A stretch of 64,000 bases of DNA, from NCBI RefSeq assembly GCF_037975245.1, contig NC_092582.1:1717001-1781000 (forward strand), written 5' to 3'. This document shows positions 1 through 64,000 of the stretch, one piece after another. How positions within the stretch are numbered: the stretch's first letter is position 1; the number at the start of each line of letters is the position of its first letter. Origin of the DNA: Apostichopus japonicus (lineage: Eukaryota > Echinodermata > Holothuroidea > Aspidochirotida > Stichopodidae). The notes under the pieces are model-generated. The model saw only the letters and a program-made list of their open reading frames with translations. It did not search any database and was not told where the DNA came from. The translations under genes and the position numbers were made by a program.

Positions 1-450
1 TACCCCAATCGGGATTCAAGCGTGGTAATTTTAGTCAAATCGTGAACATAAATCTTAGGAGATCTTAACAGAACTTGATGAACCTGAGGGACCTCAACAG
101 AACTTAGCAGAACGTGGCAGAACGCGAGAGCTTATCGTGGTGATCGTAAGATAACTTGAGGGAACGTAATGAAAATCGTCGCAGGCCTTGACCGGAAGGC
201 ACTGGTTTCCTAGCAAAGCGTTATAAATCGTAACAAAACGTTTGCAAGCGTCTGAAAGCGTGGAAAAAGAAAAAAAAACATTAATATATCGTGGAGCTCC
301 ACGCTTTTTGAAAAATCGTGGCGATCGTGGGAATCGTGGTCTAGTGTAAATGCAGCATAAGGGTAGTGCCACCATAAGTTGGCGCGAAACGTACAAGAAA
401 ATTTTGGCCGAAAATGCCTCCCAGATCGCTGGAAATGGCAATTCCCAGGC
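1..450. other. CpG-rich block with recurring CGTGG motifs
   Basis: More than fifteen CG dinucleotides occur here, often as ATCGTGG, ACGTGG or GCGTGG, while the following kilobases are CpG-poor. It may be the end of a mobile element cut by the window edge. A 115-codon minus-strand frame (441-94) crosses it but has no recognisable domain. Confidence 0.35.
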
Positions 451-3089
451 CTTGTAAGTTGTATCTTAGCATTTTCTATTTGAAATTACTAGCGATACCA
501 TAAAAAAAAATATTAAAAAAATCTCCCCCCCCCCCTTGGCTACGCGCTTACATGTCTACGCTCTTGAAACTATCAAATGGAGTTTTTTGTTAGCAATTTT
601 TTCCCACTAGGAGGATTGTGGTGGAGGATAAGGAGGAGCGTGTACAATAGTTAGTTTCTTAAACCAAATTGTGTTTGATAAACACTGAAGTTGTACGGCG
701 GGCAGAAGCAGTACTGATATCAATTAACTGTCTGGCAGTGGGTGCCCGGTGTTGTCTTCACTGTGTGTATTTGTATTTGTGTGTACGTGTGCATGTGTGT
801 GTGAAGTCTCTGACTAAAGCTCAGGATAGGTTTCGGTAGTTACATTATGTTAAAACAATATATTAACATCAGTATGAAACCTGGGTTGAGCTGAGGTGAG
901 GTCATCATCATATTACAATACAATGTTGATTTCACATAACTTACATCTCAAACTGATCGGAATAGAGGTAAAAACAATACTATGTATCCACCTTTGTGTT
1001 TTAGTCTCAATGTAACACTGTCATATCAACATGAATAATTAAGTTGTTGACTAAAGTCATCCTGGAACACCTGTTGACCTTCTATTGGCATCAAACTGTC
1101 TTTTCTGAATCCCTGGATGCATATTATGGTTTGTGCATATCGTGGCTATGACGATGAGTCTGCTATTATATATAGATAACTATTACTATTAGGCCATCCG
1201 ACCAGCATGTTTAATAAAAACTTGGCACTTTCGACTGCGCCTTTAGTACAGCATCTGTATTTCTTTTTCCACAAACGAAGCTTTAACGCACCGATATTAC
1301 CAGAAGAATATTTTTAATCGTATACATGTTGGCTTCAGTAGTTAATGGTAGTAAGGTACACCTTTCAATGGCGCTCTCTGCTCTTCCGCAGTTAGCTTGT
1401 AGTAAGTAGAATTACATAATGACGAAAACAGCCCATTAATGACCACATTGGTATGCAAATTATTGGCTAGGTAGATATAGATGTTTCGATCCCTTATTAG
1501 AAATTTAGCAATCACATGTCATTATGCGATGTGGTGATAGCTCAATTTATTCGAAAGAAGTCAGGTATAAATAACAACACAAAGATTTACGATAATATAC
1601 GCACAGAGGTCCTTGTTTTTTTGTGTTCATGAAAATAGACGTGGCAGAAGTTTCACTGCAATGAATTTCACAACACAAATGGTCCTAAATATTTTATTAT
1701 TATTTTTTCCATTGTTAACAATCTTATTTATAAATACATATTTCAATATAGCCTTAGTCTGGAAGTTAATGGTTTGAAATCAAATTTGGCGTTGTTGAGC
1801 TCCATACCCAAGCAACTCACTATGGGACGTGTGACTCACTCTGTTGTGCGAGAAGTTCGGACTAGGGGTCACGGACCCGAAGAAAAAGAGGACCCGTGAC
1901 TGTCAATAGTTTTGTAAAGATAATCTCAAAGTGCCCCTTTTTTACAAGTAAGAGGCCTGTCCATATTTGTTAATGAAAAGGACTTTCTTTTGTCATTTTG
2001 GTAAACTCAAAGAGGGCATAGTATTCAATTGTTAAATTGTAAACTTAAGAAAAATGTAATTAAGTAATGTCTTTTTGCTGGACAATAACACACAATTGTA
2101 ACTCAATAGTACCGTTTTTTTGGGGGGGGGGGGGGAGGCGGAGCTGCAGGGGAACATTCAAACACTGGAATTTAAGATACATGATGAACAGAAGGTCTTT
2201 TGGCTATGGACTGTATGATAGTTTGTGGTCTACCCCCTCAAATCAAATCACATGCCTTGGTGCCCCTCAAAGGTTACCCACCCCTCCCCCTCTAGATCAT
2301 CGAACCCTCTTTCGCCACCTCTTGTGCTCACTTTGCTGAGTCTACCCCAGCCGTTGCATACACGTCAAGAGTTGGTAAACATTGTTAGTTATATATTAAT
2401 TTTAATTATGTGTCTACATTCATGACTGAGTTGACTTATCATACCATTCAAATATTAATAAATCAATCTTTCCCTCACTCAGTCAATCAATCAATCAATC
2501 GGTCAATCAATCAATCACTATGACTGCAAAGCCGAACACGTGTCAGTTATTTGAGAGCTCATTGTTCTTAGTTCCTCATATAGGTGGGGTGATTATAAAT
2601 TGTTTACGATTGTACCAATATTTTAGATTAGAAACAGTTTTAAACATAACTAGCCAATCAATCAACCTGGCTAATGATTGCAACGTTTGTTAGTTCTCAG
2701 ATTGAAAGCTCATTGGTAGTCGTTAAGCATTCAGGCTATGACGAAGCCTGCACACATCGAACCAGAGTCCTTCAAATGTGGCGGCATCTGATATAAATCT
2801 CAGTCTTTGCACATAACCACTATTTACAGTCTCATTTCCATATCAACCATATTCCAGGGTGCCATCAGTATTGATTGAATACAATTTCTGTAAAAACCCA
2901 GGTTTATTTGATAATAGTGAAATTGTTATCGGGTTTAACATTGGACTGGATATATCAGACTGTTACAGTGTGCATCAAAGGCTACGAAACTCTTTCTGTA
3001 TAGGCGGTCAACTGTAGAGTTACAGAACCATCCGAATTCAGCAACGTATTACGTTATACACAAACACAATACACCAAAATTCAACAGGT
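451..3089. other. Gene-free upstream region of endophilin-B
   Basis: Holds poly-C (524-535) and poly-G (2122-2135) runs and the AATC repeat. I see no exon, tRNA or clear promoter motif. Confidence 0.5.
2478..2517 (+). repeat. (AATC)n microsatellite
   Basis: About ten imperfect AATC units (TCAATCAATCAATC), with one GGTC interruption. Confidence 0.9.
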
Positions 3090-3149
3090 ATGGACAAGTT
3101 GAAAGGTCTCGCTTCTGACGCCGAAACATTATGGTCACGGACAAAGCAG
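3090..3149 (+). CDS. SH3GLB1: Endophilin-B alternative first exon 1a
   Basis: ATG at 3090 opens a 20-codon segment beginning MDKLKGLASDAE and ending SRTKQ. It stops at a GTACGT donor at 3150 in phase 0, as required by exon 2 at 4700. This segment is the H0 amphipathic helix that inserts into membranes in endophilins. The start context is moderate (CAGGTATGG). No in-frame upstream ATG or TATA box was recognised. Confidence 0.85.
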
Positions 3150-6100
3150 GTACGTTTATTAACTGTATTAACTGGGTGATTCATTATCCTAGGATCATAA
3201 GTGACGACGGAAGTTTATAACAAGGTATGACGTGATAGTCACACACAAATAGAACCTACGCCCCTGTCCCAACCTCAATTTAACTCAGGTATTATGGTCT
3301 AGCAATGTGTAACTAGCATAAAACCATCGCCCTTCTGGTCAGTTATTCTTAGATTAATACGAAGATTTTTGCATGTGATGTTGATATACAAAACTCCACG
3401 TATGAGACTACCGAGTTAAAATTAGCTGAGAGGAATAGATAATATCCGCCATGGACGAATTCAAGAAGTTTGCTGGTCAAGCTGGAACATTTTTTAATCG
3501 AGCAAAACAGGTGAACTATTTATATAAAAAGGATATTGTTGTATATATTTCCACCTATCAGCAAGAATTATTCTTACCTTGTGGGCGAGTGCATAATTAC
3601 CCACTGGCCTAATGCCTACTGTATGTGTGTGTGTTGTTGTGTATGATTGTAACGCAATTTAGTGATTTATCATGGTCAAGCTTCATGAGTCATGTTATAG
3701 CATGGTGAGCTCATAATTGACGCACTTAAAAGATTTGATCAACAATGTCTATCAAGGAAAAATCCAAATCACTCAGCTGTATACGTTTTCAATATGTGTA
3801 GTTCCTCAGAAATGTAGTGATCTCAAAATATTTATTGTTCTGTGCCTACACAACGTACAAATGAGCAGAATTTGACCACAAAATGTCTGCCGTGTCAAGT
3901 TATTCCATACCCTGAAATTGACACATTCTTCGTTAAGCTTACTGAAACTTTAGGGTAAGGATACATCTATTGACTCTGAATACTGTTTGCATGCTCTGAG
4001 CCTCTAAGCTCAGACAGGTCAGGTCCCAGAGAGTAGTGTTATCATATTGAGGTAATTTTGGTTATTTTTAGGGAGTAAGTTTTCCAAATGCCAAAAATAT
4101 GTGCAGAACTGGGGGGAGGGTGTTAAAAGCTTCAATAAAATCTAATTTGATCAGCACATACCTGAAATGGATTCGAACTCATGAAATATGTAACTCTGCT
4201 TCGCTGCAGAAAGTTTAGGTTGCCAGCTACATGTATCTTTGCTAGTGATATTTGAAGGTGCGTCAATTACGAAGTGCGTCAATTATGAAGCCTTTACTAT
4301 ACAGCAAACAAACATTATGAATTAGTAGTGTCTCGGTATTGTCCACATTGATGCATACCATTATAAACTACGGTAACCAAGCCCAAAACAGTACTGTAAT
4401 AATCATTTGTGTAACATTACAAGGCCTATTAAATAATCACACTGTAATCATGACAAAATGATGGCCTATTCGCAGATATTGAGTAAAGCGATTATCAGGA
4501 GCATTTGTCTGAGTAATATTTTGATGGGACTGTTGCGATGGAACACCAATGGTTTTGTTTGAAGTTTTCATTCCCTCGATCACTGAACGAGAGTGATATC
4601 AGTAGTTGTATTTGTAGCATAATGGATGGATTTGAACTTCATGTTTTATTGTAATATTAGGCAATTCTTAACACTTGTAACCTTTCTTTGTTACTCTAGT
4701 ATACTGAAGAGAAGATTGGAAATGCTGAAAAGACTGAACTAGATGCTCACTTTGAAAATCTTCTTCAACGAGCAGACCGGACTAGAATTTGGAGCGAGAA
4801 GATTGTGACCAGAATTGAAGCAATTCTTCAACCAAATCCAAGTATGTTTAAATTTTGTACCGTACCATTTGTTGTTCAACTTGTAAATATTCTGTAACAG
4901 AAAGGAAAAAGACAAAGACATTTCTTAATGTATTGTTCTTGGAAAAAGAATTTTAAAAAATTGGAATATTTTGTTTTTAATAAGCAAATCTTGAACTGAA
5001 AATATTGACATTGAACCAGTTTTATGTTTTGTATTTTCATCCATACTATACTGTACACTTCTGTAAAATTGTAGCAGTACACAAATGTTGGATTGAGACA
5101 TCTGTTTTTATTGAGAAGAGTTCCTTCATATATAGTACACCTTACGCATGGTCACATCCATTTACTGTATAAAGGTTACGCTGAACTTTGTGTAATATTG
5201 TAATTCTACTCATATGTTTCATCGTAAACTAAATGTTTTATACTCAGTCATGAAAATATATAACCAATAGTATGCTTTCCAACACAATGGTAATTAATGT
5301 GGTTAGGTTTAATTTAACTTTGCATATATATTTACTAATTACTTTCATTTTGTAAGCTATTATCAAATCTAAAACAACATCAAATTCAATTTCAGATGTC
5401 CGTTTGGAAGATTATGTAAATGTCAAGTTAGACAGGCAACCAAGAAGCCGAGAAAACAATCTTGACTTCCTTGCACAGGCTTTACTTGAGGGTGGTAATG
5501 AGCTCGGACCCGGCACACAATATGGTAAGTGCTAATGTGAATGACGAACAGGATATCCTCTTTGAATACAAAGTGAGAATTGTCTGCCAGCCATATAAAA
5601 CCACCAACTACATACGGGCTTCACATCAACTTGAAAAGGGTTGCAGGATATGTGTCATATGTATTACTTGTATTATGGGCACATGTGAGTAAACTTAAAA
5701 GGATTTTCTGCAGTTATATATTTGCTTCTTTGAATCTTTAGGTGAAAATGACATCCCAGCATTTTGTAAATTGCAAAGATGTGAATTTTTCAAATTTTGT
5801 GATATTTTGCATAGATCTGGCAACAGCAGAATGGATGATATTCATCAGGGCAATTCAGCTGAAAATATCTTTGTTGTTCTCTAGAATTTTTCAATGAAAT
5901 ATCCACAGAGGGAAAAAAGCTACATTTTGATGAAACTGCTAAGTCTAGAGAACTTTGACAACTCAGCGAGCATTTCAAATGTATCAGGTTTCAAGGATAA
6001 ATCAGAAGATTTAATATAATTGGCTTTTATTTTAGTAAAGCTATTGAAGAGCATTTGCCCACATGACATCACTGATCCAACTTCCTTGAATAGTTGAAGG

Positions 6101-9100
6101 TTTAACCAGTCAACATTACATTTGATCAGCTATATCTCGAGTTACAGTACTTAGGGAAATATATTGAGATGGGGGTTTCAAGTTTGTATCAGTGTGGAAT
6201 AGTTTTCAAAAATAGTCTCACAATGTTTGTTACCAGGAAATCCTGTTAAAGGGCACAATGGTGCAAAGCTTTCCAAGGGCATCACTGGTGCAGTTTTGCT
6301 GTTTATTTCTTGCAATGTTTTCAAAGAATAATGGAGATATATTACCAGGATTAATATTAATCCTTGGGAAACAAAACTCAATGTGAGGTGCCCAATTTTT
6401 TTTTTTATGATAAGTAATGGGACTTTGCTTAATATGTTACGAGCGGCAATCTTAGAGAGCTAATAATACTTTACTATTGAACAAATCTTGGATTTGAGAT
6501 TTTTATTGAGTATTTAGAATGTGCAGGACATCATAAATTTGTATACTTAAGGTTATTTGCTCTAGCCAAAATTTGTGTTTGCTCTTTAAAATATATATGT
6601 TTGTAAGGTAGTGATGCAGTGTTTATTAGAGGTATATGGAAAATTGGAAATATACAACCTTAATACTTAGCACAAAGTCCAAAACTGAAAGAGGAACTGT
6701 CATAATGTCAGTGGAGTGAAGTTGAGTCACCAGTGTGTGAATACAGCCTGAATGTTAAGGCAAGTGTTCACAACATTGTTCACTTACAGTATGTGATGAA
6801 CATACTAATGTACAGGTGTTGAGTACTACATTCTGTACAACTCATGTCTTTGCAATCTATTAGGTCACTTGATTTCTGTCATTCATGATGCAGTGTGCTA
6901 TTGGCAATGGTCCATGATCAAACCTACTTAAAAATAAATGCAAATCAGCGGAAAGGTCATTGTACAGTAAAAGTAATTCAAATGAAGTCAATGGAATTAA
7001 TTAGTGTATTGTAGCAACTTCAATATATTTGAAATGTTCAGTTAAAGTTGTCCCTCTCTGGTGCAGTTGTGTTACAACACATCAACAGATCAAATTCAAA
7101 CTGTATAACATAATTTAAAATGCCAAGGGAATGATTTTATGTGACCATAAAAGTAGCAAAATTCAATGGAAATTGATAAATTGCTTTACCAAAGTGAATC
7201 TCTATGATAGCAATGTTTGTACACAGAAAACCATTTTTCCATACTTTTTGGCAAATTTCAAAAATTTCAATATCGCTATATAGACAATGTCACTAAGTCA
7301 TTGCTCAATGCATACGTTTGTTTTCTTTTGTCTTAGATTATCTACAATCTCCTCAAACTTAGCCAACACTTCCTTGTCTCATAATAATGTGCTACCTCAC
7401 TTTAATGGGTATACCTGTGCTGTATATACTGTACCATAGCAATTTTCTTATTCATAATTGTGAAATGTGGAACAATATGTCACCACAAGAAAACAGAATT
7501 TGTTTTGTTTCCACTGCACATATTGTAAAAGGTACAACCTACCAAGCTGATTATAATGTGCATTTCGTTACTGTACTCACTAACCTGTGCACAATCAACA
7601 GTGTTACAGTATGCCGTAAATCTCAGGCTACAGTTGTACCCACTGTACGATATCATCGACATAAGGTCTTGTCATTCTTTATTCGTCTCTACTTTGTTTC
7701 TTTCTTGGTTCCATCATCAGGGGCTGCCTTGATCAAATGTGGCGACACGCAGAGAAAAATGGCCCAATTTGAACATGAGTTTGTTCAAACCAGCTACACC
7801 AACATTGTGGTTCCACTGAGGAAGTTTTTAGAAGAAGATATGAAAACCATTCAGGTAATGTACTAATCTGAAATCAAAGCCTTGTGGCCATTGGTATGAT
7901 TAACTTGACACGAGTAGATATAGCATAAAGACAACAGTCTGTAGTAATGGAAAACTTTGTATTCGAGGCAAAGTGTTTATTTGAATTGATGAGGTGCTTA
8001 TGTATGGAACTTTCCTAACGATGATTTGGTTATCTTACAAATTAAGCTCTCCTCGTTCACTTTGTTTAGGTGAACACACACAAAATGCTATATGTTCTTT
8101 ACCCTCTGGATAAGAAACTTACAGAAGGACAAAAAAAAAAATTTGCTGCGCATCAGGTCAACCTGACATAACAACACAATGTGCTGCACATCAGGTCAAC
8201 CTGACACAACAAATACATTACACAATGTGCTTCACATCAGATCAACTTGAAAGCGTACACAATGTGCTGTGCATCAGGTCAAACTGACATAACAACATAC
8301 ACAATGTGCTGCACATCAGGTCAACCTGACATAACAACATACATTACACAATGTGCTGCTGCACATCAGGTCAACAAAGCTGAACCAAAGCTTCTCCTGT
8401 AACTATCCGTTAGTGGAAGTTGCTGCAATAGTATTCCTTGCCATCTGTATCCATTTTTATCAGCAGGTGGCACGAACACTCCCATGAACACTCACATGAA
8501 CACTCACATGAACACTCACATGAACACTCACATGAACACTCACATGAACACTCACATGAACACTCCCATGAACACTCCTATGTTTTATTCATGTTAGGAC
8601 TCTCATCATCTACATATACCCATTTAGATAAATGTATTTTAAGCTTCCCCTTCTACTCATGCGGGGTAATAACGCCATAAGGTAACCTATCTGTAATTGA
8701 TCTGATGGATGCATTTACACTGGTAAATAATAATGATGTAACATGGAATATGACATAGCATGTACTGTACCATACATATTGCCCTTAACCTGGCCTTTTC
8801 TAAACTTATCCCATATTATGTTAATACACATCACATGTTTTGAAAATGATAGAGCTCACTGTAATGCTTTGTCTCTCAAATTTCAGAAAGAACGCAAGAG
8901 TCTTGAAGTTAAGCGGCTTGATTTGGACGCTAGCAAAGGAAAACTCAGACGTGCTAAAGCTATGGAAGCCCAGAGAAATGTAAGTATCTCAAAGTACCTA
9001 AATCTATGTCACAGTAATGTTAAACTCAAAATTTCTTCAATTTTAAAATAGGTTCTATTTAACTTCAAATTAATTTTTTTGGGGGATACATCATTCTACG

Positions 9101-12100
9101 GAGCATCAGAAATGTCCCGAAAGTAACCCCTCTTTCAGCAAGAAAATAATGTCCTGCAGATTGTTTAAGTAGCATAATAGTTAAAAATTGAAGTTACAAG
9201 GGTTTTTGTGTATCTTTGGCAATGGCTTGAAATTTAAGGGAAACAGTTGTAATTGTGAAAATAAACTTTTCCATCCCCCCCCCCACATCATTCAATATTC
9301 AGGGGAAAAAAGTTAATACATCATGAACAAATAAAGTTAGATATTTTACTTCATTCTCCTTCTTTCCATTTTGCCATTTTAAACTGCTACTTAAATACTT
9401 TTATGTTATTATTGTTCTTGGGATATTAGCTACATATTGTAGATTGTATTGTATGCTTATTATTATTATAATTGGATCCTTGTTGAATATTCACCATGCT
9501 GTCGCATACAGTAGTTTGAGATTATTTCTGCGGGTGCAAATACTTCTGCGCAATGGAATATCTATTTGCTCTAATTTTCCAAGTAAATGACGTGGGAAGT
9601 TTTCATCAGGTGAAGGTTGTAAACTACATTGTGGGTGTTGCTTGGTTGTATTATGTGTGAACATCGCCTGCTGTAGTTATTTACAGTATATGGTAGCAAT
9701 TGAGACTAAGGTTGCACGGTCACACTCTCATTAGAACCGGATAGAACAGTGGTGATTCCTCTTTGACATTGTGGTCATCAAGTTCACCAACCCATTTTCA
9801 GCATGTCCTTTCGTAGATAAAGAAAAGTTTGGAAATAAACTGAAATAAATTATCTTTGTTTGTAGTTCGCCATGTAGATGTTGTTATATAGTGTGCATTC
9901 TATATATTAGGGGATGTCAAATTTCATATCTTAAAAGTGCTTAAAAGAAAATTAACAGTTTCAATGCTTACAGTGTGCAGCATTAATCCAAGCTTTCTTG
10001 AAAAATCTTTCTGGTTAAAATTAGCTTGCAATTATCCCCCTCCCCCCTCAGCCAGCATCCCATAGTTTCATTTGTGGGTCATTCCATTTATATGGGTCAA
10101 ACGTTCTGACATTCTTGTGTCTGGTTGACAAAAACAAAAACCATACAGGGATTTGACTGCACATGGTCTTTGAAGAAATGAACAAGTTTGTTAAGTTTAG
10201 CTAAATACTGTTTATTTTGTATCTACTTTGCCTTACTCTTTTTAGTTACTTCACACCTCTCTTACCTGTCTCCATCCAACATATGCACTCTAATCTACCT
10301 ACTGTAGCTTACAACATTTAGCACGTACTGCACCCAAACTGACCCCATGCAGGGTCAATGTCATCTGTCACTTCCAATCAAATCTACCATTCTGGGCTTA
10401 CATCTTCAATTCTACTGTGATTCCTATTTGCTAAGGATCTCATTGGCTTTTAAATTTGTTTCGGAATTAAACAGGGATTTGAATTGAAGAATTATAACAT
10501 AGATCAACCTTACCATTAATTAGTCGCTCGATAAGTTTCCTGACAAAAGTTGACATGGTTTTGAACATGAAATTGAATGAAGGCAGGGAAGCATCATCCT
10601 TTGTAAATCCGAAAATACAGTAGTCAAGTTTTTGAGTTTTTATAGAATACTATATACTGTATTTACAAGAAATATCCTGCCCATGCTTTTACTGGTTGTC
10701 ATTGGGACACCATAGGATAACGTTAGACCGACCCCCTTATTAAAAAATTAATATTATTATTGCTGGAATGACCCCTATGCATGGTTTTGTAGAATTCCCT
10801 CATTTAGAGGCAGTCACCTTTTCTCTAACTGCACAGTTTCAAATCTTCTTCTCAATTTGCTTTTCTTTGGATACTAACATCTCACCAGGTGAACATAGAG
10901 GAAGTTATCAGAAGTGTAAGTCTCTAGCAGATTTCACTGGTTTTGTTTTGGTCACCATTTAGTAGATTTTAGTGGCTTCGGTGGTTCATGTCACATGTCG
11001 CATTTTTTTATCCCTTCTGTTTCTTTTTGTGACCCAAAGTGCATGTGAACTTGATATGATCGTTTTTTGGCTATAAACTGCACAAGACAGATAATCTTCA
11101 AGTGTTTGTTATACATGTGTTAATTGGTACTAATTTCATTTACTAACATGTTAAGTTGCATGTGAATACATAACCCAAACTTGAGCTAATTTGGGAAAAG
11201 TTCTGTCACTTTTATTAAGGGTGTTAACTTTTGACATGATGTGTCTATAGATGTACATCATGTATGGCACAGAAATACCATAGTTACAATGTTATTGATT
11301 TCATACCCCAAAATTGACACATTCGTCGTTAAGCTAACTAACTTTAGGGCTAGGATACATTCATTGACTCTGGATACTGTTTGCATGCTCTGAGCCTCTA
11401 GGCTCAGACAGGTCAGGTCCCAGAGAGTAATGGTATCATGTTGAGGTAAGTTTGGTTATTTTTGGGAGTAAGATTTCCAAATTGTGTCTTTGTGTATTAG
11501 TGTTTGCAAAGAGAACATGGGACGTATTTTTTTTAGCCTGAGATTAATAACAACAGATGATTGTGATAATTGTGGTTTCTTCTGGCAATTGCTTTCTTCT
11601 ATAGGCTGAATGTCTTGTGTCCCTTTCCCTTCCTGTTCCCCCCCCCCTCCCATCCCTCTTTGTCTAGAAGGAACTTAACAATGATCCCTCTGACTTCTTT
11701 TATTTTAATAATAGCTTTTTTTTTTCATTTATGAGTTGCCTATCTTTTAAGCTCCTTCCCATTATTAGCAGCACCTCATTTGTTACGTTGTTTCAGTTGC
11801 AGAATTTTAGATATCAACATAATTAACTATTTGTGCTTTTGAACGTTAACTATAATGCTGAGATGAATATGCATGATTGGGAGTTAGGTATCACCTTATT
11901 ATCACAGTAAGACATACATTTCCCCGCCCCCCCCCCCCAAAAAAAAAATTACAAAAAAAACTTACAAAAAAACACAGCAAAAATTCTGCATTTCCATCAA
12001 TAAAAAGAATTTATTTCCTCATCTATATCCATAGCAAGCCCAAACAGTTCCTACAGATACATCTGTGTATGTATCACAACCACCTGTCATGTTATTCATG

Positions 12101-15100
12101 TTCAACATGCTTTTTTTTTCTTGAAAATTGAAATGATGTTTTTTGAAAAATAATTCAACTGTTTGATAAAATGCTATTTTATGTTTGGTAAAAGGCACAG
12201 TATATCATGTGACTTCATTATAAGTCAACAGTGGTTGCAGTTTGGGAGGAGTCCTAAATGAGTTAATAACAAATAAATGTACACAACCAAACTTTGAAAA
12301 CCACAACAATTTGGTGTTTTGTGTACATTCTACATGTATGACATGACATATCCCTGCACAGTGTTCAGTTCTTTAAATTTAAGTCTCTGTAATGGAACAA
12401 GGTATCAAGGTGAGAGGGATGGGGAGGAGGGGAGGGAGGAAGGGGAAGTTGGAAAGTATGTTTCTTATAATTTTAAATCTTATGTAAAAGTAAGCTGGCC
12501 TGACGTTTTGTAAATCTTACCTGTTGTGGTCCATTTAGTAGATCTATAGTACTGCAAATGGTTACACAAGAACATTCATTGTTTCTCAATAATCTTAGCA
12601 TAACATACATGTAGAGATATCATACATGTATCTAGAAAAAAGTGAAACTGTCCCATTTTTTAAGGTGAAAAGAAATGTCTTGACCAAAAACAAGGCCATG
12701 ATGTCATGTTCTTATTTTTAGCCTTACCAAGGGAAGGAAGTTCTTAATTACTAATTTTTGATATGCACAAATTATGTCAGTAATGTTTAAACAACTTCCC
12801 ATTTAGCAGACTAGCAGTTTCCATATATATACAACTGAAATTATGATAAAGATAACATATGCAGGAACCCAGTACTGTTGACAGAAAGGCACAGTAACCA
12901 ATACTGTTTGTGCGGCACTTCACATGCTGTTAATGGAAGCCAGTATGGTTATGCTGGGTGTGTCACATGCTGTATCTTAACAATGTGATCTGGGTTTTTA
13001 TAGCCATGAAACAGGCGATGCATATAGGCAAGACTATGTAGTTTTGCCTATGCATGGCTTACGTGTGGAACAGGCATTAACCTACAGTGAGAATGGCACA
13101 GCCTCCTATAGTGTTCGCATCAATAAATTTGACGATTTTCGTAAAGTTGCTGGTACTGTAGGTCAAAGCTTCATATTAATATATCCTTGCATACATATAG
13201 CAGTTCCAAACTGGGTATGATGAAACAACACTGAGAGTGATATTACTGAATATACTGCATTCAATTACATTAGAAATATGCTCGAGAGATTTCAAAAACG
13301 TTCATACATGTGTGAACAAATGCTTGTACCTATATAGACATTACTTGCACAGTATTATGAGCTCTGTGGTAGCATATATGACAGTTTAATCACTAGATTT
13401 GTGACTTGAATAGGTTCGTCTTGTCTTTCCCCATAATAATAATAACAATAATCATAATAATAACAACAATAATAATAATAACAATAATAACAACAATAAT
13501 AATAATAATAATAATAATGATAAAAATAATAACAACAATAATAATAATAATATGCATACATGTGTGCAAAGTGACAGGAATCAGCAACTTAAATAGTCGG
13601 TCCACAAAATTACTGGTTTTGACTTGACTCAGCCTAAAATTGTAATGACATGTTACAACCCTAAGATGGTAGAGTGTCTGATCTTTAAACTGATTCCAAC
13701 TTCAAACCAGCTAACACTTTGAACAATAGAGTATGGACCAATAAGGTAAACTTGATTCTGATATTTGGCTATAAACTGTGTCTAGGATCTACAGAAATAT
13801 ATTTTGTTAACTGTTTTAGGGAGTTTGTTGTACAATACTGTATGTATAATGATTAACAAAGTAATCTGAAATGTACAGTAGGTGCTCCCTGTCATGTCTG
13901 CTGTTAATATGGAACAGTTTCTTGGCTGTTACAGTATGACAAAACGAGTGTTGACTGAGTGTACATAGAGTACTGTATCGTAGACACAGACCTGTGATAT
14001 TTGGTGCTATTTGAACGTATCAAAAGTGGTGAGTGAGTGTACTGTACATACAGTCAGTATTCACTATTCAGACATGAATATATGTCATCTGAGATGAAAC
14101 TAATTCCTGGTGTCATGTATTGTATGCTTGCTGTTCCCTACATGTTTGTCAGTCACTTGTTAAATCTCTGCTTTTCTTGTATTCTACTGTATGTATTTAA
14201 TGCACAATTTGGAATGTGAATTTTCAATAAAATAATTGATCTTTTAGAGAGTTATGTAAATTTAGTTATAATTACAGTATTTGTTCATAGTTACAGTAGT
14301 TGTAACAGCTGACAAATGTTGATGAAAATAAGCTTGTTACGTGCATTCAGTGCCTCATTATAGAATATTGTACTATTGCCCGACTGTGTCATTTGTTTTT
14401 AAAGCAATATTATTTTGGGACTTTAGGTGCATATGTAAAGGAGGGATAGTGAGGTTGGGAGGGAGGGGGTGGGGGGAGGGTTTGCAGGTGCATATACTGT
14501 ATGTAGTGGAAGGTAAAGGAGGGAGGGGGTAGGCGATGAAGGTAGGTAGGGGAGGGTTAGAAGGTGCGTACAGTATGTACGGATAGAGGAGGATAAATGA
14601 GGGTGGGAGAGAGGAATGTCAGGAGGTTGGTCAAATCTCTCAAGCCCATTCTTGCTGAAGGTCACTCTACCAACAATGTCACAACAGGGTACACTTTGAA
14701 TAAAGAAGTCAGGGGAGGTTGATAAACTTGTCAATTTGCCAGCATGTTAGAACTTGCACTAGGACATACGTATAGTAGCTATCCATTCAAGGTATTTTCA
14801 TTTTAATTACACCTGGCGTGAATGACTAAATGTCATAGCAATGCAGTGCAGTAGGTCTCCTTTCATAAATGATATATGTTATCTTTGACTATAGTTTCTG
14901 TTCTTGTTAAAATTGAAAGTCAACATTGGGAAACTAACAGGATTGTGATTAGGCCGTCCTTATCTGGCATACTATAGTTAGGATCATTTTCTGTTTCACT
15001 TCTGCCTTGTAATGTTAATATGGTCCTAGAAGCTATCACAGACTATAACAACCTTTGACACTTCACCTTTACAATGTGTACAGAGTTAGTGTTGGCATTT

Positions 15101-18100
15101 ATGTAGGTACTTGATTTTCAATAGTGCTTGATTTACGATGCGTAAAATTGTCTGTGAAATCATTATTAACTGTCAGAAAGGCCATCATTTTTAATTGAAG
15201 TCTTACAGTGTGTATAGGGATAATGCGATTCTCATTTGGCTTCAAGAGTTATGGTTAGTGGCATATATGCAGCTATAGGGAAGCATAAGCACTCTTTGTT
15301 CATTCAATTGAGTAGCTGCAAACTGTACACAGCACACACCTTCATTCTCACATACACAAATATAGAAATGTGCAATATTCAGAAATGCAACATTGGTACT
15401 AACTAAAATTTAATAACCATTTCATTTTCATGCACGGGCACTTATGTTTGAGTATAGTGTTTGGAGAGATGTACATTAGATACAGTAGGCTACAATTATA
15501 GGAAATGTAGTCCCTTTTCTTTGTTTCATCCGTAGGCATGTATTACATACTAATTTCATTAATGAGGTGAAGAAATACAGCCTTACTGAGAAAGCTTAGT
15601 AAAAGTGGCAATTCATAATATGGTTATAGTTCCCTGAGTGGGTCAGTACAATAGCTACTGTAACTATAATTTGTCAATGTCCAATATGCCTTTCTTGTTA
15701 AAGATACCATATATAGTTGCTTTGTTTTTAAAACCCAATGGCTGTAGAGTTTGAAATTAAGCTGGAAACACATGTACAGTATGTCAGTACATATGATTAA
15801 ATGAATACATGACAAGTAGTTAAAAAGTCTGACTGCACTGCACAGGCAAGATGGAGTAATTTCAAAATGGACAATGAAATTTACATGTAATCATACATGT
15901 AAGGCATTTATGTTCAGAAATGGAAGGAAGGGATGTGGGGGGGGGGGGGGGGGTGGGGGGAGTGAGAGTGGTTAGAAGAGAACAGGTTAGGGTAATTTTT
16001 TTCAAACTTATAGAACACTTCTTAGCAATTCGCATGTCCTGTGTGATGTACTGTACAATAACATCGTAACAGATATTCTGCTATTAATACTGTTATACTG
16101 TATATACTGTACCGTTGCATTTGTTACATAAGTTTCTCAGGTCTAATGTGAGAACAGTGAGAAGCAAAATTCATCTTTTTCTTTTAGTTTGTGACATAAA
16201 TTGGGATTAAATGTAAATAAACCCAAAGGTGTATATTCGATGACCTTAACAATCATTAACATTGTGGTTTAAACATACTTTTACTGTACTTATTGTCTCA
16301 TCTGAAGTTCCTTTAATTTTTCACAAAAGATTCCAAATTTTATTGTTGGAATACTAGCCTACAATAATTTACACATGTAAAGGTGAGAGTTAGTTGAGAC
16401 TAGTGGAACACTAGTACAGTAGTTGTTACTCAGAGTTTCAGGCATTGAGCGATCATCAGACAACTCTGATGATCTGATGAGTTGTCTCAACTAATTCTCA
16501 CCTATACTTCACTCTGTCCACCGAACAAGATAGAGGCCAACCAACCAAACATATATGTACAGTATGTAAACATAAAATGTTCTTGTTTGATTGGCGTCAC
16601 TGCGTATGCTTGCTTCATAGTCTGCTTTTCCTTGAATTTAGTTGAATCACACAGTTAGCTGTCTGCTGCTTCAAAGTCTATATTGCTTAGAAAACTGATT
16701 TTAGACCATTGTTTTTATTTGTAAAATAGTTCTTTAGTCATGAGGTTTTCTGCTTTTCGTTGCTTTCTTTTTATGGGTAAAGATATTGAGAGTAATTTTA
16801 ATATTCTTCACTCCCCAACTATATTCTACAGTAGTAAAATTTTAGTACAGAGCAAGATAATAAATGTGAGGGAAATAAGTTTTCCATCTAGCAGCTCTAG
16901 TATTTGTTCATTATATATTTTTACCAGACAATCGACTTTTGAAATGTTCCTATTTTTGTTATTATTTTTTTCAGGCCGAGGCAGAACTACGTGTGGCGCA
17001 GACAGACTTCGACCGTCAGTACGAGATTACTAAGCTGTTATTGGAGGGCATCACCACAGCACATGTAACTACTCTTATATTTATAATCTGAAAGATGCAG
17101 TTTGGGTCGTCGGATCACAACTTTTTATCCTTCTGACCAATCCCCGTAGCATATACATATATTCATATATGTTTATGGGTCAATCCATATCTTCCACAAT
17201 ATCTACAATATTTGACATAAAATACTTTACATTTATGAAAAAGATGCCTCCAAACTTGACACAAATTTAGGGCTCTTAAAATGCAATCTGGATTTGGTTT
17301 CTAGGCATGGCCGTATCCTAGCAACCAAAAAGTTTTCAACATTTTTTTTGCCCAATTTCATCCTTTGAGACATAATGGCAAGACACCATATCAATTTCAG
17401 GCGATTCTGAGAGGGTCGACGTGGAGACTACTGTTGATTTGGCATTTATTGACCCATATATATGAATACGTAACAATCAGTATTATAAATTTGCGACATT
17501 TCAGTGGTTTTTATTGCCCAGGCTGCTGGTACTTACTGTAGTAATAGTGAGTTATTTATCGGTATAATCCAGTCTTTTTTTATTTCCATCCTCCAAAGTG
17601 TATTTGCTGAATGTCTTCCTTCTGGTTTGTGATGTCGGTGGAACTGTAGTTCAGTGATTTATTTACCTGGTATTGCATAACAAAATGCACGGTAAAATGG
17701 GAAAATTGCTGTACAAGTGCAAAGATGCATAGCAATATGTGTACACAGGAAACATGTAGTATTTTTATCTGCTGCGTAAAATGTGAATACTAAATTATTT
17801 GGTTTCTCTGAGATACATTCCTTCTCCTTAAAGGTGGAGTGTAAGACAATGCAAGGTATTGTTGGGCTCAAAGAACAGTTTTAAGCCGGGTTAAAATCTT
17901 TTCAGTTTTATCAACATGTGATGTAATGCAGAATGTTAGAAACATATCATTTGAAATAGCAAAGAAAGGATCTGCAATGGTTGAGATTTCTACTAGTAAT
18001 ATTTTATGAGTTATGTGTGGTCTTTTGTCCCAACTTTATGAGCTCTCTTCAGCAGCGTTTATGCTATGCTATACAGTAATACTGGATTACACTATTTGCT

Positions 18101-21100
18101 ACCATACAGAGTTTTTCACATAATACAAAACCTCATCTTCATTTGTAATCGATTTCCTTCAATCGCACATCCCAGGAAAGTTATCCAGTTCATTGTTTTT
18201 TCTTGTTCTCTTCACTTCCTTAAACGCAGTCCTCTCACCTGGAACGTTTGAAAGAATTCATCGAGGCACAGCAGAGCTATTACTCCCAGTGCAATCAACT
18301 CTGCTCTGACTTGCAGAGACAGATGGGAAAGTAAGTCATTATTATCAATCAAAAAAATGGAAATCAATCATGAAAAAGTGATACCAATGAAAGAAAAAAA
18401 AAGTAAGGAATTTGCATTAAGTCTAAATAGAACATTCATCCCAGTGTGCACTTCCATTTAAACAACAATTCATTTTCTGAAAAGTGGCAGTTTGTTCGAA
18501 CGCTTTGCTTATTCTCATCTGTCTGTTTCAATCTGAACATGTCAGAAAGTGTATTAGACTGTCTACCTAGTTTTACTAGGAACCTTTGAAAGTTAGACTT
18601 AAATTTACTCTCCTCAATGCACATACTGTAGTGGCCTAACCTCTGCCACGTAAAATGCTTGAAAGTTCCGTTCAGTTGCAAAGGTGTTTGTTGTTTGTTT
18701 AATATAGAAATTTCTTATAAATCATTACAAACCTATCAGATAATTCTCAAATTTGAAGATCAGAACAAATGAAAACAACAAATATTGACTCTCTCGTGAC
18801 CTTTGTCACATATTCGCAGTCATATGTTCAAAAAAGTTAGATAGTTAAGACAAGGTTGGGTTCAAACTCTGACATGGAATGTGACTACCATCAGGTAGTA
18901 AGTCATGGTTCAGTTTGGTCTTGAAACATTTAAAAAAAATAATAATAATATCATAGCTACAGTAAGATAATATAATAAGATAAGATAATATCATAGCTAC
19001 AGTAATAATAATATCATAGCTACAGATATCAGAGTTCAGTGCCAGAAATTAGCATATGGATTAGTACCTAATGAACTAGTTCAGAGATTTATACCATGGA
19101 GGAGAATTGCTCCATAGGTCAAAGGTCAATCGGTAACAGTATGAAACGTTTGTTGATAGACATTTAGATGATCCTACACTCTATACTGAAATGTATGTAC
19201 ACTAACGTGTTAGGGAGCACATGCCTGTAAATCTATGTGATCTCTGGTCCTACACTCTATACTGTAATGTATGTAAAAGAGTGACTACTAAAGTGTCCTT
19301 TAATTTGTATCTAAGGCTGTGATTACTGTAGATGATGTCATAACCTAACCTTACAAAATGTTTGATGGAAATTTGTTTACTATATTTGAAATTTATATAC
19401 AATCTACAAATTATGTTGTGGAGAAGTGTACAAAAACAGATGTGGAGAAGTGTGCAAAAACAATGTGGAGAAAGTGTGCAAACAAATGTGGAGAAGTGTG
19501 CAAAAAAACATGTTGAGAAGTGTGCAAATCATTTGTTTTGTTATTATGATGATTGGTTCCTTTCCATCTTGTCAGTGGTTGGTCACCTTTAAAGAATTGA
19601 CCAATCGTATGCATTCTCTCTAGCTATTTGTCGTTTGTATATACTGTATGTCAGCCTTCATTATTTGAAACATTCTGTAGGCCCGACGATCCTCCCAGTG
19701 CCGAGGGAAATTAAATTTCTCTCCCTTTTGACAATCGTAAGTATTCATATAAAATGCTTCAGGCCAGACAACAGCTGCCAACGCATGCCCTGATGTATTT
19801 AATCAGTAGAGCTTTTAAATGTCATTGCTTGGTGGTAGAAGGCATTTCAAGTTGTCAGCGATACATGTGTAACAACAAAATCATCATAAATTGAGATAGA
19901 ATGAAGGAAATAATACCTCTACACAGAGTTGAAGTTTGGAGTTTTGCCTCACTTTGACAATGCCAATTTAATTCGTGTAAAACTTTTGAGTACCTCTTAA
20001 ATCTAACGGAGAATTATTTGGTTAAAGTAACCACCTGGTGAGTCCTAATTGAGTAGCGAGTCCCTTACTATAAATTCAATCCATTAAAGACAAAATTTAC
20101 TTCCCAAAAAGGCAATTATAACTGCTGCTTTTCCATTTTGCAAACCTAACTTTGAGAAATTGACAGTATCTTTCCATAAAACAGTGTAATATAAAGTCCG
20201 ATGTGAATGCATACACTACTGAAATTAACAGTTATGAATTTAGCAAAGAGATAAAGCCAAACCAAATAATTTCTCTACTGTGTTATGCAGAATATTGAAG
20301 GGCGAAGAGAAATTCCTATGTTGACTTTTTTTTGGGGGGGATGAAAAAAATCTATAATTGATTTGCCTCTGTTGATATCCAAAATGTAAACATGTACAAA
20401 TCAATGATTTCTGGGAATAGTTTAACATAACAACAATACCACTGTGTATGTTTAGTCATAAATTAATGCCCAAACTATAGTGATGCATTAATCAGTCTGC
20501 AGAGGAACAAAGCAATGGGATTTATTGCAGATGCTAATCCTATGCATATTAAATTGATCTGACTCCCAGGGTAACAATATAGCTCTTTCATTTATTTTAT
20601 CAAACTTCACACATGTTACATTTTAAATGTCAATATAACCCAGTCACTGCATAATTTATGTTCATCTTTTAGCTAATGGATTGATTTATCAGCGCTTTTA
20701 AAGTCATTGAATACAAGTCGTTTTTAAAATGCAGTTGTCTGTGACATTAATAGGTTATGTTAAGATAGTGGATTGGAACCCCATCATTCTGTAAAACTAT
20801 CAGCTAAAGATAAAACAAGTTTTGTGCAGTTTAAAAGTTCAGGGTGGTACAAATAAAGTTTAATGATTAATAAAGCTTGACAAAGTCTGATAACAGTTAG
20901 GACTCAAGATGGATATATATTAAGAGAATTAACATTATTCGTGTATTAATAGTGTAAACAGTAGATAAAATAGAAGTTCCGTATGGTTGGGTGGTGTGTT
21001 GTATAGAATTAGTGGTCTTTGTTGTTACAGTATCCACCGGGTTGTGATATGTTTGTATTCTGTGTTGTTGGTTGGTCTTGTCTCCAGTAGTCTTGTTGTA

Positions 21101-23973
21101 ATGTCATTCCATGCATTTATCTATCAGCAATGGCAGTCATGTCTGCTAGGCAAGATGGCAGTCTTGTCTGGGCAAGATGGCAGTCTAGTCTGGGCAAGAT
21201 GGCAGTCTAGTCCGGGCAAGGTGGCAGTCTTGTGTGCTTGGCAAGATGGCAGTCTTGTCTGAGCAAGAACCAAGAAGTATAAAAAAAAGATTTCAAAAAG
21301 GACACTTTTTTTTCCATATAAAATACAGTATATAAATTCGTGGATGGTATTAAGCCATTGCTGGTCTGTATCTGTATGGAATCACACATCTCCGTGAAGC
21401 TGGTCCTTCTTGTCTGTGTAAATGCTTGCTGTACAGATCATCGCACCACACGGCTATTTCTACTCCTCTTCACTAGCTTTCCCGGTTCATTGGGCGGGAT
21501 TCTGCCGCCAAACTCCTCCACTCCTTCTGCTGGTAGCATGCCTTCAAAGGAAAGCCAGCCACAAGGGGACCGCAAAAAGGCCAAAGCTCTCTATGACTAT
21601 GATGCTTCTGATCCTTCAGAATTGTCGCTTTTAGCCGATGAGGTAAGCCCTCTGCTCCCTCATTGGTTAATCTGCAGGAATGTTGCAAAATGTAGCACAA
21701 AAGATGAATTGAATTCTTGCAGAGCAGAACTTTGAAATATTCGATTACAGCTAATTGATCAGATAAAAGGTGTCATGTCCTGTATATGTATACATATTTT
21801 CAAGAGAGAAAATACTTAAATTGATTGATTTACTGAATATTAAGAAAAGAATTGTCATTGCCACAATATTATTACGATTTAAATTGTCAGCTTTGCAGTT
21901 ATTTATATCCTTAGTTGCAGATATTTTCTACTCTCTGTATTTCCTGAAAAGTTGCAAACATATTGAAGTAAAATTCGGCACTGAAAGCACAGTTTCTTTT
22001 CCATTTAAAATTTCTTTTATGCAGTGTAGTATATGGAAAATCATTATCCTATCTCCTTCCTCTCCTCACCATCATCTATTTCCATCCCCATCTCCCCTCC
22101 CCCGCCCCACCCACTTACCCCCAAACCATTCTTTAGTAGTAATACTATAGCCCCTTTAAATACTTGAGCTAGAAAACATATTGAAGTAAAATGCTGCCCT
22201 GAAAGCAGTTTTTTTTCATTCAAAATTTCATTTATACAGTGTAATATATATGGAAATTCATTATCCTATCTCCTTCCTCTCCTCACCCTCATCTATCTCC
22301 ATGCCCTCCTCCCCCCCCCCCCCACTTACCCCCAAACCATTCTTTAGTAGTTACTTTAGCGCCTTTAAATACTTGAGCTAGAAAACCTAAGAAGAAAGCC
22401 AAATTATGCAACTATTTACGCAAGACAATGAGAGCGCCAAGCCTTTGTTATTCTAAATATTCACATTTGCGCATATGAATATTCATCATCAAAGGTCCTT
22501 AAATTAGTTAATAGGACTGCTTGAATGTCATCACATTTCATGCATGCTATATATAGATATTACATCATTATTGTTGCATTGTGATTGGTCAACTGTTATT
22601 TTGCATTATATTACTTTTTGAAATGGGTTATTGGCATTTATCACTTAAGCAGAAACTTGAAGCTGTGATAATGTAATGTAGTGGTGGAAGGAACTAACTA
22701 ACTAACTTAATTAATTAATTAATCAATTAATTTAATACATTAACGTATCAATGGCCAGTAAAGGCATAAAAGAACATTACAAGTTCGCTTTGGTTGTGCA
22801 TATGTGATTATTGCTATACATACATGTCAGTTGGTATCTCAGTGGAGCTATTTAGTGAATAATAATAATTATTAATGCCTTAAGTACTAAAATTCAGAAA
22901 AAGTATCTGGTCATGGTGCTGAACAATCAAAATAGGAGCTGGAAAGATGAGTTTAAGTTGTTGTTTGAAATAATTTAGATCAGGAGTGAAATAATTTAGA
23001 TCAGGAGCTGTTTTAATAAACAATGGTATTAAAAGTTCCAGAGACAAGGAGCTGCTGTAAACTCCAAAGGTAGTACTTCAGTTGGAAGCTTGTAACTAAG
23101 GTTAACAACTATCTTGTAAACTGGAAGATAGAGACCAGTTCCAACTTATGATAAGTAATTTTATTTGAGCAATGCATTTTCATATTGTGGCTATTATAGA
23201 CCTGATCACCCAATTAAATCTTGGAATTATATGGCTTCACAAACCTTCATTAATTGTCAATGCTCAAAGAAGAAAATTCAGTGGCTTAACTTAGACCTTG
23301 AAGTTTATCTTGTTACAGATTACCGAGGGTAGGAAAGTGAGGCTAATTCCTTGCTTTATAGACCCTGCTTCATGTTGGCATCTACATGCTTTATAAACAA
23401 TATTCTCAATCACACTGAGGTTTTTCAAGTCTAATCTGTCACTGAAAATTATTGTAATATCCTCCTTCATGGAACATTGACTAATTCTTTCATCCCTCGC
23501 CCCCCCCCCTTTCCCCTGCTTGAGCTCCCTGCCAACCCTCAGCAGGACTGAATTTAAAGATATAATATCAAGTACAGATAATCCCATATGGCTGATGATC
23601 TTGTTTGCAAGACATAATCATACCAGAGCTGCCCTACATATCATTTGTAGGTAGAAGTTTCATAGTAATAATTCTCTCAAAGTTGAAAATATCTTTTACA
23701 CCAAGAATCTTTCTTTGCTAAGAGTAAACTCATTGTACTGTTTAGATTGTTTGCCTATTTTAAGAGACATCGGGAAAGGGTACTGACCATTCCTTTCTTC
23801 ATTATAAATGTTTGAATTATTATTTTATTTTATTTGTATAATGTGTCTCTTTCTCTCTCGGTTTGCAGGTAATCCAAGTGTACAGTCCTCCCGGGATAGA
23901 TTCTGATTGGATGATGGGTGTTCGGGGAACGCAAGAAGGAAAGGTGCCTTTCGCGTACTTAGAAATGCTTTAA
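3090..23973 (+). CDS. SH3GLB1: Endophilin-B (SH3GLB1-type) BAR/SH3 protein, nine coding exons
   Basis: Coding exons: 3090-3149 (or 3451-3510), 4700-4841, 5396-5524, 7721-7854, 8887-8979, 16975-17064, 18230-18330, 21477-21642, 23869-23973. All have AG/GT borders and compatible phases, giving 339 aa (human protein is about 365). Residues 1-20 are the amphipathic H0 helix. The BAR domain spans about 21-245, with family blocks EKTELDAHFENLL, ALIKCGDTQ, KRLDLDASK and LLLEGITTAH. A short Ser/Pro linker follows. The SH3 domain is about 284-339, with ALYDYDA, ELSLLADE, SDWMMG and a C-terminal VPFAYLEML. Known family role: dimeric banana-shaped BAR proteins bind and tubulate membranes at Golgi, mitochondria and autophagosomes, and the SH3 recruits proline-rich partners. 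Exon 8 joins exon 7 as MG-N-FPGS, matching the vertebrate LGSFPS junction. Introns reach 8 kb. Endophilin-A is less likely because the BAR and SH3 segments follow the B type. Confidence 0.95.
3451..3510 (+). CDS. SH3GLB1: Endophilin-B alternative first exon 1b
   Basis: ATG at 3451 lies in an excellent start context (CCGCCATGG). It opens a second 20-codon segment, MDEFKKFAGQAGTFFNRAKQ, with a GTGAAC donor at 3511, again phase 0. Its AGTF..RA pattern is closer to vertebrate SH3GLB1 than exon 1a. There is no visible acceptor immediately before it. It is therefore best read as a separate promoter/first exon rather than an internal exon, and would be used instead of exon 1a. Confidence 0.85.
3903..4092 (+). 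repeat. Dispersed ~190-bp repeat, copy 1 (endophilin-B intron 1)
   Basis: It aligns with 11302-11480 over nearly the whole length. Shared blocks include GACTCTGRATACTGTTTGCA and CAGACAGGTCAGGTCCCAGA, and the hairpin CTGAGC-CTCTAA-GCTCAG. Type unknown; no tRNA boxes or clear inverted ends. Confidence 0.7.
8144..8376 (+). repeat. Minisatellite with TCAGGTCAACCTGA units, endophilin-B intron 4
   Basis: Six units of about 36-56 bp follow the pattern CACAATGTGCTGCACATCAG-GTCAACCTGACATAACAACA. Each intact unit contains the inverted repeat TCAGGT-CA-ACCTGA and a TGTGCTGCACA-like palindrome. Confidence 0.85.
8470..8577 (+). repeat. 12-bp minisatellite (ACTCACATGAAC)n, endophilin-B intron 4
   Basis: Nine near-identical 12-bp units. 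They keep a frame reading HEHS repeats, but the segment sits inside an intron between exons 4 and 5 and has no splice support, so it is not coding. Confidence 0.9.
11302..11480 (+). repeat. Dispersed ~190-bp repeat, copy 2 (endophilin-B intron 5)
   Basis: Second copy of the repeat at 3903. Here the central hairpin is perfect: CTGAGC-CTCTAG-GCTCAG. Same orientation. Confidence 0.7.
13435..13552 (+). repeat. (AAT/AAC)n trinucleotide microsatellite, endophilin-B intron 5
   Basis: About 118 bp of interrupted AAT and AAC triplets. The long Ile- or Tyr-rich frames across it are artefacts of the repeat. Confidence 0.95.
14425..14625 (+). repeat. G-rich degenerate tandem repeat, endophilin-B intron 5
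   Basis: Three loose copies combine GGTGCATA..TATGTA with GGAGGGAGGGGGT blocks. The clustered G runs could form quadruplexes on the coding strand. Confidence 0.6.
15937..15960 (+). repeat. Poly-G tract
   Basis: Seventeen consecutive G, then T and six more G. One of more than twenty G or C runs of nine or longer in the window. Confidence 0.9.
16381..16503. mobile_element. 123-bp foldback element in endophilin-B intron 5
   Basis: Terminal arms AGGTGAGAGTTAGTTGAGAC (16381-16400) and its inverse (16484-16503) match at 19 of 20 positions. Inside are further hairpins: CTAGTG-GAA-CACTAG, and GATCATCAGA-CAAC-TCTGATGATC overlapping AGACAACTC..GAGTTGTCT. It is probably a small MITE; no clear target duplication was found. 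Confidence 0.6.
17161..17467. mobile_element. Candidate 307-bp MITE in endophilin-B intron 6
   Basis: The right end read inward is ATTCATATATATGGGTCAAT. The left end is the same sequence with a 4-nt insertion (17161-17184). There is no coding content. The AT-rich flanks make a target duplication impossible to call. Confidence 0.45.
19420..19530 (+). repeat. ~24-bp tandem repeat, endophilin-B intron 7
   Basis: Five units of the form GTGGAGAAGTGTGCAAAAAC with small indels. Confidence 0.85.
19681..19736 (+). other. Candidate cassette (poison) exon in endophilin-B intron 7
   Basis: This 56-nt segment follows a TTCTGTAG acceptor and ends at a strong GTAAGTAT donor. Joined to exon 7, which ends in phase 2, it reads KPDDPPSAEGN followed by TAA. 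Inclusion would truncate the protein before the SH3 domain or trigger decay. The canonical mRNA skips it, since exon 7 to exon 8 gives the conserved junction. It may be a chance exon-like segment. Confidence 0.3.
21130..21270 (+). repeat. ~24-bp tandem repeat, endophilin-B intron 7
   Basis: About six units of the form GGCAAGATGGCAGTCTTGTC. It lies just before exon 8. Confidence 0.85.
21963..22389 (+). repeat. Tandem duplication of a ~215-bp block, endophilin-B intron 8
   Basis: 21963-22180 and 22181-22389 align end to end. They begin TTGAAGTAAAAT and end ACTTGAGCTAGAAAAC, each with a C-rich TCCTTCCTCTCCTCACC core. Differences are mainly substitutions and poly-C length. Confidence 0.85.
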
Positions 23974-24096
23974 ATTAATTACCTGATTCATAGCATAATG
24001 CTGCGTGTTCTATCTATATAAAGCAAGAGAATATTTTGATGGATCATTTTAAGCTTCCAAGATTCGCTTCAGAGTTTTGAATTATCTCAGAAAGTG

Positions 24097-24102
24097 AATA
24101 AA
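24097..24102 (+). terminator. Polyadenylation signal AATAAA of endophilin-B
   Basis: This is the first canonical AATAAA after the endophilin-B stop codon at 23971-23973, about 125 nt downstream. Further AATAAA sites occur downstream (for example 26991-26996), so longer 3' UTRs are possible. Confidence 0.45.
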
Positions 24103-27100
24103 AAATTCAATTCAGAAAATGAGTCTTTGAAAGTGCAAAAGATAAGAAACTTGTAACTTTGCTGAGTATATAAAGTAAATAAATAAAAATGAATTCTTCC
24201 TAAGTGTCTAAAAACTAATAATAAAGCTGAAGTATTATAGGTGAATTGCTTCTTTAAGGTATATTGTTGGTAGTTTGTCAAAGTTTTGCCTGTTTTCCTA
24301 TAAACTTCATGTATCCCATGTTTTGCCAGATTTGGTGTTGATATGTGGAAAATGTTGTAGATTGTTATTTGAACTTTAACATCTTTAGATAAACACTAAT
24401 TGCTGCAGTGCTAGAACAAATAAATTTTGCAATGTTGTAAAGCTCTTTGAAGGAACCTCTGCAAGATTTGGCATTCAATTTTTACTGCATTCACAAAATG
24501 GGAGAAATTTGTGCTTTATGCTACGCGAAATTTTACTCAACTCCAAAGTTACAGTTGCAACTCGTCTCATCTATGGGAATTTACAGCAATGCCTTTGTAG
24601 TAGTCAGAGGCAAACATACCAAAGTGTAAAGATACTTTACATGAGTGTTAATATTTCCTTGAATCACAAAGTTAAATAAATACCTACCATCATAATGGAA
24701 GAAAGCTAGAATACAATTTTTCTTGATGAATCTTAACAAAGTCTCTGCCGAAATAGACAAAGGGCCTATTTTACTTATTAAAGTTGTTTATTAGCAATAA
24801 TTTCTGGCCCAAATCTAGGGGCTTAAAATGATCTTTCCATCAAATATTTTATCATCCAGAAGGCTTGTTCTTATAATAGTGTATTATTTAATAATCTCTT
24901 GCCAGGGTTGTCGCTTGCGAATATATAAATAGAAAAGAAATGAAAATATAAATTTAAAAAAAGAAGCAAACTATAAGTAACCACAAGGTAAATTATAAGG
25001 TAAAATTAAGCAAAAAATTAAACAAAGAACTAGCTTCCTTGATACTTGTTGTTGCTTAATTAACTTTCATTTATGAGGATGAGGATGGCATAAGGTAAAC
25101 ATTTAAATAAAAAGTTTGCAACATGGTTTTAGACCTTTAGTGTAATATCATTTTTAATTCTCCTTTTGAATTAACTTCTTTGCTTGCTTTGTTTTCTTTC
25201 CAAAATTGAAGTATGGACACATTGAAATTAACCACGTAACAAAGACAAGTTTCTCAGCATTGTTAAAATTTATCAACATGCTTGGAAAAATTCACAGATA
25301 TACTTGTTACTGTAAAAATGTTCAAACACATGTAATTTCTCTGTAACTTCTAAGTATTAGTATTGCATGACCTTTTGGTCATGATTTAAGAAAAATAACA
25401 TCTCATTTTTAAGTGTCATTTGTTGGACTTTGTGCCGGGACGGTGTCTATAAATGTTTGATTCTTCACGCCATTTGGAGAGATTTAGACCAACTCAGTAT
25501 CTCTAGTATTCTTAAACTGAATAAAAAGTTGCCACTTAGACTTGCTTTGTCATTTTAAAGAAATAATGATATTGAGAAATCAATTTGTTTTCTAAGGTTT
25601 ACTTTTGAAATTTGTGATTTCAGACTTGTCACGTATTTGTAGTATTGTAGAATTCAAAATTGTTATACATTCTCTTTCACCCCCCCCCCCCAAAAAAAAG
25701 AAGAAAAAAAATATATATATATATAGATATATATATATGAAAATCGTAATGAGTTGGAAAATCAAGAACAGTGCAAAAACTTCCAGCCTCCACCGGGATT
25801 CGAACCTGGGCCTCCCGCTATATATATATCTAAGTACAATAAAAAAATATTTAAAAAAAAACAGATCAAGATATGTATAACAATTCTTCGTTCCAAACAA
25901 AAGGAGACAAAAATGCAGGTTTTTAGGAATATTGTGTTTCATGAAGTGAATAAAACCTCTAGGCGCTTGTCAATGAGGACTCAAGATAACTGCGTTATAC
26001 GATTGATTCTAATTCATCGGATTACCATTCAAAGAGAGAATTCTGAATAATTTCTGTTAAATCAATTGTAAAGGCATATTGATTCTTTCATGTTTCCTTA
26101 TCTTATCTGGTGGTGTTCAGTTTAACTTGAAAAGGAGAAAAAGTTGCAGAAAACTTGATGGATAGCTGTACTCTATTCAGCTTTGATATATATATATCCC
26201 GCAATATTATCCTGCAAGATGTAACGACATATAACTTTGCTTTAAATGTTCAAACGGCTGCTGTGTGATGCCTCAGTTCCATCTTGTGTTAGGTAATGGA
26301 CTTTTGGAATTGTTGTTTCCAGTGTTTGGTACATTTATCATCAGACACTTGTATGAGGTAACATGCAGAAGAGTCTTTATATAACAGCCTAATGTGAATA
26401 TTTTAGTTTGGATTCAATTCACCTCACTTTGAAGTGAAAAGTTTCAAGCTAAATATTGATTCGTCTGCTGTGTCAACTTTCATTGCACCTTGGCGGGTAT
26501 GACAGATATTACATCAATTAAAAAAGAAATTGTCCGTCTGATGCTGGGCTTTTTAATAAAGGGAATAACCAAGATGGCTATCGATATGGGCAGAAGTCTA
26601 GGCTATAGACTTAAATGGAACTGCACATTTGTTGAGACTTCAATTGGAATGTTTTTGCCATTGGCAAAGTCTAAATCAGAAAGAATACTCAAGATTGTGT
26701 TCATGTGTTTGGAAGGTATTTTGACAAATAAAATTGCCAGACTTGTGCAATGGCTGTTCCCAATCAAGGAAATCACAGTAGGCTGAAGTTAGGTTTTTAA
26801 GTGGCCATCCATTGAAGTTGAGGTTAAGTGAAAGTTTACTGTCTATATTAAATCTACATTCCTAAATTTTCATTAGTGACCATTTTCTTCTCATTACTGG
26901 AATTAACTCTTTTAATTGGGCTAACATGCTTTTGCTTGCTATAAATGAGATCTCCACAAAAATATGTACTGCTTTAGTATGACGATATATAATAAAACCT
27001 TATAAAGTAATCTGGTGTTTTATCAAACTTGTTAATGCCTGTATGTACGTTCCAGCTTATGTACCGAGATGTTGTAATGAAGTTACCATTCAAATATGTT

Positions 27101-29367
27101 TTGATTTTCTCCGTTCAGACAATTTAGTGTTAGTAAAATCTTTGAGTTTCAGGGTCTATAACCCCAAACAGAGGTGTATAGGTGCAATTAACTGTGGTTT
27201 AATTTGTTTTAATATTGTGGTAAAATAATACATTTGACATTCTTTGCATATATTATCAATTTGAGATTGAATCTTTAAATTTCAGTTGTTGCATTAATAA
27301 TGGGAGCTAAATGTAGCTGGTTTTTGCTTTTTTTTCTTCTTTTGCTTTTTATACTTACTGGATTTGGTTGGCTTTATTATAATCATGATGGAGTGATTAA
27401 TCAATATTCACATCTAGCTTTAATATCTTGTAAAGTTCTGTAAAGTTGTAAAAATAGAGGTTGATCTAACACAATTGGTAATCTGAAAGCTACCGTAGAG
27501 GCTGCTAGTAGTACTTAGTCCTTTACATGTGATAGTTGTTCTGCGCAATGCTATCCTTCAGTATGGAGTGTTTGGGGGGGGGGGGGGGTTGGTAGAGGGA
27601 GGGAGACAGGGAAACCTTTCCAGGATCATTAAGGGGTTCACTCCGAGAGACATGACAAACTGTTGAGAAAGATCCAGTCATGGTTATGCATAAAGTACAA
27701 CTCATTAGAATATCCTAGATATTGCTGAACTATGCTGAAGGTGAATACAAGATACAAATTTGGCTCCTCACATGTTCGACCTTACTCCTTATCAATTCTG
27801 TACTTCCACCTAGATCCAGACAGGGAGTTGTTAGGCCCCCCCCCCCCCCCCCGGATCCAAACAATGCTTTTATTAAAGGCAGTTTTCAGTCTCCATGGCT
27901 GATGCGGTGTGCCTGTCTGTACGATAATGCGATTAGTAGCATGTTACTTGATTGACTAATTGTTCCACGCACCCTGGATTTTTGTTCAACTCAGTTGATT
28001 AGAAATTGTGGTATCACCTAAGTAATTCCTAGATTGCTCTTTCCAGTTTAAAATATCTTTCTTATATTCTTGTTTAGGATGCTTACATCATTTTAGTTTT
28101 TGGTGACCAGCTCTATATATATATAACTCAACTTAAAACATTATTTCTAGACCAGAAATTTGTTAGTCAAAAGTGGAAGCAAGTTTATCTTGGTCATATT
28201 GCAGTAGCCCAGATATGTAATGTAATGCCATACATACGTAATGTGATACTAGTCTTTGGTGATGTTACTATCTAAAACCAGTGAAAAGGTTAAAGGAACT
28301 TATGAAATATATTTAATAATTTAATTAATAGTTGTGGTTGTTGTTGGTGCTTACATGGTGTCAGTTCTATCTATTTACATCTTGCTTAAAGCAACCAATT
28401 GTCAAAAATGTGTGTTTCTGTCATTATTTCACTCTCTCTCTCTCTTTGATCAACAAGGAACTGTGGAATGTTTGGAAATATCCAGAGGTAAAATGAAAAA
28501 TTATGCATGCTTATAACTCTCACAAGAAGGAAGCTCTCAAAAAGGAAGGAAACTTTCCAAATTTCAATGAAAAAAAATGTATTTTCTATGGCTTATTGTC
28601 TTTTTATATTTCCAGCACTACTTTGCTGCCACATATTTGGGTCACAGTAACTTCAGATGTTCAGTTCTTTAGTCCAACAGAATTCTGAGCAAGTATCCTT
28701 TTATACACGCCTTAATGAGATCCTGCTAAACACATGAGGTGGTGATTACAGGTTGTCACTTTCCTCTCCAATAGCTCAAAAGAGAGAGTTCCCTCAAAAA
28801 GTGGTTGCAATACTCTCACCTCTCCTCCAACCCTTCCCCCCCCCTTCCTCCAACCCTCTGCCCACACAACTTCTTAGAGTTTATAAACAAGTACACATCA
28901 TTAGGGAATAAAATGAGATGCCGTAGACTTCCATGGATGTGTTTCATACCCTCGAGGTGTAACAAGGATGTTGGAATCGCACCCATCTTCTCACCTGAAC
29001 TGAAGTCTGATTAGTTTGCTTGACATGATCAGGAGAGTATAAAAAAGAAACAGATAAAGTCTCGTAGAATTACCGCAACACATTCATCATGCAATAATCT
29101 CATATGCAAATTCAGATGTCTTTATCAACGTCTTCATCACGTAATACACAGCACTGTACAAACATACAGCTTTTCTTTGCTTCACAATGCCGCTGGCAGG
29201 GTGGCTTAATTCACATCGAGAAACTGTCAAAACGACCAACACAAGTCTTCTGAACTGCCATGAATTGTGATGATTACTTTCAAGAGTTGTGGTGTCATAT
29301 CTTTATCTATCTTGCTGTGCTACTCTGCCTCTGAGGAATTCCATCCAGGAGGGTCCTCTACTATCGA
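24103..29367. other. Intergenic region between convergent endophilin-B and UBL5
   Basis: AT-rich with several poly-C/G runs (25680-25691, 27574-27588, 27836-27852) and one SINE fragment. A 98-codon plus-strand frame at 26490-26786 has no recognisable features or splice support. Nothing else is supported. Confidence 0.5.
25730..25835 (-). mobile_element. Fragment of another tRNA-derived SINE
   Basis: A perfect B box GGTTCGAATCC sits at 25806-25796 on the minus strand, in GCGGGAGGCCCAGG..GGTGGAGGCTGG context. The A-box half is replaced by TA repeats, and (TA)n tracts flank both sides. It is too short to assign to family 1. Confidence 0.5.
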
Positions 29368-31012
29368 TCATTGGTAATACAGTTCCAGGTTCATCCCATC
29401 TTTAATTTCATCTGCAGTAAAATCAAATTAAGGAGCACAGGATATTACAAGGAATCATCAAACTAGTAGCATTCTCTCCAACAATCCCATTGCAATGCAG
29501 AGATCTAGTTAGATCACAAATATAAGAAACATATTCATCTTTGATTTATGGTGTTCTTAACTTTCAGTTGTTTACAAGATTTTTGCCTCGATCATTCGTA
29601 AGTTAATATTGAAATGCCCTTATAATAATAAATAACGAATAACCAGTGTACCTGTGTCCCAAACACCCCCCCCCCCACCTTCAAGTATAAAGTTATCAGG
29701 ATTTCCTCCAAAACATACAACAAACTACAGATAATGGTCACCCATGATCCAATTTCAACAGGCATTCTACAAAGTTATCTACACTGAAATATTGAATTGC
29801 CTTTACTTCTGAATATCTGTGAAAGCATCTGTTAAAGAGTCAAATAATCAGACCATCCTGTAATGTACAAAGGATACAATCCCCAACGGTGATAGTGTCT
29901 TTGAAGATGGTGTACCACTTCTTTAAGACGATTCTGTCTGGTTTTGTTCCTGTCTGTGCTGCAATCAACTTCTTTAAATCACCAATAGTGTCTTCGGGTC
30001 TGTGTAAACAAACTGGTTAAGGAAGTCATATCTATGAATGTTTGAACCACAAAAAGGCAAACATTGTACATGAAACCAGCCCGTTGGGTCTAATAAAAGT
30101 AAATAAATTAGCTTGACTTGTACGAACTACTTATTGACTTATTTACATTAGCTAGCTGTCCACTGTTATGTAATAACTATAATAATCAGCAGTTAATTTT
30201 ACGATGCTAAAGCGACTATAAATGTGGGAGAAACCCACAAGGGCTTATGGATTACACCGTACATGTCAGGTGGCTTCCTATTCAATATTTTAACCCAAAT
30301 TTGAAATCTTTTCAAGTTAGAAAGTCATTTCAGATGGGAAAACAGTAGATTGCTCTTGGATGCAAACCCACCTTACTATGAACCTGCCAGGAATCGAACC
30401 CTGAACCTCCCGATAGTCAAAGCCTTATTGTTTCAATGCCACCCCACCCCTTCATCCACTTGGCTACAGCATCTGTGTAAGAAGACTATAGATGTATCAT
30501 ACTGGTGCAATCAATTGGTCTTTAGCCTAATTGCTTGATGATTATCTTGGGCTTTAGGTGTTAATCATCTGAACTCTACTAAAGAACTGTAAAATTCTAG
30601 CAATCATACATCAGACAAGATCCGAAGAGGTTTCAAGAAGTGAAATCACCAAAGTACATTGCATTTCAATCTTTACTAATTTTCTAATGACAGTCACCCA
30701 CATGTGCTAAATATATCATGATCAGCAAATAGAGAAAATCCTCTTACTTTTTTCAAATTACAACATCTTTGTATACAAATGTAACAGATCTACTGTATTA
30801 CTTTTGCAGAGCTTGGAACAATCATGTATAACATGGAAGTGATTCCAATAATTTATGCCTTTATCATGTTAACACATTCATTCACTCCTTCACACAGTAG
30901 GTATAATATAGTGTTGTACTTATACTGTAAGAAACCAGATGTAACCTAAAGGATACTCGCACTTCACTCGAACCTTCTTCCCGAGCCTATCATTGCAGGT
31001 AATTTCAATCAT
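29368..31012 (-). CDS. UBL5: Ubiquitin-like protein 5 (UBL5/Hub1), three coding exons
   Basis: Minus-strand exons 31012-30957, 29999-29878 and 29411-29368 total 222 nt and encode exactly 73 aa, the usual family length. The protein begins [19 protein letters not shown], continues with [16 protein letters not shown] and [12 protein letters not shown], and ends [14 protein letters not shown]. Like all Hub1 proteins it ends in a Tyr-Tyr motif, not the diglycine of conjugated ubiquitins. Known family role: it binds spliceosome components without covalent conjugation, modulates 5' splice-site use, and takes part in the mitochondrial unfolded protein response in nematodes. An acceptor-like site (CTCCGCAG) 23 nt before the ATG points to at least one 5' UTR exon starting at 31035. 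No canonical polyadenylation signal was found just after the stop. Convergent with endophilin-B, stops 5.4 kb apart. Confidence 0.97.
30172..30478 (-). mobile_element. tRNA-derived SINE, family 1, copy 1
   Basis: On the minus strand the head has A box TAGCCAAGTGG (30466-30456) and B box GGTTCGATTCC (30400-30390). A body follows with CATCCAAGAGCAATCTAC and GGAAGCCACC, and the tail ends AACTGCTGATTATTAT. The body aligns along its length with 43787-44085. The acceptor arms do not pair, so this is not a functional tRNA gene. Confidence 0.8.
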
Positions 31013-31230
31013 GTTGCGTGATAAATCTGCTTTGCCTGCGGAGAATAGAAACAAGTATATTTAAGTGTTATTGACATGTTCAGAGCAGTAAATATTCACA
31101 CATTTACCAACGCATTGTACTTGAACATTCTTGTGTACTCTGTTACCCACTGTATCTCCGAATAACATGGAGTCATTGTGATTTTGATTCGCGAAACTTA
31201 AGACACTTATAGTTGACTAAGCTTGTATAT

Positions 31231-31254
31231 TGTACTACTACTAGTAGTAGTACA
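31231..31254. repeat. 24-bp perfect palindrome
   Basis: Starts TGTACTACTACT and is followed by its exact reverse complement. It lies just left of the 9-bp target duplication of the 823-bp element. Confidence 0.9.
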
Positions 31255-31270
31255 CTTAGTATAGCCTGAG

Positions 31271-32093
31271 GGGTACCGTTATTTTCCGCACACGTTACTT
31301 TCCGCTGAAACAAAACGGTGTTTTCCGCTGACAAATTTGTCAGCGGAAAACAACTTTTTTTTTCAGCGGAAAGTACCGTTTTTTTGGGAGGAACAGAATG
31401 ACTTACTGAAATGATTAGGCACATGGAAGGATTTAGGAGGATGGAGAAGATAGGAAGATAGATGTAACAGGATAAAATGTAGCTTTGAGACTAGATTATT
31501 ATTAGGATAGCTAAGGTTGTAGCTTAGGCTGTAAGCACTAGCTTAGGCTGTAGGCCCTAATCCCAAGTTTAATTTTTTAAATCGGCCATAATTTTAGATG
31601 TAACTCGTAAGAAAGGTGGTGCAAAATGCGCGTTCGGGTCTTAAAACAGCCCTTACTTATACAGCCATTTCCAGCGAAAATCAAAAAGATACCGCATTTT
31701 ACAACTTTTTTTCAAACCATCATTACGCGGACCGCAGTTTTAATACTTTATTAGATACTCAATCCTTCATAACGCGGGCGTCCCTTTGCCCTTTTATCCG
31801 CCGACCGCCTCATACTTCTTTAATAATCCCTAATTACAAACACCCCAAGCCTCCGGACTGTAAATTATAAGCAGCTTAACTTTTCTGACATGAACTCAGT
31901 CTAACCATCCTTTATCACGTTCTTTGATACTTTCTCATGTTATTTTAATCATCCTGCCTGAATTTGGTATCCAAAAATTGAGGGAAAATATAGTGTACAG
32001 GTAAGTGGAAAAAAAAAAGTGTTTTCCGCACAAGAATTTTTTCAGCGGAAAGTAATCTGCGGAAAGTAACGTATGCGGAAAACAATTGACACC
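31271..32093. mobile_element. 823-bp non-autonomous DNA transposon with GCGGAAA repeats and 9-bp target duplication
   Basis: Flanking direct repeats TAGCCTGAG lie at 31262-31270 and 32094-32102. The ends are inverted: GGGTACCGTTATTTTCCGC at the left, and the right end read inward GGTGTCAATTGTTTTCCGC, followed by the shared CGTTACTTTCCGC. At least nine TTTCCGC/GCGGAAA motifs crowd the two ends in both orientations. A 9-bp duplication with long, repeat-rich ends suggests a Mutator-like or foldback element. The 84-codon frame inside shows no transposase features. It lies about 0.24 kb upstream of the first mapped UBL5 exon. Confidence 0.75.
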
Positions 32094-32568
32094 TAGCCTG
32101 AGTATAACCAAAGTAGCCAAGTATTTGTTAATAATAACATTGTGTTTACTATAGTATTATTATTGGCTCTGTCGTGATAAATTTTAAGCCTAAGCTATTC
32201 CTACAGTTCGTTCCGACGTTAGGATACAAAACTTCACAGCAACTGAGATATGCTTCCTATTTAGACTAGTGAATTGTTCTGGGCGGCGAAAGAATGGACT
32301 CTGTCAAATATTAATACAAAGGAGAAGAATTATTTACTTGAAAATAGTGATCGTTATCTGAAGTGGTTTTTCGGTCCACGTTTGACTCTTTCCAACCAGA
32401 AAGAAATTATCGGATCGACTATAAGTGAATCCGAAAAAGTTGCCAGAATTTCCACAAATGAAGGCATCACATAACATGGGACGCCGACAGACCTACCCTG
32501 TAATTTACAGTTATTCATGTAGGTTTGCAGCATTGCCACTTCTGTTATAATATAACAGATGTGGTAAT

Positions 32569-32626
32569 GAGAGGTTTCCATCAGTAAACCAATAGCAGGA
32601 TATTGGTTTACTGATGGAAACCTCTC
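32569..32626. repeat. Perfect 26-bp inverted repeat with 6-nt loop
   Basis: The arms 32569-32594 and 32601-32626 are exact reverse complements around GCAGGA. A second small palindrome, TCTGTTATA-A-TATAACAGA, lies at 32541-32559 directly upstream. No gene spans it. Confidence 0.9.
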
Positions 32627-35278
32627 TTTCATAATTATTAATCGAGGAAAAAAGATCATATGGAAAGATATTTAACAATCTAAGCTCAGGACATGTATAG
32701 TAGTAGTACTGAGTATTACACACATCTTCACAGTTAGTGCATAATGTTACTTGAACTTCAAGAGCTACTGCTCACCCTCACTACAGATACACTATGATGT
32801 CATTGGACTCTTTCATGAGATCAACCTAATACGATGATAGCCAGGTCTGTTAAAGAGATGTTGTATAGTCTAAAATGAATGCATGTATTGCAACCAATTT
32901 CATGTGTTTAACATTTATACGTGAACCAAGTTCACTGACAGCTTGAGCAAGACTCAGAAAAGTGTAGATTTGAATGTAGCTTGTGGCAGCTAACTGGTTA
33001 ATGGCATCGTATGACCTTTGAAATCTCATTCCGGTGCAGACGCTTTTACCCCACTACAAACTGATGATTGCAACCTGCTGGTCAAAATCAAATCCCATGT
33101 AGTTTAACTAAAAAATATTTAATATTTTGGTCAACATGATCTTAATAGACTTTTCATCCTTGCATACCTTTCCTACCTCTTCACCAACTGACTACTATCT
33201 CTTAGTTTTATCCAGATCAGATTAAATCTCAGAGAGAAGCATTTAAAGGACAGTAATGCTTGACCGCAAATAACCATTGACCTTCGTTTTACTTAAAGAG
33301 TAATGAAGACCTGTCATAGACAACACCTTGGACAATTTGGTCAGGTGTGAGTAAGTGGCTTGCCAGCAAGTCTTTCAACTGCATTTCATATAAATAGACA
33401 CAGAGAGATAGAAATATTTCTCTGGTAAAAGCTCCATGGAGCTACACATGTTTGTCTTCTCATTCAAACAATGCGAATGAAACACACCAAGAAGAGCAAG
33501 AAAAACACAAGATAATTGAAATTTGCAGTGACCAATTTGCCTCAAAATATTTATTCACAAAACTTGTAGTCAGAATTAACACACAGATAAAGATAAAAGC
33601 AACTTGAAATAAAGTTTTACTTTAATAAGCCATGCATCAATTCAGCTTAGAAAGAGATTATGAAGTTAAAATGCTAACTGCCCCACTTTTGGATGACATC
33701 AAAACCAAAGGAAAGATAAGGGGGGGGGGGGTGGGATATAGCAAATATTCCCAAGTATCATTTTCACTTTACAATCACTTGCTGTGAGGTAGTTTTTTTT
33801 TTTTAAAAAGGAACAAAATAAATCAGAATTATCCAGATGCAGGTATTCAAATTTTTACCACTTATCTGTAAGTTAACAAACTACATTTCCAAGAACCTGC
33901 TTTACCCATTGTTTCTAGTTTATTTCATAATTTCACTCAATTTCATGCAAAGAGGTATGATTAAAACTTGAATGAGGATTGCACCCAACCTGTTCAGAAT
34001 AAACAGAAAATAATGTTTTGAAGGATTGATAGCACTTCATTTTACTAAGCTAGCATAAACATGTTCTGACCAGATTTATTCATGTTAGTAGTGCAAGGCT
34101 AAGAAGTGTTAATGCACCGCTCCTCCTCTCTACAACCCAACCACCCCCCCCCCTTCCCCAAAGGGTTTATCAGCTGATAATTACCTGAACAGTTCTAATG
34201 AAAATAAAAATAATGGTATTATTTTGAGGAGGCAATTCACAATCCAAACATTACAACTTTAATCATTGTAAAAAATTAAGATGATATTAGTAATATATTT
34301 GATCTTTCACAGAAAACAAACCTTAAAGATAATATAAACCCCACCTAAAACAACAACAAAAACAACAAATATGATCATAAACTTTATACTGGAAAGCAAA
34401 AAGCCAACATCTCAACAAAATGGAAAAGCCAAGGAAGTAAAAATCAGTTATGATGGATGAATCAACATTTATACTGACAAAAGAATAGAGCAACAAACAA
34501 GAGAGATGTGAAGATTTAATAAGGATTTTCATAATGGTTACAGAACAGGTACAAACAGAAACAAGAATCAATATTACCACCTTTTTACGGTAATCAACGA
34601 ACTAGCCAAGAATTTGAAGGATTCAAGCTAGTCAGTTATGGCCTAAATATCAATGCAGCATGCTAACTCTGTGTCTAAGAACTTTGGACATTTTGTTTGT
34701 TTTTCCCCCTTGAGTATTTCAATTGGACAATAAAATGTCTCAATGAGTTGACATGCATTGATTGTGGCAGTGGTATGCTTGTATAACTTTGAGCATGGCT
34801 GACCATTCTAGCATATTTAGCGGCAATGCTGATCACTCCTACAGTACGTATTAGGGTAACATACATTTGATTGTCACTGAAGGATCTAGCAGAGATAATC
34901 TCACATTCTGCTGAGATGACTCAATAGCATTAAGATGTAAAATCTATTTCAGTTTGAGTATCAGCAGATATCTCAGTCTTGGAACATTTGATTGGGAGGA
35001 GTTTAGAAACATTATTTATACACAAAAAGCAACTCATTAACATTTAACTTTTTGTCTACAACTATTTCGAGAAAAATTGTAGCGCACACACTTTACAAGA
35101 AATACAGAACAACTCCTTCAAAGAGATTGACACACCGTACAATGGTTGCATTGTTAGCATTGCTATTGGTTCATGCCTGCTACATGTACTTATACATTGG
35201 TAGGTTTCATGAACCTTTGTCTTATAATATTAAGGATGTAGCTGATGATACCTACAACTATCAACTCCATACTTATTT

Positions 35279-35300
35279 ACACACACACACACACACACAA
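35279..35300 (+). repeat. (CA)n microsatellite
   Basis: About eleven CA dinucleotides. Confidence 0.9.
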
Positions 35301-36411
35301 GAAAAAGAAAATGATGGTAAAGTATTAAAGAGCCATTGATACACCAAGAGAAATAGATTGAAGAACGAAGATTACAGTGTGAAATGTCAATCCTACTTAA
35401 CTCTTCTTCATAGTTATTTCCCAAAAAGTTGATATATTTATAATGAGAGCTACAAAAAAGGACTATGATTTTGCACGTCACTTTTCTGTTAGGTTTCATG
35501 GTTTTCTTATATTTGAGAGAAATGTCGGTCAGCTTTCCCTTGTGAAATATGAAGAATGATGCATTGTCAAAGTGGAAAACAGAGGAAAATGAACAAGGTC
35601 TAAGACAAAGTGAACCACAACATGAATTCTTCAGTCCACCATTGTATGTTGTTATATGGTATTCCAATTAAAATGAAATCAATTTGTTTGGTATTAATGA
35701 GAAGATTGACTTGCTAACTATGACAACTATTATGCTTTTAATTGTTTCTGTGTTTTGGTAAGTCAGACTTTACACTCATAAAAATTCCTTTAAATTCTAA
35801 TGAAGTCACTTTCATCTACTTCCCAAGTTGCCCATGGTTGTTTATTTTTACAATTGAACTTAACATAAACATTTCTAATTTAAACAGAATAAAATAGAAA
35901 AAACAGTTATTGTAATGTCTACAGGACATTACAGATTTTGGTGCAAAAGTACTGCCCCACATTAAATGAAAAGTCAAGCAAAATTACATCTTTACAAAAT
36001 GGAACAAGCTATGAAGACAAGAGCTGGGATAAAGAGGTTCTTATTTTCACCTATGATTACACTTTCCTTTACCTTGAACCTTTACCGATATCCATCGAGT
36101 GGATAAGGGTAAAAGGGACCATCTTTGCCAAGGAATATAGGTCATACTGATTATCCTAGTTCCGTCGTACTCCAAAAGACAAAAACTTATTTTATTAAAC
36201 CATCTTATTCAGCAATATGTCAATACCCTTATCAACACAATTTTGAATATTTCTATCAAGAGCTTTGCAATTTTAAGTATCTATATATATATAGTGAATT
36301 GGATCAGCGAGGAAGAACCTTCTATAAACCTTCACCATAGAACATACAGTACTTGTACAATTCAATTCATGATTCAAGTGTCAGTACAACTGAATGTGAT
36401 GACTCTGTAAA

Positions 36412-36552
36412 AGGAGAAACAGACTATGGCACCACCCTGTGTAACTCTACAATACCAGGTGTTTCAATTTCTTTTCCACAAGAAACAGACTATGCTAGCA
36501 CCCTGTGTAACTCTACAGTACCAGGTGTTTTCAATTTCTTTTCCACAAGAGC
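36412..36552 (+). repeat. Two-copy ~66-bp tandem repeat
   Basis: The unit GAAACAGACTATG..CACCCTGTGTAACTCTACA..ACCAGGTGTTTCAATTTC is repeated twice with few differences, upstream of UBL5 and downstream of EDF1. Confidence 0.85.
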
Positions 36553-37390
36553 CAAAGGCAAGCAGTAGTTGGAGCATTGGGCTGGATAGAATCAAACTAC
36601 AGGGTAGGACAATAGCATGTTCATTGTTCAAGCCTTAAGGACCCACGAACCCCGTTAGTGCAAGTTTGTGGAAGGCTTTTTTTTCCCCTGCAGACAGAAT
36701 GGAAATCTTCAATGAGCCAAAGTTTCCAACAGGTCCTCCTGTTAAGAGTCCTTGATATACATGGTTGGCATGCCAGTTACATTATGCACTGGATCATGTG
36801 TTGAATGGCGCAAGCATGAACTGAGGTTAATGTTAACAATGGATTATGTGATCAGTAAGCATTTATATTTATACACTATATTGATAACTTCTAGTACAAC
36901 AAATGTTTATGGGGATGTTATGAGCTCACACCTGGATAAGTAAATATAACACCTGACGTCATGACAACATTTAAACATTTACGTAATAAATTCCTAATGA
37001 TAATTAAAGTTGGTTTTGCTTTGTCAATGAAACAACTTGCCAAGAGAAGGTGCATCTTTTTTTTTGCTTTGGGAGGGGGGAGGGGGGGGGAGGGTGCATT
37101 CAAACCAAATAATGTATGCATCGGAAGACTGGTTACGAGAGGTGATTAAAATAAATCTAATAGGTCCAAGTTTACTGCTTCTCAGAACTGCCTCTAAACA
37201 TGTTTAGAATTAGCCAAAACTGGTCTTTTTGCATCAAAACCTGTGTAAATTTTGTGCGCTGTTACTACACCATAAATGTTTCATTCCATAACTAAAAAAA
37301 CTTTGTTTAAGGGAAATTTAATTATCTCACATTGTCAAGATACAACAATTTATAAGACATCATCAGTTGACATTAGCACCTCACGACAGA

Positions 37391-37396
37391 TTTATT
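37391..37396 (-). terminator. Polyadenylation signal AATAAA of EDF1
   Basis: TTTATT on the plus strand reads AATAAA on the coding strand. It lies about 250 nt after the EDF1 stop codon, a normal distance for a short 3' UTR. Confidence 0.45.
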
Positions 37397-37644
37397 GATG
37401 ATCAATCGGTTAAAAAGAAAAATCATCACCAGAAAGTTTTACACGTTCAATGTCCATCCAGCAAATGATTCCCATCTGAAGTCTACCTGCTGTTTTCAAA
37501 CTGGTTGTACAATGAATGCCCTCATTTTTCCGTTATTCCGTGCACCCACTGTGGATTAAAGCATTACTCTGCTCATCGGTCACCATCCATTAACTAACAG
37601 CTTGTAAATAAATGATTGTGAAATGTCGGTGGAGGCAATATTGA

Positions 37645-40600
37645 TCACTTTTTCTTCCCAAATGTTAACGGCTGTCCTTTTTCTTTACCTCTTAGTTTCA
37701 TCCCTGCAGATAAGAAACAAGAAAAAGAGAAGGAACCAAGGTGGAAAAGAGTTAAACTGTTTAACGCAAATCACACAGACTCTCTTAAATTAGAAAGATC
37801 TGTGTGTTAGAAGAAGATGTGACCTGCCATCAGCTCCTGGCCAAAGTTACAACTTCTTATGATTGAAAATTCTTGGCATAAACTGGCATTTCTGAATACC
37901 AAATGGTGGTTATGGTGAGTGCAATCATTTGAGATTGTCGGCTTTCGGTTTGTTTTTGGTGTAAGAGATGTAAAAATAAGATATTTTTGAACATGCTGAG
38001 AAAGCAGGCATCAGTGTTGACTAAAGCCCCATGAGTTAGGTCTACAGTACACACAGGTTCAAAGACGAACACACAGTATGTGCTTCAAATGGCAGAGTGA
38101 CATTTTGCAAAATGTGGGGGAAATTAACAACAGTTCAGTCAAGATATTCCAGGTATTGTATGCTGAAAATTTAAAAATGGGGTAAAACCCATCAGATCTG
38201 TGGTAGGAGTACAACAGTATTAGTATGAGTACAGCAGCATGAGTACAATTACACAAGCAGAATTCCCCTTAGTATCGTTACGAGTACAACAGCAGGAGTA
38301 CAATTACACAAGCAGAATCCCTCTTGGTATCCTTATGAGAACAACAGCAGGAGTTGGATTACAAGCAGACTCTCAGTTGCTATCAGCATGAGGATGTGTA
38401 CAGTGGAAGGCTCTCAGGGCGACAAGACTGAGTACTCAATATTCCTGCACAATACTAGATTTGTACACAAATCAATGAGGGCTAGCACTGCATGAGCAAA
38501 AGCTACTATACCAGAATACAAGTACAAGTATGGATTTACTAAAGTCTGAGGCAGTAAATAGATAACATTTATTCAACATACTTGTTTACAAATAGAGATG
38601 GAAACAATTTAGTTGACCTTACCGATAGCCTTTTCAATCTTTGTCATGATCTGGTTGTTGGGAATTGCTCTGCCTCCTTCATAGTCGTTGATCACCTGTG
38701 GCTTTTCATTTATTTTCTGTGTTGGAAAACAAGCATCACAGAAAAACATCATGGAAAATAATGTTATAAACAAACACATGCAACAAGTTAGGAGGGGAGG
38801 GGGTGGGGGTGTTCAAGCAAGTCCTCCAACACTTTCCTTTTACACATGTAATTTCAAGTCAAGTATGCAAGGTGAATATTCCTTGGGCTACAGTATATTT
38901 TGCAGTTTAGGTGGGGGTAGGTTCACATGAGTTATGCTCATAGTTCAATAAGTTGGTTTAAAATATTTCAACTCAGATTTATCCCATGTTATGTTCAAAA
39001 TGTACCAAAATAATCACAAAAATTGTTATTTTGAACTTGACATTGAGTAATAGTAGAAAAATTAAAATTTCACAGCAAAATGCAATGCTAGCGATCTTTT
39101 TTAGAATCAGTGAACAAAAACAACAAAGTACTATATTTTATATTAACAGGGAGGTCTGGTCAGTCAAATGTCGAGGCCATTCGGGCTACGGGTTGCCTCC
39201 CTCCCTCCCCCCCCCGCCCCATAGATTATAGAGAAGAATTATTCCCTAAAGTATTAAAGAAGAATGACAAATAAGAAAAATAACATTTCCTAAATTTTAT
39301 ATGGAAGCTTTAAAACTACCCTCTCTTTATGCATGAATATAGGTTGGGATGTAAAGCCAGAGATTTGAATTTGGTCACAGATTTTGCCAAACTCAAAGCA
39401 ATTTGGCAAATTGGTAAAAGCTAAGAGACATCCTGGATGGTTTCATAAAGTGAACTTTAAAAGAATAGTTCAGAGGTCTTTCATATTTATCGCATATAAC
39501 CACTAAAAATAATATAAAAATGGCATATAACTATACTCCTTCAAATCTCAGGTTGAGAGAAAATAACATCTGAAAATTTTGTTGCATAGATGATTTGTTA
39601 TAAACAGGAGTGTGGATCCCCCAGCGAAAAAAATAAGATTTCAAATACACAAAATATTCAGTTTTATCAATCTTTAAATGTGAGTTTCACAATCTGCCAG
39701 CCAGTTAATTCTGTTAACATATTTACATACTGTTGCCAAATCCTTTTGAGTCATTCCCTTATCCTGTCTTCCTTGCTGGATGAGTTTGCCAACATCGATG
39801 GTGATACGATTATCTAGACCAAAGAGAGAAGAACTTAGATGAAGGGATGCAGAATGACAAACATTGGATTATTTCTCTCTTTTTTCATCTATGCATGAGG
39901 AGGAGTGCACAGAAGGTAGGTGGGGGGGGGGGGGGGGAGGGGAGGGACTATAAGGATTGCTTTAAACTAAAAAAAATGCACTTAAAGTCTTGAATATGTT
40001 ATAGGATTGAGATGGATAGTAAAAATACATGGAATGTTCAGCAACATCACAGAATATTAGAATCCCAAATGAGACTGTATATATTATCTATTTCAGTATA
40101 GTCTCTAATAGCCTCTAATAGTGAAGGCAGGGCAAGCAAAATTGCTGTGCAATTCTACTGTAGACACATTATTTCTAAATAGATTTTCTCCCTCAACTGT
40201 TTTCCAATACATACAATTGTTGGCAAGAAAATAATGTAAACTAGAAGTTTCGCCCCAAGATGGAGATATTAAACGCCATCAGCATGAAAGCTTACGTACC
40301 TGGAAAACCTACTCTGTTAACATTAGCCGCATCACATTTGCACAGGGAATGAAACGATTTGTAAACTTTAAAGGTTTGGGAATGAACCAAAATAAATGTT
40401 TAGGGGAAAAAACTTTCTGTTTTGAAATTTTAAGTACTAGCAGGTTAATGGACAGGTTCTAACTACAAGGATCTGTTTTTGAGATTAAGGAGTTTCAGTT
40501 ATGTGTAAATTTTTAAGGCAACGAAGGCTTACTCAGAGTTAAAGCCACATTAAAAATCAAATTTACATTACTGGTTGAAAGATCTCTTTTCCTCTGATTG

Positions 40601-42473
40601 CTGCATAGCCAATGAGAGAGGGGGGAGAGAGGGGGGGCAACATCATGGAATACTGTTAAACAGAGTAGATATTGCAATAATATATTTTACTTGATTTCCT
40701 ACTTACGATGCAGCTCTTCGGTTTCCCTATCAAGCTTGGCAGTATCCTTTGAAGTAGAATGTTGTTTGTTAGAACCAGCATTGACTGAAAATACAAACAA
40801 ACAGAAATCATGATAGAAAATGTATTTATTCCCAAAACAATTTAGAGGGTCTCATGGTCTTTACGGACAGTGAAGACTGACATTTAGCAAAGTAAATATA
40901 AAAAACATTGAGACTACTAAACAACTTTCTTGAAACATTTCTGAGCAAGTGATAAATACTACCGCCGTAGACTTCCCTCCCAGGTGTTACTTGCTTTTTA
41001 AAGAATGCAGAACACTACAATTCGAGTAGCTGGAATTAATTTGTTTATCGTTGATAAAATGTTCTACACGTCTGTTAAACTAGGCAAAGAGTTGTAACAT
41101 AAGCTGATGACATTGTGTTTGAGGTATCACATTTTGTATAGTATCGTTAGCAACATTTTGTGAGTTTTAAAATACTGAAAGCACTATGGTTTTGTGTAAA
41201 ATAAACAGCTTTGGATTTGTGTAGATAGTCAGTTATACAGTTTGCATAGTAAATTGCAATGTGAAAGTGGATAAATGATTGACTGCAATACGACACTAAC
41301 CTCTTGAGCAATTGATTTACATGGCTTTCAGGCCATAACCACATTGACATCTTACCCTCGCAAAATTTAGTTGAAAATTTTCTTGAGAGGTTTTTTCGTT
41401 TTGTTTTATCATTTGCTATACATGTGAAAACATTTTTAAGCAATACCAGTACTGCACTACCAGTAATGTACATTGCATACGTGTTTCTCAAGTGCTGGAT
41501 ATCAGCAGTTTACATCAAACAATGCAGTTGTGTTATAATACATCATATAACATATCCTGACCAAACTTTGTGTCTAAGTTGAGTACACCAACCGAGGAAT
41601 GCTATACTAAAGGTTTTTTATTTTACTGTACTTGTTGGACAATTGAGCTTGGGATTGACTCATTTGAACAACCTAAAGAGATAACCAAGATTGTACAGAT
41701 TGTACATGTTGCTTTTTGTATCCATGTCATTGCATTACCACTTCTGTAGCTAATCTGAGGTGACAAAAGGACCCACTCTAGGTTTGTACTGTAACACCTC
41801 TTCCCAAACTTTCAAAACAGCTGACGCTATCAACTTACACTTCATGGACGTATCCAATTCTTCACCTTTTCTTCTTGCAGCATTTAATGCCTACATGAAA
41901 AATGGGTAACAAAAGGGGGAAAAGAAAGAAGAGTAAAGGATGTTTGAAAACAAATATTTGGGCGTTTTGTAACTTGTGATATGAACTACTCTTCAGTTAA
42001 CCTATTCAGCTAGCCATTAGGAGTGTAGGCCTTAAATGCATGCCTAATCATGTCTCCCATGCATGTGATTGTGAACACTCTGGGTGGAAGTCTGTTCAAG
42101 ATGTCTCTTCATTTTCCCCTAGCCTAGGTTAGAATGAAATTGGTAGTCTTGAATGACCAAGAACAAATTGCACATGCACTGACAGTGATATGTACTGGTT
42201 TATACGACATCGATGATATTACTAGTTACTATAAGGCATATTCATCACATTTCTATAAGCATTTTAGCTTAGGCTGCTGAGTATCGTAGCCTATCGTGTT
42301 ATTTGTATCTGTATAACCATGAACTAGGTAGTTCAGCGACTGTAAACAAATCAACAACTGGGTACGGCAGCGAAGACAACCTTTTTTATAAATCCTACCT
42401 GAGTTTTCTTGGCATCTTTCGGTCTCACTGTTTTTCGAAGATATGTAACGGTATCCCAGTCTTGGTCTGCCAT
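37645..42473 (-). CDS. EDF1: Endothelial differentiation-related factor 1 / multiprotein bridging factor 1, six coding exons
   Basis: Minus-strand exons 42473-42399, 41890-41839, 40784-40707, 39813-39731, 38716-38623 and 37703-37645 splice with conserved phases into 146 aa (human 148). The N-terminal MBF1 domain (about 1-70) starts [14 protein letters not shown] and contains [21 protein letters not shown]. The Cro/C1-type helix-turn-helix (about 79-131) reads [20 protein letters not shown], then [18 protein letters not shown]. The basic tail is [19 protein letters not shown]. Known role: it bridges activators to TATA-binding protein and, with GIGYF2/4EHP in animals, senses collided ribosomes in the cytoplasm. 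Exon 2 uses the GTAAGT donor at 41838, giving Lys-Phe across the junction. It lies in tandem with UBL5 on the same strand, about 6.6 kb away. Confidence 0.97.
38212..38375 (+). repeat. ~60-bp tandem repeat in the last EDF1 intron
   Basis: Three units contain AGTACAACAGCAGGAGTACA, ATTACACAAGCAGAAT and CTTAGTATCGTTACGAG-like segments. The third unit is diverged. Confidence 0.8.
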
Positions 42474-43104
42474 CTTTGCGACAAGGATTGCGATGTATTT
42501 TAACTGCGGAGTGACCCTGATCCTGAAATAACATACGTTAGACCTCAGAAGTAAGTGTTTGCTTTCAGTGACCATGTATAGTAGTACATGTGTCATTACA
42601 GCTTGCGTTGCATCATACAGCTTGGTTTATTACTATATATGTAACAAACTAACATACATGGGTCCCGCTGATATCCATCTTGGGCCAACGAAACTATGAC
42701 AGAAGATCGTTAGAAGATATATCACTCAGGATCCGTTAGTCTCATTACTAGGGAGGTCCCGATGGGGCCAAACTCTTAATTGTCATCTCCCAACCTATAC
42801 ATGTCCCTCCCCAACATGGAAAGTGGGCCTAGACCTAGTTTGAACTTAGGCTATTTACAACAGGGACTTTCCCTGCTTAAAATTGCCATGGTATTTCATA
42901 AGATAAGCAGTAGGCATAAACACTTCCCGCCGGTCCCAACCAAAAGCCACGGCTTAACTGTGAAAGCCTACGTGTCAGATACGGAAAAATTGGCTCTTGT
43001 TTGTCCTTTTATACAGTTCTGGCTTAACTCTTTATAACCCTATATGTGTCGTATTTACAACAAAACGTCGGTATATGACTTCAGATGAAAATGTTTTGCC
43101 ATAC

Positions 43105-44500
43105 AAGGAATTAATGTTTACCTACGCCACCACTGATTCTATAAGTTTATCCCCAACATGACACTTCGATACGTGTTTATCGTACGCCACCAGCAATCCA
43201 TATTTTATATCCTCTACGCGACACGTCCATATGTTTATCCTCTACACTCTAGTGCTTCTCAACCAGATTCCCTACGCGGGTGAAGAAAAGAGTGCTTCCT
43301 TAACCCCCCCCCCCCCCCGCCTCCTCAAATATTTCTAAAAGGACGTACCACATATGTTTATTCAATAACTAATTCATTCTCGTACTGTAAAGAATTGGGT
43401 GGTCCTACAGTACATCTGTATCCTACTCTTTTTCGGCCGGTTGTTGTCTGTACTCGGAACGAAATGTTACAGGAATTGTTGTCTAACTTAGTGTGGGAGC
43501 ACACCGGCGGTACATTCTTACAGGTTTTACTAGCACTAAAATCTGATCTGCTCATCAGAGCGGATTCCACTATTCTTTAGAGCTACCCCTGTACCCCCCC
43601 CCCCAGCCCTAATTTCCCAACAACACACCTTCTATACTTATGTATAATATGCTTGTCCTCTACGTCACCGTTATTTGTTTATCAACTACGCCACCCTTCT
43701 ATATGTATACCCTACGCCCTCTTCATTATAATTATCATCTACGTCACCCGTCTATATGTTTACCTTACGTCTCCTTCTATATGTTTAGACAGGATAGGAT
43801 AGGATTAAGGCGTTGGCGTTCCTAGCAATGAGGCTTAGCAATCGGGAGGTTCCGGGCTCGATATCCGACCGGGTCATATATAAGGTGTTTTTTCATCCAA
43901 GGGCAATCTACGGTTTTCGCATATGAAATTACTCTCTCAAGTGAAAAGATTCTAAATTTGAGTTAAAACGTTGAATTGGAAGCCACCCGACGTGAAAGTT
44001 GTATGCGGGTCTTCTCCCAAATTTGTGGTCGCTTAAACGTCGTTAAAATAACTGCTGATTATTATTATTATTATCATATTATTTATCCTCTACGCCACTG
44101 GACTATATGTTTATCCTCTACACTCCCTTCCATAAGTTTATCATCTACGCCACCCGTTTATATAGGCCTATGTTTATCATCTACGCCACTCTTCTATGTG
44201 TTTATCATCTACGCCACTCTTCTATGTGTTTATCCTCTACACATCCTTGTATTATGTGTTTATCTCATTAGTCTATATGTTTACTATACCCCCCTTCTAT
44301 AAGTTTATCCTCTACGTCATCCCGATATATGTTTATCCGCTACGCCTCTCTTCTATGTGTTTATCCTCTAAGTCACCCTTCTAGTATATGTTTACCGTAC
44401 GTCCCCCCGCCCCCCCCCCCCCCGCCTTCTACAAGTTTATCCCCTACGTCACCCCCATTCTATGTCTTTATCTTATACGCCACGCTTTCACATTCTTGTT
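43105..44500 (+). repeat. Degenerate ~30-bp minisatellite upstream of EDF1
   Basis: Many loose copies of TATATGTTTATCCTCTACGC plus CACCCTTC, with variants TTTACCGTACG and TTTATCATCTACG. Two stretches lack units: 43270-43640, and 43787-44085 where the SINE is inserted. Confidence 0.8.
43787..44085 (+). mobile_element. tRNA-derived SINE, family 1, copy 2
   Basis: Same family as 30172-30478 but plus strand. It shares CGGGAGGTTC, CATCCAAGGGCAATCTAC, GGAAGCCACCCGACGTG, GGTCGCTTAAACGTCG and the tail AACTGCTGATTATTATTA. The pol III boxes are degenerate (GGCTCGATATCC at 43855-43866). It is inserted into the minisatellite that surrounds it. Confidence 0.75.
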
Positions 44501-44679
44501 TTGCTAAGTCATCGCTTCTGTAAGCTATACATACTAATATGGTGTTATTATGATACCCAGAGGTAACGGAAGAGGTTTCAATTTGGGGAAGGGGAAAGAA
44601 CAATGGAAGGGTAGTTGATTTGATTTGAGGAATTTTACCTCAAAGTCACCTCAAAATGTCCCGACAAAATAGACTCTGT

Positions 44680-44998
44680 CAAGGGCGTAGGAACCGGGGG
44701 CTGGGGGCGCCAGCCCCCCCCCCCCAGTGAAAAATGTGGAGGGGCGGAAGTATCATTCCGCCCCCCCCCCCCCCGCTTCGCAAGTCAGAAAACCCCTTTT
44801 TCATTTCCAAATGAGAAAAAAATCTTATTTGGAGCACCAAATTGCATCTAAGGCCAGGTGAAAATGCAAAATTATATACAAAATGGAGTGGGTGGGTTGA
44901 AGTGTGCTATATTGCACCAAATTGCATCTGAGGCCACCAGGCCTGCCATCAGTCTTCAGCCCCCCCCCCCCACTCAAAAGTACCTTCCTACGCCACGG
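44680..44998. mobile_element. hAT-type MITE, copy 1 (319 bp)
   Basis: It starts CAAGGGCGTAGGAA and ends TTCCTACGCCACGG, near-perfect terminal inverted repeats. The flanks are GACTCTGT (44672-44679) and GACTTTGT (44999-45006), an 8-bp target duplication with one change. The 8-bp duplication and the CAGTGGCGTAG-like end are typical of hAT elements. Inside are several poly-C runs and an internal repeat around CACCAAATTGCATCT. No coding capacity. Confidence 0.8.
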
Positions 44999-45006
44999 GA
45001 CTTTGT

Positions 45007-48000
45007 GTGCATTCTGTAACACAATATGCAAATTTTAGTTGTTTTGAATTTAGAACTTTTATCAAGACACTATGAATATAGAGAGAGAAGGCAGGCGTAT
45101 GAGATTTTGCTTTCTACAGTGGTAGTGAATATAATGACTTTAAACTTTGACAAAATGGTACCCTACCCCTTGCATGGCTTGTTTTTAATTGTAAACTCGG
45201 CTAATCTTTCAAGTCAGTGAATCTCTATATATGTGGTCACTGTGGTGGTTTACTTGGGCGAATGTCTGGTTATACCTATGATATCTCCCACAGGGGACAA
45301 GATTTTTACTTTCTGCAGTTGGGGGTCTAGTTTCTTGCCCTAATTACTTCTTCACTACTAACATATGGTTTGCTTCTTCTGTAAATCTAAATAAGTTTTG
45401 CCAAACTGCGTCGCAGCCTCCTTAAATTAAATTTAAAATCGCCCTTGTCTGTAATATAACCCAAGTATATACTTGGGAACGAAAGTAACGATTTGCAGTA
45501 TATTATTAAGAGAAAGGTGATATATAACGTCGGCCACAGTAGTACTGAACAATTCCCCCCTCTATTTTAGTTATAGTTACATTATTATATTTTACAGTGC
45601 TTTATTTTCGAAGACAATGAAACATAATTAACAAATGAATGACAATATCAAAATAAGACAAGACAAGAATGATGTAATATTTAACATTTATCATTTAATG
45701 ATATTTTATCAAGTACATTGCAATATCGCAAAAAACAAAACCTCTCTATTATCATAAGTAGATTTTCTTATGTTTTTCGCTTTAAAGAATTACTTTAAAT
45801 GTATGACAATGCATGTCAATGTATTTAAATGTTTATAACAACCCTAATCGGAACAAAACCATTTTGTTGCTTTAACGATAATGACTCATTGTCTAAAAAT
45901 AGCATAAAGCGAATTCTGAGTTCAAACACTGTTTAACTTAATTCGTTAATTTCTAAGTTTCAAAATCGGCTGGCCAATGGGAGTTAACTTTTCTTAATAA
46001 TAATAACTGTATGCACCTGTGTACCTGGACGTTTCATATGCAGTAGGCCCCGAACTATTAATATGTGAAAGGTCTAGAACCTAAAGCGATTTACCATTTA
46101 CACTATAGGTCTCAACGAGATCTCAAAACACTATTCTGATAACGAAAGCGCCTGCAGTCGTTTCTTAATCCAACCAACCAACCGCGTAATCAATGAAAAC
46201 AATTGTAAATTCATCCGGAACTGTATCACATTTATCATAATACTCAATGGATAAGTGGGTTTCAGTTTAACCATACATACATCAACATATATGTTACATG
46301 ACTTATATATAAGTCATGTGCTTTAAGTATATTGTCATGAGTTCCAACAGAAACCTTAACATTCTGTAACTGCAAATAAATTACAGAAAATTACATTCAG
46401 AGGTCGGGTGACCATGGCTGAATGTCATGTTGGGAGACTATCCGAGACTTCCGCTCATGCGTGATTGAGTTTTCATTTGCATGGATCTTCTGATGGCTTC
46501 TGATTGGTTCCCATCAAATGCTAATAGAGTATTTTGCACTGAATGGATCATGTCTGTGGCAAGTGTGGTGTCTCTGTTACATCTCATTACCTACCCTCCC
46601 GCTCCACAATCCTCTCAACACAAAATACGTAGATCTTAGAAATAAACCTAATGATAACTATAAGCATTTTCTTTAAATTTGTCGTATTAGTAAAATATAC
46701 CAATCAATGTATTAAGGACATTTACATGCAAACGATCATTAAAGGTTGGTCGTCCACACGATAATCAAAATTATGATTATGTTTATCAAATATAAACTTG
46801 GTGAACGTTAAGTTACAACTATTTTTTATCTAAAATACAGTACGTTTTAAGAAAAATATAATGACGGGTAGAACAAATATTGTCCTCCACTTTATAAATA
46901 ACTCTGGTTGAATCTTTCGTGACTCTAGTTTAGTAGATAGGGTAGATCTTAAATAGTTTATCTCGCTTCTTTACGCATGACCGGTATTATTTTTGGGGTA
47001 TATACAGGGCCGGTATTATTGGGGTGGGGGGGGGTAGGGTTGTAGGAATCTCCAGAATTTTTTCAAACGAACATCCTGATGCGACTAATAAGTCATTCTA
47101 AAAACGATTACAGAATGAGGTTTAATCACTTAGCTTGAATTTACTGTCTATAGAGCCCACTGTACCCATTTATTAAACTATATTTGCACGGCAAGATTGT
47201 ATTTTTATGGAACTGCCTTTTGAATGACAGCTATCTGGTATTTGCTCTACAATTTAAATCATCTCTGGTAAGATATAGATTATTGTTTTGCAATTATAAG
47301 CTATTATTATAATCTGAGTCCCCAACACGTAAACATTAAAATTCCTTAGTTTAAAGAAAATCGGTGTATTTAGAGTTTGCCGTGGCTTGGAAAAGCATCC
47401 ATGTATTAAGCTTTAACTTATAGTAAAAAGTTCCTAAAGGCAATTTGGGAACTGCTCAAACTAGTGAAGTTTTAACCAGCGTTATGATAAATGAATAAAT
47501 ATTACTTATTTCCATAAAACGTAACTTATACTTTATACTTGCAGATAAAGAAATAACAAAATGTCCTCCTAATACCCCCCCCCCACACTTCCACCCTGCT
47601 CCACGGGTGCTTCTTTTGTTCACTAACGCTTGGACGACATTTTTATTTTGGCAAGGACATTTTTTTTTAAAGAGTTTTGCATATACGTTAACATATGGTC
47701 ATCGAAACGGCTACACATTCAGAGCTCGTATTTAATTTAAATCAAATATAAATATAAATTTAAAATCGAATTGTATCAAGATAATTGTCGATATACATGA
47801 AGTAGCTGTCTAAAATGTTCTACTTGTGCTTCTAAACGTCAAATATTCCCAACCATGCATTATAGATGACATTCAAGTTCAACAAGGAAATGTTTCAGAA
47901 AGACGAATCTTCTTCTATCAAGATGGTGATAATTACGGGTAACAATAAGAGCCAGTTGAGTCCTTTCTGGCATCTTTGGAAACAAGAAACAATCATAACG

Positions 48001-48249
48001 AAGTGTTTAAACTGGGACAGTCTTTCGCGCTTGTTAGATTAAAATAAAAAGACAGAGCCTAGAGTAAGAGAGAAAACTCAGATGAATACAACAAGTGCTA
48101 GCAATCTTCAATAACACCCATTGTACTAAATCTACTGAATTAAGAAAATTACAGTTACTGAATTTCCCGCGTTGTCTCTTATTCTTCTGCTATATACAGT
48201 TATGTCTCTGTGTGTAGGAATAAGAAGCGCTTAGTTTATATTTCATAAA
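45007..48249. other. Gene-free region downstream of peptide gene 2
   Basis: AT-rich, with the palindrome at 46296 and short G/C runs. No exon, RNA gene or mobile element recognised. Confidence 0.5.
46296..46319. repeat. 24-bp perfect palindrome
   Basis: ACATGACTTATA followed by its exact reverse complement; centre TATATA. Confidence 0.9.
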
Positions 48250-48730
48250 TTAAGATAAATCTTGTGTTTTAGATGTCCTCTTCCATCCTGCAGAGCATCT
48301 GTTTCCTTGGCAACCATATCCGCTGTAACGTCCACTGTTATACCGCCTCTCGTCTACCTGGTGAGCTGTATCATCTGCCAATGGAGCTAAGCAAAAAGAC
48401 AATAAACAAAGCAAAGAGACAATAAAACAAGACAAAAACTAATAGTCTGTATCCGCTTTAAGAATAACGTACGGTGGCCCAGAAAGTACAGTGGACATAA
48501 AGTTAACTTCGTGTCTATCTTAACCGATGTTGAAATATTAGTATATAATGGAAAACTAAGACGTAGTTATGCGACAATTCGGCTAAGCAATATATGTCAA
48601 ATAGTGTATACCTTCTAAATTGCCATAATTTCAAGTAATAATAATTTCTTGTCCGAAGTAAGAAATATATTGTAGTAATGAAATAAAGAAATTCAGAAAA
48701 ACAATTATAATATACCACTCGCGTCTTCAT
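48250..48730 (-). CDS. Small secreted peptide precursor 2 (SAGWKR family, cysteine form), two exons
   Basis: Proposed exon 1 is 48730-48716 (MKTRV) with donor GTATAT. Exon 2 is 48438-48250 after a TATTAG acceptor. The join is in frame and makes a complete signal peptide, MKTRVFLSCFIVSLLCLLSF. Exon 2 alone has no ATG: an in-frame TAG at 48441-48439 closes it. The 67-aa precursor continues with DDTAHQVDE (27-35), RR (36-37), a Gly/Tyr/Ser segment with Cys48 and Cys53 (a C-x4-C loop), then SAGW-KR (54-59) and a short tail ending DLS. Cleavage at RR and KR would release a 20-residue peptide with one disulfide. The leader ATAGTAACC before the ATG, TA[EH]QV after the signal peptide, and SAGWKR are all shared with precursor 1. 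A second acceptor-like site (TTTGCTTAG) lies inside the hydrophobic segment; using it would remove most of the signal peptide. The family is not recognised. Confidence 0.65.
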
Positions 48731-48779
48731 AACTCGGTTACTATTTTGAAACCTGTTTTACGATTACTTTGGAGAGTTA

Positions 48780-48787
48780 TATTTATA
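48780..48787 (-). promoter_or_regulatory. TATA box of secreted peptide gene 2
   Basis: TATAAATA on the coding strand, in the context GGTATAAATATA, lies 50 nt before the proposed ATG at 48730. Transcription would start about 25 nt before the ATG, giving a very short leader that still includes the conserved ATAGTAACC. Confidence 0.5.
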
Positions 48788-49337
48788 CCTATAACTTGTG
48801 TGATGTCAACACATGGCTATAACATATCTGCTTAACTAAGAGCTTCTCTCTTTTGCATGGAAGCAATATTAGGGCACAATTATGCTTTTTCCAAGAAGTT
48901 GTTGCAAATTCCTTTGCTTAATGATAATTAAAGTTTGAAATGTGGCGATTTGTAGAATTTGATATACTTATGTCACTATTTTTCAAGTTTCGTCTTTCTA
49001 TTTCTCTGTTTCTAAAGTCCTCGAAGAAGCAGCCAAACTTTTGAGCAGCGGTAGAAGATTCTCATCGCGGAAACATGTTCACCAGAATTTGATTATAAAC
49101 TAAAGAGTTATAGGGTTACATTACGACCTACCATGAAAAGGGAAGTAAAACTGAAATAGGTAAATAGAAAATGATGTCACACTGAAATGTCATCTCGTCA
49201 AAGGGATATATATGATATATGATAAATACTGTATACAGTCTCTACTACATTCAAATTATAAATATCAAAGTCTGTAAAATCTGGCGATAAATTTTGAAAG
49301 AATAAATAATGAAAGGGATACAACGAAATCTCTGTGC

Positions 49338-49340
<3 letters not shown>

Positions 49341-49417
<77 letters not shown>

Positions 49418-49443
49418 CATATACATATACATATATATATATA
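49341..49443 (+). repeat. (AT)n microsatellite between the two peptide genes
   Basis: About 100 bp of AT repeats with a few GTAT and CATA interruptions. It lies between the stop of peptide gene 1 and the promoter of gene 2. Confidence 0.95.
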
Positions 49444-49781
49444 AATATATATATACATACATATTGGAAGGAGCCAATATTGTAATTCCATGCGTCCCTT
49501 TTCTCCCAACCTTACCAACCATCCCTCCCTATAGCCTCCCCTCGCCCAGGTCCCCGACGGCAAACCGAAACGTCCATAATACAAAAGGAAACAAGAAAAA
49601 GAAACTTTAAAAACATGGAAGTTGTCTCAAAACGTAATTATATGGTTACACACTTATGATAAGATTTAGGAATATTTTTTCATGTATTGCTTTAGGTATC
49701 TTTGGTGTTTGTTTTGAAGCATACTGTGTATCAAAGAAGGTGTAATCTTTCCCAGGACACTTTTTGAAGTGCCCGTTTTAA

Positions 49782-50075
49782 TTATGGGATGTTTTTTCCC
49801 CAAGGGACGAGCCCCGTAGCAGTACCTCTTTTCCAACCTGCGCTGTGTGCCTTGTAATTTCTGAATTTAGGGTTCGATCTCCAGTTACGCGTGTCTCTTT
49901 GCCTGGAGGCGACCAACTTATCAAGGAGGTTTAGGAGTGGATATTCATCTTCATAACCTTCTTGATCTCCATCCAAGTCACTCGAATCGTTAACTTGCTC
50001 TGCTGTTTCCACGGCACAGATTATGAACAAGCAAATGGCCACGGCAAGAAGTAATAGTTTAACTGTCAAATTCAT
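49782..50075 (-). CDS. Small secreted peptide precursor 1 (SAGWKR family, acidic-linker form)
   Basis: A 97-codon frame starts with a clear signal peptide: MNLTV, then the hydrophobic run KLLLLAVAICLFIICA. After TAEQVND (24-30) comes an acidic stretch (30-45), then LLNLLDKL, a basic segment (58-75) and AHSAGW-KR (76-83). The tail is GTATGLVPWGKNIP. The KR at 82-83 is a proprotein-convertase site. Trp-Gly-Lys (92-94) could be a C-terminal amidation signal giving a Trp-amide peptide. I do not recognise the family; a neuropeptide or peptide-hormone precursor is inferred from size, signal peptide and processing sites. The homologous leader ATAGTAACC begins exactly after an acceptor-like TTCTTTTCAG, so an intron of about 80 bp in the 5' UTR is possible, with the exon starting at 50088. 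The paralogue lies 1.05 kb downstream. Confidence 0.72.
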   Translation of the reverse strand: MNLTVKLLLLAVAICLFIICAVETAEQVNDSSDLDGDQEGYEDEYPLLNLLDKLVASRQRDTRNWRSNPKFRNYKAHSAGWKRGTATGLVPWGKNIP

Positions 50076-50200
50076 TTTTGGTTACTATCTGAAAAGAATT
50101 AGAAAGAGTAGAATAATAATAACGAATTAAATAATAAGGGAAACAATAGTGAACGTTCTTAAAACATCTCAAGCAAATGATAGTATCGCCATGAGTTGAA

Positions 50201-50206
50201 TTTATA
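50201..50206 (-). promoter_or_regulatory. TATA box of secreted peptide gene 1
   Basis: TATAAA on the coding strand, in the context CAGTATAAATTC, resembles the TATA box of the paralogue. It lies about 118 nt before the shared ATAGTAACC leader, against about 43 nt in gene 2. The extra ~75 nt ends in an acceptor-like TTTTCAG, which fits a small 5' UTR intron. Confidence 0.4.
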
Positions 50207-52442
50207 CTGAGATTTGTCTAACCGACTACGCAGACTCCCAAACACAAAAGTGAGCTTAGTTAATAAGGGGAATCCAACTATTAAAACGATGCATGAAAAT
50301 GAAATGAAAACCGTCATGAAATAAGTGATATTATTATGCTTTATTCTGGACAGTGTGTGATAAAATTATTATCTGGTTTGAGTAATTATTGAATGTGCCA
50401 TGACGTCACAACATACCACATTAATTCCGGAAGCTGTTACTATGTTTAACTCTGTTCTAATTCTGAATACGATAATCCCATTGCAATGAGGCTAACTGTA
50501 TGTCTTAACTGTTCATATTCATTTGTGTATCTTGATAATTAGTTTGTTTCTATTTAGATCAATGCTCCTTGTAAGAAGATTGTCTGGGCGATCAATGACG
50601 TAGTCAATGAAATCGTGAATTAATCGATAAATATCTATACTTGAATGGAAGAATAATATAAGTGAACTTATGTTTAATGTTTTAAGCGTGACTGCAAATG
50701 TAGAATTAAAAAGATGCTTTAGAAACGCAAAAGCGCTGCTCGGCGTTTTGTGTTCTGTTGTTGTATACATTACTTTTTACCTAATTTGCAAGTACGCCAT
50801 CAGTACATAGCATCAATTCATTTCTTTATTTACTACTATCTCAGTTTGATTTTCAAATTATCTAAAGAAACGTTTGAAAAATGGATCAAAATGGAAAAAA
50901 CAAGAAAAAATTTCAAAGTTTAATGTTGTCTTATGTTACTTAACGTGACGACTCTCGTGAAGAAACCTGAGAGGATAATGAGGAACAGATTTCTGATAAT
51001 TTGGTAACATTTATAACATGTTTACCGGAGCAATTATCTCCGATATATTAAAAGACACGAACGAAATGTCTCAAAGGAAATTTAAGATGCCGCTCTGAAA
51101 TAAGATTCTAAACTTAATAACACTTTATTGCGTCAATGAAACTCAAATATAATCATTTAAAAAAAAGGGTTCAGTAATGATATTACTCCGAAAAAGTTCT
51201 TTTACGATTTTGGCAAAAAGAAAGTAGAATAATAAAAAAGTTTTGGTTACGTCACTCCGCATTAGATTCAAAATCAGATTATTTCGAGATATTTGATATC
51301 ATAATCACAAAAGGTATGTTTATTGTAAGTTACTTTGTAAATTACCACATTAAATAAAATTTAATACGGTAGTATCGAATTGTTAAAAAAAAAAAAGTTT
51401 GGGATAGTTTCAGGTATTTGATTACATTTGCAAGTCTTTGAATAACAAAGAAGATATTCAAATATTTAGGTATCTTAGTTTTTACTCTTCATTTTAGAAA
51501 CATTCTTGATCTATTATTAAAAAATAGTCAGAGCTATCGTGGAAACGTTGTTTAATTTCTATTACAATAATTAAAAAGACATCATTGATTTCTTCCTTCA
51601 GTTTGTTTATAAATAGATTATCATTTCCGGATATTATATAACAAGAAGTGTTGATTTAGGAAGATAGATATGTCGTGAATATTTAATTATAAATATAATC
51701 TTTGATACCTTAGATGTTATCATAAACCATAAAAACCTTGCCGACGGTTAAGAAGACGTCCTTGCTGATAATATTAAATTAAAATCTACAAAGAACCTTC
51801 GTGGCCTTAACAAATTTGTAACACATCTTCTTCATATTTTGGTTGCTTTAAGGCCCGAAAAAATTAAGAAATATGAGAAGCTTTCGAAATGCAACTTTTG
51901 CCGTTTCGGGTTTGTACCGGTCGTGGCAAGACGCAAAAAGACGGATGGTTTCGAACAAGAAGTAAAAGTCACCGCAATTTATTGGCTCCGCACTCGTTTT
52001 ATGACTATAACTCCCGTAGAACTCTTTAGCCCTTTAATGTCGAGATGGCTTCCAGCAACCACTATCACCAACTGCTTACGTGGCATTACTTTCCATTGGC
52101 TTCGCATGGATCTCAGATCTTAATATATAAGTTATGTGTTCTGGCTAAACGCAACCAATGCCAGTGGTCCCTTTTCCGTGTGCGCACAATATATATCAAA
52201 GGACATTGAAAAGGACCTATTACATAACATAAATCACGAGGGTTCAACAAGCCAATTACGCAAGGTTCTCGTTTAAACATGAGCAAATAATTATGCAGCT
52301 GAATCTTAACAATTTGAGGTATGGTCAAACAAAGTTACCAAATGTTATATAACAGACAACAATACGAAAAAACGCAAAATACATTTCACTACAGGGTTTA
52401 TGGGAAATATAAATCTTAATCCGCAGTTCAACTTATCTTTGT
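50207..52442. other. Gene-free region upstream of peptide gene 1
   Basis: AT-rich and CpG-poor. A 94-codon plus-strand frame at 51839-52123 lacks domain features. Nothing supported. Confidence 0.5.
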
Positions 52443-52605
52443 ATCGTAGAATCACTGTGGTCGAGTGGTACGGAATTTGGTCTTTGACACAAGATCCGGG
52501 GGTTCGATTCTTACCTTCGCCTGATGAGTCCCAAAAGGACGAAACCGGTCGTGAAGTGGGATTTTTTTCTGGTGTGTTATTCTTTATTTATTTACTATAT
52601 ATCTC
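52443..52605 (+). mobile_element. tRNA-derived SINE with hammerhead ribozyme, copy A
   Basis: The element starts near TAGAATCACTGTGG. Pol III A box TGGTCGAGTGG is at 52458-52468 and B box GGTTCGATTCT at 52501-52511, together a tRNA-like head. The body carries a hammerhead core: stem I strand CTTCGC (52515-52520), CTGATGA (52521-52527), stem II GTCC/GGAC with loop CAAAA (52528-52540), GAAA (52541-52544), palindromic stem III ACCGGT, cleavage triplet GTC ending at 52550, and stem I return strand GTGAAG (52551-52556). The tail is T-rich and runs into TATTTACTATATAT. No flanking target duplication was found. Confidence 0.85.
52515..52556 (+). ncRNA. Type I hammerhead ribozyme, copy A
   Basis: All conserved core positions are present: CUGAUGA, GAAA and a GUC cleavage triplet. 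Stem I has six pairs including one G-U. Stem II has four pairs closed by CAAAA. Stem III is only the self-complementary ACCGGU with no loop, so a single molecule would be unstable and a dimer is the likely active form. The strand begins and ends in stem I, making it type I. The CTGATGAGTCCCAAA..GGACGAAAC core resembles hammerheads of schistosome SINE-like elements and metazoan Penelope-like elements. Confidence 0.85.
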
Positions 52606-52790
52606 TCATAACACTTGCTACACATTCATTTCTTATTTACGGCTTGCCTTGCCTTTAAAGAGTGGTTATTCTGTGTAAATTGTGAGATTCAAAGCACCAG
52701 GGGTGCACTCTGTGCAATCATAACACTTGGGTAATACGCCCTCAATAACAGTTATACAATGCCAATATATACGCATTTACACACCAGCAT

Positions 52791-52960
52791 AGAATCACTG
52801 TGGTCCAGTGGTACGGAATTTGGTCTGTGACACAAGATCCGGGGTTCGATTCCTACCTTCGCCTGATGAGTCCCAAAAGGACGAAACCGGTCGTGAGATG
52901 GAATTTTTCTGGTGTTATTCTTTACTTATTTACTATATATATATGTATATATATACATAT
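52791..52960 (+). mobile_element. tRNA-derived SINE with hammerhead ribozyme, copy B
   Basis: This is a second copy of the same element, 343 bp downstream in the same orientation. A box TGGTCCAGTGG is at 52801-52811 and a perfect B box GGTTCGATTCC at 52843-52853. The hammerhead core is identical: CTGATGA at 52863-52869, stem II 52870-52882, GAAA 52883-52886, cleavage site after 52892. The stem I return strand is GTGAGA instead of GTGAAG, which weakens the outer two pairs with CTTCGC. The tail passes into an AT-rich microsatellite. Confidence 0.85.
52857..52898 (+). ncRNA. Type I hammerhead ribozyme, copy B
   Basis: The catalytic core, stem II and minimal stem III are the same as in copy A. 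The predicted cleavage site is after C at 52892. Stem I has four solid pairs, then one U-G and one C-A mismatch, so this copy may be slower. Confidence 0.8.
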
Positions 52961-53005
52961 ATATATGTTTATATTTATACATATATATGTCTATATACAT
53001 AATAG
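52930..53005 (+). repeat. AT-rich microsatellite at the tail of SINE copy B
   Basis: TATATATG/TATACATA repeats that begin where the SINE tail ends; copy A has only a short TATATAT there. Confidence 0.8.
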
Positions 53006-54784
53006 ATACACCTATGTGTTCATCTGTTATGAAAGTGTTCTAAGTATGGGGTAAGTGTTGGTACATAGTAAGAATACTATATACTTCTTTGTGGTATACT
53101 GCATGTCTATATAGCAACACTAATGCAACAGGATAACCGGGGACGTTACACTTACAAATACTGCCACAGGCTTATTATACGGTTTATGAATCCACCAACA
53201 GTATACAAGATAGTCAAAGTCAAAGAAAAGTGGTCGTTTTGTATACGTATGGGCCTATACCGTTAATGCATATATACATACAGCGGTGAGTCCAGGTATA
53301 CAATGGTTTCAACGTGCCATTAGCCTTGTCGTTATATAAACTCCCTGTTTTTATTTCAAGGTCATGTTTTGATGCAATCCTTGTCATGTGTCATTTGTCT
53401 CAAAGCAAATCCCACCAACTCTTATCTTTATACAGCAAACCTTGCGTGAATTTCGAACTAGAAATGCCACCTGCTATTAGTACACACCCTATATGTGCTG
53501 ACACAGACCGATAACACACACAATGGACGTATATAAGAAAAGTGACTGATGTCATTATTATGTAATTGATGACGTCACATGAGAGTAAAAAGTTTGATAT
53601 ACTATCTGGCCCAAAGTGGCTGTAAATTATATATCAGACCGTAATATTGTGACGTCACTAACAGTATTATCTACTTCCCTATTTTTAAAATGCTGTGTAG
53701 ATATCTTGGCATCCATTTCAACTCTGGGGACCATGCACGCAGACTTATTGCTTTCTTCTATAGTGTAGGGTATATATCGTTCCTAATGGATATCTTTTAA
53801 GCTTCAAATTAATAACTACAAGTTAATGGAAAGTATCCAATGTTACCTACAATTTCCCCCGAAAATAACCACTTTTCAACAATAATAATAAAACAGTATA
53901 ATAATTTACAAATATAATTATTAGGACAAGGGACAAAGTAATTGAAAAGCAGCGCTTTTAAGTTATGCAACATTTCAAGTTATGTAAATCAATAATGCTA
54001 AGTCCTCTCTGTTCATCTGACAAGCTAAATTAAAAGTCGAAATTCTCTAACTTTTCAATTCTGGTTAAAGTCTTTAAATATGTTTGATTACAAGATGGAC
54101 GTAATATCTGTACGCCGAAATGTATAGAAGTGAACATAAACAATTAAATTTACTCGCTAATTAACATTCATTTGAGAAAAAGTCATCTGAAAGATTTATA
54201 TACATGTATGTTGTTGAGCATTTGGTTCCTGTCAATGCGTAATTTCTACGCTGTGGGAAGATCTAATTTATAAATCAACTTAATCATATTCCAAAAGGAT
54301 AAATTCATTCTTAGAAGAGCATAAATATAAAGTATAATAAATTTATGCGGTACGTATATATAACTTGTCAAATTTTTGCTTGAAGTCATTGTCAAAATGA
54401 AATGGATAAATCAAATTAATTTTTGATAAGTATACTCTCAAGACGGAAACTGCAATATTAAAATTGTTTCCAATCGCCGTTCACTTGAAGATCCGTTCCA
54501 TGAATGACAGATACATCAGGTCCAAACCAATTGACCTGATCATTATAAGAAGACATTTTGTGACAAACATCGTGTTTACATGATCCTATTTCGTGTGGGA
54601 TTTATATGAAGTATTTATATCGTGGTTATATATGATATATGACACTCGGCAATCATACAGTCTTGTAAAACCTGGCAAACTTGTTTTCGTGTGTGGGTAA
54701 GGAGTGTTGTAATCTATAGTGCATGCATGTTGGACTAAATATACTTATAAAGTTACCGGGAGTCCGTGGGGTGAAGAATTTCTC
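53006..54784. other. Gene-free region
   Basis: AT-rich; no gene, repeat family or RNA recognised. Confidence 0.5.
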
Positions 54785-54975
54785 GAAAGGGGGAGGGGAA
54801 TGGGAGAGGGGAAAGGGGAGTGGGGAAAGGGGAGTAGGGAGGGGAAGGGAGTGGGTAGGGGAGTTGAGAGGGGAGTGGGGGAGTGGGGAGAGGGTGGGAA
54901 GAGGGAATGGGGAGTGGGGAGGGGAAGTGGGGAGGGTAGTTGGGAGGGGGAATTTGGAGGGGTAGTGGGGAGTAT
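54785..54975 (+). repeat. Purine-rich G-block minisatellite
   Basis: About 190 bp almost entirely G and A with scattered T, made of GGGGAGTGGG and GGGGAAAGGGGAG units. Dozens of runs of three or more G on one strand give strong quadruplex and triplex potential. The long frames across it are repeat artefacts. Confidence 0.9.
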
Positions 54976-56109
54976 AGGAAGCTACTGTAATTTCTATCAG
55001 TGGTGCGTAAAAAAGCCTCAGTAAAAAGTAAGGAATGGAAGCAAGCAAGAACGTGCTAAAAGTTGTCCACTTTTTACCTTATTATGATCAAAATAAGAGC
55101 TGGCAGATGGGTTGGTGAGCACTATGCTTTTAGCTCAAACTCTAAACGGTCATGGTGGCAAAAGTTGACTGTGTTGTGACAGCCCAAGCCACCAGCTATC
55201 ATATGGTAGGTAGTACATGTCAGTTTACAACTTCTATCTATGCTCTATAGGGGCCTTGGAAAGTGACGAGTTTAGTGTGTAAGTCAATGGGAGCAATTAA
55301 TTGTGGCGTGACACCTTTATCAGACTCAAAGAGAGAACGTCCATTGGAAAATAACATATAACGATATTATTATTGAGTCCGCTTAAACTGGTGGTCATTG
55401 TGAGCAAAATCATTGCGCATGCGTAAAAGCGATCCACAGTTTCAGGTAATGCATACTATTTTTGTGTAATTTGTAAACAAAATGTCAACGATGATATATG
55501 ATATACACGAAAGGATAAAGTATAGGCCTACCACAGCACACCTTGGAAAATCGTTAGCATAACTTTAGGGAGGTCGTGGGGAACTCACTGTAAAATAAAT
55601 ATACCGTTGTTTTCTGATAATTTTGTACTAATTGCATTCCAAAGTTATCGTATTCGTATAGCAGTATAACGTTGGTATTGGTTTAGAAAAGTATTCAAGC
55701 TGCTATGACTGCAGGGTCATGAAATATCGATGGAATTTTTCAAGCTCTAAGGTTGATGCTTCATGGGTAATATGCTATCTCTTTCTTTATCCCTTCTATT
55801 CCGGATATATCATCATATTATTGCATTTATTTGTTTATTTTAATGAATCACGAAAAGTGTCTTGATTTTATTTTACTTTTCCTATATTTTTTGGTTGTTT
55901 GTGTGTATATGCGCGTATTTTAGTGAGGGATGTCTAGGCCTCACAACTATTGACATGGGACAACAACAAAAATTCTGTCACCAGTTGTCGAACAATAGAG
56001 AACAATAGTCATCGGTTGTCCAGACAAAGGGATAGAATAAAGGGAAATGTCATCGGTTTTAGCTAAAATAATTATATCAAAAAATGTGGGCGTGGGCGTG
56101 TGTATGTAC

Positions 56110-56469
56110 CAAGGGCGTAGGAACCGGGGGGCTGGGGCGCCAGCCCCCCCCCAGTGAAAAATGTGGAGGGCGGAAGTATCATTCCGCCCCCCCCCCCCCC
56201 GCTTCGCAAGTCAGAAAACCCCTTTTTCATTTCCAAATGAGAAAAAAAAAATCTCATTTGGAGCACCAAATTGCATCTAAGGCCAGGTGAAAATACAAAA
56301 TTAAGTTTACAAAATGGAGTGGGTGTTGGAGTGTGCTATATTGCACCAAATTGCATCTGAGGCCACCTGGAAATGCAAAAAAATCCACCCCTCCCCTTAG
56401 ACCCCTCCCCCAGGCCGGCCATCAGTCTTCAGCCCCCCCCCCACTCAAAAGTACCTTCCTACGCCACTG
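56110..56469. mobile_element. hAT-type MITE, copy 2 (360 bp)
   Basis: Same family and orientation as the copy at 44680. It starts CAAGGGCGTAGGAA and ends TTCCTACGCCACTG. Perfect 8-bp target duplications GTATGTAC lie at 56102-56109 and 56470-56477. The internal pair of CACCAAATTGCATCT motifs is kept (56261 and 56344 region). Confidence 0.85.
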
Positions 56470-59400
56470 GTATGTACGCGCGCGCGTGTGTGTGTGAATG
56501 CCTAAATGCTTCAAGGAAGACAAAACGGTTACATTTCACTCTTTATGAATCTTCTCTGAAAATCGTAAAAACATTAAAGGCGCACAATTTATGATGGTTT
56601 TGTTTGTAAATGTGTAATTTGAAATGTCAGGTACAACAGAAACATTTCCTCAAAAAGGAGTGTCTAGTTGTTACTCTTGTAAAAGTGAAAGATATATGGG
56701 GTCGCCTCCTTCTTATGTCCTTATCGAGGAGTAACCTTTAAACAAAAGATGATGAAAAAAGAACAGAGACAAAGACCAAGAAAGAAGCAATAAGAGGAGG
56801 GCTCTGGATGAGACTATGTCACGTGACACATGTTATGCCTCTGACATTTAGCTTAGGTTATTAATCAAGTAAATAAACCGGCCGTTGCAATCACGTCCTT
56901 TCTTGCAAATCATTTTGGACACGGAGATTTCGCCTTTTTCTTGTTTGTCTATTCAAAAGAGAGGCGAGAAAATTACTAACGGGAAACGAACGAAGTGATT
57001 TTGCGCTTTGTAACTCATAAAGCGTATAAGACGTTCAGCCTACGGCAAGAAGAAAACTATAGTAACATGAATTGAGGCAGTTTTTCTTTTTATTGACGAT
57101 GGAGATTAACCAAATACTTGTTTGCTAAAGGAAAGTAGACCGAATGTAATGAAGAGCGGAGAGTATCATTTAACCCAGATAACGTGACAAATTTATATGT
57201 ACTTGAATCTATTCATTTCATTATACAAAGAAGAGTAACAAGAAGCAGAAAACTGTAGAAAAAAAACTCGAGAAAATCAAGCGCTGGAGGAATCTATAAT
57301 TTGCCTACACTCAACTATTTGTCTGCAAATAATGCGCAAACAATTTAGAGAACGTGACTTATTTCATTGGCAAATCAAATTAAAACTGGAAAAGATCAAA
57401 TTATTAATAATATTAATTTGTTATTGTTTACAACATAACTCCAAAAAGACGTTGACTTCTTGATTCGTAAAAGTCGATGCTCAACTTTACCCCCTTACCG
57501 CCCTGCACTAACCACAGAAATAGAAGATCTATATACAACATGTTTACGCAATACATTCGACGACACGAGCTATGAACAATAAAGTTCAATTATGTAAAGA
57601 CTGCGTAGTGGAAACATGTATAAAAATGTAAGGGACAAACCTCGGATGGCGGGACGCGGGGCTAGTGTAATTAGGAGGGGGGGGGTGGTTGCCTAGTGTG
57701 GATAAATAAATTATTGTAACCTTTGACTATCGACTGGAAGCAGTAAGGGGGGGGGGGCGGTGGCGGGAAGTTTCTTATTGACCAAGCCTCGTTATACAAC
57801 CATAGCGTCAACCATGCACATCCACAGTGACCTGTGTACAGCTGCACGCAACATGATCATAGTACGACCATTGTCTTCCTATATTCAAAATCAGTTTCAC
57901 CAAACACAAAAAAAATGTATTAGCGCCACCATACAAAACAGCCTATGTCATACACATCAGCGATACATATTAATACAGATTTGCTAAGAGTGGACTGTAG
58001 TGCTGCAGAGACTCGTCTATGTGATACCTCGTTGCCATGGAAATACATACACGATGAGCTTGCCAACCGCCATATAGATCCATTTATTACACAGTATTGT
58101 TCGGTACACAAAAATCCTAATAACTTCAAATAAGATGAAATACGCAACAACAGAACTCTAACGTTGTTCATGTAATCAAAACTCTTGTCGATCTTTTGAC
58201 AATGGTTTTCCGATTTTGGTTTTTCTTTCCTTTTTGTTTAGTAGTAAATGGCAAAAGTTGATGCTTTGGACGTGTTTATAAATATTTGAGGTTATCATAA
58301 CAACCAATATACTTTCCCCTTCCCCAGCCCTCCTTTCCAACTCATACACAAAAAGAAAGTTGAAACCACGGAAAATCGAATCCACTTATGTTGAAGATAA
58401 AATCAAATTAACAGTAGCAATAACAAACAGTAATAATGCCAAACCTTATTACATACTATTCAGAGAGTGTATATATGTATGTCACATAATTGGAGCTAAT
58501 TTGCCAATGTAAAATGTCACATAACAATAAGTTTGAACTATAAATGCCAACAATCTGATGTATTTTATTTCATTGCTTCTCACCAGAGTGCTTCAGATTT
58601 TAATTTGTATATTTTTCACATTTATTGCAGAAGATATTGTGTCATATTTCAAACTTTGCTCGGCGTTGCTTCAGCGTTCCCCAGAACAGCCATAAAAGTG
58701 CTTTAACCTTCAGCTATATAGCAGGTACGTTTGCACTTAATCCTACCACAGAACGAAGGTGGTACCACTTTTATAGCTCTAAATTACTAATATTCTTCAC
58801 AAGAGTAAAATGACCTGAGCCTATAAAGGTTTATTAGCTTTCGCCGTTTTCTACAATTAGAAGCGGCCAACAGCGAATAAGCGAATCCATAACAAGCAGG
58901 AAGTAATTTCTTTATTCAAAACTTTAGATTATGGATATTTCTATTAGGTTTAGTAAACAAGTATTCATATCGCTATTACAGATATTTAATCAAACCAGGC
59001 CAAATCAATTATTATTATTGATTTTACATTATTCTATATTGTAAAGTTCTTTTCTTTACAATTTTATCACACGAGTATTTGCTCGATTTTTATATGCAGG
59101 CTGTGTAGAGAATCGACGAGGGTATAGCCTTAAGTTAAAATCTAATTTGTGTAAATGGAGTGATAACATCTTTGAATCGTTTTGCTGGCGGTGATTTAAG
59201 TAGTTATAATGAATATTTATTACGTTCATATGAATTAATGCCTATTTTTTAATATCTCTTTACCCGATTTACATATATTACACAGACTATAGAGAACCAA
59301 AGAAAGTAGCATAAAGTTATAATCTTATTTCATAGAGTAATGAAATATTGGTATCGTTTGCTGGCGATGATTACAATAGTTTGAATGAATATTCATTGAG

Positions 59401-61019
59401 TTCTTTTGTAAGTTAATGCATAATGTATAACTTATCATAGTTTTTGTTAGTTTGTCAAATTAGTGAGTTACTTGAATCAATTATTCCAAAAAGTGATCAA
59501 ATTATGAGACTGACAACTTTCGATAAACACGATATGAGGAGAGAAAGAATTGATTATTTTTTTCTCAGTTTAGATTGACAACGCCGCACCCTTCATCAGT
59601 TAATGGTATATCAGCTGTAGCCAACTTTAAAAAAAAATGGAAAGGAGGAGTATGTTGATACTACATATAAGGGTGAGTTCAGGGGGCGGGGAGGGGGAGG
59701 CGGTCGGCTAGTACTACAAACATAATTTTTTCTGTTCTTATTTTTTACAACTAGCCTAGCTGCCTCTGTTTTGTAGAATTCCATCAAAATGCAACTTTTT
59801 GTAATTTTATATAGATATTACAAAAAGAAAGAAACGGTTCAATTACAATGATGGACAATCACTCTTCTGATGCATTCAAAAAGTGTCAGCATATTTGGAG
59901 AAAAAAATAATATCTTTGCAATATACAATATGCTATAGAGAGTGGTTTTGTATAAAGATGAAGAAAAGTCTCGCAATTGTTTTAGTTTACTTTTCTTCGA
60001 TCACTGGAATATTCATGTATGTTAGGAGGTAAAATGACGAAGATATTATTTCAGTTCGCAACATCGACCGTTGATTTACTGACGTCACTAAACGTATCTC
60101 AGCTTCGATATATCATGATAATTATAGCTGCATGACAAGGTTGTTTTATGGTTGTCACAGGATATTTTCTAAATAACACATTAAATGATCACGTCACATT
60201 TACATGTTGACATCGTCACTTATTTCACGTCATCACAGCATACGTTTGCGTATAGTCCCACAGTAGTGTTTCTGTAACGTTTAAGCGCAAACTAAAATCC
60301 CACCTAATTGAAAACTACGCTGACTGAGTATTTATTATCTCATGGTTATTTTTCTCTACTCTTAATTGTTACCTTCTTTCAGACACACACTATTGGTCTC
60401 GTCGTCGAATAACGTTACCCTTTCCGCGTTCCATAGATAATTAACCACACTGATTAATATTGCAATTGCAGTTACGGTAAAACTTAACCTTACTTCTTAA
60501 GGCACCTGCTATGAAAGCCCTAAGGGACACCGATGGGTGTCAGGAAATTTTCTTTCCGGACAATTGAACTTAAATTTCAATGTTCCTTATGTGGATACAT
60601 TTGTTAACATTTATGAGGAAATGTACAATCTAACACCTTAATACTACCATTGGCAAACTTTTTTATTCTTATTTATCATTAAAAATACATGAGGTTAAAG
60701 AAAGAGCTTCAATTATACATCTGTGAACATAATTGCCATCGGGTATAATTATTGGCGGAGGAGAATGTTGCGATTGGTAACCTCAGAATGGATTATTTGT
60801 GTAATTTGTGAAATTAAAGGTAAATGCCAACCAGGTATTTCATCGCGGGAGAATAGCCTGACTTGTAGAGAAATGAGTGGAAGGGTGTGGGGCGGGGGGG
60901 GGGGGGGGTTGATAGCTTAGTAATGATATTCAGCCGACTCGTGGATACAAATAAGAGGTACCGATCAATAACATATACGTCACAATTGCATAAGTTTCTT
61001 ATAGGGGAACTAACGAAAG

Positions 61020-61165
61020 GAACAGGAAACATAGCATACATACCATGCTATATATATACTATAGGAAACATAACATACCATGTTATATATACTATAGGAA
61101 ACATAACATACCATGCTATATATACTAAAGGAAACATAACATACATACCATGTTATTATATACTA
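61020..61165 (+). repeat. ~38-bp tandem repeat
   Basis: Four units of GGAAACATAACATACCATG followed by TTATATATACTATA. Confidence 0.9.
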
Positions 61166-61648
61166 TATGTAATGGCATGATATAACTACGTAGTTTACAT
61201 AAAAAAAACCGTTAGTTGTGTACGTGAGATACTGCAGCATCCAAAGGTCCGATACTTTCTCTTTCGTCTGTTCTGTTTTTCGGTAGTTATATCCCACTCC
61301 CCTATATCAGTAAGGACATGTGATAGAATAGTTACACACTTAATGGTACCTGATCCTTCTAATAGCCACAAGTGGTGGGGAGATATAGCTTGAGATGTTT
61401 GCTCAGGATAAAGAGAGACAGAAATGTCGATCCCTCCGACACGGTAAGTGGAGTATCATTAAATCTCTGAAGATGAGGTTACTCGTGTCATCCAGATTAG
61501 ATGAATCTTGACTGTTTTGCTTCCCTTAAAAGGAATTTCATCTCACTTGACGTAAATCTCTTCGTTTCATTCAGGATAGCCATTTTGATTACAGATTCAG
61601 AGAGTAAAATTGATCACGCCCACAGTCCGAATAGATCAGCTTGGCCTA

Positions 61649-61650
<2 letters not shown>

Positions 61651-61709
<59 letters not shown>
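61651..61709 (+). repeat. (AT)n microsatellite
   Basis: Uninterrupted TA dinucleotides of about 58 bp. Confidence 0.95.
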
Positions 61710-61710
<1 letters not shown>

Positions 61711-62498
61711 TTACGATATTTTCATGTAACCGATATCTAACATGGCTATCCGTAATATCAGTGCCGCATGTAATGTCCGCAATGTCAGTACCATGAAGCA
61801 TCTGTGTTTTTATAGCATTTTCTATTGTATAACCAAATTTGTAGGACATATTTTCCACAGCGCAGATAAAAAATTCAAAAATTCTGACTCGAGTCTATTG
61901 TCAGTAATTTCAGTACTATTCGAGTTCTCAACGGGGCCCTGGAGCAAATCGTAATTTTGATTGAGAGGTATTAACCCCGGCATATAGAGTCCTCAGTTTT
62001 CCCAGAACAATTACCACAAATTGTAGAATATGTGGATCATCGGTGACACCAATAACCTATGCATTTACATACAAATAATTATCCGTCTTGATCCTGTGGG
62101 ATCCGGAATATAATTTCCCTAATGACTACTATATTGCTTTCTCGATTCAGCAAATAATTCAAAATACGACAACTTATATAATTTGTCAATATAACTTGAG
62201 TTATCATTTAATTTAACAAGGTCTTTTTATGGAGATGGGAAATTTCCAGACGATTTCGATGTAGGTAAACCTTATATGAAATCATTTTGAAAATGTATCA
62301 ATTGTGTAACCTAGGTTAAGGAAATTCCTTCCCTTGCTACATAATGTTACAAATAGTCACAGGTGGTAAAAACGTTAAACGTATAACCATCGTCTTTCTC
62401 CTAGATATGTACTATATTGACTTTTGAGTGAATTAATACATGAACAAATACCAACTACAGCCTAAATACTTGACATACTTCCTATAAGGCGTCGCCGT

Positions 62499-62567
62499 TC
62501 GTTTCTTTCTTTCTTTATTTATTTCTTTTTTTTCCATTCTTTCTTTTCTTGCTTTCTTTCTTTCTTG
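62499..62567 (+). repeat. CTTT-rich polypyrimidine tract
   Basis: Imperfect TTTC repeats with almost no purines. Confidence 0.85.
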
Positions 62568-64000
62568 TTAATCGTTTCGAATCACGTGACCTCCATTAAT
62601 GTCTTATCGTGGCAAACATTGCCCTGTTTCCAGTATCCCGAATTCCTAATTGAATTTCCATCAACTTAATCTGAAGCTTTGCTTCTTCTATAGATCTTTC
62701 GCTGATTTAACAATCTGATACAAAGAGAGAGTGAGAGGGAAGGGTGGAAATAGAAATAAAAAAACAGAATAAGAAGGCTGGAGTAAAAGAAACAAAAACT
62801 TGCTTTTAATTGATTTCGACGGAAATGGATGTCCTTAACAGATCTCAATTACTTCACAAATTTGTAGATTAGAATCTGTGTGACAGTACACTTCACGGAT
62901 TGACGAGTAAGAGATGAGAAAAAAAATCGGGAAAGTTGATAATATGCGAGAGACAGAGAGAAATAGAGGTGGATAGTGAGCAAGAGAAAGATGATGAGAG
63001 AGGAGGGGGGGGGGGAGGTGGAGAGAGAAAGAAAGATGAAAGGTAAGTACTTGTCATATCGGTTATGAGTGACAGACGTTTTCTTGAAAGTAGACAAAAA
63101 TATTTTGAATTTAAGATTAAGTTATAAGATTCATGGTATTGAGTATCACGCTAGCGCACATTGAATTATCTTTATGCGCTGCAACTTATATGGCCAAGAA
63201 TACAAGATAACATAATAAGATAAACATCTATAGCAACGTGAAACTTTCAATTTATCGACGTTAATTGTCTGGTTTACATCGACTTCTCCTTTTATAGTTT
63301 AAGGATATATTCGGATGATTTGAGTCAGAGGGAACTGTTTTGCATTCTTTGAGTAGGAAGGACGCAGAATATGGGAGTTTCTATAACAGACCCGGCAGTG
63401 CATGTCTCAAAATCAGTTGGGAAAATTTCTAATGCTAATACCACGCTGCACTGTCCTCCCATTGCATGCTTCAAAGCACTCGTACTAACAGTATAAACAA
63501 TTCCTAACCTGTATTTGACAGACGCATAATATTCATACTGCTATTATATGTGCTTTGGGGAAGCAGGACATGAAAATTCAGTACTAAATAATTCTACTAA
63601 CTGGAGTGTTGTCTATAAGAGTGTAAAGTATAGAAGCTAATTTAAATAACAATAGCTTGTCTTAGTAACCTGACATACCACAGAACTGTTGACCTATGAC
63701 TTGCATTGTAATTGAAATTAGAGCACGGAAGATGAATCTACATAACGTTAATTCCTCTCTGTTTTAAAGTATCTTAAAGGAAGACAATCATGTTATAAAG
63801 TAATGTGCAGTGTTTATGTACGGCAGCTTACCTAACCATACAATTTCATCATATACAAGAGATTGAAATTTTATATTAAAGAGAGTCGAAAAGTTCTTTT
63901 ATACGAAATAAATATATGTACCTACGAAGGATGCAAGTCCTTGCGTTTTTGGTGAAAATGAACTACCTATATGCTACCGAGCGTACGGCAGAACGCTGAA

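What the first reader, a model, noticed from the sequence alone, without database searches (positions are those of the whole stretch)
52443..52960. Two tRNA-headed SINEs carrying complete hammerhead ribozymes
Each copy has pol III A and B boxes followed at once by CTTCGC-CTGATGA-GTCC-CAAAA-GGAC-GAAA-CCGGTC-GTGA. Every conserved hammerhead position and the stem I and II pairings are present, and core and stem II are identical in both copies while flanking bases differ. Hammerheads are known in schistosome SINE-like elements and in metazoan Penelope-like and retrozyme elements. A tRNA-derived SINE with the ribozyme built into its body in this type of animal seems little or not described. Stem III is the bare palindrome ACCGGT, which implies dimeric catalysis, as in other minimal type I hammerheads.
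Basis: partly seen in the sequence, partly recalled or inferred. Interest (0 to 1): 0.88.

Follow-up and report, generated by a model that had tools for sequence, protein, structure and literature searches.

The report
Echinoderm hammerhead retrozyme with Pol III boxes
A short jumping gene in what looks like an echinoderm (the phylum of starfish and sea cucumbers) carries a self-cutting RNA partly built from its own promoter-like box, and the scars of its insertions suggest that it borrows the copying enzyme of another jumping-gene family, the Penelope-like elements.

Summary
The hammerheads are real. Copy 1 passes Rfam Hammerhead_1. Both copies match Hammerhead_HH9 at E 4e-10 and 1.5e-6, below its curated cut-off. 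The 30-nt core occurs 576 times in the genome at up to 3 mismatches, against 0 for the reversed pattern.

They are not two SINEs but one 494-bp insertion: 1.3 units of a ~341-bp head-to-tail repeat plus a tail, ending in TA-rich DNA. The genome is probably an echinoderm's.

Pol III A and B boxes precede each ribozyme, but no tRNA model matches, 5' ends do not cluster at a Pol III start, and a T-run lies between promoter and most 3' ends. 'tRNA-headed SINE' is only partly right. The B box's 3' half can pair as outer helix I.

3' ends cluster ~50 and ~80-89 nt past the ribozyme cut, often at TA repeats, with head-to-head inversions in 29 of 100 loci. This resembles the cDNA start sites of a purified Penelope-like protein.

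Best reading: a non-LTR retrozyme copied by Penelope-like machinery, a new variant of a known kind; schistosome Sm-alpha is the nearest precedent. RNA cutting, circles and the helper enzyme are not shown.

The parts
52447..52940 (+). One insertion of the element: 5'-truncated unit (U240-342), whole unit (U1-342), 3' tail (U1-52)
   Evidence: Unit mapping: chain of 494 bp with two ribozymes (locus L045); 342-bp spaced direct repeats
52458..52468 (+). Pol III A box, copy 1
   Evidence: Consensus match TRGYNNARNNG (consensus recalled)
52501..52511 (+). Pol III B box, copy 1; its 3' half pairs as the 5' strand of outer helix I
   Evidence: Consensus match; pairing counted on 112 copies
52515..52556 (+). 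Type I hammerhead ribozyme, copy 1; predicted cut 52550/52551
   Evidence: Rfam RF00163, 38.8 bits; RF02275, 44.3 bits, below its gathering score
52558..52568 (+). Outer helix I 3' strand running into a T-run of 7, a possible Pol III stop
   Evidence: Sequence; T>=4 in 95 of 114 copies
52551..52892 (+). Whole tandem unit, cut site to cut site
   Evidence: Recurs genome-wide as units of ~333-353 bp; 24 of 107 ribozyme-bearing chains hold 2 or 3 ribozymes
52801..52811 (+). Pol III A box, copy 2
   Evidence: Consensus match
52843..52853 (+). Pol III B box, copy 2
   Evidence: Consensus match
52857..52898 (+). Type I hammerhead ribozyme, copy 2; predicted cut 52892/52893; one unpaired position in inner helix I
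   Evidence: RF02275, 33.2 bits, E 1.5e-6, below gathering; not listed at gathering
52904..52908 (+). T-run of 5 after ribozyme 2
   Evidence: Sequence
52932..53002 (.). TA-rich tract at the 3' end of the insertion, probable target
   Evidence: Sequence; TA runs at the 3' flank in 61 of 107 elements against 17 of 474 random stretches

Best explanation
The feature is one insertion of a non-autonomous, non-coding retroelement of the metazoan non-LTR retrozyme kind: a ~341-nt unit with one type I hammerhead per unit. Proposed cycle: (1) RNA spanning more than one unit is made, helped by the A/B boxes or by read-through. (2) The B box 3' half and the GGAA+U segment fold as outer helix I, so promoter box and ribozyme share bases; ACCGGU pairs between two ribozymes, which cut as a pair. 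(3) The template copied into DNA spans the cut site, so it is an uncut multimer or a religated circle. (4) A Penelope-like reverse transcriptase with GIY-YIG nuclease opens TA-rich DNA and starts cDNA inside the RNA at one of two main places, ~50 or ~80-89 nt past the cut; the other DNA strand often primes on the same RNA, leaving head-to-head inverted pieces. (5) Copying stops at varied points, giving ragged 5' ends and multi-unit lengths. Shown by sequence: anatomy, tandem units, junction sites, TA bias, inversions, modest constraint on the core. Inferred: RNA cutting, dimer catalysis, circles, Pol III use, which enzyme copies it.
For: Ribozyme models match. Core varies less than flanks in 60 copies not selected by ribozyme, 22/720 against 85/1200. 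Helix pairs are standard in 94.7% of cells against 45-54% when slid. Tandem units with 1, 2 or 3 ribozymes in 83, 22 and 2 chains. 3' ends: 44 of 107 at U50-59 and 23 of 107 at U80-89; TA run >=12 beside the 3' end in 61 of 107 against 17 of 474 and 8 of 1066 controls. Head-to-head inverted junctions in 29 of 100 loci, tail-to-tail 0. 12 of 27 such pairs abut within 15 nt on the circular map, 4.7 expected, P 9e-4. For the Penelope-like protein PAc the paper gives a hammerhead cut at ORF +26, cDNA start at +111-118 (85-92 nt past the cut, my arithmetic), an optional 30-40-bp tail between two start sites, AT-rich targets and extension of both strands (PMC11167929 main text). The genome has at least 37 GIY-YIG matches, and the 3 whose 3' ends I read run into (TA)n.
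Against: No RNA data. The three GIY-YIG elements read have no hammerhead by Rfam and share no sequence with the unit above shuffles; the other 34 were not read. PAc showed no difference in start site between strands, started at sites not homologous to the target, inserted equally with dead hammerheads, and no reads ended at its cut site; here the readable double-ended inversions pair a short with a long site and junctions lie at TA-containing sites. Head-to-head inversions also arise by L1-type twin priming (recalled). Covariation is weak and shuffles reach the paired percentage in 93 of 500. Circular folds are mostly not exceptional (z -0.95, -1.37, -4.45, 0.13, -1.77, -0.32). TA targets hide target-site duplications.
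Confidence: 0.57

Rival explanations
1. A classical Pol III-transcribed, tRNA-derived SINE with a hammerhead in its body, inserted by a LINE enzyme; inversions are twin priming.
For: Full A and B boxes at a spacing of 31-32 nt, each varying 3.2% against 9.1% for the stretch between them in 28 units; dispersed, mostly single-ribozyme copies (83 of 107); twin priming is known for LINEs (recalled).
Against: No tRNA model match; no 5' end peak at the Pol III start (6 of 100, 6.1 expected); a T-run between promoter and 3' ends in most copies; only 22 of 39 copies keep both boxes at proper spacing; unit runs ~190 bp upstream of the boxes and repeats head to tail.
Confidence: 0.18
2. The hammerhead is a passenger: an inherited, no longer used remnant of a Penelope-like pseudo-LTR, and the element spreads without RNA cleavage.
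For: Only 40 of 60 copies not selected by ribozyme keep an intact core; in PAc, hammerhead mutants still insert in vitro; sliding test of the core ranks only 50 of 342.
Against: Core better conserved than its surroundings, p 1e-4, and than the helices, p 0.013; many copies identical over 30 nt.
Confidence: 0.15
3. Satellite-like DNA: the tandem units spread by unequal exchange, and single copies are decayed pieces.
For: Exact tandem of 341 bp in places, e.g. three units in L015/L016.
Against: At most 3 ribozymes per chain in 107 chains, 83 with one; copies scattered over many contigs; junctions fixed at the 3' side and ragged at the 5' side point to reverse transcription.
Confidence: 0.05

Closest known systems
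Metazoan non-LTR retrozymes (Cervera and de la Pena 2020, PMC7229834; parts 1-4 of 6 read)
   Same: Non-coding tandem units of 170-400 nt with one type I hammerhead each, GC below 45-50% (here 40.9%), dimers to multimers and scattered copies; palindromic weak helix III needing dimers as in salamanders
   Different: A and B boxes upstream of the ribozyme, one of them part of helix I; mostly single or double ribozyme copies; circles and expression untested; that text has no hit for 'Pol III', 'polymerase III', 'A box', 'target site' or 'SINE'
Sm-alpha and Sj-alpha of schistosomes (passages of PMC2770079, PMC8490949, PMC4918200; original papers not held, recalled)
   Same: SINE-like elements carrying a type I hammerhead; Sm-alpha ~335 bp with a tRNA-Gln link
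   Different: There a recognisable tRNA (2,368 tRNA-Gln-like calls, 2,342 of them classed as SINE); here only the boxes, no tRNA model match; other phylum, no sequence comparison made
Penelope-like elements with minimal hammerheads (PAc paper PMC11167929, main text; passages of PMC7761336)
   Same: Hammerhead without a real helix III; cDNA start sites ~50 and ~85-90 nt past the cut; AT-rich targets; tandem and inverted copies
   Different: No coding region; no identified parent in this genome
Hammerhead_HH9 (RF02275)
   Same: Best covariance match of both window copies, including an internal loop in helix I
   Different: Below gathering score; HH9 is a conserved intronic ribozyme of amniotes (recalled)

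Membership tests
Type I hammerhead ribozyme (RF00163) | Conserved core and helices I and II, open helix I | tested here: met
   38.8 bits, gathering 34, for copy 1; copy 2 only by E-value
Type I hammerhead ribozyme (RF00163) | Self-cleavage | not testable with these tools
   Needs RNA in vitro
Metazoan non-LTR retrozyme | Tandem units of 170-400 bp with a type I hammerhead, no protein | tested here: met
   Units of ~333-353 bp; 24 of 107 chains with 2 or 3 ribozymes
Metazoan non-LTR retrozyme | Low GC | tested here: met
   40.9% in the window unit
Metazoan non-LTR retrozyme | Linear and circular RNA of unit length | not testable with these tools
   No RNA data
Metazoan non-LTR retrozyme | Target-site duplications when present | tested here: inconclusive
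   Many insertions lie in (TA)n, where duplications cannot be told apart; no systematic test made
tRNA-derived SINE | Internal A and B boxes | tested here: met
   kept together in 22 of 39 copies
tRNA-derived SINE | tRNA-related head | tested here: not met
   No ARAGORN or Rfam tRNA match
tRNA-derived SINE | 5' end at the Pol III start, no internal terminator | tested here: not met
   6 of 100 5' ends near the start, 6.1 expected; T>=4 in 95 of 114 copies
Penelope-like element | Reverse transcriptase and GIY-YIG coding region | tested here: not met
   Unit of 342 bp has no room for it; longest ORF in the window 159 aa, elsewhere
Copied by a Penelope-like enzyme (works like) | Two internal cDNA start sites 30-40 nt apart past the hammerhead, AT-rich target | tested here: met
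   44 of 107 ends at U50-59, 23 of 107 at U80-89, TA beside 61 of 107; compared with PMC11167929
Copied by a Penelope-like enzyme (works like) | Sequence shared with a resident autonomous element | tested here: not met
   No similarity above shuffles to the 3 of at least 37 GIY-YIG loci read; the others not read
Sm-alpha-like hammerhead SINE | Recognisable tRNA-Gln part plus hammerhead | tested here: not met

The most novel reading that the evidence does not exclude
Non-LTR retrozymes are parasites of Penelope-like machinery, and the insertion scars here record its mechanism: one multimeric or circular RNA, two internal start sites set at fixed distances past the hammerhead cut, each primed by a different DNA strand (one short, one long end in 10 of 10 readable double-ended inversions). 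In this family a Pol III B box has also become one strand of the ribozyme helix, which ties promoter and catalysis to the same bases.
Probability: 0.33. Interest if true: 0.72.

Novelty: new variant of a known kind. Interest (0 to 1): 0.5.

Why it matters
Which enzyme copies the hammerhead-bearing retrozymes of animals is open; the 2020 paper proposes Penelope-like elements because both carry type I hammerheads, occur in tandem and coexist. This family offers hundreds of insertion scars whose start-site geometry resembles that measured for a purified Penelope-like protein, so the link becomes testable with one protein and one short RNA. A B box that also serves as a ribozyme strand would be a small, clean case of one stretch with two functions. 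Searches of the held library for hammerheads in echinoderms gave nothing on point: (4 papers, listing only), and the top-ranked 20 of 4,381 and 10 of 661; subscription papers and supplements were not seen, and the 2020 paper says 'among others' for further phyla.

Tried and rejected
Two independent SINEs: rejected, the 342-bp tandem and the unit mapping show one insertion. Recognisable tRNA: not found. Autonomous hammerhead Penelope-like element as source: three alternative core patterns gave 4 (control 3), 28 (control 0) and 8 (control 0) genome matches. Of the 17 of 28 whose letters were shown, 8 differ from the family core only in the one base asked for; the others, and the 8, may be mutants or another ribozyme and were not followed. 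By eye none of these 40 places lies within 10 kb of the 37 GIY-YIG matches (a capped list, 150 of 626 candidates scored). Shared 3' sequence with three Penelope-like ends: none above shuffles. A loose hammerhead expression matched once in L113; Rfam does not support it. Exceptional circular fold: in 1 of 6 units only. Fold of the window copy as a linear RNA: the minimum-energy structure was not examined as a hammerhead, z 0.22. Covariation as proof of the helices: weak. The whole-unit conservation test is biased near U1-6 and U337-342 because local alignments trim ends; the 60-copy set is used instead. Sampling: 112 of 114 distinct ribozyme copies entered alignment A1 (two references left out by oversight); 52 of the 112 came from loci picked by an exact core, so the fair counts use the other 60. 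The 100 loci are what is left of 108 after dropping overlaps; they are best-first or contig-first, not random; of 136 mapped chains 29 without a ribozyme were set aside. One search used 27 of the 29 junctions (L087 and L038 left out as duplicates of L086 and L032); its coordinates were copied by hand. The short/long pairing was noticed after the fact, and one end (L085) may instead be a small deletion.

Full report
WHAT IS THERE. The window lies at C22:1717001-1781000 of a 671.6-Mb, 35-contig assembly. Its 16,099-bp contig C35 holds a COX1 that reads as a normal protein under the echinoderm/flatworm mitochondrial code; from recall of COX1 sequences this is an echinoderm, perhaps a sea cucumber. 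At 52447-52940 there is one insertion made of a 5'-truncated unit, a whole 342-bp unit and a tail. I number the unit U1-U342, U n being window base 52550+n, so that U1 is the first base after the predicted ribozyme cut.

RIBOZYME. Rfam Hammerhead_1 passes for copy 1 (38.8 bits). With E-value reporting both copies match Hammerhead_HH9, a model with an internal loop in helix I, at E 4e-10 and 1.5e-6, both below that family's gathering score. Helix I can have an inner part, CUUCGC/GUGAAG, a small internal loop, and an outer part, GAUUCC/GGAAUU in most copies. GAUUCC is the 3' half of the B box, and the last U's are the start of the T-run. On 112 aligned copies (105 distinct rows) the 16 pairs are standard in 94.7% of cells, against 45-54% when the 3' partners are slid by 1-3 columns; the outer helix alone is 93.0% paired. 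Covariation is weak: three rows carry U-A for C-G in the outer helix and two in the inner one, 5 both-side cells in all, reached by 10 of 500 shuffles; the paired percentage is reached by 93 of 500. Helix III is ACCGGU, a palindrome too short to close a hairpin, so cutting by pairs of ribozymes is expected, as published for newt and Penelope-like minimal hammerheads (passages of PMC7761336; part of PMC7229834).

CONSTRAINT. In the 60 aligned copies from loci not selected by ribozyme, 12 core positions vary in 22 of 720 cells, 32 helix positions in 103 of 1920 and 20 positions just outside the ribozyme in 85 of 1200; Fisher p is 1.3e-4 for core against outside and 0.013 for core against helices. 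40 of those 60 have an intact core. Of 29 distinct copies found by their head, 23 run through the ribozyme. In 28 whole units the core varies 2.4% against 5.4% elsewhere, but slid over the unit this is only rank 50 of 342 placements, so this second test is suggestive at best. In the same set A and B boxes vary 3.2% each and the stretch between them 9.1%.

PROMOTER AND THE SINE LABEL. A and B boxes fit their consensus (recalled) at a spacing of 31-32 nt. Such pairs with a strict B box occur at 52458, 52801 and 30466(-) in the window and in none of 60 random Markov sequences of 64 kb; with a loose B box the random mean is 0.33. But ARAGORN and Rfam find no tRNA. Of 39 copies picked by ribozyme that reach the head, 29 keep the A box, 29 the B box and 22 both at proper spacing. 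5' ends of 100 de-duplicated elements are spread over the unit, 6 of them in U228-248 where 6.1 are expected; the one local excess that I tested is U165-180, 11 against 4.7. A run of 4 or more T follows the ribozyme in 95 of 114 copies, and 85 of 107 elements end at U30-99, beyond it. So a Pol III transcript that stops there, about 120 nt, cannot be the template that is copied: either Pol III reads through or another polymerase makes it.

JUNCTIONS. I mapped the unit onto 100 non-overlapping loci. 136 chains were found, 107 with a ribozyme: 83 with one, 22 with two, 2 with three. Of the 107, 3' ends fall at U50-59 in 44 and at U80-89 in 23; 12 stop in the U340-349 bin, where the query ends and at least some copies go on (L001, L050, L063). 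Within 60 bp of the 3' end a TA run of 12 or more is present in 61 of 107, against 17 of 474 random stretches of the same loci and 8 of 1066 tiles of the window; on the 5' side it is 27 of 107. The element has TATATA near U45-50, so the exact base of the first junction is uncertain. 29 of 100 loci have a head-to-head inverted junction, none a tail-to-tail one. In 12 of 27 pairs the two pieces abut within 15 nt on the circular map, 4.7 expected (P 9e-4), as if two primers had used one RNA; L085 and L089 cross the unit boundary. Both outer ends are 3' ends in 11 of 29; in the 10 of these with both ends inside U38-99 one end is short (U50-60) and the other long (U78-89). This was noticed after the fact and one end (L085) may be a deletion. 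For the 85 elements that hold the ribozyme and end at U30-99, the copied RNA was not cut at that site: an uncut multimer or a religated circle.

ENZYME. The geometry resembles that of PAc, the Penelope-like protein studied in vitro: hammerhead cut 26 bp past the start codon, main cDNA start at +111-118, an optional 30-40-bp tail between two start sites, AT-rich targets, both strands extended (PMC11167929, main text). The same paper reports no difference in start site between strands, starts not homologous to the target, insertion by dead-hammerhead RNA, and no reads that end at the cut site; these speak against parts of my reading. This genome has at least 37 GIY-YIG matches. I could read the 3' ends of three: all run into (TA)n, the two related ones differ by a ~31-nt extension before it, none has a hammerhead by Rfam, and none shares sequence with the element above shuffles. 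Patterns for other hammerheads gave 4, 28 and 8 places. The helper is therefore inferred from scars, not identified. Head-to-head inversions alone would also fit L1-type twin priming (recalled).

KNOWN OR NEW. Non-LTR retrozymes of animals are described (PMC7229834, parts 1-4 of 6 read), with the proposal that Penelope-like elements mobilise them; a find in that text gives no hit for Pol III or SINE. SINE-like hammerhead elements with a tRNA-Gln link are described in schistosomes (passages). Thus 'SINE with a hammerhead' is not new. As far as the searches show (listings, most of the papers not opened), an echinoderm family, a B box used as a ribozyme strand, and junction evidence for Penelope-like copying of a retrozyme were not met.

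Noticed in passing
window 30180-30510, minus strand: A second, ribozyme-free SINE-like repeat with full A and B boxes; relatives at 78-83% identity in loci L066, L091, L015/L016 and L051.
   Followed up: partly
L057:442-518, plus strand: U2 snRNA match above the curated cut-off (50.4 bits, cut-off 46) but only 77 nt for a 192-position model: probably a truncated copy.
   Followed up: no
G000:C29, 14745-16086 and 30842-31219: A 31,219-bp contig carries parts of mitochondrial COX1 twice, 16.1 kb apart, beside a separate 16,099-bp mitochondrial contig: probably an assembly dimer.
   Followed up: no
3' or 5' flanks in L018, L043, L048, L076, L095: Several insertions abut copies of another repeat that contains a stretch like AATTGAAATCGTAGTGAGTTGG.
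   Followed up: no
L112 and L114: Two copies of one GIY-YIG Penelope-like family end at (TA)n with and without a ~31-nt extension, the same optional tail as published for Penelope and PAc.
   Followed up: partly
L010, L078/L079, L101 (5' end U296): Several copies start at U296, the 5' strand of outer helix I, perhaps a copying stop at the ribozyme fold.
   Followed up: no
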